The position numbers and the translations under genes are program-made. A DNA stretch of 38,396 nt from NCBI GenBank assembly GCA_944385765.1, contig CALWYL010000014.1, positions 1 to 38,396 of the forward strand, written 5' to 3'. This document shows positions 1-38,396 of this stretch, in pieces. How positions within the stretch are numbered: position 1 is the first letter of the stretch; the number at the start of each line of letters is the position of its first letter. The notes below the pieces were generated by a model. The model saw only the letters and a program-made list of their open reading frames with translations. It ran no database searches and was not told the DNA's origin. The stretch is from an uncultured Oscillospiraceae bacterium (GTDB taxonomy: Bacteria > Bacillota > Clostridia > Oscillospirales > Oscillospiraceae).

Positions 1-422
1 ACAAATGCCAGCGCAAAGCAGCCGGCGGCGTACAGATCCAGCGGGATTTTGTCCAGCAGGTTCAGCCTGACGTCCTCTTTCCCATTCCTGTGGCCAGCGC
101 CCATGAAAAGGAACGCAAGGCAGGCGATGGCACCCGCTGCACCGACCAGCACGGCGCACAGCCACAAGCCGGACACGTTGTAAATAAGCCGCATCAGGTT
201 TTGGGCATAAACCTTGTCTGCGCTGTTCAGCTCGCCATAGCCGTACATGTATTCGAGCGAGTTGGTAAAATCATCTGCGCTTTTGTACGACGGCAGCTCG
301 TTGTACTGCATCATGGCTTCAAATATCCCTGCGGCGAGAACGGCAAGGAATATGCCCAGCAGCACGAACGCCAGTATCTTGGCCCACAGCTCGTGCGTGA
401 GCTTTATTTTTTTCTTCTCCAT
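1..422 (-). CDS. Sensor histidine kinase, N-terminal part only (runs off left edge)
   Basis: The frame opens with ATG at 422-420, which overlaps the TGA stop of the response regulator upstream of it by one base, and stays open to the window edge, giving 140 residues. The visible part begins MEKKKIKLTHELWAK, then a hydrophobic segment at about residues 15-33, an extracytoplasmic stretch of about 45 residues rich in Tyr, Asn and Asp, a second hydrophobic segment at about 80-108, and the start of a third at the edge. Several membrane segments directly after an OmpR-type regulator fit a partner histidine kinase, but the H-box and ATPase domain lie outside the window, so kinase identity is inferred from position. 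Codon choice (GCA, CAA, ATT, GTT) is a little less GC-rich than in neighbours. Confidence 0.7.
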   Translation of the reverse strand, partial: MEKKKIKLTHELWAKILAFVLLGIFLAVLAAGIFEAMMQYNELPSYKSADDFTNSLEYMYGYGELNSADKVYAQNLMRLIYNVSGLWLCAVLVGAAGAIACLAFLFMGAGHRNGKEDVRLNLLDKIPLDLYAAGCFALAF

Positions 423-1123
423 CACTTCCGAGCCTCCATCTTGTAGCCCTGGCCCCATACGACCTTGATGTACCTGGGGTCGCTGGGGTTTATCTCAATC
501 TTCTCCCTCAGGTGCCGTATGTGTACGGCCACCGCGCCCTCCGAACCGTAGGCGTTCTCGTTCCATACCAGCTCGTATATCTGCCGCGAGGAAAACACCC
601 TGTTGGGGTTGCGCATGAGCAGCAGAAGGATGCTGTACTCTATGGGCGTCAGGTTCACCGCCTCGCCGTCCACCGTGACCGTTTTCTCCGCGTCGTTCAG
701 CTCAATGCCGCCTATGGCTATGACATCCGGCCTTTTTTCCGCCCTCTGCTGTCCGCCCAGGCGCATATATCGCCGCAGCTGGCTGCGCACCCGCGCCTGC
801 ACCTCCACCGGGTCAAAGGGCTTTGTCACATAGTCGTCGGCCCCGATGTTCAGGCCCAGCACCTTGTCGGAACTCTCGCTCTTGGCCGTGAGCAGTATCA
901 CCGGGATGTTGTACTCCTCCCTCAGCTTCACCGTGGCCGCTATGCCGTCCATCTCCGGCATCATGATGTCCATCAGCACGAGGTCTATCTCGTTCTCCCT
1001 CAGGCAGTCCAGGGCCTGCTTCCCGGTGCTGGCCGTGAACAGCCGGTAGTCCTCGCTGGAGAGATAGATTTTCAGCGCGGCCACTATGTCCCTGTCGTCG
1101 TCGCAGATAAGAATGTTTGCCAT
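422..1123 (-). CDS. OmpR/PhoB-family response regulator
   Basis: The product is 233 residues. The receiver domain (about 1-120) shows the acidic pocket DDD near residue 8, the phospho-acceptor Asp in LVLMDIMMPEMDG (Asp52), the Thr of LLTAK and the Lys of KPFDP. A linker leads to a winged-helix domain (about 135-230) ending in the usual HIRHLREKIE and VVWGQGYKME signatures. It is translationally coupled to the sensor kinase that follows it on the minus strand, and it is divergent from the vanR gene. Its sequence style is close to the VanR class, so this could be a second Van-like or other cell-wall-stress system; the stimulus is unknown. The ATG start has GAGGTGAGG just upstream. Confidence 0.9.
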   Translation of the reverse strand: MANILICDDDRDIVAALKIYLSSEDYRLFTASTGKQALDCLRENEIDLVLMDIMMPEMDGIAATVKLREEYNIPVILLTAKSESSDKVLGLNIGADDYVTKPFDPVEVQARVRSQLRRYMRLGGQQRAEKRPDVIAIGGIELNDAEKTVTVDGEAVNLTPIEYSILLLLMRNPNRVFSSRQIYELVWNENAYGSEGAVAVHIRHLREKIEINPSDPRYIKVVWGQGYKMEARK

Positions 1124-1140
1124 ACCCTCACCTCATGCCC

Positions 1141-1188
1141 ATTGTACGGGAGACCGATTTAAGAATAAAGCGGCCAAATCCTTAAGAA
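1141..1188 (-). promoter_or_regulatory. Promoter of the minus-strand regulator with a TTAAGAA direct repeat
   Basis: Reading the minus strand, a TACAAT -10 (1146-1141) follows a poor -35 (TTTATT, 17 bp upstream). The heptamer TTCTTAA (TTAAGAA on plus) occurs at 1159-1165 and again at 1182-1188, 23 bp apart, about two helical turns. One copy abuts the -35. A weak -35 with in-phase direct repeats is the layout of promoters activated by OmpR-family regulators, so self-activation is likely but inferred. Confidence 0.5.
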
Positions 1189-1220
1189 GTCATTAATTAT
1201 TATACCACCCGCCGTCCCGC

Positions 1221-1271
1221 TTGCAAGCCCGCCGGCTATGTGATAAGCTATATCCATACCCGACAGGAGGA
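1221..1271 (+). promoter_or_regulatory. Promoter and ribosome site of vanR
   Basis: TTGCAA (1221-1226) and TAAGCT (1244-1249) are separated by 17 bp, and AGGAGG lies upstream of the ATG at 1277. This is a moderate constitutive-type promoter facing vanR. The rest of the 153-bp divergent gap carries only the repeats described for the minus-strand gene. Confidence 0.5.
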
Positions 1272-1276
1272 AGGAC

Positions 1277-1978
1277 ATGCCGCAGACCATACTTGTAGTA
1301 GACGACGAACGGGAGATAGCCGACCTGGTGGAGCTGTACCTGAAAAACGAGGGCTTTTCCGTGCGCAAGTTCTATAACGCCACGGACGCCCTGCAGTGCG
1401 TCCGCTCTGAGGAGCTCGACCTCGCCATATTGGACGTCATGCTCCCGGACATGGATGGCTTCACGCTCTGCGCGCGCATCCGCGAGGAGCATTTCTGGCC
1501 CATAATAATGCTCACCGCCCGCGTGGAGGACATAGACAAGATAATGGGCCTCACCATCGGGGCGGACGACTATATAACAAAGCCCTTCAATCCCCTCGAG
1601 CTGGTGGCCCGCGTAAAAACACAGCTCCGGCGCTACACGCGCTATAACCGCCCGGAGGGCGATATAATGCCCGCTCCGGAGAACGAGCGCGATATCCGCG
1701 GGCTGGTGATAAACCGCGACACCCACAAGTGCTCCCTCTACGGCAAGAACGTGCCCCTGACCCCCATAGAGTTCGGCATTCTCTGGTACCTCTGCGAGAA
1801 CCAGGGGCGGGTTGTGTCCTCCGAAGAGCTCTTTGAGGCCGTGTGGGGCGAGAAGTACCTCGACAACAATAACACGGTCATGGCGCACATAGGCCGGCTG
1901 CGTGAGAAGCTGGGTGAGCCGCCGCGCAAGCCGCGTTTCGTCAAGACCGTCTGGGGGGTGGGTTATCAGATTGAGTGA
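1277..1978 (+). CDS. vanR: VanR-type response regulator of the vanG cluster
   Basis: The 233-residue protein has a receiver domain with acidic residues in VVDDERE, phospho-acceptor Asp53 in LAILDVMLPDMDGF, Thr in MLTAR and Lys in TKPFNP. A winged-helix DNA-binding domain follows from about residue 135 with the motifs PLTPIEFGILWYL, MAHIGRLREKLGE and VKTVWGVGYQIE. In vanG-type systems VanR is phosphorylated by VanS and switches on the ligase-racemase operon. The gene overlaps or abuts vanS and sits directly upstream of vanG, the same order (R-S-G-XY-T) as in the Clostridioides difficile vanG-like cluster. The start is set by AGGAGG a few bases upstream. Confidence 0.88.
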   Translation: MPQTILVVDDEREIADLVELYLKNEGFSVRKFYNATDALQCVRSEELDLAILDVMLPDMDGFTLCARIREEHFWPIIMLTARVEDIDKIMGLTIGADDYITKPFNPLELVARVKTQLRRYTRYNRPEGDIMPAPENERDIRGLVINRDTHKCSLYGKNVPLTPIEFGILWYLCENQGRVVSSEELFEAVWGEKYLDNNNTVMAHIGRLREKLGEPPRKPRFVKTVWGVGYQIE

Positions 1979-3098
1979 CTACAGCGACATGCCCGAGACC
2001 GCGGAGAGCCCGCTGCGCAGCTTCCGCCGCTCGCTGACGCGGCGCGTGTTCACGCGCTTCGTCGTGGCCATAGTGGTTTACACCATCTTCATCCTTTTCG
2101 GATTGTTCACCAGCGTTTTTGTCTGCGCCTCCATCAGCTGGGACTACTACAGCCCGCTCTACCGCATTTTGAATTGGATAAGCGACTACCTGCCTCTTGT
2201 GCTCATAGTCGTGTTCGTAATAGGCTATCTGGCCATCTTCATGCACTACTGGTCGCGCACGCTGGGCTACCTGGAGAACATCGTCTCCGCCACAGAGCAG
2301 ATTTACCGCTCAGGGGACGATCCCATCTCCCTCCCCGAGGATTTGCGCGAGGTGGAGATACAGATGAACCGCATAAAGGCCGACATGCTGGCCAGCCGCC
2401 TGGCGGCCCGGGAGGCCGAGCAGCGCAAGAACGACCTGGTGGTGTATCTGGCTCACGACCTGAAGACGCCGCTGACCTCCGTCATAGGCTATCTCACGCT
2501 GCTGCGTGATGAGGGGAACATATCCCCCGAGCTGCGCGGGCACTATATCTCCGTGGCGCTGGACAAGGCCGAGAGGCTGGAGGACCTCATAAACGAGTTC
2601 TTCGACATAACGCGCTTTTCCCTCACCAACATCACGCTGGAGTACAGGACCGTCAGCCTGACGCGCATGCTGCAGCAGATAACCGACGAGTTCGCCCCCA
2701 TGCTGCTGGAGAAGGGCCTCGTCTGCCACGTCGCCGCGTCGCCGAACGTGACTGTCACCTGCGACCCCGACAAGCTGCAGCGCGTGTTCGACAATCTGCT
2801 GCGCAACGCCATCAACTACAGCTACGAGAACACGGAGATACAGGTGTCCCTCAGCGTGTACGGCGATACGGCCCATATCTCCTTTGCCAACGAGGGGGAC
2901 GACATACCGCCGCACAAGCTCGACAGGATATTCGAGCAGTTCTACCGCCTGGATTCCTCCCGCGGCAGCCGCACCGGAGGCGCCGGCCTCGGCCTGGCGA
3001 TAGCCAAGGAGATTGTGGAGCTGCACGGCGGCTCCATCAGTGCCCGGAGCGCCGACCACCGCATAGTTTTTTCCCTCGAGCTGCCCCTGCATCCGTGA
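1971..3098 (+). CDS. vanS: VanS-type sensor histidine kinase
   Basis: Two membrane helices (about residues 25-45 and 65-87 of the product) flank a short extracytoplasmic loop. A linker then leads to the DHp domain with VVYLAHDLKTPLTSVIGYL (phospho-His), and the ATPase domain has the N-box LLRNAINYS, the G boxes NEGDDIPP and GAGLGLAIAKEIVELHGG, and the F box IFEQFYRLD. The H-box context matches VanS proteins well. The start is uncertain: TTG at 1971, preceded by a G-rich stretch, overlaps the vanR stop, while ATG at 1989 is the alternative (369 rather than 375 residues). It would sense cell-wall damage or a glycopeptide and phosphorylate VanR. Confidence 0.88.
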   Translation: MSDYSDMPETAESPLRSFRRSLTRRVFTRFVVAIVVYTIFILFGLFTSVFVCASISWDYYSPLYRILNWISDYLPLVLIVVFVIGYLAIFMHYWSRTLGYLENIVSATEQIYRSGDDPISLPEDLREVEIQMNRIKADMLASRLAAREAEQRKNDLVVYLAHDLKTPLTSVIGYLTLLRDEGNISPELRGHYISVALDKAERLEDLINEFFDITRFSLTNITLEYRTVSLTRMLQQITDEFAPMLLEKGLVCHVAASPNVTVTCDPDKLQRVFDNLLRNAINYSYENTEIQVSLSVYGDTAHISFANEGDDIPPHKLDRIFEQFYRLDSSRGSRTGGAGLGLAIAKEIVELHGGSISARSADHRIVFSLELPLHP

Positions 3099-3103
3099 GA
3101 AAA

Positions 3104-3142
3104 TCGTAAGATTTCTGTCTGAAAGCCTTCAGCATTTATACT
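3104..3142 (+). promoter_or_regulatory. vanG operon promoter with VanR-box-like direct repeat
   Basis: A TATACT -10 lies at 3137-3142, and there is no good -35 at the expected place. Instead TCGTAAGATTT (3104-3114) is followed 11 bp later by CTGTCTGAAAG (3115-3125), sharing GT..GA spacing. The first half resembles the TCGTA.GAAATT type element that I recall for VanR binding at van promoters. A regulator-dependent promoter is therefore likely; binding by this VanR is inferred. Confidence 0.5.
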
Positions 3143-3148
3143 GCCTTA

Positions 3149-3215
3149 GCGGATAAACTCCGCGCCGGCTTCTGTTAGGATAATACCTGTCAGAAACCGG
3201 CGCGGAGTTTTCCGC
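3149..3215 (+). promoter_or_regulatory. Long stem-loop at the 5' end of the vanG transcript
   Basis: GCGGA (3149-3153) plus a 20-base arm (3155-3174) pair with a 20-base arm (3191-3210) plus TCCGC (3211-3215), with one bulged T and one A-C mismatch. The 16-base loop has AGG/CCT that can pair further. The stem starts where the TATACT box would place the transcription start, and it ends 6 bases before the AGGAGG of vanG, followed by TTTT. It may be a 5' stabiliser, an attenuator, or the terminator of vanRS. Confidence 0.6.
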
Positions 3216-3234
3216 TTTTACAGGAGGCATATGC

Positions 3235-4287
3235 ATGGATAAGAAGAAAATAGCCGTCATATTCGGGGGCTGTTCCCCAGAGTACCCCGTCTCCCTGTCC
3301 TCGGCCAGCGCGGTAATACGGCACATGGACCAGGAGAAGTACGAGGTGATAGCCCTGGGGATAACAAAGGGCGGGGAGTGGTACCGCTTTTACGGCTCCG
3401 CCGACGACATAGAGGGCGACAACTGGCTCTCTGACCGCACACTCTGCATCCCCGCCGTCATCTCCCCCGACCGGGATTTGCACGGCATACTGGAGTTCCG
3501 CCTCTCCGGCGTGCGCAGCACGCGCATAGACGCCGCATTCCCCGTGCTGCACGGGCGCAACGGCGAGGACGGCACCGTCCAGGGCCTGTGTGAGCTGGCC
3601 GGCATACCCGTCATAGGCTGCGGCACCATGTCCTCCGCCCTCTGCATGGACAAGGACCGGGCGCACAAGCTGGTGTTCCTGGCGGGCATATCCGTCCCCC
3701 GCTCCGTGCTCATAGACCGCCTGCCCACGGCCTCCGAGCTGTCCGCCCTGGCGGATGAGATAGGCTATCCCCTGTTTGTAAAGCCCGTCCGCGCCGGCTC
3801 GTCCTTTGGCGTCACCCGCGTGGACTCCCCCGCCGCTCTGCGGCCCGCGGTGAAGGACGCCTTCAGATACGACCGCGAGGTCATGCTGGAGGAGGCCATA
3901 GATGGCTTCGAGGCGGGCTGCGCCGTGATGGGCAACGGCGAACTCACCATAGGCCGCGCCGACGAGATAGAGCTCAGCGGCGGTTTCTTCGACTATGAGG
4001 AGAAGTACACCCTCAAGACCTCGCGGATACACATGCCGGCCCGTGTGGACAGCGCCACCGAGGAGCGCCTGCGCGAGACGGCGGGCAGGATATACCGCAT
4101 ACTGGGCTGCCGCGGCTTCGCGCGGGTGGACATGTTCCTCACACCGGACCGCCGCATAGTGTTCAATGAGGTGAACACCATCCCCGGCTTCACCTCCCAC
4201 AGCCGCTTCCCGAAAATGATGTCCGGCATCGGCCTGGACTTCTCCGCCCTGGTGAACTCCCTGGTGGAGCTGGGACTGGAGGTGTGA
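3235..4287 (+). CDS. vanG: D-alanine--D-serine ligase, VanG type
   Basis: This 350-residue ATP-grasp ligase makes the D-Ala-D-Ser dipeptide for peptidoglycan precursors with low vancomycin affinity. Visible are the N-terminal IAVIFGGCSPEYPVS, the HGRNGEDGTVQG motif (106-117), the ATP-binding KPVRAGSSFGV (183-193), the omega-loop EKYTLKTS (256-263) and the metal-binding NEVNTIPGFT (311-320). The EKYTLK(S/T) omega loop is what I recall for D-Ala-D-Ser ligases (VanC/E/G) rather than D-Ala-D-Ala or D-Lac enzymes, and the downstream vanXY and vanT support D-Ser. AGGAGG sits 7 bases from the ATG. Twenty of its 24 Ile codons are ATA. Confidence 0.92.
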   Translation: MDKKKIAVIFGGCSPEYPVSLSSASAVIRHMDQEKYEVIALGITKGGEWYRFYGSADDIEGDNWLSDRTLCIPAVISPDRDLHGILEFRLSGVRSTRIDAAFPVLHGRNGEDGTVQGLCELAGIPVIGCGTMSSALCMDKDRAHKLVFLAGISVPRSVLIDRLPTASELSALADEIGYPLFVKPVRAGSSFGVTRVDSPAALRPAVKDAFRYDREVMLEEAIDGFEAGCAVMGNGELTIGRADEIELSGGFFDYEEKYTLKTSRIHMPARVDSATEERLRETAGRIYRILGCRGFARVDMFLTPDRRIVFNEVNTIPGFTSHSRFPKMMSGIGLDFSALVNSLVELGLEV

Positions 4288-4289
4288 GC

Positions 4290-5012
4290 ATGCCCGGCGT
4301 ACACAGCGGAAACCTCATACTGGTCAATGCCCGCCACCCGCTCACGGAGCAACGCCGTCCTCTGCTCGCCCCGGCCATCCCCGGCAGCGGCGTGCTGCTG
4401 GAGTCCCATGCCGCCGCCATGCTCACCGGCGCCCTGGGGCGCATCGGGGCCCTGGGCGATATCGTCCCCGTCAGCGGCTGGCGCTCCCGGCGCGAGCAGC
4501 AGGAGATATGGTACAGCACCATGGCCGAAAGCGGCGGGGAATTCACTCGCAAGTATGTGGCCCTGCCCGGCTGCAGCGAGCACGAGACCGGCCTCGCCAT
4601 CGACCTGGCGCTGCGGGCGGAGGAGATAGATTTCATCCGCCCGGATTTCCCCCGCGACGGAGTCTGCGGCCGCTTCCGCGCAATAGCGGCCGACTACGGT
4701 TTTATAGAGCGCTATCCTGCCGGAAAGGAGCACATAACCGGCATAGCCGCCGAGCCCTGGCATTTCCGCTATGTCGGACGTCCCCACGCCCATCTCATGG
4801 CCGAGCTGGGCCTTACGCTGGAGGAGTATGTGGAGCTTTTGCGCTCCTACCCCTACCCCGGAGGAGTGCTCAGCACGGAGAGCGGCGGCTACGGCGCCGA
4901 CATAGGCTTTACAAGCAGCTATGAGCCCTCCCTGGCCCCCTCCACCCCCTATCAGGTCTCGGGTAACAATGTGGACGGCTACATCCTCACCCTCTGGAGG
5001 CTTCCGGCATGA
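4290..5012 (+). CDS. vanXY: VanXY-type D,D-dipeptidase/D,D-carboxypeptidase
   Basis: The 240-residue product belongs to the zinc-dependent VanY/VanXY peptidase family, which removes D-Ala-D-Ala ends so that modified precursors dominate. The zinc motif SEHETGLAIDL and the catalytic and third-ligand motif EPWHFRYVG are both present. No signal peptide is visible, so it should be cytoplasmic, as VanXY enzymes are. The C-terminal tail with YQVSGNNVDGYI also fits VanXY proteins. GGAGG (4278-4282) is 7 bases from the ATG at 4290, so I prefer this to the GTG at 4284; both overlap or touch the vanG stop, and it overlaps vanT by four bases (ATGA). Confidence 0.9.
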   Translation: MPGVHSGNLILVNARHPLTEQRRPLLAPAIPGSGVLLESHAAAMLTGALGRIGALGDIVPVSGWRSRREQQEIWYSTMAESGGEFTRKYVALPGCSEHETGLAIDLALRAEEIDFIRPDFPRDGVCGRFRAIAADYGFIERYPAGKEHITGIAAEPWHFRYVGRPHAHLMAELGLTLEEYVELLRSYPYPGGVLSTESGGYGADIGFTSSYEPSLAPSTPYQVSGNNVDGYILTLWRLPA

Positions 5013-7126
5013 ACGCAAAGCGCGACTACAGAGGCGTCGACCTCTTCCGCATAGCCGCCGCCTTCCTGGTGGTGGCGATACACACCTCCCCTCTCGCCAC
5101 CTACAGTGAGACGGCGGATTTCATCCTCACACGGGAGATAGCCCGTGTGGCTGTCCCCTTTTTCTTCATGACCACCGGCTTTTTCGTCCTCGGCAGCCGC
5201 GGGCGCACGCGCTCCTTCCTGAAAAAGACCGCCCTGCTCTACGCCGCTGCGCTGCTCCTCTATCTGCCTGTAAACGTCTATGCCGGCCATCTGGACGGCC
5301 TCACCCTGCCCGAGCTGTTCACCCAGCTCGTGTTTGAGGGCACATTCTACCACCTCTGGTATCTTCCGGCGGCCCTGCTGGGAACCGCCCTGGCCTCGCT
5401 ACTGCTGGAAAAGCTGGCTATCAGGCCGGCTCTGGCCATTGCCGCCGCGCTCTACCTGGTCGGGCTCATGGGCGACAGCTACTACGGCCTCGTCTCTGGC
5501 CTGCCCGTGCTGGGGGCGGCGTACGACGCCCTGATATCGGTATGCGGCCACACGCGCAACGGATTGTTTTTCGCCCCCGTATTTCTCCTCCTGGGCTGCC
5601 TGCTGCGCAAAAATCGCCCCGGCCGCGCCGCCAGCACTGCCGGGCTCGCCCTGAGCGCACTGCTGCTCATCGCCGAGGGGATGCTGCTGCGCCATCTGCG
5701 GCTCCAGTTGCACGACAGCATGTACATCTCCCTTCCCGCGGTGATGTACTTCCTGTTCTCCCTTCTCTCAGGGATCCGCGGGCGGTGCCCGGCCTGGGCC
5801 GCGGACTTCTCGATGCTGGTCTATCTGCTCCATCCGGCCATGATAATAGCCGTGCGCGGCGCGGCGCGCCCTCTTGGGCTCTGGGGCATACTGGTTGAGA
5901 ACAGCCTGGGCCACTATCTCGCCGTCTGCGCGGCCTCCGCCCTCGCCTCCGCCGCCCTGCTGCCTCTGCTGGGCCGGCTGAGACCGGTGCGCGCCTCCCG
6001 CCGTTCACGGGCCTGGCTGGAGCTGGACGGGGCCGCTCTGCGGCACAACTACCGCGCGCTCAGCTCCCTGCTGCCGCCGGGAGGCAGGCTGATGTGTGTG
6101 CTGAAGTCCGACGCCTATGGCCTGGGCGCCGAAGGGGCTGTGGCCGCCCTCTCTGCCGAGGGCGCCTCCCTCTGGGCCGTGGCCACGGCCGAGGAGGGGA
6201 AGCTGCTCAGAAAATACGGCGCCAGGGGTACGATACTGGTCCTGGGGCGCACCCCCGTCTCCGACATCGGCCTGCTGCGGCGCTTTCGCCTGACGCAGAC
6301 GGTGGTTTCGCTGGAATACGCCCGAGAGCTCTCCGCCGCCCGCCGGCGGCTGGAAGTGCAGATAAAGCTGGACACCGGCATGCACCGCCTGGGCATCAGC
6401 TGGCAGGACCTGGACTCGATAGACGCGGTCTTCTCCCTGCCGTTTCTGCGGGTGACCGGCATGTACACTCACCTGGCGGCTTCCGAGAGCCTCAGCCCAC
6501 GCGACGCCGATTTCACCCGTGAGCAGTCCGAGCGCTTTTTCGCCGTGGCCAACGCGCTCCGCCAGCGCGGCCGGGACGTGGGCATGCTGCACACGCAGAG
6601 CAGCTATGGGCTGTTGAATTACCCCGACATGCGCTGCGACTGCGCCCGACCGGGCATAGCCCTCTGTGGGGTGAGGAGCTCCGCCGGCGACAGCACGGCC
6701 CAATGGCCGGCGCTGCGCCCGGTCCTCTCCCTGAGGGCCAGGATATCCGAGGTACGGGAGGTGCCCGCCGGCGAGGGCGTGGGCTATGACCTGGCCTTTG
6801 TCACCGGGCGGACGACCCGCCTGGCCGCCGTGCCCATCGGCTATGCTGATGGCATATTCCGCTCCGCCGGTGGCGCCTGCGGCCTGGTGAACGGACTGGC
6901 GGCCCCAGTCGCCGGGCGTATCTGCATGGATCAGCTGCTGCTGGATGTAACCGGCTGCGGCGAGGTGCACCCCGGCGACACGGTGACCTTTATCGGCCGC
7001 GACGGTGCCGGAGAGATAAGCGCGGAGGAGCTCGCCGCCCGGTGCGGCACGATAACAAATGAGCTGCTGAGCCGTCTGGGGCGGCGCCTGCCGAGGATAT
7101 GGGTATCAGAAGAGGACGGAGAGTGA
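5009..7126 (+). CDS. vanT: VanT membrane-bound serine/alanine racemase
   Basis: This 705-residue fusion has an N-terminal integral membrane acyltransferase-3-like domain (about 1-325, ten or so hydrophobic helices), thought to serve L-Ser uptake in VanT proteins. It is followed by an alanine-racemase fold (about 333-705). The PLP lysine is in CVLKSDAYGLGA (Lys366), the second catalytic residue is the Tyr in EGVGYDLAF (Tyr593), and PIGYADG and GRICMDQ are further Alr signatures. It would supply D-Ser to VanG. The ATG overlaps the vanXY TGA, with GGAGG 7 bases upstream. It ends the cluster, with a hairpin right after the stop. Confidence 0.92.
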   Translation: MNAKRDYRGVDLFRIAAAFLVVAIHTSPLATYSETADFILTREIARVAVPFFFMTTGFFVLGSRGRTRSFLKKTALLYAAALLLYLPVNVYAGHLDGLTLPELFTQLVFEGTFYHLWYLPAALLGTALASLLLEKLAIRPALAIAAALYLVGLMGDSYYGLVSGLPVLGAAYDALISVCGHTRNGLFFAPVFLLLGCLLRKNRPGRAASTAGLALSALLLIAEGMLLRHLRLQLHDSMYISLPAVMYFLFSLLSGIRGRCPAWAADFSMLVYLLHPAMIIAVRGAARPLGLWGILVENSLGHYLAVCAASALASAALLPLLGRLRPVRASRRSRAWLELDGAALRHNYRALSSLLPPGGRLMCVLKSDAYGLGAEGAVAALSAEGASLWAVATAEEGKLLRKYGARGTILVLGRTPVSDIGLLRRFRLTQTVVSLEYARELSAARRRLEVQIKLDTGMHRLGISWQDLDSIDAVFSLPFLRVTGMYTHLAASESLSPRDADFTREQSERFFAVANALRQRGRDVGMLHTQSSYGLLNYPDMRCDCARPGIALCGVRSSAGDSTAQWPALRPVLSLRARISEVREVPAGEGVGYDLAFVTGRTTRLAAVPIGYADGIFRSAGGACGLVNGLAAPVAGRICMDQLLLDVTGCGEVHPGDTVTFIGRDGAGEISAEELAARCGTITNELLSRLGRRLPRIWVSEEDGE

Positions 7127-7143
7127 GTCTCTCCGTCCTCTTT
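7111..7143. terminator. Terminator between vanT and spoIVA
   Basis: A perfect 13-bp stem (7111-7123 with 7129-7141) with a 5-base loop overlaps the vanT stop and is followed by TTT. Because the genes converge here, it probably serves both strands, though the T-runs are short. Confidence 0.65.
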
Positions 7144-7145
7144 CA

Positions 7146-8621
7146 TCAGAAGACTATGCAGATAAGGCTGCCGCTGCCCTCATTTACTATGCGCTGCATG
7201 GTGTTGCGCAGCTTGTTGCGTACCGGCGCCGGCACGCGCTTGATTTTGGACTCCAGCCCCTCCTCGGCTATGTCATATAGGGACTTCCCGAATATGTTCG
7301 ACTCCCAGATACGGCTCACGTCCCCGTCGAAGCCCTGCAGGAGGAAGCCCATGATTTCCTCGCTGGCCTTCTCGCCTCCCAGGGCGGGCGTGACCTCGGT
7401 CTCGATGTTGGTCATCATCATGTGTATGCTGGGCGCACTGGCCTTAAGGCGCACGCTGTATCTGCCGCCGGAGCGGACAATCTGCGGCTCCTCCAGCTTC
7501 AGCTCGCCTGGCAGTGGCATGACCACGCCGTAGCCGGTCTCCCGCACGCTCTTTAGCGCCTCGCTTATGTGGTCGTAGTCGGTCTTGATTTCCCTCATAT
7601 GTGTGAGCAGCGTCATCAGGTCGCCGTCATCCGCTATGTCAAAGCCGGACTGCTCGCTGATGGTCTTGTAATACAGGCTGCGCGGCATATCCAGCTCGGC
7701 CGTAACTTTGCCGCTGCCCATCTCCACCCGCCTTATGCCCGCCGCGCTGACGTCGTCCCTCTCGGCCAGCTCATCCATGATGCCGAAGGCGTCGCGCACG
7801 CGCTCCATGCCGGATACGGCGGCGGCTATACCCGAGTACAGCTCGCTCCTCAGCGGTGCGTCCTCCGGCAGGGCATCCAGCCACGGCGGCAGGAATATGC
7901 CCAGTTCGGCTATGGGGAACTCATAGAGGGCGAATTTCAGTATCTCCTCTATTTCCTTCTGCCCCAAATCCATGCAGGAGATGGCCAGGCAGGTGACGGA
8001 GTATTTGTCAGCCAGCTCGCGCCGCAGTTCCTCCGCCTCAGCGCTGTTGGGCTCTGAGCAGTTGAGCAGCAGCACGAACGGCTTGCCGATGGCCTTCAGT
8101 TCCTGCACCACCCGCTCCTCGGCCTCCACATAGCTCTCACGCGGTATGCCGCAGATGCTGCCGTCGGTGGTCATGACGATGCCCAGCGTGGAGTGGTCGT
8201 TGATGACCCGCCGGGTGCCCTCCTCCGCGGCCTCGGATATGCCCACCTCGTGGTCGAACCACGGCGTGGTCACCATCCGCTCCTGGCCCTCCTCCAGCTG
8301 CCCGGCGGCCCCGGGCACCATGTAGCCCACGCAGTCTATGAGCCTGACGGAGAAAGAGACTCCCCCATCCAGCTCCACGGTGGCCGCGTCCTCGGGCACG
8401 AATTTGGGCTCCGCCGTCATTATAGTGCGGCCTGAGCCGGACTGTGGCAGCTCATCCCTGGCCCGTTCGCGGGCGTAGGCGTCCTCGATATTGGGGATGA
8501 CCAGCGTCTCCATGAAGCGCTTGATGAATGTGGACTTCCCGGTGCGCACCGGCCCCACCAGCCCGATATAGATGTCGCCGCCGGTGCGCGCGGCCATATC
8601 CTGATATATAGAAGTATTCAT
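7146..8621 (-). CDS. spoIVA: Stage IV sporulation protein A (spore coat ATPase)
   Basis: The 491-residue protein starts MNTSIYQDMAARTGGDIYIG and carries the Walker A motif GPVRTGKSTF near residue 25. This and the overall length match SpoIVA, the ATP-hydrolysing morphogenetic protein that polymerises on the forespore surface to anchor the coat and is needed for cortex formation. The C-terminus ends NEGSGSLICIVF, as expected for the conserved tail. The ATG at 8621 was chosen over upstream in-frame codons because the family begins here and the sigma-E-like promoter lies just upstream. It shows the organism can make endospores. Confidence 0.95.
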   Translation of the reverse strand: MNTSIYQDMAARTGGDIYIGLVGPVRTGKSTFIKRFMETLVIPNIEDAYARERARDELPQSGSGRTIMTAEPKFVPEDAATVELDGGVSFSVRLIDCVGYMVPGAAGQLEEGQERMVTTPWFDHEVGISEAAEEGTRRVINDHSTLGIVMTTDGSICGIPRESYVEAEERVVQELKAIGKPFVLLLNCSEPNSAEAEELRRELADKYSVTCLAISCMDLGQKEIEEILKFALYEFPIAELGIFLPPWLDALPEDAPLRSELYSGIAAAVSGMERVRDAFGIMDELAERDDVSAAGIRRVEMGSGKVTAELDMPRSLYYKTISEQSGFDIADDGDLMTLLTHMREIKTDYDHISEALKSVRETGYGVVMPLPGELKLEEPQIVRSGGRYSVRLKASAPSIHMMMTNIETEVTPALGGEKASEEIMGFLLQGFDGDVSRIWESNIFGKSLYDIAEEGLESKIKRVPAPVRNKLRNTMQRIVNEGSGSLICIVF

Positions 8622-8654
8622 GCTCCGCCCTCTTTTCCCGTGAACTCTTGTTAG

Positions 8655-8684
8655 ACGATATGAGCCCGGGGGACGAATTATGAC
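8655..8684 (-). promoter_or_regulatory. Sigma-E type promoter of spoIVA
   Basis: On the minus strand GTCATAAT (8684-8677) and CATATCGT (8662-8655) are separated by 14 bp. This agrees with the mother-cell sigma-E pattern (G-T/G-CATATT, about 14 bp, CATACAAT-like), and spoIVA is a known sigma-E gene in Bacillus. Transcription would start about 27 bases before the ATG. Confidence 0.7.
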
Positions 8685-8713
8685 CTCCATGTCCGCTCTG
8701 CCGGGGGCAAAAG

Positions 8714-8741
8714 CATAGCCCGGCCTTCCGGCCGGGCTATG
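8714..8741 (-). terminator. Terminator of the DUF436 gene
   Basis: A 12-bp perfect stem, CATAGCCCGGCC with its complement, and a 4-base loop; on the minus strand it is followed by CTTTTG. It separates the DUF436 transcript from the spoIVA promoter. Confidence 0.7.
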
Positions 8742-8768
8742 ACACATATTAATTATTCGATTACTCGC

Positions 8769-9317
8769 TCACACCTTCTCGGGGTACACGGCCCGCGCTC
8801 CTCCTATGAGCTTCGGCCTGGTCCTGGCGGCGCTGACCGCGGCCTCGCCCACCTGCTTTACCTGCAGCCTCAGCGGCACGGCCACCTCACGCAGGTGCAT
8901 GCCTATCATGGTGCAGCCGATGTCCAGCCCCGCGTGCGCCCTCACGTGCTCCACGGCCACCGGGTCGGCCATGCTCTTCCAGGCCGCCGTGGCGAATGAG
9001 CCACCGGCCTTGGGCTGCGGGATAACGCACACCGGCTCATAGCCAAACTTCTCTGCCGCCTCCCGCTCGACTATCAGCGCGCGGTTGAGGTGTTCACAGC
9101 ACTGGGCGGCCAGATACAGGCCGCGCTCCTTCAGCAGGGGCATTATGCCCTCCAGCACCGCCTCCGCGGCCTCCGGGGTGCTGCCCTTTCCTATTCTGGC
9201 CCCGACTATTTCGCTCGAGGAACAGCCGACAACCACCAGGCCGCCGGAGGGCACGTTGGCCGTCTCCAGCAGCTCGCGCATGGCGTTTGCGGCCTGCTCC
9301 TTTATCTCCTCATACAT
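8769..9317 (-). CDS. DUF436 / UPF0340 family protein (YwlG-like)
   Basis: The 182-residue product matches the TIGR01440/UPF0340 family by its conserved stretches GGLVVVGCSSSEIVGARIGKGS, CCEHLNRALIVERE, PKAGGSFATAAW and HAGLDIGCTMIGMHLREVAVPL, and by a length typical of the family. The biochemical function of the family is not established. There is no signal peptide or membrane segment. It is a single-gene transcript here, with GGAGG before its ATG and a terminator after it, and it is divergent from the DUF3048 lipoprotein gene. Confidence 0.88.
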   Translation of the reverse strand: MYEEIKEQAANAMRELLETANVPSGGLVVVGCSSSEIVGARIGKGSTPEAAEAVLEGIMPLLKERGLYLAAQCCEHLNRALIVEREAAEKFGYEPVCVIPQPKAGGSFATAAWKSMADPVAVEHVRAHAGLDIGCTMIGMHLREVAVPLRLQVKQVGEAAVSAARTRPKLIGGARAVYPEKV

Positions 9318-9345
9318 TGCAAAGCCTCCTTTTCAGCTTGAATAT

Positions 9346-9396
9346 ATTTTAGCACTATATGCTGTGTTTGACAACCGTTGCGGCCGGGAGTATTAT
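9346..9396. promoter_or_regulatory. Divergent promoters sharing one -35 palindrome
   Basis: Rightward: TTGACA (9368-9373), 17 bp, TATTAT (9391-9396). Leftward: TTGTCA (9374-9369), 17 bp, TAAAAT (9351-9346). The two -35 boxes are the two strands of TTGACAA, so RNA polymerase cannot occupy both at once. They drive the DUF3048 lipoprotein and DUF436 genes respectively. Confidence 0.75.
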
Positions 9397-9432
9397 AGTA
9401 AAACAGACTATAAACGCATGTGAGGTAAAAAT

Positions 9433-10536
9433 ATGAAACGCGCCTGCTGTGCCTGCCTGGCCATTCTCATGTTCCTGTCCCTGGCCGCCTGTGGTGCGGA
9501 GATTGAGGACCTGGTGCCCACCACCCCCTCGGCCTCTCCAACACCGGTTCCCACTCCCACCCCTACTCCCACCCCCACTCCGGAGCCCACGCCCACTCCG
9601 CTGCCGTACACGAACCCCCTGAGCGGAGCCGGCATGGAGGAGGACATCAGCGAGCGGCGGCCCTGGGCCATAATGATAAACAACATCGAGCAGGCGCTGC
9701 CCCAGTGCGGCGTCTCCAACGCCGAGATAATATATGAGATACCCGCGGAGGGCGGCGTCACCCGCATGATGGCCATCTTCACCGACATCTCCGACGTGGA
9801 GAAGATAGGCAGCCTGCGCAGTATAAGGCCCTATTACGCCGATGTGGGCATCTCCTACGACGCCATAGTCATCCACGCCGGCGGCAGCCAGGAGAGCTAC
9901 ACCGAGATGTCCGGCTACAATGTGGACCACCTGGACGGCGTGCTCGGGACCTACACCGAGGGCGCCTTCTACCGCGACCCGGACCGCATGAAGTACGGCC
10001 TGGAGCACAGCATGTTCTCCCAGGGGAGCGCCCTGGTCAAGGCCGCCCAGGACGAGGGATTCTCCCTTGAGCACGATTCCGGGGCGTACGACTACGGCCT
10101 GACCTTCTCCGAAGAGGCCGCGGAGCAGTGTACGGAGAGCGCCGAATACGTGAATATCAGGTTCAACGGCTACAAGTCCACCACATTTGAGTACGACGCT
10201 GCCAGCGGCCGCTACCTCGCCTGGCAGTACGGCGAGGAGTACATAGACTCCGATACCGGCGAGCAGATGGGCTTCACCAACCTGCTGGTCCTCAACACCT
10301 CCATGTCCGTGCTCGACAGCGTGGGACGTCTCGCCGTGCGCACCACCGGCGAGGGCGAGGGGTACTTCGCCTGCGGCGGCAAATACGTGCCCATCGTCTG
10401 GTCCCGCGAGGACAACACCTCCCCGTTCAAATACTCCCTGGCCGACGGCACCCCGCTTGATTGGGGTGTCGGCAGCAGCTATGTCGCCGTTATCGCATCC
10501 TACGGCAGTGTATCCTTTGAGAGGGAGGCCGAGTGA
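9433..10536 (+). CDS. DUF3048 lipoprotein (YerB-like)
   Basis: The 367-residue protein has a lipoprotein signal peptide ending LSLAACG (Cys20), then a Thr-Pro repeat linker (about residues 36-58), then a DUF3048 body: RPWAIMINNIEQALPQCGVSNAEIIYEIPAEGGVTRMMAIF, GSLRSIRPYYADVG and IHAGGSQESY, followed by the C-terminal half with AVRTTGEGEGYFACGGKYVPIVW. Related proteins such as Bacillus YerB are surface lipoproteins of unknown activity. The gene has its own strong promoter and overlaps the transporter gene that follows, so the two are co-expressed. Confidence 0.88.
   Translation: MKRACCACLAILMFLSLAACGAEIEDLVPTTPSASPTPVPTPTPTPTPTPEPTPTPLPYTNPLSGAGMEEDISERRPWAIMINNIEQALPQCGVSNAEIIYEIPAEGGVTRMMAIFTDISDVEKIGSLRSIRPYYADVGISYDAIVIHAGGSQESYTEMSGYNVDHLDGVLGTYTEGAFYRDPDRMKYGLEHSMFSQGSALVKAAQDEGFSLEHDSGAYDYGLTFSEEAAEQCTESAEYVNIRFNGYKSTTFEYDAASGRYLAWQYGEEYIDSDTGEQMGFTNLLVLNTSMSVLDSVGRLAVRTTGEGEGYFACGGKYVPIVWSREDNTSPFKYSLADGTPLDWGVGSSYVAVIASYGSVSFEREAE
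9540..9605 (+). repeat. CCCACTC-type simple repeat coding the Thr-Pro linker
   Basis: Tandem imperfect repeats of cccac(t/c)cc encode alternating Thr-Pro residues that link the lipid-anchored Cys to the folded domain. Such tracts can change length by slippage in multiples of six bases without breaking the frame. Confidence 0.8.
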
Positions 10537-11432
10537 TGTCCCGCCGCCGGAAATCTTTTGCCGCCCTGCTGTTTTGCTACCTCATCTGGGGCACGCAGCC
10601 GGTCTACTGGGACCTGCTCAGCGGCTTCAACGCCATGTTCGTCCTCTGCTGCCGCATAATAATGAGCGCCATCTGCACGGTGCTCTTTCTCGCCTGCAGC
10701 GGCAGGCTGCGCGAATACCTGTCCGCCTTTAAAAACCGCCGCTTGATGCGCTATCTGCTGCCGGCAGCCGTTTTTCTCTGCGCCGACTGGGGGCTGTTCA
10801 ACTGGGCTGTGATGAGCGGCCATGTGATAGACACCGCCCTTGGCTACTATCTGAATCCCATCGTCATCTTTGTCATCGGCCTGGTGTTTTTCCGCGAGCG
10901 GGGCAGCGCCATGGAATACTCGGCCGTGGCCATCGCCACTTTGGGAGTGGTAATAAGCACGGTGCAAAACGGCTCTTTCCCCCTGATTTCCGTGCTCTGC
11001 GCGCTCAGCTGGCCCATCTACGCCTCCACCAAGAAGGCCGCCGGCGCGGACCCCATCGTGAGCGTGGCTGTGGAGTCCACCCTGCTCAGCCCATTCGCCA
11101 TAGCCGCCTCTCTGCTGTTCTTCCGCGGCAGTGGCGGGCTGGGCTCCGTCTCCGGCGGCGTAGACGTGCTGCTGCTCGTGGTCAGCGGCCTGGTGACGGC
11201 TACGCCCATGATACTCTACACCTACGCTGTGGACGACCTGCCCTTCAAGGTCGTGGGCATAATGCAGTATCTGAGCTCCACCATCTCTTTTGCCTGCGGC
11301 ATACTGTTTTTGAACGAGGAGGTGACCGCCTCGAAGCTCGTGATGTTCGGCTTCATCGTCGCCGGGCTCGTCGTGTTCACCGCCGGCAGCTTCCGCCGCC
11401 AGTCGCCACAGCTCAGCCTGCCCACCGAATGA
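10536..11432 (+). CDS. rarD: RarD/EamA-family transporter
   Basis: The 298-residue membrane protein has about ten hydrophobic helices. Its start, FAALLFCYLIWGTQPVYWDLLSG, the segment WGLFNWAVMSGHVIDTALGYYLNPI, and PLGY-like residues in the second EamA repeat all fit the RarD branch of the drug/metabolite transporter superfamily. The substrate is unknown; the chloramphenicol label on RarD homologues is historical. The ATG at 10536 overlaps the TGA of the DUF3048 gene and has GGGAGG 7 bases upstream, so I prefer it to the GTG just before. It ends at a strong bidirectional terminator. Confidence 0.85.
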   Translation: MSRRRKSFAALLFCYLIWGTQPVYWDLLSGFNAMFVLCCRIIMSAICTVLFLACSGRLREYLSAFKNRRLMRYLLPAAVFLCADWGLFNWAVMSGHVIDTALGYYLNPIVIFVIGLVFFRERGSAMEYSAVAIATLGVVISTVQNGSFPLISVLCALSWPIYASTKKAAGADPIVSVAVESTLLSPFAIAASLLFFRGSGGLGSVSGGVDVLLLVVSGLVTATPMILYTYAVDDLPFKVVGIMQYLSSTISFACGILFLNEEVTASKLVMFGFIVAGLVVFTAGSFRRQSPQLSLPTE

Positions 11433-11442
11433 CGAAAAAAAA

Positions 11443-11465
11443 AGCGCCCGAAAGGGCGCTTTTTT
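11443..11465. terminator. Bidirectional intrinsic terminator
   Basis: AGCGCCC / GGGCGCT with a GAAA loop, flanked by nine A on the left and six T on the right. It ends the rarD transcript and, read on the minus strand, the solute-binding lipoprotein transcript that converges on it. Confidence 0.9.
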
Positions 11466-13525
11466 CAACTCTGTTCCGCGACGTAGAGGCCCACGCGCTC
11501 CCGCACAAGCTCCGCCGCCTCCAGCACACTGCGAAGCCCGCCGAAATAGGCGTCCGCCTCCTCAAACATGATGCTCATCACCGTGTCGTCGTATATTTCC
11601 AGCCTGCGCGGCCTCTCAAGTATATCGTAGAACAGCTCCAAATCCTCCTCTGTCTCCACCGTGTCGGTGATTTCATTGTCCAGGAGGGCCTGTGACCAGG
11701 CGTCTATCAACGGCCTGTATATGGGCAGATCCATGGCCAGCTGCCGACCTATGGGCGAGTTGAGGGCCATGTACTTTATGAACTCCCAGCAGACGTCCTT
11801 GTGTTCGCCGGTTGACACCACACCCACCGGGTTTTTCAGCTCCACCACCAGTCCTGTCTCACCATCCACCGAGGGCCAGCCAAAGTACGCCCCTCTCTTC
11901 CCTGAGAACCGCTCGTCAAAGGCGCAGTAGTCGGGGTTGTTTATGCTGCAGAGGTCCATCATCAGCTGGCCCGAACCTATGCGCTCCCAGGCGGTCGTGA
12001 AGGACTCCAGCGTCTCATACTCCTCCGTGTTGTCCTCCTCCACCCGTGAGGCTGCCTCCAGTATGCGGGCGAACTCCTCCACGTCGAAGTCCATTGTCCC
12101 GCTCTCCCAGTCGATGGCGTCCTCAATATACTGGGCGCCCACGAATTCCACAAAAATGTGTTCGTCCATGGCGTAGGTCATGCACTGCCAGTCCTCCAGC
12201 GAGGCCTCGAGCTCAAGGTATTCGTCTATGGTCCAGCCGTCCATATCGCCGAAGCGCTCCTCCGTCCCGTGCAGCCCGTTGATGGAGAAGCTGTTTCCGA
12301 ACAGATACACCCCTCCGATGGAGCTCAGCGCGTCGTATACGGCGATGTTCGCCCTGTTGAGCGTGTAGTCGCCCTCTATGTAGGGTGTCAGGTCCTCCAG
12401 ATAGCCGCGGGCGATATAGGCAGGCGCTGTCACAGCCTTCCAGTTGTTTGCCCGCCTCCAGGAGTCCGTGAACGCTATCATGTCCGGGCCGTCTCCGGCG
12501 GCCAGTTCGGTGTTCATGCGCATCTGACCCTGCTCCAGGCTCTGGCCGGCACTGCAGTAGTTCACCGCCACTATCTCGTACATGGAGCTCTGCGCGTTGA
12601 AGCGCGCTATGTAGTCGTTCAAATCGCTGTAGGTGCCAAACACGGCGATGGTGACCTGCTCTTTCACGCCTATCTCCGAGGGGTCGGCGGGCCGCAGCAT
12701 CATGTTCCCCAGCGGCCGCTCGCAGAAAAACCGCCCCTCGCCCATGGGCTCGAGCGCAAAGAGCTTGCCCATCTCTATCAGGCACTCCTCGTAGGAGATG
12801 AGCAGCGCGACCCCGCCATCCCGGCCCAAACTGTATATGCCGTCCGGCCGCGCCTCGCAGAGGAACATATCACCCAGACCGGAGCCGACTATTCCCTTGG
12901 CCTCCAGGCCCTCGCCTCCGGAGAGCGGCAGCACCTCGCCCCCGCTCTGCTTGGTGCACAGATATATCTCCCCGTCGCCGGAGATTACCAGATGGTCGTA
13001 GTCCGGCAATTGACGCGCGCTCTCAACGCCCCCGTCCGGCAGCACGCACAGCACCTCCCCGCCCATATCCAGCCACAGGTTCTCGCCGTCTGTCAGCGTG
13101 TCCGACGGCAGAGCGCCCAAGGGGACCGAGACGAGCGGACTTCCGTCGGCGGAGTACAGCCTGGCCTCCGCCACGTCGTTCACGTCGGCCACTACCCAGA
13201 AGCTGTCACCCGCCCTCTCCAGGGCGTAGGCGTTGGTGAAATCAGTCTCGAAGAGCAGCTCTCCGTTCTTTGTCAGCCACAGCGGGTCGGCCCCCGCGCG
13301 CTTTCCCTGGCTGAGGGCATAGATGTCCCCGCCCTCGTAACAGATGCAGCCGTCAACTGTCAGCTCCGGACTGTCCGGCGGCAGGGTGAGCACATAGCTC
13401 TGCCCCTCTCCGCCCCAGGAGAGCTCACCTGTCTCCGCCGTCTCCACCGGCGGCCCTCCGGACGGGCCGCCGCAGCCCGAGAGCAGCAGTATGGCCGCCA
13501 TGCAGACGCATATTCTCCTATTCAA
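11465..13525 (-). CDS. Large extracellular solute-binding lipoprotein with N-terminal propeller-like domain
   Basis: The 686-residue product starts at a TTG (13525) preceded by GGGGG at 7 bases; the signal peptide ends LLLSGCGG (lipid-anchored Cys18). Residues about 45-285 form short repeated beta-strand units with Gly-Asp turns (GGDIYALSQG, GDSFWVVADV, DGENLWLDMGG, GDGEIYLCTK), suggesting a beta-propeller. Residues about 289-686 look like a family 1 solute-binding domain: EQVTIAVFGTYSDLNDYIARFN, DGPDMIAFTD, GYLEDLTPYIEGDY, VYLFGNSFSINGLHG, GWTIDEYLELEAS and CWEFIKYMALNSPIG. No ABC permease or ATPase gene is nearby. The ligand is unknown. Confidence 0.78.
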   Translation of the reverse strand: MNRRICVCMAAILLLSGCGGPSGGPPVETAETGELSWGGEGQSYVLTLPPDSPELTVDGCICYEGGDIYALSQGKRAGADPLWLTKNGELLFETDFTNAYALERAGDSFWVVADVNDVAEARLYSADGSPLVSVPLGALPSDTLTDGENLWLDMGGEVLCVLPDGGVESARQLPDYDHLVISGDGEIYLCTKQSGGEVLPLSGGEGLEAKGIVGSGLGDMFLCEARPDGIYSLGRDGGVALLISYEECLIEMGKLFALEPMGEGRFFCERPLGNMMLRPADPSEIGVKEQVTIAVFGTYSDLNDYIARFNAQSSMYEIVAVNYCSAGQSLEQGQMRMNTELAAGDGPDMIAFTDSWRRANNWKAVTAPAYIARGYLEDLTPYIEGDYTLNRANIAVYDALSSIGGVYLFGNSFSINGLHGTEERFGDMDGWTIDEYLELEASLEDWQCMTYAMDEHIFVEFVGAQYIEDAIDWESGTMDFDVEEFARILEAASRVEEDNTEEYETLESFTTAWERIGSGQLMMDLCSINNPDYCAFDERFSGKRGAYFGWPSVDGETGLVVELKNPVGVVSTGEHKDVCWEFIKYMALNSPIGRQLAMDLPIYRPLIDAWSQALLDNEITDTVETEEDLELFYDILERPRRLEIYDDTVMSIMFEEADAYFGGLRSVLEAAELVRERVGLYVAEQS

Positions 13526-13603
13526 GGTAATACCCCCATGCGCTTAACTATCTTAAACGACGTGTGAGGAAGCGGGTTTGTTCCCGCACACAGGCACAAA
13601 AAA

Positions 13604-13625
13604 AGGGACGGCGCCGCCGTCCCTT
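13604..13625. terminator. Terminator after tyrS
   Basis: A stem of AGGGACGG with CCGTCCCT, preceded by a run of A and followed by TTTTT; on the minus strand it ends the dxs-to-tyrS operon with a run of seven or more T. The stretch 13526-13603 beyond it has another small GCGGG/CCCGC dyad (13572-13586) and no clear promoter for the lipoprotein gene. Confidence 0.85.
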
Positions 13626-13629
13626 TTTC

Positions 13630-14853
13630 TCACTTGAGTATTACCCGGTTGTAATTTTTCTTGCCGCGCCGGAGCACCACGCCCGCTCTCAGCTCGTCGG
13701 CGGTGAAGCTCCGCGCAATGTCGTCCACTTTCTCGTCGTTGGCCGTGACGCCGCCCTGCTGGACATTGCGCCTGGCGTCGCTGCGGGAGGCGCAGAGCCC
13801 GGATTTGACGAGCAGCGCCAGTATGTCGGCAGCGCCGTCGGTCAGCTCGTCCTCCGTGAGCACGGTCTCCGGCATGTGCTCGGCCGCGTTGCCCCCGCCG
13901 AAGATGGCCCGGGCCCCCTCGCGGGCCCTCCGGGCCTCCTCCTCGCCGTGGACGAGGCTGGTGAGCTCCGTGGCGAGCACCTCTTTGGCCTCGTTTATCT
14001 TGGCGTCCTTCCAGGTGGCCATCTCGTCTATCTGCTCCAGCGGCAGGAAGGTCATCTTGCGCAGGCAGTTTACCACGTCTGCGTCGTCTATGTTGCGCCA
14101 GTACTGGTAGAATTCATAGGGGCTGGTCTTGTTGGGGTCCAGCCACACGGCGCCGGCCTGGGTCTTGCCCATCTTCTTGCCCTCGCTGGTCAGCAGGAGG
14201 GTGATGGTCATGCCGTAGGCGTTCTTGCCCAGTTTGCGGCGTATCAGCTCGGTGCCGCCCAGGATATTGGACCACTGGTCGTCGCCGCCGCACTGCATCA
14301 TGCAGCCGTACTCCTTGAACATGTGGTAAAAATCGTAGCTCTGCATGATCATGTAGTTGAACTCGAGGAAGCTCAGACCGCGCTCCATACGCTGCTTGTA
14401 GCACTCGGCGCGCAGCATGTTGTTGACGGAGAAGCAGGCCCCCACGTCGCGCAGCAGCTCGATATAGTTGAGCTTCAAGAGCCAGTCGGCGTTGTTGAGC
14501 ATCAGCGCCTTTCCCTCGGAGAAGTCGATGAACTTGCTCATCTGCACCTTGAACTTCTCGGCGTTGGACTGGATTTGCTCGGGGGTGAGCATCTGGCGCA
14601 TGTCGGTGCGGCCGGACGGGTCTCCCACCATGGTGGTGCCGCCGCCCAGCAGGGCTATGGGCCTGTTCCCGGCCAGCTGCAGCCGGCGCATGAGGTTCAG
14701 CGCCATGAAATGCCCTATGTGCAGCGAGTCCGCCGTGGCGTCAAAGCCGATATAGAATGTGGCTTTGCCGGCGTTTATCAGCTCCCTTATCTCCTCTTCG
14801 TCGGTGAGCTGGGCTATCAGCCCGCGCGCTTTGAGTTCCTCAAAAATCTGCAT
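13630..14853 (-). CDS. tyrS: Tyrosine--tRNA ligase
   Basis: This 407-residue class I enzyme charges tRNA-Tyr. The HIGH signature is in ADSLHIGHFMAL (45-48) and the KMSKS-equivalent is KMGKT (227-231). YIGFDATADSLH, the tyrosine-pocket region YMIMQSYDFYHMF, GGDDQWSNILGG and a C-terminal S4 RNA-binding domain (about 345-407, RSDARRNVQQGGVTAND) complete it. It is the last gene of the long minus-strand operon, 50 bases after the preceding gene. That gap is too short for a T-box leader, so regulation by tRNA-Tyr attenuation, common in Firmicutes, is not seen here. Confidence 0.96.
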   Translation of the reverse strand: MQIFEELKARGLIAQLTDEEEIRELINAGKATFYIGFDATADSLHIGHFMALNLMRRLQLAGNRPIALLGGGTTMVGDPSGRTDMRQMLTPEQIQSNAEKFKVQMSKFIDFSEGKALMLNNADWLLKLNYIELLRDVGACFSVNNMLRAECYKQRMERGLSFLEFNYMIMQSYDFYHMFKEYGCMMQCGGDDQWSNILGGTELIRRKLGKNAYGMTITLLLTSEGKKMGKTQAGAVWLDPNKTSPYEFYQYWRNIDDADVVNCLRKMTFLPLEQIDEMATWKDAKINEAKEVLATELTSLVHGEEEARRAREGARAIFGGGNAAEHMPETVLTEDELTDGAADILALLVKSGLCASRSDARRNVQQGGVTANDEKVDDIARSFTADELRAGVVLRRGKKNYNRVILK

Positions 14854-14903
14854 CGATCTTTCCCTTTCATCAGTTATTCGGCGCGCCGCGCCATTTGCCG
14901 GGA

Positions 14904-15362
14904 TTACTCGGCCTTTTCCTCCTGCTCCTCCTGCGCCTTGCTGGAGTCGTAGGGCTCATCGTTCTCGTGCTCGGCGATATACTCAGCGGCACGGTCGGCG
15001 CACCAGGCGATGTACTGCTGACATGTCTCTTTGACACCGCCGTTGGCCTCCATCAGGTCAGAGCAGCGGATGACCTCGAACTTCTCCTTGAACTCCTGGG
15101 CGAACTGGGCAATCACCTCAGCCAGAGGCGCCTCGGGCTTTCCGTCCTCCTCGCCCTTGCAGACGGCCCTGCTTATGGCCAGCACGGCCCCACAGTAGGT
15201 CCCGCAGGCCTCGCCGGCCCTCAGTCCGCCGCCAAATCCCGCGCTCATATTCCTGGCATCCTCCACGTCGAGGCCTACGCGCTCAGCGAGGGCGCAGAGC
15301 ACGCTCTGTGCGCAGTTATAGCCTTTTTTGCGGTATTCAAGTGCCTTTTCACCGTAATTCAT
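14904..15362 (-). CDS. C_GCAxxG_C_C family putative redox protein
   Basis: The 152-residue protein carries the Cys pattern of the C_GCAxxG_C_C family: YNCAQSVLCAL, then GFGGGLRAGEACGTYCGAV, and a C-terminal pair in CSDLMEANGGVKETCQQYIAWC. Such proteins are proposed to be redox-active or metal-binding, but no reaction is established. The tail is highly acidic with many Glu. It starts one base after the recN stop, with GGAGG upstream, and it precedes tyrS, so it is co-transcribed with recN. Its place in this operon is less standard than its neighbours. Confidence 0.82.
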   Translation of the reverse strand: MNYGEKALEYRKKGYNCAQSVLCALAERVGLDVEDARNMSAGFGGGLRAGEACGTYCGAVLAISRAVCKGEEDGKPEAPLAEVIAQFAQEFKEKFEVIRCSDLMEANGGVKETCQQYIAWCADRAAEYIAEHENDEPYDSSKAQEEQEEKAE

Positions 15363-15363
15363 A

Positions 15364-17070
15364 TCAATATCCCTCCTGCTTATATTTCACCGCGGCGTCG
15401 AGCTGCTCGGCGGCGCTCGCCAGCGTGGTATCCGTGATGTTGTCCCCGCCGTGCAGACGGGCTATCTCCTGTATGCGGCCAGCACGGTCCAGCGGCGTCA
15501 CCGCCGTGTAGGTCCTGCCGTCCCGCTCACGCTTCTCGATGTGGAAATGCGTGTCCGCCATGGCGGCTATCTGGGGCAGATGGGTGACGCAGATGACCTG
15601 CTTCCGGCGGGAGAGCCTGGCGAGTTTTTCCGCCACCCTCTGCGCGGCTATGCCGGAGACGCCCTCATCTATCTCGTCAAAGACCAGCGTCCCCACCGCG
15701 TCGCGCTCGCTGAGCACGTCCTTCATCACGAGCATTATCCTGGCCAGCTCGCCACCGGAGGCTATCTTCGATATGCGCCCCGGCTCCTCGCCGGCGTTGG
15801 CGCTCATCAGGAAGCGCACCTCGTCGCACCCCGTCTCGTCGAAGCCCGGGCTCCCAGCCTTGGGAGTTATCTCCGCCACGAAACGCACTGAGGGCATAGA
15901 GAGCTCCCTCAGCCCGTCCTGTATGCGGGATTGCAGCTCCCTGGCGGCGGCTTTGCGCTTTTCAGAGAGCTCCTTTGCGGCATTATACGCCGCTTTTTCG
16001 CATTTATCAAGCTCTGCGGAGAGTTTCGCGCGCCTCTCATCGGCGTACTCTATCTCCTCCAGGCCTCTGCGGCTCTCCTCCAGCGCGGATATGAGGCCGG
16101 CCTCGTCGGTGCCGTATTTTTTCTCCAGGCCGTGCAGCTGGGCGAGCCGAGTCTCCAGCTCGTCGTATTCACGCGGGGAGAAGTCCAGGCTCTCCAGCAG
16201 ATCCCTTATCCTCTCGGCCGCGTCCTCCAGCGTGAGCAGCGCGCCCTCTATGTCGTCGGCCGCCGATTCCAGCTCAGGCGCCCAGCCGGAGGCTCGGCGC
16301 ACCTGTTCCTCGGCCTCGCCGGCCAGCACAGAGGCGCTCCCCTCATCGCCATAGAGCGCGACATATGCCGCCTCCAGGGCCTCGGTCAGCCTGCCGGCAT
16401 TGCGCAGGAGGTCACGTCGCGCGGTCAGCTCTTCCTCCTCGCCGGCCCGCAGCCCGGCGGAGGACAGCTCCTCCACGCGGTATCTGTAGGCGTCGGCCAG
16501 GCGGCGCTTCTCATCCTCGCCCATATTGAGCCTCTGCAGCTCAGCCAGGGTGGCGCGGTAGCGGGCATACACCTCGCCATACGCATCGAGCGCGCTGTCA
16601 AGCCCGGCAAAGCTGTCCAGATACGCGCGATGCCGCGTCTCGTCCATCAGCTGCCTGCCGTCGTTCTGTCCGTGGATATCCAGCAGCAGCGCGCCCAGCT
16701 CCCTCAGCTCCGCGGCCGTGACGCTCTCTCCGTTCACAACAGCGCTGCTCTTGCCCTCGGCGCTCACTCGGCGGCGGATGACTATGCCCTCGTCGCCGTC
16801 GGAGCAGTGATACCCCACCGGCTCGAGGTCATTCTCCCGCAGCCAGCGCTCGGCGGGCTCGGAGACGAAGGACGCGCTGACGCTCGCCCTGGCGGCGCCC
16901 GTGCGCACCAGCTCCCGGCTCACGCGCGCGCCCAGTACTGCCTGGAGCGAATCTATGACTATGCTCTTGCCGGCTCCCGTCTCGCCCGTGAGCACATTGA
17001 GCCCAGCTCCGGGCTCGATGTCGGCGCGCTCGATAACCGCTATGTTCTCAATATGGAGCTCTGTCAGCAT
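15364..17070 (-). CDS. recN: DNA repair protein RecN
   Basis: This 568-residue SMC-like ATPase acts in double-strand-break repair. The Walker A motif GETGAGKS is at 29-36, a long coiled coil spans the middle (about 150-380, rich in Glu, Arg and Leu), the ABC signature is KIASGGELARIMLVMK and the Walker B is TLVFDEIDEGVSG, followed by VICVTHLPQIAAMAD. Length and order match the family. It lies between argR and the C_GCAxxG_C_C gene, in the argR-recN order usual for Firmicutes. Confidence 0.96.
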   Translation of the reverse strand: MLTELHIENIAVIERADIEPGAGLNVLTGETGAGKSIVIDSLQAVLGARVSRELVRTGAARASVSASFVSEPAERWLRENDLEPVGYHCSDGDEGIVIRRRVSAEGKSSAVVNGESVTAAELRELGALLLDIHGQNDGRQLMDETRHRAYLDSFAGLDSALDAYGEVYARYRATLAELQRLNMGEDEKRRLADAYRYRVEELSSAGLRAGEEEELTARRDLLRNAGRLTEALEAAYVALYGDEGSASVLAGEAEEQVRRASGWAPELESAADDIEGALLTLEDAAERIRDLLESLDFSPREYDELETRLAQLHGLEKKYGTDEAGLISALEESRRGLEEIEYADERRAKLSAELDKCEKAAYNAAKELSEKRKAAARELQSRIQDGLRELSMPSVRFVAEITPKAGSPGFDETGCDEVRFLMSANAGEEPGRISKIASGGELARIMLVMKDVLSERDAVGTLVFDEIDEGVSGIAAQRVAEKLARLSRRKQVICVTHLPQIAAMADTHFHIEKRERDGRTYTAVTPLDRAGRIQEIARLHGGDNITDTTLASAAEQLDAAVKYKQEGY

Positions 17071-17106
17071 CCGGTCTCCCCCAAAATCTGCCTCTCATGC
17101 TGTAGT

Positions 17107-17556
17107 TCAGAACAGCTTCTTTATCTCCTCGCAGAAAGACTCCGCGCTCCTCACATCACGCATGGCCAGAAAAGCCGTGTCGTCCCCCGCCACGCTGCCC
17201 ACCAGGGCGGGGATATCCATGCCGTCGAGGGCGGAGCTGGCCGCCATGGCCAGGCCGGGAAGGGTCTTTATCACGATGATGTTCATCGCCGTGTCGCAGG
17301 AGACGACACTCTCCTTAAAGATTTTCCTCAGCCTCTCGCTGTGCTCGCCCGTCTCGTCATGTGAGGCCGGGGCATAGCGGTAGCGCCCGCTGGGCGAGAG
17401 CTCCTTCACCAGCCTCAGCTCCTTGATATCGCGGGAGAGGGTGGCCTGGGTGCTGCTGACCCCTCTGGCCGAAAGCGCCTGCATGAGCTGGTTCTGAGTC
17501 TCGATGTCGTTGGAGGCGATGATCTCCAAGATCACGTTTTGTCTTGCGGACTTCAT
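17107..17556 (-). CDS. argR: Arginine repressor ArgR
   Basis: The 149-residue product has the winged-helix DNA-binding domain with SSTQATLSRDIKEL (about 33-47) and the C-terminal arginine-binding and hexamerisation domain with GSVAGDDTAFLAM. It represses arginine synthesis genes and activates catabolism in the presence of arginine. I use the ATG at 17556, 8 bases after GGAG, rather than the upstream GTG at 17565. It sits between nadK and recN, as in many Clostridia. Confidence 0.95.
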   Translation of the reverse strand: MKSARQNVILEIIASNDIETQNQLMQALSARGVSSTQATLSRDIKELRLVKELSPSGRYRYAPASHDETGEHSERLRKIFKESVVSCDTAMNIIVIKTLPGLAMAASSALDGMDIPALVGSVAGDDTAFLAMRDVRSAESFCEEIKKLF

Positions 17557-17613
17557 TCTCAGCACTCCCTGTCATCTTATTTTGTTTGTCCCGCGCGGCG
17601 GCCTCGGCCGCCT

Positions 17614-18456
17614 TTATATGCCCGTCAGTTTGTTCATCGCGGACTCATAAAAGGTGGTGACCCCCATGTCCGCCATTATCACCGTCTTGGGGCTTCGGCG
17701 TATGAGCACCTCGTCCCCGTCCTCCATCGCTATCGCCTTTGTCCCGTCCACCGAGAGCAGCGCCACGCGGCTGCGCAGCCTGTTGGTCTGCACCACCACG
17801 CGCCTGGCCGGAGAGAGCACAAAGCTCTTGGCCGCCATGATGTGCGCGCATATCGGTGTGATGACTATGTTTTCCGCCTCCGGCTCCACTATCGGCCCGC
17901 CGGCGGACATGGAGTAGGCCGTGGAGCCCGTGGGCGTGGAGATTATCACCCCGTCGCCGGAAAACTCCGTCACCCTTGTGCCGTCGGCTGTTATGGTGAG
18001 CCCGATGCAGCTGACATCGCTCTTCACCACCACGTCGTTGAGCGCGCAGTCCAGCACGCTGTCCCCGTCTGCCCTTCTAAGCTCCACGTCCAGCAGCATA
18101 CGCCGGCTGGGTCGGAAATCCCCCGCCGCTGCGCGGCGCACCAGGCCGATGTCCTCCGGCTCCAGGGCCGCCATGAAGCCCTTGGTGCCCATGTTCACGC
18201 CCAGCATGGGTATCTCGAGGTCCATGACCTGCCTGGCCACGTGCAGGAAGGTCCCGTCGCCGCCGAAGGAGATGATGAGCTCGGCGTCCTCCGCCGCCCT
18301 GCGCAGCGGTATCATGTTTGAGTCGCCGGGCACGTCGACAAACACAGGGCTGATAACTGTCTCTCTGCCGTCCGCCTCCAGAAAGGCCTTGGCCCGCATG
18401 GTCAGCGCCAGGCTCCTGTCCCTGTAGGGGTTGGGAGAGAGCACTATCTTCTTCAT
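17614..18456 (-). CDS. nadK: NAD kinase
   Basis: The 280-residue enzyme phosphorylates NAD to NADP. The GGDG motif is in IISFGGDGTFLHVAR and the nucleotide-binding NE/ND motif in CALNDVVVK. TPTGSTAYSMSAGGPIV is the other hallmark, and NMGTKGFM stands where most homologues have NLG.LGFL. Its ATG overlaps the tlyA stop by four bases. The 57-base gap to argR has a GGCGGC/GCCGCC hairpin without a T-run. Confidence 0.95.
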   Translation of the reverse strand: MKKIVLSPNPYRDRSLALTMRAKAFLEADGRETVISPVFVDVPGDSNMIPLRRAAEDAELIISFGGDGTFLHVARQVMDLEIPMLGVNMGTKGFMAALEPEDIGLVRRAAAGDFRPSRRMLLDVELRRADGDSVLDCALNDVVVKSDVSCIGLTITADGTRVTEFSGDGVIISTPTGSTAYSMSAGGPIVEPEAENIVITPICAHIMAAKSFVLSPARRVVVQTNRLRSRVALLSVDGTKAIAMEDGDEVLIRRSPKTVIMADMGVTTFYESAMNKLTGI

Positions 18457-19256
18457 TTGACAGCTTCACCTCCGTGAGATGCGGCCACCACCGCCGCCGC
18501 GGATAGCTGCGGCGGCTCGAATACACCCTTCTTCAGCCAGGCCAGGTACTCTATATTCCCCTCCGGCCCGCGGATGGGGGAGAAATCCAGGCCCATCAGC
18601 GTACACCCGGCGCCCGGCACGAAATCCATGAACTCCCTGAGCACGCGCTCGTGCACGGCCGCGTCGCGCACCACGCCCTTTTTTCCCACGTCGGCCTTCC
18701 CCGCCTCGAACTGCGGCTTTATCAGGCACAGCAGGTCGGCCCCATCCCGCAGCAGCGGCGTCACCGCCGGGATTATCAGCCGCACGGATATGAACGAGAG
18801 GTCCATCACCGCCATATCCAGCGTCTCGGGGAACATGTCCGGCTTCAGATGGCGCGCATTGGTGCGCTCCATCGTCACCACCCGGCTGTCACTGCGCAGG
18901 CTCCAGGCGAGCTGGCCGTAGCCCACATCCACGGCGTACACCCGGCTGGCGCCGGACCGCAGCAGCACATCGGTGAATCCGCCCGTAGAGGCCCCGCAGT
19001 CTATGCAGACCTTTCCCTCCGGGGTGACGGGAAACACTTTTAACGCCTTCTCCAGCTTCAGCCCCCCGCGCGACACATAGGGGCAGGCGGAACCGCGGAG
19101 CTCTATCTTCGCCCCCTCGGCCACGGGCATTCCGGGCTTTGTGGCCTTCTGCCCGTCCACATACACCAGCCCGCTCATTATATCCGCCCTGGCCCTCTCC
19201 CGGCTCTCAGCCAGGCCCAGGGCCGTGACTCTCACATCAAGTCTCTCTTTTGCCAT
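18453..19256 (-). CDS. tlyA: TlyA-family RNA 2'-O-methyltransferase
   Basis: The 267-residue protein has an N-terminal S4 RNA-binding domain (ERLDVRVTALGLAESRERARADIMSGLVYVDG) and a Rossmann methyltransferase domain. The SAM site is VCIDCGASTGGFTDVLLRSGA and the catalytic region contains MDLSFISVR and LIKPQFEAG. Homologues methylate ribosomal RNA cytidines and affect capreomycin sensitivity. The ATG at 19256 overlaps the dxs TGA by one base; GGAG lies 9 bases upstream. It is translationally coupled on both sides. Confidence 0.93.
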   Translation of the reverse strand: MAKERLDVRVTALGLAESRERARADIMSGLVYVDGQKATKPGMPVAEGAKIELRGSACPYVSRGGLKLEKALKVFPVTPEGKVCIDCGASTGGFTDVLLRSGASRVYAVDVGYGQLAWSLRSDSRVVTMERTNARHLKPDMFPETLDMAVMDLSFISVRLIIPAVTPLLRDGADLLCLIKPQFEAGKADVGKKGVVRDAAVHERVLREFMDFVPGAGCTLMGLDFSPIRGPEGNIEYLAWLKKGVFEPPQLSAAAVVAASHGGEAVK

Positions 19257-21082
19257 CACATCAACTCCATGGCAGCTTCCGCTATGCCCCGGGCGTCTAT
19301 TCCCGCGGCGGCGCGCAGTTCCTGAGTGCTGCCCTGCTGCACTATGCCGGTCCCCAAATCAAGCAGCCTGTATGCGAAAGCCGCTTTCCCCGCGGCCTCT
19401 GCCAGCAGGCGCGTGCCCACGCTGCCGGCGCGGCAGACTTCCTCGGCCACGACCAGCCGGCCGGTTTTCGCCAGGGAGGCGAGCACGGGCGCGGGCTCCA
19501 GCGGGCATATCCGTCCCAGTTTTATCACCTCGGCCGAAACCCCTCGCCGCTCCAGCTGCCCTGCGGCCGCCAGTACCTCGTTTATCATTGTGCCATAGGC
19601 CACGAGAGTGACGTCGGAGCCCTCCCGCAGCACCGTGGCGATTTCCACATGGCTCTCGCGGTATTCGCCCTCCCCTCCGCGGGGGTAGCGCACGGCCACG
19701 GGCCCGGTCTCGCCGCTCACCGCCCAGTGGAACATCTCGCGCAGTTCGGTGAAGGATGCGGGGCACCACAGCGCCATCCCCGGCACTGTGGAGAGATAGG
19801 CCACGTCGAACACGCCGTGATGCGTCTCCCCGTCCTCGCCCACCAGCCCGGCGCGGTCCACGGCCAGTACCACGTGCAGCCGCAGAAGCGAGACATCGTG
19901 TATCAGCATGTCATAGGCGCGCTGCAAAAAGCTGGAGTATATCGCGGCTACCGGCACCAGGCCCTGCTTGGCCATGCCGGCGGCCATGGACACCGTGTGC
20001 CCCTCGGCGATGCCGGTGTCAAAGAACCTGTGGGGGAATTTTCCGGCGAATTGGGACAGCCCGGTGCCCTCCTCCATGGCGGCGGTCAGCGCCACTATGC
20101 GCTCATCCACTTCGGCCAGGCGGCAGAGGGTCTCCCCCATGACCTCGGAGAAGGTCCTGCCGGAGCCCTTCACCACACCGGTCTGCGGGTCAAAGGGCCC
20201 CACCCCGTGGTACTTTTCCGGATGCAGCTCGGCGAAGGGATAGCCTCGCCCCTTCTGGGTGAGCACATGCACCAGCACGGGCACACGCATGTCCCTCGCC
20301 CAGGATATGGCGCTCTCCAGCGCCTGTATGTCGTGCCCGTCCACGGGCCCCAGGTAATAAAACCCCAAGTCGTCGAACATGTTCCCCGGCAGCAGGGCGT
20401 CTTTTACGAACTCCTTCACGCGGTGCAGCGCGGAATATAGGGGCTTGACCCGGCCCACCGTCGCGCGGTACCAGCGCTTGAAGCCGATATAGCCGGGCTT
20501 CACCCGCATGCGGGAGAGCAGCTTGGCCATGCCGCCGACGTTGCCGGCTATGGACATGGCGTTGTCGTTTAATATCACGACCATGGGCTCGCCGGACTGG
20601 CCGGCGTTGGAGAGGCCCTCGTAGGCCAGCCCTCCCGTCAGCGCCCCGTCGCCTATCACGGCCACCACGTCGTAGTCCGCGCCAAGTCTGGTACGCGCCC
20701 TGGCCATGCCGAGAGCCACGGACACCGAGTCGGAGGCGTGCCCGGCGATGAAAGGATCGGCCGCGCTCTCCCCCGGTTTGGGGAAACCGGATACGCCGCC
20801 GGATTTCCTGAGCTTCCCAAATCCGTATTTTCGCCCCGTGAGCAGCTTGTGGGTGTAGCACTGGTGCCCCACGTCGAAAACAATGCGGTCCCTCATGGGG
20901 TCGTACACCCTGTGCAGCGCCACGGTCAGCTCCACCACGCCCAGATTGGAGGCCAGGTGTCCCCCGGTCCTGGATATGGTGTCTATCAGGAAGTCCCGTA
21001 TCTCCGAGCAGAGCTGCGGAAGCCGCTCCTCCGGCAGCTCGCGAAGGTCGGAATTGGTATTAATATCGTCAAGTATATGCAA
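19256..21082 (-). CDS. dxs: 1-deoxy-D-xylulose-5-phosphate synthase
   Basis: This 608-residue thiamine-diphosphate enzyme condenses pyruvate and glyceraldehyde-3-phosphate, the first step of the MEP isoprenoid pathway. Signatures include GGHLASNLGVVELTVALH, FDVGHQCYTHKLLTGR, AVIGDGALTGGLAYEG with ILNDNAMSI (ThDP/Mg site), YLGPVDGHD and FDTGIAEGHTVSMAAG. I choose the TTG at 21082 because AGAGG lies 8 bases upstream, family members begin at this point (HILDDINTNSDLREL), and the TATAAT box at 21110-21105 would place an upstream ATG (21106) before the transcript start. It heads the operon running to tyrS. Confidence 0.95.
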   Translation of the reverse strand: MHILDDINTNSDLRELPEERLPQLCSEIRDFLIDTISRTGGHLASNLGVVELTVALHRVYDPMRDRIVFDVGHQCYTHKLLTGRKYGFGKLRKSGGVSGFPKPGESAADPFIAGHASDSVSVALGMARARTRLGADYDVVAVIGDGALTGGLAYEGLSNAGQSGEPMVVILNDNAMSIAGNVGGMAKLLSRMRVKPGYIGFKRWYRATVGRVKPLYSALHRVKEFVKDALLPGNMFDDLGFYYLGPVDGHDIQALESAISWARDMRVPVLVHVLTQKGRGYPFAELHPEKYHGVGPFDPQTGVVKGSGRTFSEVMGETLCRLAEVDERIVALTAAMEEGTGLSQFAGKFPHRFFDTGIAEGHTVSMAAGMAKQGLVPVAAIYSSFLQRAYDMLIHDVSLLRLHVVLAVDRAGLVGEDGETHHGVFDVAYLSTVPGMALWCPASFTELREMFHWAVSGETGPVAVRYPRGGEGEYRESHVEIATVLREGSDVTLVAYGTMINEVLAAAGQLERRGVSAEVIKLGRICPLEPAPVLASLAKTGRLVVAEEVCRAGSVGTRLLAEAAGKAAFAYRLLDLGTGIVQQGSTQELRAAAGIDARGIAEAAMELM

Positions 21083-21104
21083 AGATATGACCTCTTCAAC
21101 CGTC

Positions 21105-21132
21105 ATTATACCACGTCCGCAGACGGGACGTG
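21105..21132 (-). promoter_or_regulatory. Extended -10 promoter of the dxs operon with a dyad
   Basis: On the minus strand TGGTATAAT gives an extended -10 ending at 21105, without a good -35. Directly upstream, CACGTCC and GGACGTG form an inverted repeat (21112-21132) that covers the spacer and could be an operator. The repressor is unknown. Confidence 0.55.
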
Positions 21133-21156
21133 TCATCCGCTACATTAAATATAGCA

Positions 21157-21193
21157 AAAATCGCCCGCTATTTCAATAGAGCAGGGCGATTTT
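21157..21193 (-). terminator. Terminator of the asp23-ispA operon
   Basis: AAAATCGCCC (21157-21166) pairs with GGGCGATTTT (21184-21193), with inner CTATT/AATAG pairing. On the minus strand the stem runs into a T-run, so ispA and dxs are separate transcripts here although they are neighbours. Confidence 0.85.
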
Positions 21194-21220
21194 GGATATA
21201 TTCATTATATTCAACAATTA

Positions 21221-22099
21221 TCAGCCTCGCCTGACGGCCATGCGGCGGGCCAGCTCGGAGAGGAATCCGTCCCTGTCCAGGTCCCGCACCGCCTCGATGG
21301 CGGCTTCGGTGATGTCCTCGACCAGCTGTGCGCACTTCTCCTCGCCGTAGAGGCTCATGAAGGTGGTCTTGCCCTCCTGTGCGTCCGAGCCAATGGGCTT
21401 TCCCAGCTCTGATTCGGTGCTTATCACGTCGAGCATGTCGTCGCGTATCTGGAAGGCTGCACCAAGCCGGGCGCCATACTGAGACGCCGCCTCGAGCGCG
21501 TTCTCGCCGGCTCCGGCGGCCGCTGCGCCCAGCATGCACGCCGCTGACAGCAGCGCCCCGGTCTTTCTGCCCTGCAGCTCGCTCAGCTCATCGGCGGAGA
21601 GGGCATGCCCCTCGCTGGAGAGGTCGATGAACTGCCCGCCGCAGATTCCGTCCACTCCGGCGGCCCCGGCCAGTATCTCCGCGCAACTCGCGCGCCTCTC
21701 TGCCGGTAGGGAGCTGCGGAGTATGGCGCCAAAGGCCTCCGCCTGCAGCGCGTCCCCGGCCAGCACAGCTGTGCTCTCCCCAAAGACCTTGTGGTTGGTG
21801 GGTTTGCCCCGACGCAGGTCGTCGTTGTCCATGCAGGGCAGGTCGTCGTGTATCAGGGAGTAGGTGTGCAGCATCTCCACCGCGCAGGCCACGGGCAGGG
21901 CCTCCCCGGCCTCTAGCCCGCCGAGGCGCGCGAATTCCATGGCCAGCACCGGCCTTATCCGCTTTCCCCCCGCCGTCAGACTGTAGTCCATGGCCTCCAG
22001 CAGTCCGTCAAAGGCAAAGCCGCGCACCTCGCCGAAGCGGCTCTTCAGCGCCGGCTCTATCAGCTCCAGATAGCTTTTGTATCGCTCGTCGTAACTCAT
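21221..22099 (-). CDS. ispA: Polyprenyl synthase (farnesyl/geranylgeranyl diphosphate synthase)
   Basis: This 292-residue trans-prenyltransferase elongates isoprenoid diphosphates made by the MEP pathway. The first Asp-rich motif is IHDDLPCMDNDDLRRGKPTNH and the second is FQIRDDMLDV; GGKRIRPVL is also present. The residues before the first motif (MLHTYSLIHDDLPCMD) resemble short-chain FPP synthases. It overlaps xseB by four bases and ends just before an intrinsic terminator. Confidence 0.94.
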   Translation of the reverse strand: MSYDERYKSYLELIEPALKSRFGEVRGFAFDGLLEAMDYSLTAGGKRIRPVLAMEFARLGGLEAGEALPVACAVEMLHTYSLIHDDLPCMDNDDLRRGKPTNHKVFGESTAVLAGDALQAEAFGAILRSSLPAERRASCAEILAGAAGVDGICGGQFIDLSSEGHALSADELSELQGRKTGALLSAACMLGAAAAGAGENALEAASQYGARLGAAFQIRDDMLDVISTESELGKPIGSDAQEGKTTFMSLYGEEKCAQLVEDITEAAIEAVRDLDRDGFLSELARRMAVRRG

Positions 22100-22338
22100 T
22101 GTCCCGTAGCCTCCTCGAACGGCAGCTCCTCCGGTTCCCCGTCGGCGCCCTTGCGCAGCTTGACCACACGCTGTTCGGCCTCGTCCAGGGACTTGGTGCA
22201 GCTGGCCACAAGCCCTGCCCCCTCTTCAAAGAGCTTCAGCGAGTCGGCCAGCGGCGCGTCGCCCTTTTCCAGGGTGCGCACTATCTCGCCCAGCCTGGCC
22301 AGGCTCTCCTCAAAGCTCCTCTGTTTTTTCTGTGCCAT
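22096..22338 (-). CDS. xseB: Exodeoxyribonuclease VII small subunit
   Basis: The 80-residue protein has the family pattern SFEESLARLGEIVRTLEKGDAPLADSLKLFEEGAGL and forms the small helical subunit of exonuclease VII. The ATG at 22338 is preferred to GTG at 22341 because GGAG lies six bases from it. It overlaps the end of xseA by 29 bases and the start of ispA by four, a tightly coupled order. Confidence 0.95.
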   Translation of the reverse strand: MAQKKQRSFEESLARLGEIVRTLEKGDAPLADSLKLFEEGAGLVASCTKSLDEAEQRVVKLRKGADGEPEELPFEEATGQ

Positions 22339-23551
22339 CACTGTCTCCTTCCGTCACGCTGTCCACCGTGCACTCCGCCTGCCCGCTGGCAAAGAGCAGC
22401 CGCAGGCTGTCCCCCACCGAGAGCTCCGTGGAGGAGCGCAGCGCCCTGCCGCCTCCGTCCAGCGCGATGGAATAGCCGCGCCCCAGCACCTTCAACGGGC
22501 TGAGCGCGTCCAGTTTGGCGCCAAGAGAGGCGTACATGGCCCTCTTGGCAGATATTATGCGCGCCTCCGCGGCGTCCAGCCTCAGCCGGACGGAGTCCAG
22601 CTCCAGCCTCCGCTGGTCTATGAAACCCGTGGGGCTGCGCATGACCCTGCGCGAGGCCAGGTCCTCCAGCTCACCCCTGCGGGCTTTGATTTGCTTTGTC
22701 ACGGCCTGCTGCATCCGCTCCTGCGCAGCGGATACCGCCTCCAGCAGCTCCGCGCAGTCCGGCGCGGCAAGCTCCGCGGCGTTGGAGGGCGTCGCGGCGC
22801 GCAAATCGGCCACATAGTCGGCTATGGTCACGTCCGGCTCATGCCCCACGGCGGAGATGACCGGTATCTCGCAGTCGTATATCGCGCGGGCCACCCGCTC
22901 GTCGTTGAAGGCCCACAGGTCCTCCATGGAGCCGCCGCCCCGCCCGGCTATCAACACGTCCGCCAGCTTGTACCGCCCGGCATAGCGTATGGCCCCAGCT
23001 ATCTCCGGCGGGGCCTCCACCCCCTGCACCCTCACGGGCAGCAGCAGCACCTTGGCCAGGGGCCAGCGCTTGCGCAGCACGCGGATTATGTCGTGCACGG
23101 CCGCCCCCGCCTCGCTGGTCACCACGGCTATGCGCTCCGGGTATCGCGGTATTGGACGCTTGTGCTCTCTGTTGAACAGCCCCTCCGCGGCCAGCTTGGC
23201 CTTCAGCTCTTCAAAGGCCGCCTGCAGGTCGCCCGCGCCCCTGGGCATCAGCCCGTCGCAGTAGAGCTGATAGGCCCCGTCGCGCGGATAGACCGACACC
23301 CGCCCCCACGCGGTGGCGGACATGCCGTTTTGCGGCCGGAAGCGCAGCCTGGACGCCGCGCTCTTGAACATCACGCAGCGCAGGCTGGAATCCTGGTCCT
23401 TGAGCGTGAAGTAATGGTGCCCCGAGGGATATATCTTGTAGTTTGAGAGCTCGCCTCTCACGGCCACCGCGCCCAGCGCGGGGTCTGAGTCGACCAGCCC
23501 CTTTATGTGCGCGTTCAGTTCCGATACGCTTATGGGCTCAGAGCGATTCAT
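22310..23551 (-). CDS. xseA: Exodeoxyribonuclease VII large subunit
   Basis: The 413-residue subunit has an N-terminal OB fold (ISVSELNAHIKGLVDSDPALGAVAVRGELSNYKIYPSGHHYFTLKD), then the catalytic domain with IAVVTSEAGAAVHDI, ADVLIAGRGGGSMEDLWAFNDE and ISAVGHEPDVTIADYVAD. A coiled-coil region and the C-terminal GYSI segment follow. It degrades single-stranded DNA from both ends as a complex with XseB. It overlaps nusB by 14 bases. Confidence 0.96.
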   Translation of the reverse strand: MNRSEPISVSELNAHIKGLVDSDPALGAVAVRGELSNYKIYPSGHHYFTLKDQDSSLRCVMFKSAASRLRFRPQNGMSATAWGRVSVYPRDGAYQLYCDGLMPRGAGDLQAAFEELKAKLAAEGLFNREHKRPIPRYPERIAVVTSEAGAAVHDIIRVLRKRWPLAKVLLLPVRVQGVEAPPEIAGAIRYAGRYKLADVLIAGRGGGSMEDLWAFNDERVARAIYDCEIPVISAVGHEPDVTIADYVADLRAATPSNAAELAAPDCAELLEAVSAAQERMQQAVTKQIKARRGELEDLASRRVMRSPTGFIDQRRLELDSVRLRLDAAEARIISAKRAMYASLGAKLDALSPLKVLGRGYSIALDGGGRALRSSTELSVGDSLRLLFASGQAECTVDSVTEGDSDGTEKTEEL

Positions 23552-24002
23552 CCGACCCCTCTCCGCGCATGAAAGTGCCCAGCACTCCGTTTATGAAGCC
23601 CGTGGTCTCCGGCAGGTCATATGACTTGGAGATTTCCACCGCCTCGTTTATGGCCACGCTCGGCGTGACGTCGGGATATCCCAAAAACAGTATTTCAGTC
23701 AGGGCACAGCGCATGGCCGCCAGCGCCGTGCGCGTGATGCGCTCGAGCTTCCAGCTCTGCGAGCAGCCGCTGATTATCCTGTCCAGCTCCTCCCTGTGAA
23801 GAGCGCAGGTGATTACCAGGGTTCTGATATACAGCAGCTGAGCCTCATCCGGGACGTCGTCAAAGAGCTCGTCCTCGCCCTGGAGAGAGGCGTAGTGCTC
23901 CTCTGCAAAGAAAGTGTCAAGTACGTCCTCCGGCTGGTCGTTGGTGGCCGCCTGGGCGTATATAAGCCGCATCGCCAGCTCTCTGGCCTTCCTTCTGGTC
24001 AT
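23538..24002 (-). CDS. nusB: Transcription antitermination factor NusB
   Basis: The 154-residue helical RNA-binding protein starts MTRRKARELAMRLIYAQ and has RITRTALAAMRCALTEILFLGYPDVTPSVAINEAVEISKSYD and the terminal FINGVLGTF, all typical of NusB. It takes part in rRNA antitermination with NusE, NusA and NusG. It overlaps the Gls24/Asp23 gene by four bases and xseA by 14, so translation of the set is coupled. Confidence 0.96.
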   Translation of the reverse strand: MTRRKARELAMRLIYAQAATNDQPEDVLDTFFAEEHYASLQGEDELFDDVPDEAQLLYIRTLVITCALHREELDRIISGCSQSWKLERITRTALAAMRCALTEILFLGYPDVTPSVAINEAVEISKSYDLPETTGFINGVLGTFMRGEGSDESL

Positions 24003-24361
24003 TTGTCAAAAGCCACGCCGGAGACGTGCACGTTTACCACCGGGCTGCCCATACCGGTCATGGACTCCACAGCGGCGGTGACCTTGTCCTGCACCTCTTT
24101 TGCCACACTGACGACATTGCAGCCGTAGCGCACCATTATTATTGTGTCCACAGTGATTACGCCGTCATTTATCTGCACCTTGAGCCCCCGGGTGGCGGAT
24201 TTGATGCCCAGCAGCTCGGCGAGCTCATTCCCGGCATTGTTGGCCAGCGAGGCCACGCCGTCAATTTCGTTTATGGCGGCGCGCACCATGGAGACAAGCA
24301 CCTCTTCGGAGATGTTTATACTGCCCTTTTCAGCCTGGCAGGTGATGTAATTCTCGCCCAT
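23999..24361 (-). CDS. Asp23/Gls24 family envelope stress protein
   Basis: The 120-residue product has the family core ISEEVLVSMVRAAINEIDGVASLANN, then GVITVDTIIMVRYGCNVVSVAKEVQDKVTAAVESMTGM, and ends VVNVHVSGVAFDK. Asp23-type proteins sit at the membrane via partners in Staphylococcus and respond to alkaline or wall stress; this copy before nusB is the common clostridial arrangement and its exact role is unknown. AGGAGG lies close to the ATG. It is the first gene of the operon. Confidence 0.93.
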   Translation of the reverse strand: MGENYITCQAEKGSINISEEVLVSMVRAAINEIDGVASLANNAGNELAELLGIKSATRGLKVQINDGVITVDTIIMVRYGCNVVSVAKEVQDKVTAAVESMTGMGSPVVNVHVSGVAFDK

Positions 24362-24391
24362 TTCACGACCTCCTTTGAGTTATGGCAATAC

Positions 24392-24400
24392 AGTATAGCA
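24392..24400 (-). promoter_or_regulatory. Extended -10 promoter of the asp23-nusB-xseAB-ispA operon
   Basis: The minus strand reads TGCTATACT (24400-24392), an extended -10, with only a weak TTTATT -35 at 17 bp. The gap 24362-24432 shows no convincing terminator for the upstream ArsC-like gene. Confidence 0.5.
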
Positions 24401-24432
24401 TATACCGCGGGGAAAATAAAGCTTTTTATCTC

Positions 24433-24765
24433 TCACTCCCAGGACTTCCACACATCCGGCTTATAGCCCACCGTGGCCTGGCGCCCGTTCCTCACCACGG
24501 GCGTGCGTATGTTGTCCGGGTACTCGAAGAGCCTCTCCAGCCTCTCGGCGTCCGACGGGAGATACCTTATTAGGTCGTAATCCGGGGCCTTGGGGTCTAT
24601 GAGTTCGTCGAGGCCCACCGCCGCGCGCACGCTCTCCAGCTCGCGCCGGCTCATGCCTATCCTCGGCAGGTCGATGAGCTGATATTTGATGCGCCGCTCC
24701 TTGAAATAGCGCTCTGCCTTCTTGGTGTCAAAGCACTTGGCGCGGCCGAATATCTGTATGTTCAT
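24433..24765 (-). CDS. ArsC/Spx-family thioredoxin-fold protein
   Basis: The 110-residue protein begins MNIQIFGRAKCFDTKKAERYFKERRI and has RTPVVRNGRQATVGYKPDVWKSW near its end, the pattern of the arsenate reductase-like (ArsC/Spx/YffB) family. Only one Cys occurs at the active-site position (Cys11), not the CxxC of Spx, so it is not a classic Spx. With no ars genes nearby, arsenate reduction is not implied; it may be a glutaredoxin-like enzyme. It overlaps the dipeptidase stop by four bases. Confidence 0.83.
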   Translation of the reverse strand: MNIQIFGRAKCFDTKKAERYFKERRIKYQLIDLPRIGMSRRELESVRAAVGLDELIDPKAPDYDLIRYLPSDAERLERLFEYPDNIRTPVVRNGRQATVGYKPDVWKSWE

Positions 24766-25664
24766 TCCGTCCTCCCCAATATGTCCAGGAGATTGTTGTA
24801 GAAGATGTCCCTCACGAGCTCCTCCCTGAATCCCCTGCGCAGAAGCTCCTCATAGAGCCTGCCCATGTCCTGCACCCCGCCTATGCCGCCGGGCAGCTCG
24901 TCGATGCCGTCGAAGTCGGCACCTATGAACACCGCCCGCTCCCCTCCCAGGGAGAGGAAATGCTCTATGTGCGCGCAGCAGGCGCTGATGTCCCTCCCCA
25001 GTCCCAGAAAGTCCGGACACAGATTTATGCCGGCCCCGCCGCCGGTGCGGGCGAGGGCGGTGAACTGCTCGTCGGTTAGATTGCGGGGGTAGTCGCCGCA
25101 GAGGGCGGCGGAGTCGGAATGGCTGGCTATCACCGGCTTTTGCGATATCCCGACCACGTCCCAGAACGCCCTCTCTGAGGCGTGCGAGAGGTCCACGGCC
25201 ACGCCGCAGTCCTGCGCCGCCCCCACAAAGGCCCTCCCGCGTTCGCTGAGCCCACCCTGTCCGTCCATCGCCGAGCCGCAGAGCTCATTGTCGCGGTTCC
25301 AGCACAGGTTCACCATCACCAGGCCGTCGCGCTCGCGGGCCTCTCTCAACCGGCTTGGGGAGCAGTCAAGCTGCTCCGCTCCCTCCACGGAGAGCAGCGC
25401 GGCCGTCAATCCATCGGCGTTCGCCTCGACCACCTCGGCGGCCGAGCGGCACAGACGCAGTCCCCACTCTTCACGGGCGGCCGAGCGCAGCAGCGCGGCC
25501 TTCTCCTCGTACCGGCCGCCCCAGACGGCAAACACCTGCGCCGAAGGCCCATACATGCGGAGCCTCTCGCAGTCCACATGGAAGCTGTTGCGGCTCAGGG
25601 AGCCGCCGCGCTCGAGCACGGCGGTCAGAGTGTCGCAGTGCGCGTCAAAGTAGGGTATGCTCAA
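24762..25664 (-). CDS. Membrane dipeptidase family protein (peptidase M19)
   Basis: The 300-residue product shows the dinuclear zinc site of renal-dipeptidase-like enzymes: FDAHCD at the N-terminus, Glu in LLSVEGAEQLD, His in VDLSHASERAFWD and His in VIASHSDSAALCGDYPRNL, then FIGADFDGID. I start it at TTG 25664 with GGGAGG 7 bases upstream, because the family begins at SIPYFDAHCD; a longer frame to 25736 adds an unrelated segment. No signal peptide, so despite the family name it is probably cytoplasmic. It may hydrolyse dipeptides, possibly from peptidoglycan. Confidence 0.9.
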   Translation of the reverse strand: MSIPYFDAHCDTLTAVLERGGSLSRNSFHVDCERLRMYGPSAQVFAVWGGRYEEKAALLRSAAREEWGLRLCRSAAEVVEANADGLTAALLSVEGAEQLDCSPSRLREARERDGLVMVNLCWNRDNELCGSAMDGQGGLSERGRAFVGAAQDCGVAVDLSHASERAFWDVVGISQKPVIASHSDSAALCGDYPRNLTDEQFTALARTGGGAGINLCPDFLGLGRDISACCAHIEHFLSLGGERAVFIGADFDGIDELPGGIGGVQDMGRLYEELLRRGFREELVRDIFYNNLLDILGRTE

Positions 25665-25690
25665 AAGCGGTCCTCCCACCCTATGTAGCT

Positions 25691-25712
25691 CCCCGCCCAC
25701 ACCTGGGCGGGG
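25691..25712 (-). other. Intercistronic hairpin between RNase J and dipeptidase genes
   Basis: CCCCGCCCA pairs with TGGGCGGGG around a four-base loop. There is no T-run on the minus strand, so it is unlikely to end transcription and may instead protect or be processed in the mRNA. Confidence 0.5.
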
Positions 25713-25732
25713 ATGGCGGAGCGCGGCGGCGC

Positions 25733-27388
25733 TCACACCTCGTTTATCACCGGCAGTATCATGGGGCTCCTGCGGGTGGCCTTGTACAGATAACCCGTCA
25801 GGTTGCTCCTTATCTTGTTTTTTATGCCCTGATAGTCGTAGACCCTCTGATGGCGGCAGCTGGACAGGCTCTCGTTGACAACCCGTTTCATCTCATCTAT
25901 CAGGTCGTCGGCCTCCTTCTCATAGACGAAGCCCCTGGTGGTTATATCCGGCCCGGCCACCAGCGAGCGGTCCTCGCTGGAGAGCGCGATGGCCACCACT
26001 ATCACGCCGTCCTCTGCCAGGTGCTTGCGGTCGCGCAGCACCACGCTGCCCACGTCGCCGACGCCGCTGCCGTCCACAAAGACGCGCCCGTTGGGCACCC
26101 CCTCGCCCAGCTTTATCGACTTGCGGCTGAGCTCTATCACCGAGCCGTTCTCCGCAATCACCACGTTGTTCGTCTCCACGCCCATCATATGCGCCAGTTC
26201 CCTGTGTTTGCAGAGCATGCGGTACTCCCCGTGTATGGGGATGAAGAAGCGCGGCTTGGTCAGCGCGAGAATCATCTTCTGCTCCTCCTGGCAGGCGTGC
26301 CCGGAGACATGCAGCCCCATGCGCCGGTCATATATGACCTCGGCGCCCTTGTGGAAGAGCTCGTCTATCACCCGCGAAATGGTGATTTCATTGCCCGGTA
26401 TGGCGGAGGCGGATATTATCACCCTGTCCCCCGCGTCGATGTTCACGTGCTTGTGCTCGTTGAAAGCCATGCGGTAGAGGGCGGACATGTTCTCCCCCTG
26501 GCTTCCGGTGGAGATGATGACCGTCCTGTCGCGCGGCTGGCCCTTTATCTGGTTGATATCCATCAGCACGCCCTCGGGCACGTCCAGATATCCCAGTGTC
26601 ATGGCCACCTTCATCATGTTTTCCATGCTGCGCCCGGTGACGGCCACCTTGCGCTTATACTTGGCCGCGCTGTTGACTATCTGCTGCATCCTCTGCACGT
26701 TCGAGGCGAATGTGGTGACTATTATGCGCTTGTCGCAGCCGTTGAACAGCTCATCAAACTTGGCGGCCACCATGCGCTCCGAGTCCGAATACCCCGGCCG
26801 CTCCACGTTGGTGGAGTCCGAGAGCAGCGCCAGCACGCCCTGCTTGCCCAGCTGCCCCAGGCGCACCAGGTCTATCATCTCGCCCTGTATGGGCGTCAAA
26901 TCGATTTTGAAGTCGCCCATGTGCACCACGGTGCCGATGGGCGTCCTGATGGCCAGGGCCACGGAATCCGCTATGGAGTGGTTCACATGTATGAACTCTA
27001 TCTCAAAGCAGCCCAGGCGGAACTTGTCGCCCGCCTTTTTGGTGAATATCTGCGTGTTGTACAGAAGGTCGAACTCCTCGAGTTTGAGCTCGATTATACC
27101 GGCCGTAAGCTCGGTGGCATAGATGGGTATGTCGAGCTCGCGCAGCACATAGGGTATGGCCCCGATGTGGTCCTCGTGCCCGTGGGTTATCACCATGCCC
27201 CTTATGCGGTCGCGGTTCTGGCGCAGATAGGTTATGTCCGGTATCACCACATCGACCCCGTAGAGTTCCTCGTCCGGGAAGCCCAGCCCGCAGTCGACAA
27301 TGACGATATCCTGCCCGTATTCGTAGACAGTGAGGTTCTTACCTATCTCCCCCAGTCCGCCGAGCGGGATGATTTTCAGTTTTGCCAT
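25733..27388 (-). CDS. rnj: Ribonuclease J
   Basis: This 551-residue metallo-beta-lactamase/beta-CASP nuclease has the HGHEDHIGA zinc motif (near residue 74), VVHMGDFKID, LLSDSTNVERPGYSDSE and, in the C-terminal part, FIPIHGEYRML and VSGHACQEE. RNase J gives both 5'-3' exonuclease and endonuclease activity in Firmicutes mRNA and rRNA processing. Length matches family members (about 555). GGAG precedes the ATG. A TATAAT box (27442-27437) within a CGGTTAT/ATAACCG dyad lies upstream, with a weak -35. Confidence 0.95.
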   Translation of the reverse strand: MAKLKIIPLGGLGEIGKNLTVYEYGQDIVIVDCGLGFPDEELYGVDVVIPDITYLRQNRDRIRGMVITHGHEDHIGAIPYVLRELDIPIYATELTAGIIELKLEEFDLLYNTQIFTKKAGDKFRLGCFEIEFIHVNHSIADSVALAIRTPIGTVVHMGDFKIDLTPIQGEMIDLVRLGQLGKQGVLALLSDSTNVERPGYSDSERMVAAKFDELFNGCDKRIIVTTFASNVQRMQQIVNSAAKYKRKVAVTGRSMENMMKVAMTLGYLDVPEGVLMDINQIKGQPRDRTVIISTGSQGENMSALYRMAFNEHKHVNIDAGDRVIISASAIPGNEITISRVIDELFHKGAEVIYDRRMGLHVSGHACQEEQKMILALTKPRFFIPIHGEYRMLCKHRELAHMMGVETNNVVIAENGSVIELSRKSIKLGEGVPNGRVFVDGSGVGDVGSVVLRDRKHLAEDGVIVVAIALSSEDRSLVAGPDITTRGFVYEKEADDLIDEMKRVVNESLSSCRHQRVYDYQGIKNKIRSNLTGYLYKATRRSPMILPVINEV

Positions 27389-27436
27389 ATAGTAACTCCT
27401 TATCTTTTATATTCTTATGTACCACGGTTATCCAGC

Positions 27437-27442
27437 ATTATA
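27437..27442 (-). promoter_or_regulatory. Likely -10 of the RNase J gene inside a dyad
   Basis: TATAAT on the minus strand, embedded in CGGTTAT-N8-ATAACCG (27425-27446). The -35 at 17 bp (GCATAT) is poor, so this promoter is tentative. Confidence 0.35.
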
Positions 27443-27465
27443 ACCGCTGAGGACGAAAAATATGC

Positions 27466-28065
27466 CTACATCTCCACGCGCCCCTCCAGAGCGCGGCTGA
27501 GAGTGGCGTCGTCGGCGAATTCCAGGTTGGAGCCGACAGGTATGCCGTAAGCCAGGCGGGTGACCTTCACGCCGAAGGGCTTGAGCAGCCTCGAGATATA
27601 CATCGCCGTGGTCTCTCCCTCCGTGTCCGGGTTGAGGGCCATGATTACCTCCTCCACCCCTCCGGCGGCCACGCGGGAGACCAGCTCGGAGATGCGCAGG
27701 TCGTCCGGCCCCACGTGGTTCATGGGCGAGAGCACGCCGTGCAGCACATGGTACACGCCGCCGTACTCCCGGCCGCGCTCTATGGACACCACGTCGCGTG
27801 GCTCCGCCACCACGCAGATTATGCCCTTTTCGCGCTTGTCGGAGGCGCAGATGGGGCATATATCGGCGTCGGTCAGATTCTGGCACACTGAGCAGCAGCG
27901 CACGCTGCCCCGCGCATCAAGTATGGCGGCGGCAAAGCTCTCCGCCTCCCCCTCCGGGAGCGAGAGCACAAAAAAGGCCAGACGCTGCGCGCTCTTGCGC
28001 CCAATGCCGGGGAGCATGGCGAACTTCTCTATCAGAGTCTCAAGGGCTGCCGGGAAAAAAGACAT
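27466..28065 (-). CDS. recR: Recombination protein RecR
   Basis: The 199-residue protein has the helix-hairpin-helix MLPGIGRKSAQRLAF, the four-Cys zinc finger CCSVCQN...CPICAS, the Toprim domain (ICVVAEPRDVVSIE, VIMALNPDTEGETTAMYI) and the C-terminal Walker-like end. It works with RecF/RecO in single-strand gap repair. It follows rpe by 11 bases, so the two are probably co-transcribed; the usual dnaX-ybaB-recR grouping is not seen here. Confidence 0.96.
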   Translation of the reverse strand: MSFFPAALETLIEKFAMLPGIGRKSAQRLAFFVLSLPEGEAESFAAAILDARGSVRCCSVCQNLTDADICPICASDKREKGIICVVAEPRDVVSIERGREYGGVYHVLHGVLSPMNHVGPDDLRISELVSRVAAGGVEEVIMALNPDTEGETTAMYISRLLKPFGVKVTRLAYGIPVGSNLEFADDATLSRALEGRVEM

Positions 28066-28076
28066 GTCAGATTACC

Positions 28077-28757
28077 TCAAACGTCGTAATTGGGCCTCAC
28101 CGCCGAGGCCATGCGCAGCGCCTCCACCGCGGCGGACCTGTCCGCCCGGCCAAAGACGGCGCTGCCTGCCACCAGGACATTCGCCCCGGCGTCCACTACC
28201 AGCGGCGCGGTATTGGGGTCTATGCCGCCGTCAACCTCCAGGTCGCAGCCGGGATTCATCTGGTCCAGCAGCGCCCTCAGGCCGCGTATTTTGGGCAGCT
28301 GGTCTGCCATGAAGCTCTGGCCCCCAAAACCCGGCTCCACCGTCATCACCAGGGCCATGTCCAGCTTGTCGGCGTAAGGCAACAGCACGGAGGCCGGGGT
28401 CCTGGGCTTGACGGCCAGCGCCACCTTCTTGCCACGGCCCTTGACCTCGTCTATCGCCGCGAGCAGGTCCTGCGGCTCGTCCGCCTCCACGTGGAAGCAC
28501 ACGAGGTCTGCGCCCGCATCACAGAAAGCTCCTACATACCTGTGCGGCCTGTCAATCATGAGGTGCACGTCGAGGAACATGTCCGTCTCCCCGCGCAGCG
28601 ATTTCACCACAGGTATCCCAATGGAGATATTGGGCACAAACAGCCCGTCCATCACGTCAACATGCACATAGTCGGCACCGGCCGCCCTTATCTCGGCCAC
28701 CTCGGCGGCCAGCTTACCGAAATCCGCCGACAATATGGACGGAGCTATCTTTATCAT
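28077..28757 (-). CDS. rpe: Ribulose-phosphate 3-epimerase
   Basis: This 226-residue TIM-barrel enzyme interconverts ribulose-5-phosphate and xylulose-5-phosphate. Signatures are MIKIAPSILSADFGKL, VHVDVMDGLFVPNISIG, DVHLMIDRPHRYV, VMTVEPGFGGQSFM and the C-terminal phosphate site LEVDGGIDPNTAPLVVDAGANVLVAGSAVFG. The ATG at 28757 (GGGAGG upstream) starts exactly at the family N-terminus; the longer frame is not needed. Confidence 0.96.
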   Translation of the reverse strand: MIKIAPSILSADFGKLAAEVAEIRAAGADYVHVDVMDGLFVPNISIGIPVVKSLRGETDMFLDVHLMIDRPHRYVGAFCDAGADLVCFHVEADEPQDLLAAIDEVKGRGKKVALAVKPRTPASVLLPYADKLDMALVMTVEPGFGGQSFMADQLPKIRGLRALLDQMNPGCDLEVDGGIDPNTAPLVVDAGANVLVAGSAVFGRADRSAAVEALRMASAVRPNYDV

Positions 28758-28782
28758 ACTCTCTTGCCCTCCCGCTTCATCA

Positions 28783-28828
28783 CCCGGCACATGCTGTCCG
28801 TATGCAGACAGGCCCTGGATACGCCGGG
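28783..28828 (-). promoter_or_regulatory. Nested stem-loop in the rpe leader
   Basis: CCCGGC (28783-28788) can pair with GCCGGG (28823-28828) and, inside, CTGTC (28794-28798) with GACAG (28807-28811). It lies between the rpe promoter and the ATG. I recognise no known riboswitch in it. Confidence 0.4.
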
Positions 28829-28839
28829 CTAATCAGTTA

Positions 28840-28868
28840 ATTATACATCCGTATTCCTTTTCATGCAA
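28840..28868 (-). promoter_or_regulatory. rpe-recR promoter
   Basis: On the minus strand TTGCAT (28868-28863), 17 bp, TATAAT (28845-28840), a good housekeeping promoter. Confidence 0.75.
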
Positions 28869-28883
28869 CAGTTTTAGTTTTTC

Positions 28884-28912
28884 TTGACGCACTATATTTT
28901 TAGATATAAAAT
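28884..28912 (+). promoter_or_regulatory. Promoter of the xpaC-telA operon
   Basis: TTGACG (28884-28889), 17 bp, TAAAAT (28907-28912), followed by AGGAGG at 28938-28943 before the TTG start. It is divergent from the rpe promoter. Confidence 0.78.
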
Positions 28913-28951
28913 ACCTGTAGCCTGTGAGTCCGTTGACAGGAGGTAAGGGCC

Positions 28952-29689
28952 TTGAAACGCAGAAGAAGCGGCTCAGCCGCCCCCATATTTGCATTTGCCG
29001 CCGCGTGGATAGTCTGCGCGATAATATTCCCGCTCTATGAGCTCGTCTGGCTCATAGCCGCCCTGGCCGTCTCTCTGGGAGCGGCCATCGCCACCGCCTC
29101 CGTGGTCGGCCGCCGCCCCGCTGCGCGGGAGGAAGCGCGGGAGCGCCAGCCGGAGGAGGCCTCCCCCAGGGCGGAGGAGCCCGCGCAGACCTATTCCCCC
29201 GAGGTGAAGAAGATAATTGACGACGGCAAGCTGGCCATGCGGGAGATGGGCCGCCTCTACTCCTCAATTAAAAACCCCGATGTGCGCAAAAAGATAAATG
29301 AGATTATGCGCATTTCGGACAAAATAGTCCAGGACGCCGTGCAGGACGAGTCAGACGTCCCCCAGATAAGAAAGTTCCTCGATTTTTATCTCCCCACGAC
29401 CATCAAGCTGCTCAACGCCTATGACCGCATGAGCGACCAGGGCATCTCCGGCGAGAACCTCTCCAAATCCATGAGGAGCATAGAGGAGATGCTGGACACC
29501 GCCATCGAGGCCTACAAGAGGCAGCTCGACTCCCTCTTTGAGAACCAGGCCCTGGACATCGAGACAGACATCAGCGTGATGAACCAGATGCTGGCCCGCG
29601 AGGGCCTCTCCGGCGACGGAGCGTTCGACGATCTCATAACCCGCGCCGCCAGGGCGCAGTCCGGCTCCGGCGGAGCGGATAACGAATAA
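28952..29689 (+). CDS. xpaC: XpaC-family protein
   Basis: The 245-residue product starts at TTG after AGGAGG. Two N-terminal hydrophobic helices (about 10-27 and 31-50) are followed by a charged linker and a helical domain with SPEVKKIIDDGKLAMREMGRLYSSIKNPDVRKKINEIMRISDKIVQ and FLDFYLPTTIKLLNAYDRM. This matches the XpaC (5-bromo-4-chloroindolyl phosphate hydrolysis) family; the enzyme name is historical and the function is unsettled. As in Bacillus (xpaC-yaaN), it is directly followed by a TelA gene. It is predicted to be membrane-anchored with a cytoplasmic helical domain. Confidence 0.88.
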   Translation: MKRRRSGSAAPIFAFAAAWIVCAIIFPLYELVWLIAALAVSLGAAIATASVVGRRPAAREEARERQPEEASPRAEEPAQTYSPEVKKIIDDGKLAMREMGRLYSSIKNPDVRKKINEIMRISDKIVQDAVQDESDVPQIRKFLDFYLPTTIKLLNAYDRMSDQGISGENLSKSMRSIEEMLDTAIEAYKRQLDSLFENQALDIETDISVMNQMLAREGLSGDGAFDDLITRAARAQSGSGGADNE

Positions 29690-29707
29690 GAAAGGATGCA
29701 CCACCCG

Positions 29708-30883
29708 ATGGACGAAAGCAAAGAATTCATCCCCTCCCTCACCCTCGACCCCAATGCCGCCCAGACGGCGGCAGCTCCCGCCATTGAGGAGCCGGCGGCT
29801 CCGGAGGCGACCGCCGGAAAGAAGGAGGAGCCCCCCGCAGAAAAACTGGACTTCGACCGCCTCTCCCCCGCCGAGCAGGCCGCCGTGCGCGAGTTCGCCC
29901 GGCAGATAGACGTCACCAACGCCGAACAGATACTCAACTACGGCTCCGCCGCCCAAAAGAACGTGGCCGACTTCTCCGACGCCGCCCTGGGGAAGGTGCG
30001 CACCAAGGACATGGGCGAGATTGGCCAGGAACTCTCCGACCTGGTGGTCGAGCTCCAGGGCCTGGATTTCGACGAGGGCGAGGAGAAGAAGGGCTTCTTC
30101 GGCCTCTTTAAAAAGACCAGGCAGAACATCGCCTCCCTCAAGGCCCAGTACGACAAGGCGGAGACCAATGTGGACAAGATAACCGCCGAGCTGGAAAAGC
30201 ACGAGGTCACGCTCATGAAGGACATCGCCATGATGGACAAGCTCTATGAGAAGAACCAGCAGTATTACAAGGAGCTCACCATGTACATCGTGGCCGGCAA
30301 GCTGCGCTGCGAGGAACTGCGCGCCAAGGACCTGCCCGAGCTGCAGCGCAAGGCACGTGAGAGCGGCCTGGCCGAGGACGCCCAGGCGGCTAATGACTTT
30401 GCCAACATGATAGGCCGTTTCGAGAAGAAAATACACGACCTGGAGCTCACGCGCATGATTTCCGTGCAAATGTCCCCCCAGATACGCATGATACAGTCCA
30501 ACGACGCCGTCATGTCGGAGAAGATACGCAGCTCCATCGTCAACACCATCCCCCTCTGGAAGAGCCAGATGGTGCTGGCCCTCACGCTGCACCACTCCCA
30601 GCAGGCCATGGAGGCCCAGCGCGAGGTGAACGACGTCACCAACGCCCTGCTCCGCGCCAACGCCGAAAAGCTGCACCAGGGCAGCGTGGACATCGCCCGC
30701 GAGGCCGAGCGCGGCATAGTGGATATAGAAACTCTGCAAAAAACCAACCAGGAGCTCATTGCCACACTGGAGGAGGTGCGCCAGATTCAGGCCGACGGGG
30801 CCCAGAAGCGCGCTGCCGCCGAGGTGGAGCTGGGGCGCATCGAGGGCGAACTGAAGCAGAAGCTCCTGGAGCTGAGAGGTTGA
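29708..30883 (+). CDS. telA: TelA-family toxic anion resistance protein
   Basis: The 391-residue protein has an Ala/Pro-rich acidic start and then the TelA body: FARQIDVTNAEQILNYGSAAQKNVADFSD, GFFGLFKKTRQNIASLKAQYDKAETNVDKI, EKHEVTLMKDIAMMDKLYEKNQQYYKELTMYI and NTIPLWKSQMVLALTLHHSQQAMEAQ. Much of it is predicted coiled coil. The family is linked to tellurite and cell-envelope stress, but its mechanism is unknown. An in-frame ATG at 29696 overlaps the purine-rich ribosome site, so I use the ATG at 29708. It follows xpaC by 18 bases. Confidence 0.9.
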   Translation: MDESKEFIPSLTLDPNAAQTAAAPAIEEPAAPEATAGKKEEPPAEKLDFDRLSPAEQAAVREFARQIDVTNAEQILNYGSAAQKNVADFSDAALGKVRTKDMGEIGQELSDLVVELQGLDFDEGEEKKGFFGLFKKTRQNIASLKAQYDKAETNVDKITAELEKHEVTLMKDIAMMDKLYEKNQQYYKELTMYIVAGKLRCEELRAKDLPELQRKARESGLAEDAQAANDFANMIGRFEKKIHDLELTRMISVQMSPQIRMIQSNDAVMSEKIRSSIVNTIPLWKSQMVLALTLHHSQQAMEAQREVNDVTNALLRANAEKLHQGSVDIAREAERGIVDIETLQKTNQELIATLEEVRQIQADGAQKRAAAEVELGRIEGELKQKLLELRG

Positions 30884-30886
30884 GAT

Positions 30887-31435
30887 ATGGGATTTCTCAA
30901 GTCAAAATCGGGGGCCGTTGTGCTGGCGGCTCTGGTGGTCGTGGGCTCCACCCTCCTAAACACCCGGGTCAAGCTAGGCGCGGCGGTGGATGAGGTGGAG
31001 GACCTCTTCTTCACCGACCGCGACGGCGAGAAGTGCATCTACTCCCGCCTGGAGGAGAAGCTCTCGGCCTCCAACGGCTATGCCGCCGTCCTGGCCAGCT
31101 ATGACGAGGAGGCAGCCGACACGCTCTACTACGAGCGCGACTCCCTGCTCTGGGCCTGCGAGGATGACGACATAGACTACATGGCCTGGTGCAATGCCGA
31201 GCTGGACAAGGCGTTCGGCGACGCCGAGCGCGCCATGGCCGCCTGTGAACTCAGCGAGAGCGACCGCGAGGACGCCGAATACTACGCCGAGATTTACAAC
31301 GGCGCGCAGAAGATGATAGCGGAGAACAGCTACAACAGCAGCGTCACCTCCTTCAACCGCTCCGTCTACGACACCTTCCCCACCGAGATACTGGCCGCCT
31401 TTGCCGGCGTCAACGCGCCGGAGCGCTTCAGCTGA
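30887..31435 (+). CDS. LemA-like membrane-anchored protein, divergent
   Basis: The 182-residue product has one N-terminal hydrophobic helix (about 10-24) ending in NTRVKLG, then a helical domain, and closes with NSYNSSVTSFNRSVYDTFPTEILAAFAGVNAPERFS. That ending matches the LemA signature (Y N..V..FN.....FP...LA...GF....F). The middle is unusually acidic and lacks much of the standard LemA core, so it is a divergent member. LemA genes are commonly next to TPM-domain genes, as here. Function unknown. It starts three bases after telA. Confidence 0.78.
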   Translation: MGFLKSKSGAVVLAALVVVGSTLLNTRVKLGAAVDEVEDLFFTDRDGEKCIYSRLEEKLSASNGYAAVLASYDEEAADTLYYERDSLLWACEDDDIDYMAWCNAELDKAFGDAERAMAACELSESDREDAEYYAEIYNGAQKMIAENSYNSSVTSFNRSVYDTFPTEILAAFAGVNAPERFS

Positions 31436-31448
31436 CAGGTAAGAGAAT

Positions 31449-32504
31449 ATGAAAAAACGCATTTTTTCCCTGGGGCTCGTCTGCCTCATCTGCGCCGCTC
31501 TGTGCCTCCCCGGCCTGGCGGCCGACATCCCGCCGGCCGGCACGGGAGACGACTTCTACGTCCACGACGAGGCCGGCACCCTGTCCAATGCCACCCGCGA
31601 GCTGATACTGGAGGCCAACGGCCCTCTGGAGCAGTACTGCTCAGGCGCCCAGCTGGTCGTCGTCACCATAAACTACCTGCCGGAGGGCTACGACAGCGAG
31701 CAGTACGCCAATTTGCTCTTCCGCTCCTGGGGCGTCGGCAGCGACAGCGAGAACAACGGCATGCTGCTGCTGCACGTCGTGCGCGAGGACCGCGGCTGGC
31801 TCGTGCAGGGCTCCGGCATAGAGAGCCGCTTCAGCACCGACGACATAAACGCCCTCCTGGACGAGTACTTCTGGCCCTATTCCGACTCCGGGGAATACGA
31901 CACGGCCGTCGCCACCCTGGTCCCCCGGCTGATAGACGTCTACGCCGAGCTCTATGGCACCGACCAGCTCTACGGAGGCACCGGAACGGCCCAGGGCCCC
32001 TCGTCCCAGGGCGGCTACGGGGACGGCTATTACGACGGCTACTATGACACCGGACGCAGGGGCGGTTCCGTATTCACCTCTGTGCTCACAGTGTTCGCCT
32101 TTATTTTCCTCATAGCGGTGCTGGCCGGCTCCTTCGGCGGGCGGCGCTACTACAGGTCGCACGGCGTCTGGCCCGCCTTTTTCTTCTGCGGCGGTCCCAG
32201 AGGGCCCAGAGGCCCGCGCCCACCCCACGGCCCCGGCGGGCCGCGCCCGCCGCGCGGCGGTTTCCGCCCGCCACCGGGGGGATTCGGCGGCGGTTTCCGC
32301 GGAGGCGGGGGCTTCCGCGGCGGCGGCTTTGGGGGAGGCGGGCGCCCCTCCGGAGGCGGCGGCGGACGCCGCTGCGAGCTCAGATACAGGCAGCTTCCGG
32401 CCGGTACCCGGCCGGAAGCTTTTTTTACCCGCCACACAGAGATTTTACACCTCCGGGCGAGCGCATTTGATGTTCGCGGCATATACTGTCCACAGAACAT
32501 CTAA
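31449..32504 (+). CDS. TPM-domain (YgcG-like) membrane protein with Gly/Pro-rich tail
   Basis: The 351-residue frame has a signal peptide (to about residue 25, CLPGLAAD), an extracytoplasmic TPM domain (about 36-180: FYVHDEAGTLSNATRELILEANGPLEQ, NNGMLLLHVVREDRGWLVQGSGIE), a Tyr/Gly linker, one membrane helix (SVFTSVLTVFAFIFLIAVLAGSF) and a Pro/Arg/Gly-rich tail to residue 314. The last 37 residues lie at and beyond a canonical intrinsic terminator (32392-32426) and look unlike the rest. No stop codon exists in any of the three frames between the tail and that terminator. The true end is therefore doubtful: a lost stop, a sequence error or a nonstop message. Confidence 0.8.
   Translation: MKKRIFSLGLVCLICAALCLPGLAADIPPAGTGDDFYVHDEAGTLSNATRELILEANGPLEQYCSGAQLVVVTINYLPEGYDSEQYANLLFRSWGVGSDSENNGMLLLHVVREDRGWLVQGSGIESRFSTDDINALLDEYFWPYSDSGEYDTAVATLVPRLIDVYAELYGTDQLYGGTGTAQGPSSQGGYGDGYYDGYYDTGRRGGSVFTSVLTVFAFIFLIAVLAGSFGGRRYYRSHGVWPAFFFCGGPRGPRGPRPPHGPGGPRPPRGGFRPPPGGFGGGFRGGGGFRGGGFGGGGRPSGGGGGRRCELRYRQLPAGTRPEAFFTRHTEILHLRASAFDVRGIYCPQNI
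32392..32426 (+). terminator. Canonical intrinsic terminator inside the end of the TPM reading frame
   Basis: A perfect 13-bp GC-rich stem (32392-32404 with 32408-32420), a 3-base loop and seven T (32420-32426). It lies 76 bases before the stop codon of the frame, an odd position. Confidence 0.92.
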
Positions 32505-32516
32505 GGAGGCGAAGAT

Positions 32517-32579
32517 ATGAGTCACGACGTTGACGACCTCATCTTCGGCGGCGCTGACACCGAAGCGAGCGAGAGATAA
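32517..32579 (+). CDS. Possible 20-residue peptide
   Basis: ATG at 32517 is preceded at 7 bases by AAGGAGG, as good as any ribosome site here, and reads MSHDVDDLIFGGADTEASER before TAA. It is acidic with no membrane segment. The TAA of the TPM frame overlaps its ribosome site. A TATACT at 32482-32487 lacks a -35, so expression is uncertain. A short hairpin with TCTTTTT follows. No function can be given; it may be chance or the start of a lost gene. Confidence 0.35.
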   Translation: MSHDVDDLIFGGADTEASER

Positions 32580-32600
32580 CCACCACGAGGAGCGCGCCTG

Positions 32601-32624
32601 GCCCCGGCCGGGCCCGTCTTTTTA
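32601..32624 (+). terminator. Weak hairpin terminator
   Basis: GGCCC and GGGCC form a 5-bp stem around a five-base loop, followed by CGTCTTTTTA. It would end a transcript covering the 20-residue reading frame. Confidence 0.45.
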
Positions 32625-32639
32625 TATAGTATCAGCCAA

Positions 32640-32673
32640 AAAGCGTGCCCGCAGGTACTTGCGGGCACGCTTT
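32640..32673. terminator. Terminator of the CNNM-family gene
   Basis: A perfect 14-bp stem, AAAGCGTGCCCGCA with its complement, and a six-base loop; on the minus strand it is followed by TTTT. It also faces the rightward transcripts. Confidence 0.8.
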
Positions 32674-32687
32674 CACTTTCACTTATG

Positions 32688-33782
32688 TTACGCGTCCTCC
32701 TGAGCGCCGTCTCCGGACAGCTCATTGCCGCTGCCGGGCTCATCGCTCTCGCCGTCGAGCTCGCCGACCAGCTGCTCGAGCAGGTCGTTGAGCGTCACAA
32801 TGCCGGTCACGCCGCCGTACTCGTCGAGCACCACCGCCAGCCTTATGCCCTCGCTGCGCATGCGTTTGAAGAGCACGTCGGCCTTGATGCTGTCGGGCAC
32901 AAAGTAGGGCTGCTTGACGGCGGATTTCATGGCCTGCTCCGCGCCGCGCTCCGGCAGCGCGAAATAGTCCTTTATGTCCAGCACGCCCACGACGTGGTCC
33001 GTGGTCTCCTCGCACACGGGATATAGAGAGTGGCGTGAGGAGAATATCTCCCTCTCCCAGTCCTCGGTCGTCTCGTCCGCCCAGAGCACGGCCATCTGAG
33101 TGCGGTGCGTGCAGAACTCCTCCGCGGTCAGGTCGTCGAACTCGAAGAGGTTCTGGATAAACTCGTTCTCGTCCTCGCCGATGGAGCCCTTCTGGCTGCC
33201 CGCCGTGGCCATCATGCGTATCTCCTCCTCGGAGTACTCGTCCTCGTCGCTGTGCGGGTCCACGCCGATGAGGCGGAGCACGCCGTTCACGGAGGCGCTC
33301 AACAGGCTGACAATGGGCTTGAACACCTGCGATATGGCATAGAGCATGCCCGCCAGCTTGAGCGAGACGCCCTCGGGGTTCTTCATGGCCAGGCGCTTGG
33401 GCACCAGTTCGCCGAAGATAAGGGTGATGTACGAGAGTATGATGGTGACGACCACCACGCCGACGGCGACCAGCGCGCTGCGGCTGACGCTCAGGCCGAT
33501 GGCTATGAGCCCGTCGGCTATCACGCCGGCGAAGTTCGTGGCGGCGGCGGCGGAGCCGAAATAACCGGAGAGCGTGATGGCTATCTGTATGGTGGAGAGG
33601 AACCTCTCCGGCTGCTCGGTCATTTTCTTCAGCTTGACGGCCGCCTTGTTGCCGTCCGCTATCAGCTGGTCGAGCCTCGCGTCCTTGACGGATATCACCG
33701 CGATTTCCGCGCAGGCGAATACGGCGTTGCAGGCGATGAGCACGATTTGCAGGACTAGTTGCCAGACTAATGTTGAGTTCAA
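32688..33782 (-). CDS. CNNM/CorC (HlyC)-family Mg2+ transport protein lacking the C-terminal domain
   Basis: The 364-residue protein has a CNNM (DUF21) membrane domain (about 1-175; NAVFACAEIAVISVKDARLDQL, ITLIFGELVPKRLAMKNPEGVSL), an acidic linker (DPHSDEDEYSEEEIRMM), then a CBS pair (about 205-345) ending ADVLFKRMRSEGIRLAVVLDEYGGVTGIVTLNDLLEQLVGEL. Most bacterial members continue with a CorC_HlyC domain of about 80 residues; here the frame stops after a short acidic Gly/Ser tail. Characterised relatives (CorC, MpfA) move Mg2+. A leader with peptide and terminator lies upstream, and AGGAGG precedes the ATG. Confidence 0.9.
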   Translation of the reverse strand: MNSTLVWQLVLQIVLIACNAVFACAEIAVISVKDARLDQLIADGNKAAVKLKKMTEQPERFLSTIQIAITLSGYFGSAAAATNFAGVIADGLIAIGLSVSRSALVAVGVVVVTIILSYITLIFGELVPKRLAMKNPEGVSLKLAGMLYAISQVFKPIVSLLSASVNGVLRLIGVDPHSDEDEYSEEEIRMMATAGSQKGSIGEDENEFIQNLFEFDDLTAEEFCTHRTQMAVLWADETTEDWEREIFSSRHSLYPVCEETTDHVVGVLDIKDYFALPERGAEQAMKSAVKQPYFVPDSIKADVLFKRMRSEGIRLAVVLDEYGGVTGIVTLNDLLEQLVGELDGESDEPGSGNELSGDGAQEDA

Positions 33783-33829
33783 GTTAAACTTCCTCCTAAA
33801 ATTAAAAGAGACATAAAACGCGCAAAAAC

Positions 33830-33857
33830 GCCCGCACCCCCGGTGAGAGGTGCGCGC
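33830..33857 (-). terminator. Attenuator-like terminator in the CNNM gene leader
   Basis: On the minus strand GCGCGCACC pairs with GGTGCGGGC (one G-G mismatch), followed by GTTTTTG. It sits 5 bases after the stop of a tiny leader reading frame and 47 bases before the CNNM ATG, so it can end transcription before the gene. Confidence 0.65.
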
Positions 33858-33862
33858 GTCTG

Positions 33863-33913
33863 TTATAATCCTATAGAATTATCGGTACTGTTACCAGGGC
33901 CGTCGTCGTCCAT
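33863..33913 (-). CDS. Leader peptide M-D-D-D-G-P..., upstream of the CNNM gene
   Basis: A 16-codon frame, MDDDGPGNSTDNSIGL, starts at ATG 33913 with GAGGA about six bases upstream. An in-frame ATG at 33925 would add MRTA but has its GGAG only two bases away. The predicted promoter starts RNA near 33934, so this is the first thing a ribosome meets. The acidic run at the N-terminus followed by Pro is the kind of sequence that destabilises translating ribosomes at low Mg2+, as known for mgtL of E. coli. Its stop lies 5 bases before the terminator stem. Role as a Mg2+-responsive leader peptide is inferred. Confidence 0.55.
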   Translation of the reverse strand: MDDDGPGNSTDNSIGL

Positions 33914-33940
33914 AGCTGTCCTCATGTCTCCTTTTCCAGT

Positions 33941-33969
33941 ATTAGAACATATTTTAGGCGGTAAGTCAA
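33941..33969 (-). promoter_or_regulatory. Promoter of the CNNM gene leader
   Basis: On the minus strand TTGACT (33969-33964), 17 bp, TCTAAT (33946-33941). It lies just past the stop of the XRE gene and gives an untranslated leader of about 150 bases before the CNNM ATG. Confidence 0.65.
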
Positions 33970-33986
33970 TATGCAAATTGGGCTTT

Positions 33987-34835
33987 TTACCCCTCAACCC
34001 CACCGGCGGCGCCTCCCCGCCTGAGCGCCACGGAGCCGTATATGAGGATGTAGGCGAGGAGCGCGTAACGCGCCACATCGAATGCCCGCATGAGCGCACT
34101 GCCCAACAGGGCCTGCGCATCAATGCTGCCGGCCAGCATGTAGAGCGGCGTTCGCAGAAAATACGCCGCCGCATACAGCGCGGCGCACAGCCCCAGGCGC
34201 AGCCAGGGCCTGCGCGACCGCAGCTCCGTATCGCGGAAACTGCGCATGCCGCAGACGATAAGCCCTATGCTGCAGCCCAAGAGCGCTATATAGATGATGC
34301 CGCGCATGGGGTTGTTGTATGGCGCCCAGAAGTGCAGGTCTGCCTGGCTCACGCCCGTCCCCCATTTGATATACCAGAGCACCGGCAGATACGCGGCCGC
34401 GAAGCACCAGAAGCCCACATGCCGCCGCGCTTTCAGGCACACCAGACCGCAGAGCAGCAGCGGCGAGGCATAGACGAGCCCCCACAGCCCGCCTCCCAGC
34501 AAAAACAGCAGTATGGCCAACGCCGCGCCGGTGCACAGCAGAGCCACGCCGGCTACAAAGCGCCTGTGCGGCGCAGCGTATGTCCCCTGCGCGCGTTCCG
34601 CGCCGCCGCCCTCCGGCGTGGTGTCTTTTTCCGTGCCCTCCACGCCGAGCACCAGCTCGTCGAGCGAGACGCCGAACAGCTCGGCCAGCGCCGCCACTTT
34701 CTCCAGCTCCGGCGTGGCCGCGCCTGTCTCCCATTTGGAGACGGACTGCCTGGAGACGCCGAGTTTAGCGGCCAGCTCCTCCTGCGACATGCCGCGCTCG
34801 CCTCTCAGCCGGCCTATGTTATTTGAAAGCTCCAT
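33987..34835 (-). CDS. XRE-family regulator fused to a membrane domain
   Basis: The 282-residue protein has an N-terminal Cro/C1-type helix-turn-helix (about 1-60: NIGRLRGERGMSQEELAAKLGVSRQSVSKWETGAATPELEKVAALAELFGVSLDELV), an acidic linker and then six or so membrane helices (about 73-280). Such membrane-tethered XRE proteins are frequent in Clostridia; signals and targets are mostly unknown. The ATG at 34835, with GAGAGG upstream, is preferred because the HTH starts here. A palindrome lies between two upstream promoters. No good terminator follows. Confidence 0.85.
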   Translation of the reverse strand: MELSNNIGRLRGERGMSQEELAAKLGVSRQSVSKWETGAATPELEKVAALAELFGVSLDELVLGVEGTEKDTTPEGGGAERAQGTYAAPHRRFVAGVALLCTGAALAILLFLLGGGLWGLVYASPLLLCGLVCLKARRHVGFWCFAAAYLPVLWYIKWGTGVSQADLHFWAPYNNPMRGIIYIALLGCSIGLIVCGMRSFRDTELRSRRPWLRLGLCAALYAAAYFLRTPLYMLAGSIDAQALLGSALMRAFDVARYALLAYILIYGSVALRRGGAAGGVEG

Positions 34836-34856
34836 GCCTCTCGCCTCCCGTAACGC

Positions 34857-34886
34857 AGTATACCCGCTCGCCCGCCCAAGAGTCAA
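34857..34886 (-). promoter_or_regulatory. Proximal promoter of the XRE gene
   Basis: On the minus strand TTGACT (34886-34881), 18 bp, TATACT (34862-34857). CAACCA, also present in the nearby palindrome, overlaps the -35 region. Confidence 0.6.
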
Positions 34887-34903
34887 CCAATCCGGCTTTG
34901 CAC

Positions 34904-34926
34904 AGCCGCAACCACTGGTTGCGGCT
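34904..34926. promoter_or_regulatory. Perfect palindrome, candidate operator
   Basis: AGCCGCAACC and GGTTGCGGCT flank ACT (10-bp arms). It has no T-run, so it is not a terminator. It lies between the two promoters of the XRE gene, and the half-site CAACCA recurs at 34884-34889, suggesting autoregulation. Confidence 0.5.
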
Positions 34927-34945
34927 GGCTGTTCCTGGACACTTT

Positions 34946-34974
34946 ATTATATCACGCGGGGAAATCCGATTCAA
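34946..34974 (-). promoter_or_regulatory. Distal promoter of the XRE gene
   Basis: On the minus strand TTGAAT (34974-34969), 17 bp, TATAAT (34951-34946). Transcripts from here would contain the palindrome as a hairpin. The rest of the 245-bp gap up to 35031 holds nothing else I can support. Confidence 0.6.
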
Positions 34975-35031
34975 CTTCCCCCCTGCCCTTGCGCCGAACA
35001 GTCCGCGGGAGGATGCGGGCTGTTTACCATC

Positions 35032-35060
35032 TTGAAGTGATGGGATAAGCGTGGTAAAAT
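35032..35060 (+). promoter_or_regulatory. Promoter of the LytTR regulator
   Basis: TTGAAG (35032-35037), 17 bp, TAAAAT (35055-35060) with an extended TGG before the -10. Confidence 0.65.
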
Positions 35061-35080
35061 GAGATAGGGGGTGAGAGCGG

Positions 35081-35788
35081 ATGTACCGGCTTGCGGTGTG
35101 CGAGGACGAGGAACAGGTGAGAGGCGCACTGTGCGCTCTTTGCAGCGAGATACTGGGCGGCTGGGGCGTGGAGCACTCCGTGTCGGCTTTTTCCAGGGCG
35201 GATGAGCTGGAAAGCGCGCTCTCCGCCGGCGAGCGCTTTGACCTGCTGTGCCTGGACATCCTGATGGACGGAAAGACGGGCATTGAACTGGCGAAGCAGC
35301 TGCGCACCTGGGATGAGAACGTGAGCCTGCTCTTTATCACCGGCAGCAGCGATTTTTTGAAAGACGGCTATGCCGTGCGGCCCATACAGTACCTGTTCAA
35401 GCCCGTGGAGCGCTCTGAGCTGGCCGACGCTCTGAGCACCGACCTGCGGCTGCACCATACGCCGGAGACAGTGTCCATACACACGAAAACGGGGGTGTTC
35501 TCCCTGCCCCTTCGCGGGCTGCGCTATATCGAGAGCCAGGACCAAATGGCCGTGGCTTACCTGCCGGATGGCGCGCGCTTTTACCGCATAAACCTATCTG
35601 AGCTGGAGCGCCTGCTGCCTTCGCGGATATTCTGCCGCTGCCACAGGGGCTTCCTGGTGAATATGAGGCACATCTCCGGCATGGACCGCCGGGGCGTGCT
35701 GCTGGACGACGGCACCCTCGTCCCCGTGGGGCGCAGCTACTATGAGCGGGTGCAGGAGCGGTTCGTCCACTATCTCAACACAACCTGA
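35081..35788 (+). CDS. LytTR-family response regulator (AgrA/LytR type)
   Basis: The 235-residue product has a receiver domain (about 1-120; acidic CEDEEQ, phospho-acceptor Asp59 in LLCLDILMDGKTG, Lys in IQYLFKPVE) and a LytTR DNA-binding domain (about 135-230; VFSLPLRGLRYIESQDQM, FCRCHRGFLVNMRHI, LVPVGRSYYERVQERF). LytTR regulators bind pairs of direct repeats about two helical turns apart, often next to the -35 of target promoters. The likely partner kinase is convergent across a shared terminator, not in the same operon. GGGGGTGAGAG precedes the ATG. Confidence 0.92.
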   Translation: MYRLAVCEDEEQVRGALCALCSEILGGWGVEHSVSAFSRADELESALSAGERFDLLCLDILMDGKTGIELAKQLRTWDENVSLLFITGSSDFLKDGYAVRPIQYLFKPVERSELADALSTDLRLHHTPETVSIHTKTGVFSLPLRGLRYIESQDQMAVAYLPDGARFYRINLSELERLLPSRIFCRCHRGFLVNMRHISGMDRRGVLLDDGTLVPVGRSYYERVQERFVHYLNTT

Positions 35789-35790
35789 AA

Positions 35791-35823
35791 ACGGGGCGCC
35801 GCGGCGCCCCGTTGTGTTGTTTT
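35791..35823. terminator. Bidirectional terminator between LytTR regulator and kinase genes
   Basis: ACGGGGCGCC pairs with GGCGCCCCGT around GC, with TTTT on both exits. Outer AACACAAC/GTTGTGTT can compete with the inner stem. Confidence 0.85.
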
Positions 35824-37471
35824 ATGGCACCTGCAGGGCGGTCTCCGCCGTGAAGGTCTCGTCGTCGGAACTTATATTCAGGCGGCTGTGGTATTTTTCC
35901 GCCACGGCGCGCATCTGCATCAGGCCCAGGCCATGTTCGCCGGGGCCTGATTTATCTGTCAGCGGCCGGCCGGCTTCGTCCACGCGCAGCGGCCCCAGGT
36001 AGCTGTTCACGCAGGAGACGGCCAGATAGCCCTGGTGGTATTTGATGTGGCAGCTCACCTCGCGCCTGCGCGGCGCGGGCACGCGTGATGCGGCTTCAAT
36101 AGCGTTGTCGAGCAGGTTGATGAGCAGCGTGCAGAGATCGGCCTCATCTATCTTCAGCCCGGCGGGCACCAGGGCGCTGCAGTGGAAATCAACTTCCTGC
36201 CGTGCGGCCCTGGCGGCGGCATTTTGCAATATGGCGTTGATGGCCCGGTGCTCGGTGTACTGCCGGGGGTCGAGTCGGTCCAGCATGCCGGAGAGCTCGT
36301 CGAGCCGCGCCTTCAGCGCCGCGGCGTCCCCGCCCTCCGCCAGGAGCCGGAGGGCGGATAACTGGTTTTTCCACTCGTGGCGCAGCACCGCCGTCTCGCG
36401 GTGCTTGTCCAGCAGGGACTGGTAGTTCTCCGCCGTCACGCGCTCTTTTACGGCCAGCGCGCGGGCCTCCGCCCGGGTGGCGGACAGCTTGCGGGCCAGC
36501 TCCATCGCGGAGAGCAGCGCGCAGACCGCCACCAGCCAGTGCGTCAGCCAAAAGAGCAGACCGCTGTAGACGCCGGTGGAGAAGAGCACGCGGATTTCGG
36601 AGTCGAGGTAGCCCGCTAGAAAACCGCCCGAGGCGCGGGAGACCAGGTAACAGGCCAGCAGCGCCGCGGCGCTGCAGAGCGTCACGCCTCCCAGCCAGCG
36701 CCAGAACAAGCGGTCCCGGCTGCTCAGCAGGTAGGCCAGCACGGCGAGGGATGAGAGGTTCTGCACCCATTGCCAGGACACGGCGTTCATCAGCGCTTCG
36801 GGGAGGAAATCGAAGCCGAAGCCAACGGCCAGCGGCGCTATGGTCAGTCCGGCAGCGGCGAATATGAGCAGCAGCAGCCTCCAGACGGCCACGCCGTTAT
36901 ACAGCCCCAGAAAAAACAGCGCGCAGAGCAGCAGGAAGAATGCCGCTGTCATGCCGGCGGGGATGGAGTAGTAGTTGGCGTAGGCTATGGAGCCCGCCTG
37001 GTCCATGGGGTCTGACGTAAGGCGCGCCAGGGGCGGGAAAACGCCCTGTGCCTGGCCCAGCGGGCGCAGCTCCATCACCAGCGTGCCGCCGCCCCCGGGC
37101 AGAGGGAGCTGCACCTGGCCCAGGTTGGCCGTGCTGCCGGACTGCAGCGAGGCGGAGCGGTAGATTTCCTGCCCGTCGAGATAGACGGCGATTTCCAGAT
37201 TGGCGACCTCGAATATGAGCCAGTCGCCGTTGGCTGTGTCCGGCGGGACCGTGGCCTCGAAGCGGTAGTATTCCCCCTCGCCTAAGATGGGGATGCCGTC
37301 CGCGGAAAACGGCTCGGCCGCGCCGTCGGCCGTGACCAGCCACTGCCCGCTCCACTCCAGATAGGCAGTGGTGCTCTCATATTTGGCAAAGCGCTGCAAA
37401 AACAGCGCCGTGCCCACGCACAGCAGCAGGAATGCCGCCGCGCAGCAGCAGCGCAGTACCCGTTTTTTCAC
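35822..37471 (-). CDS. GHKL-type sensor histidine kinase with extracellular jelly-roll-like domain
   Basis: The 549-residue protein has a first membrane helix (about 5-25), a beta-rich extracytoplasmic region (about 30-175; VYLDGQEIYRS, LGQVQLPLPGGGGTLVMELRPLGQ) resembling the jelly-roll sensor domains of 7TM-DISM receptors, six or seven helices (about 180-330), a coiled coil, and the DHp LRHEWKNQLSALRLL with the phospho-His. The GHKL ATPase has LLINLLDNAIEAASR and GEHGLGLMQMRAVAEKY. I start it at GTG 37471, 8 bases after AGAGG, rather than GTG 37480. It is the presumed partner of the convergent LytTR regulator; the ligand is unknown. Confidence 0.88.
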   Translation of the reverse strand: MKKRVLRCCCAAAFLLLCVGTALFLQRFAKYESTTAYLEWSGQWLVTADGAAEPFSADGIPILGEGEYYRFEATVPPDTANGDWLIFEVANLEIAVYLDGQEIYRSASLQSGSTANLGQVQLPLPGGGGTLVMELRPLGQAQGVFPPLARLTSDPMDQAGSIAYANYYSIPAGMTAAFFLLLCALFFLGLYNGVAVWRLLLLIFAAAGLTIAPLAVGFGFDFLPEALMNAVSWQWVQNLSSLAVLAYLLSSRDRLFWRWLGGVTLCSAAALLACYLVSRASGGFLAGYLDSEIRVLFSTGVYSGLLFWLTHWLVAVCALLSAMELARKLSATRAEARALAVKERVTAENYQSLLDKHRETAVLRHEWKNQLSALRLLAEGGDAAALKARLDELSGMLDRLDPRQYTEHRAINAILQNAAARAARQEVDFHCSALVPAGLKIDEADLCTLLINLLDNAIEAASRVPAPRRREVSCHIKYHQGYLAVSCVNSYLGPLRVDEAGRPLTDKSGPGEHGLGLMQMRAVAEKYHSRLNISSDDETFTAETALQVP

Positions 37472-37497
37472 AGCCGACACCTCTCTCTTTGACTGAC

Positions 37498-37526
37498 ATT
37501 ATAACCACAACGCACCGCCGGGGCAA
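37498..37526 (-). promoter_or_regulatory. Promoter of the sensor kinase gene
   Basis: On the minus strand TTGCCC (37526-37521), 17 bp, TATAAT (37503-37498), giving a leader of about 20 bases. Confidence 0.6.
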
Positions 37527-37542
37527 GGGCGAACCTGGCGCG

Positions 37543-37575
37543 TGACGTGAACGACGCGTATCTGACGCAGACGAC
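37543..37575 (+). promoter_or_regulatory. Direct repeat, candidate LytTR binding site of the SLH gene
   Basis: TGACGTGAACGAC (37543-37555) and TGACGCAGACGAC (37563-37575) match at 10 of 13 positions and are 20 bp apart. The second copy ends where a -35 should be for the -10 at 37601. This is the layout of LytTR-activated promoters. Confidence 0.5.
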
Positions 37576-37597
37576 ATCTCCACCGGCCCGGGCTTGA

Positions 37598-37606
37598 TGT
37601 TATAAT
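37598..37606 (+). promoter_or_regulatory. Extended -10 of the SLH protein gene
   Basis: TGTTATAAT (37598-37606) with no recognisable -35 at the proper distance, consistent with activator dependence. Confidence 0.6.
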
Positions 37607-37612
37607 TTTAAT

Positions 37613-37639
37613 GGATGGTTTCGCCGCGGCGGGCCATCC
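37613..37639 (+). other. Stem-loop at the 5' end of the SLH mRNA
   Basis: GGATGG and CCATCC enclose an inner CGCCGCGGCG dyad. The predicted transcript begins at or next to it, so it may stabilise the message. Confidence 0.45.
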
Positions 37640-37669
37640 ACAGAAAACCCTGAGGGGAGAGTGTAACGG

Positions 37670-38396
37670 ATGAAAAAGGGAACGGGAAAGCGGCTGATAG
37701 CCGTTATAATGACGCTGTCTATTGTGATGACGATGCTGCCCGTTTCGGCCCTCGGCGCCGGGCGCGTGGGCTTCACGGACGTGCGCGACGGCGACTGGTT
37801 CAGCGAAGCGGTGGACTATGTCGTCAGCCACGGCATATTCAACGGCACGTCCGACACGATGTTTGAGCCCAACGGCGGCATGACCCGCGCGATGATGGTC
37901 ACCGTGCTGGGGCGCGTGGCTCAGATAGATGAGTCCGCTTACAGCGGCGATAGCGGCTTCACTGACGTGGAGCGCGGCAGCTGGTACGAGCCGTACGTGA
38001 GCTGGGCCGTGGAGAGCGGCATCACCCTCGGCGTGGGCGAGGGGCTTTTTGCGCCCAACGACCCCGTGACCAGGGCGCAGATGGCCCTCTTCCTCTATCG
38101 GCTGCTGCAGTATCTGCGCGTATCCGCCCCGGCGGCCGTGACGGACGGCCTGCCCGCGGACTACGACTCCATCCCGGAGTACGCGCGCGAGGCCGCGGAG
38201 CTGATGTGGAAGTGCGGCGTGTTCGAGGGCGGCGGCGACGGGCGCTTTGACCCCGGCCGGCAGCTCACGCGCGCGGAAGTCGCCATGCTGCTTATGCGCA
38301 TAGACAAGCACCTGGTGGACGAGGGCGCCAAGGAGTACCCCGACGGTTCGCAGGACGACGAGGACGACACCCCGGGCACGGTGACGCCCCCCGTCA
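37670..38396 (+). CDS. S-layer homology (SLH) domain surface protein, 3' end cut by window
   Basis: The frame opens at ATG 37670 (GGGGAG about 10 bases upstream) and stays open for 242 codons to the edge. A signal peptide (MKKGTGKRLIAVIMTLSIV...SALGA, about 30 residues) is followed by three SLH repeats: VGFTDVRDGDWFSEAVDYVVSHGIFNGTSD..FEPNGGMTRAM, GFTDVERGSWYEPYVSWAVESGITLGVGEGLFAPNDPVTRAQMA and IPEYAREAAELMWKCGVFEGGGDGRFDPGRQLTRAEVAMLL. SLH trios bind wall polymers and anchor proteins to the surface. After the repeats an acidic Asp/Pro/Thr linker begins (about residue 226). Divergent from the kinase gene and probably regulated by the adjacent LytTR system. Confidence 0.92.
   Translation, partial: MKKGTGKRLIAVIMTLSIVMTMLPVSALGAGRVGFTDVRDGDWFSEAVDYVVSHGIFNGTSDTMFEPNGGMTRAMMVTVLGRVAQIDESAYSGDSGFTDVERGSWYEPYVSWAVESGITLGVGEGLFAPNDPVTRAQMALFLYRLLQYLRVSAPAAVTDGLPADYDSIPEYAREAAELMWKCGVFEGGGDGRFDPGRQLTRAEVAMLLMRIDKHLVDEGAKEYPDGSQDDEDDTPGTVTPPV

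Follow-up and report, generated by a model that had tools for sequence, protein, structure and literature searches.

The CNNM locus

The window (the entire 38,396-nt stretch of DNA analyzed here) comes from a 1.93-Mb genome that, judging from its named relatives, likely belongs to the Clostridia genus Candidatus Scatomorpha. The minus strand of the window carries a gene (positions 32688 to 33782) for a 364-aa transporter of the CNNM/CorB type, which combines the CNNM (DUF21) transmembrane domain (PF01595, E = 1e-49) with a pair of CBS domains (PF00571) and whose closest solved structures, 7M1U and 7M1T, are of the CorB type (E = 2e-39). Upstream of this gene, on the same strand, are found a sigma-70-type promoter, TTGACT-N17-TCTAAT with an extended −10 TG (33941 to 33969; 10 of 12 matches), a Shine-Dalgarno sequence AAAAGGAG (33928 to 33935; 14 nt to the leader ATG), a 16-codon open reading frame (ORF) encoding MDDDGPGNSTDNSIGL and ending with a TAA stop codon (33863 to 33913, with the ATG at 33913), and an intrinsic terminator (33824 to 33860). 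The original prediction, made from the sequence alone, had proposed exactly such an arrangement of a promoter, a 16-codon frame with a ribosome site, and a terminator ahead of a CNNM gene, and all its parts were confirmed. The ATG start codon that it assigned to the CNNM gene was incorrect: this gene starts with TTG (33782), preceded by the Shine-Dalgarno sequence AGGAGG (33792 to 33797).

The core stem of the terminator (33854 to 33833) consists of 9 pairs with a loop of 4 nt and is followed by a run of five T residues (33828 to 33824), also as predicted. When an interior loop is allowed, the hairpin extends from 33860 to 33827, with a folding energy of −24.6 kcal/mol. The leader stop codon, initially placed 5 bases before the terminator, is actually 8 nt from the core stem and 2 nt from the extended hairpin. 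Only 41 nt separate the end of the T run from the CNNM start codon, leaving scarcely any space for a second promoter. A second in-frame ATG (MRTA-MDDD...) is present 4 codons upstream of the leader ATG, and the GGAG is too near that ATG. The spacing from the GGAG to the leader ATG is long, and the window species also has an AGGA (33922 to 33919) 5 nt from this ATG.

The region of the leader Shine-Dalgarno sequence (33935 to 33921, AAAAGGAGACATGAG) is complementary to a segment just past the terminator (33816 to 33802, TTTTATGTCTCTTTT) on the minus strand, with a z score of −4.5. This pairing would form one long helix around the leader and the terminator and is partly present in the two closest relatives (L003 and L004). 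Such a helix could conceivably silence the leader after read-through or provide a second stop.

Conservation of the leader in Clostridia

An Asp-rich leader followed by a terminator is retained in all 12 CNNM upstream regions checked within the genus, as is the AAAGGAG sequence (12 of 12); the other members of the genus also share the promoter. The leader peptides of this group are of the MDDG(S/P)... type, e.g., MDDGPSTSNSTGNSIRL, MDDGSSNCHQTEYEL, and MEDDGACKRNSI. One genus member (L010, G003:C158) has a leader frame, MDDGSCSHRTEYAM..., that, unlike those of its relatives, contains no stop codon before the terminator and apparently continues through the hairpin. Two contigs of a single assembly (G005:C34 and G005:C105) both carry the leader motif, reflecting either a recent duplication or assembly redundancy.

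The wider comparison used the regions upstream of CNNM genes, 135 of them taken largely from the same family and order and 70 more from the class. The control sample comprised 295 genes from 400 kb of sequence from the same family, 180 of which had an intergenic gap. A strict automatic call required a short ORF with a Shine-Dalgarno sequence, a net acidity of at least 2 at residues 2 to 10, and a stop codon at a terminator. Such leaders were detected upstream of 25 of the 49 CNNMs (51%) that shared at least 50% identity, versus 3 of the 180 controls (1 to 2%; p = 9e-17), and upstream of 8 of the 42 class-level A-type CNNMs (p = 1e-4). The three automatic matches among the controls resemble 3′ ends of the preceding gene, and none of the 295 control genes has a convincing leader. 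The strict call undercounts leaders, having missed those of L003 and L057 even though they are clearly visible. When the ORF was chosen by its Shine-Dalgarno sequence and position only, ignoring its charge, one was found in 54 of 142 CNNM regions versus 17 of 295 controls (p = 1e-16), and in this charge-blind set residues 2 to 10 of the CNNM leaders clearly exceeded those of the control ORFs in acidity (p = 1e-8). The leader counts were not corrected for shared ancestry, and many of the genomes are fragmented assemblies.

Inspection by eye yielded 71 clear leaders, including MDDSPSLDLDSYSKFFPIDFPL, MDDIPGHIRSSKALCGLL..., MEADPEDDTAACHGCFVYRL, MDAGDSSPDPARNNV..., and MESDSDDNTAEHNKIVR. They come from at least 14 clostridial families, in which CNNM genes are preceded by leaders that are rich in Asp and Glu, in some cases also in Pro, and end in or at a terminator, which makes this element far more widespread than could be told from the single locus; the expectation that the terminator would be conserved in relatives was also borne out. 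The leader is absent from many CNNMs with less than 50% identity and from most of the B-type subfamily, to which a few of the 71 curated leaders belong. Because the layout has persisted throughout the genus, extends to at least 14 families, and is seen in only about 1 to 2% of the control genes, the association of the promoter, leader, and terminator with CNNM is not due to chance.

In a search of the genus with the Shine-Dalgarno-ATG motif, the matches that had the leader layout were CNNM loci; the others, not all of which were inspected, look like interior sites or the starts of genes. Searches of the class for MDDxP starts used two DNA patterns whose Shine-Dalgarno spacing was too short and whose T run was too near; they gave 2 matches and were uninformative with regard to other targets. 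The search for leaders of this kind on other genes was confined to the 400 kb of control sequence. In two class-level members of one family (L272 and L269), an acidic short ORF (MEDPLIPDSEDEY... and MDDVPLSETK..., respectively) ends 1 to 3 nt before the CNNM start, an arrangement that resembles, and might represent, translational coupling in place of a terminator.

Constraint on the leader peptide

Within two groups of close relatives, the leader ORF shows pN/pS ratios of 0.40 and 0.27. Between families, the nucleotide sequence is not conserved and the body of the peptide is hypervariable, and an acidic start at residues 2 to 8 recurs. In the curated leaders, Asp and Glu residues at these positions are interspersed with Gly, Ser, and Pro; Pro occupies position 5 in 23% and Glu occupies position 2 in 18% of them. 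The acidic residues are encoded by 134 GAC, 56 GAT, 23 GAA, and 7 GAG codons, which amounts to 190 Asp versus 30 Glu. Since the curated leaders were selected for acidity, these frequencies describe the set but do not test it; the unbiased test is the charge-blind comparison described above. The pN/pS values below 1, the use of both Asp and both Glu codons, and the free variation of the peptide body indicate that selection likely acts on the peptide and not on the RNA. The expectation that the peptide itself is conserved was therefore borne out by the substitution ratios and the retention of the acidic start across families. Within the genus, the first leader codons show hardly any variation, silent sites included, which leaves room for a further constraint at the nucleotide level in that group.

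The distance from the Shine-Dalgarno sequence to the start codon is also distinctive, with a median of 13 nt in the 71 leaders versus 9 nt in the control genes (p = 4e-13). This might suggest weak or altered initiation, for which no explanation is at hand.

Geometry of the leader and the terminator

Of the 69 leaders examined for promoters, 62 have one that matches at least 9 of 12 positions immediately ahead of them, compared to a shuffled expectation of 0.12, and a promoter between the terminator and CNNM was found in only 3 of 39. A transcription start downstream of the leader, which would have refuted the proposed attenuation, is accordingly not supported. The automatic call recognized an intrinsic terminator overlapping or abutting the end of the leader in 52 of the 71 curated cases. 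The leader stop codon lies from −37 to +19 nt relative to the start of the hairpin, mostly at or inside its 5′ arm, and the last early acidic codon is always 28 to 97 nt (median, 43 nt) upstream of the hairpin. Hence, these regions have two of the features expected of a leader attenuator, namely, a translated-looking ORF with a Shine-Dalgarno sequence between the promoter and the gene, and a terminator at the end of that ORF.

The leaders were also folded to look for antiterminators. The 5′ arm of the terminator paired with the RNA upstream of it no better than in shuffled sequences (mean z, 0.27; 1 of 52 below −2). As the 5′ arm has no alternative pairing beyond chance, a stalled ribosome would have no antiterminator to favor, which argues against a classical trp- or bmrB-type attenuator and points to the type in which the ribosome itself blocks the terminator. 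The acidic codons precede the hairpin by at least 28 nt, and the stop codon is usually at or in the 5′ arm of this hairpin, so that termination can be blocked only by ribosomes that translate the leader to its end. This layout predicts that completion of the leader results in the gene being read and that its abortion results in the end of transcription. The geometry and the lack of an antiterminator thus favor the sign of control suggested in the original prediction, with the gene read at high Mg2+; the Mg2+ signal, ribosome destabilization, and Mg2+ export all remain inferences.

M-boxes (RF00380) provide Mg2+-dependent control in the leaders of transporter genes. They are RNA aptamers associated mainly with importers, in contrast to the leaders described here. 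No Rfam covariance model matched the window above its gathering score, and the M-box is absent from both the window and its genome. Among the 13 genus genomes, an M-box was found in only one (L279, G008:C50:18012-18173).

Proposed mechanism and related systems

The promoter, leader, terminator, their conservation, the constraint on the peptide, and the geometry are established by the data, and no antiterminator was found. The reading that best accounts for these observations, and that we favor with moderate confidence, is an attenuator based on intrinsic ribosome destabilization (IRD), similar to MgtL and MgtQ but of the opposite sign. Ribosome drop-off, the nature of the signal, the sign of the response, and Mg2+ export are inferred, and there are no expression data. 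The sequences do have the hallmarks of IRD-type control, i.e., acidic residues (with Pro) among the first ∼10 and a CNNM gene directly downstream, with both the control of this gene and Mg2+ export by the window protein being inferred.

According to this model, transcription would begin just before the leader Shine-Dalgarno sequence, so that a ribosome could load immediately. The first codons would then encode the acidic run (residues 2 to 8), often interrupted by Pro, Gly, or Ser, which is expected to destabilize translating ribosomes at low Mg2+. With enough Mg2+, the ribosome would clear this run and reach the stop codon next to or within the terminator 5′ arm, where its footprint would prevent the hairpin from forming and RNA polymerase would continue into the gene for the putative CNNM exporter. 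At low Mg2+, the ribosome would drop off or pause at the acidic run, 28 nt or more short of the hairpin, which would then be free to form and end transcription before CNNM. Since read-through would require completion of the leader, the exporter is predicted to be made only when Mg2+ is plentiful. This inferred Mg2+-high ON switch rests on the leader layout, the precedents for IRD, and the reports on export by CNNM/CorB proteins, including the relatives MpfA and YhdP, which are regarded as Mg2+ exporters (PMC8242095).

The closest precedent is MgtL, a short leader with an early acidic and Pro motif (EPDP) that controls transcription of the Mg2+ transporter gene mgtA in E. coli and Salmonella by sensing low Mg2+ through ribosome dissociation (PMC11282234). 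Early acidic and Pro residues of MgtL destabilize the ribosomes of E. coli, an effect that is stronger at low Mg2+, although such residues are not always destabilizing (PMC11282234). MgtL serves an importer, its RNA switch exposes a terminator that depends on Rho, and ribosome drop-off activates the gene, whereas in the clostridial leaders an intrinsic terminator overlaps the leader end, the target is CNNM, and drop-off is predicted to turn the gene off. MgtL itself was rejected as an identification: the leader ends at an intrinsic terminator, no switch structure was found, and the target class and the predicted sign differ; a role for Rho was not tested. The small ORF mgtQ of the Salmonella mgtCB operon, for which IRD control by an acidic leader has been proposed, is translated less because of its residues Asp2 and Glu5 and likewise controls a Mg2+ transporter (PMC8092293), but it acts on mgtB translation via alternative stem-loops, and low Mg2+ raises the importer. 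The sign predicted here is also that proposed for the Mg2+ efflux protein CorC (YbeX), whose level in Salmonella rises in high Mg2+, with a destabilizing N-terminus proposed to limit its output at low Mg2+ (PMC12421838); its motif lies within the protein itself, without a leader or a terminator. Finally, the bmrB leader of bmrCD in B. subtilis also overlaps an intrinsic terminator and uses the ribosome as the sensor, but it has predicted antiterminator structures, none of which were found in the clostridial leaders, and is induced by drug stalling (PMC4191407).

No leader of this kind on CNNM genes was found in the open-access literature searched (subscription papers were outside the scope of the search), in line with the original claim. 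This claim needs one qualification: for CorC of Salmonella and E. coli, tuning by an IRD sequence within the N-terminus of the protein has already been suggested (PMC12421838).

Alternative explanations

The strongest alternative is a genuine attenuator that responds to some other condition hampering early elongation, such as general translation capacity, polyamines, ribosome-targeting drugs, or ABC-F factors like EttA; Mg2+ would then not be the main signal. IRD-prone starts do respond to the general state of the ribosome: EttA alters the translation of MgtL (PMC11282234), and the effect of L31 on mgtQ (PMC8092293) fits such sensing, while drug-sensing leader attenuators, such as bmrB, are also known (PMC4191407). 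However, in all of the 14 or more families, the leader accompanies genes of a Mg2+ transporter family rather than drug or stress genes, with no convincing case among the 295 controls, which makes this alternative unlikely.

Amino acid attenuation, in which the leader would count Asp (or Asp and Gly) codons and respond to charged tRNA-Asp, is much less plausible. The predominance of Asp over Glu (190 versus 30 codons) would also be expected from such an attenuator and may count against the IRD reading. Nevertheless, Glu substitutes for Asp, especially at position 2, Pro also appears in the run, Asp is encoded by either of its codons, no antiterminator favored by a stalled ribosome was found, and CNNM has no metabolic link to this amino acid.

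A switch of the opposite sign, where slowed or aborted translation causes read-through, as in bmrB or trp, and efficient translation causes termination, would work in the way that is customary for antiterminator-containing leader attenuators (PMC4191407) and would agree with MgtL turning on its gene at low Mg2+ (PMC11282234). It is contradicted by the shuffle-level pairing of the 5′ arm and by the distance of the acidic run from the hairpin, too great for a paused ribosome to mask it, and can be considered highly improbable. The remaining possibility, an RNA element acting in cis (a riboswitch) or a small, unrelated protein encoded by chance before CNNM, could draw on the pairing of the Shine-Dalgarno region past the terminator in the window species and on the DNA-level invariance of the first codons within the genus but is very hard to reconcile with the lack of Rfam matches in the window, pN/pS below 1, and the sharing between families of nothing but the acidic start in otherwise hypervariable peptides with unconserved nucleotides.

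Leaderless CNNMs and implications

Within the family, a [DE]P motif is found among the first residues of 29 of 39 leaderless CNNMs versus 7 of 46 leader-bearing ones (p = 5e-8). The N-termini of leaderless CNNMs with motifs of the DP or DPDP type include MSSDPIWPQ, MPTGDPDPILW, and MSDPDPSGS (e.g., L126 to L148, L258, L263, and L267). Such a start might be an in-gene counterpart of the leader, comparable to the motif proposed for CorC. This complementarity is absent in the class sample taken alone (p = 1), and a DP before the first transmembrane helix could be a helix cap, so that the pattern is no more than a lead. A bolder reading, slightly less likely than not, is that Mg2+ export in Clostridia is gated by the Mg2+ dependence of the ribosome itself, with the destabilizing acidic start located either in a leader whose completion is needed to block a terminator or, where there is no leader, in the N-terminus of the exporter. 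If true, this would constitute a Mg2+-high ON switch that needs neither a riboswitch nor a protein sensor, a mirror image of the enterobacterial importer leaders.

How bacterial Mg2+ exporters are switched on is poorly understood, and the IRD leaders in the enterobacterial papers cited above serve Mg2+ importers. If the favored model is correct, ribosome stability would act as a sensor, with its output reversed, in another phylum and on a large scale in gut Clostridia. With the promoter, leader, and terminator fitting into less than 200 bp, this is a compact and portable system for studying the destabilization of ribosomes by acidic nascent chains, and the approximately 70 leaders that retain little beyond the acidic start represent a natural library of such sequences.
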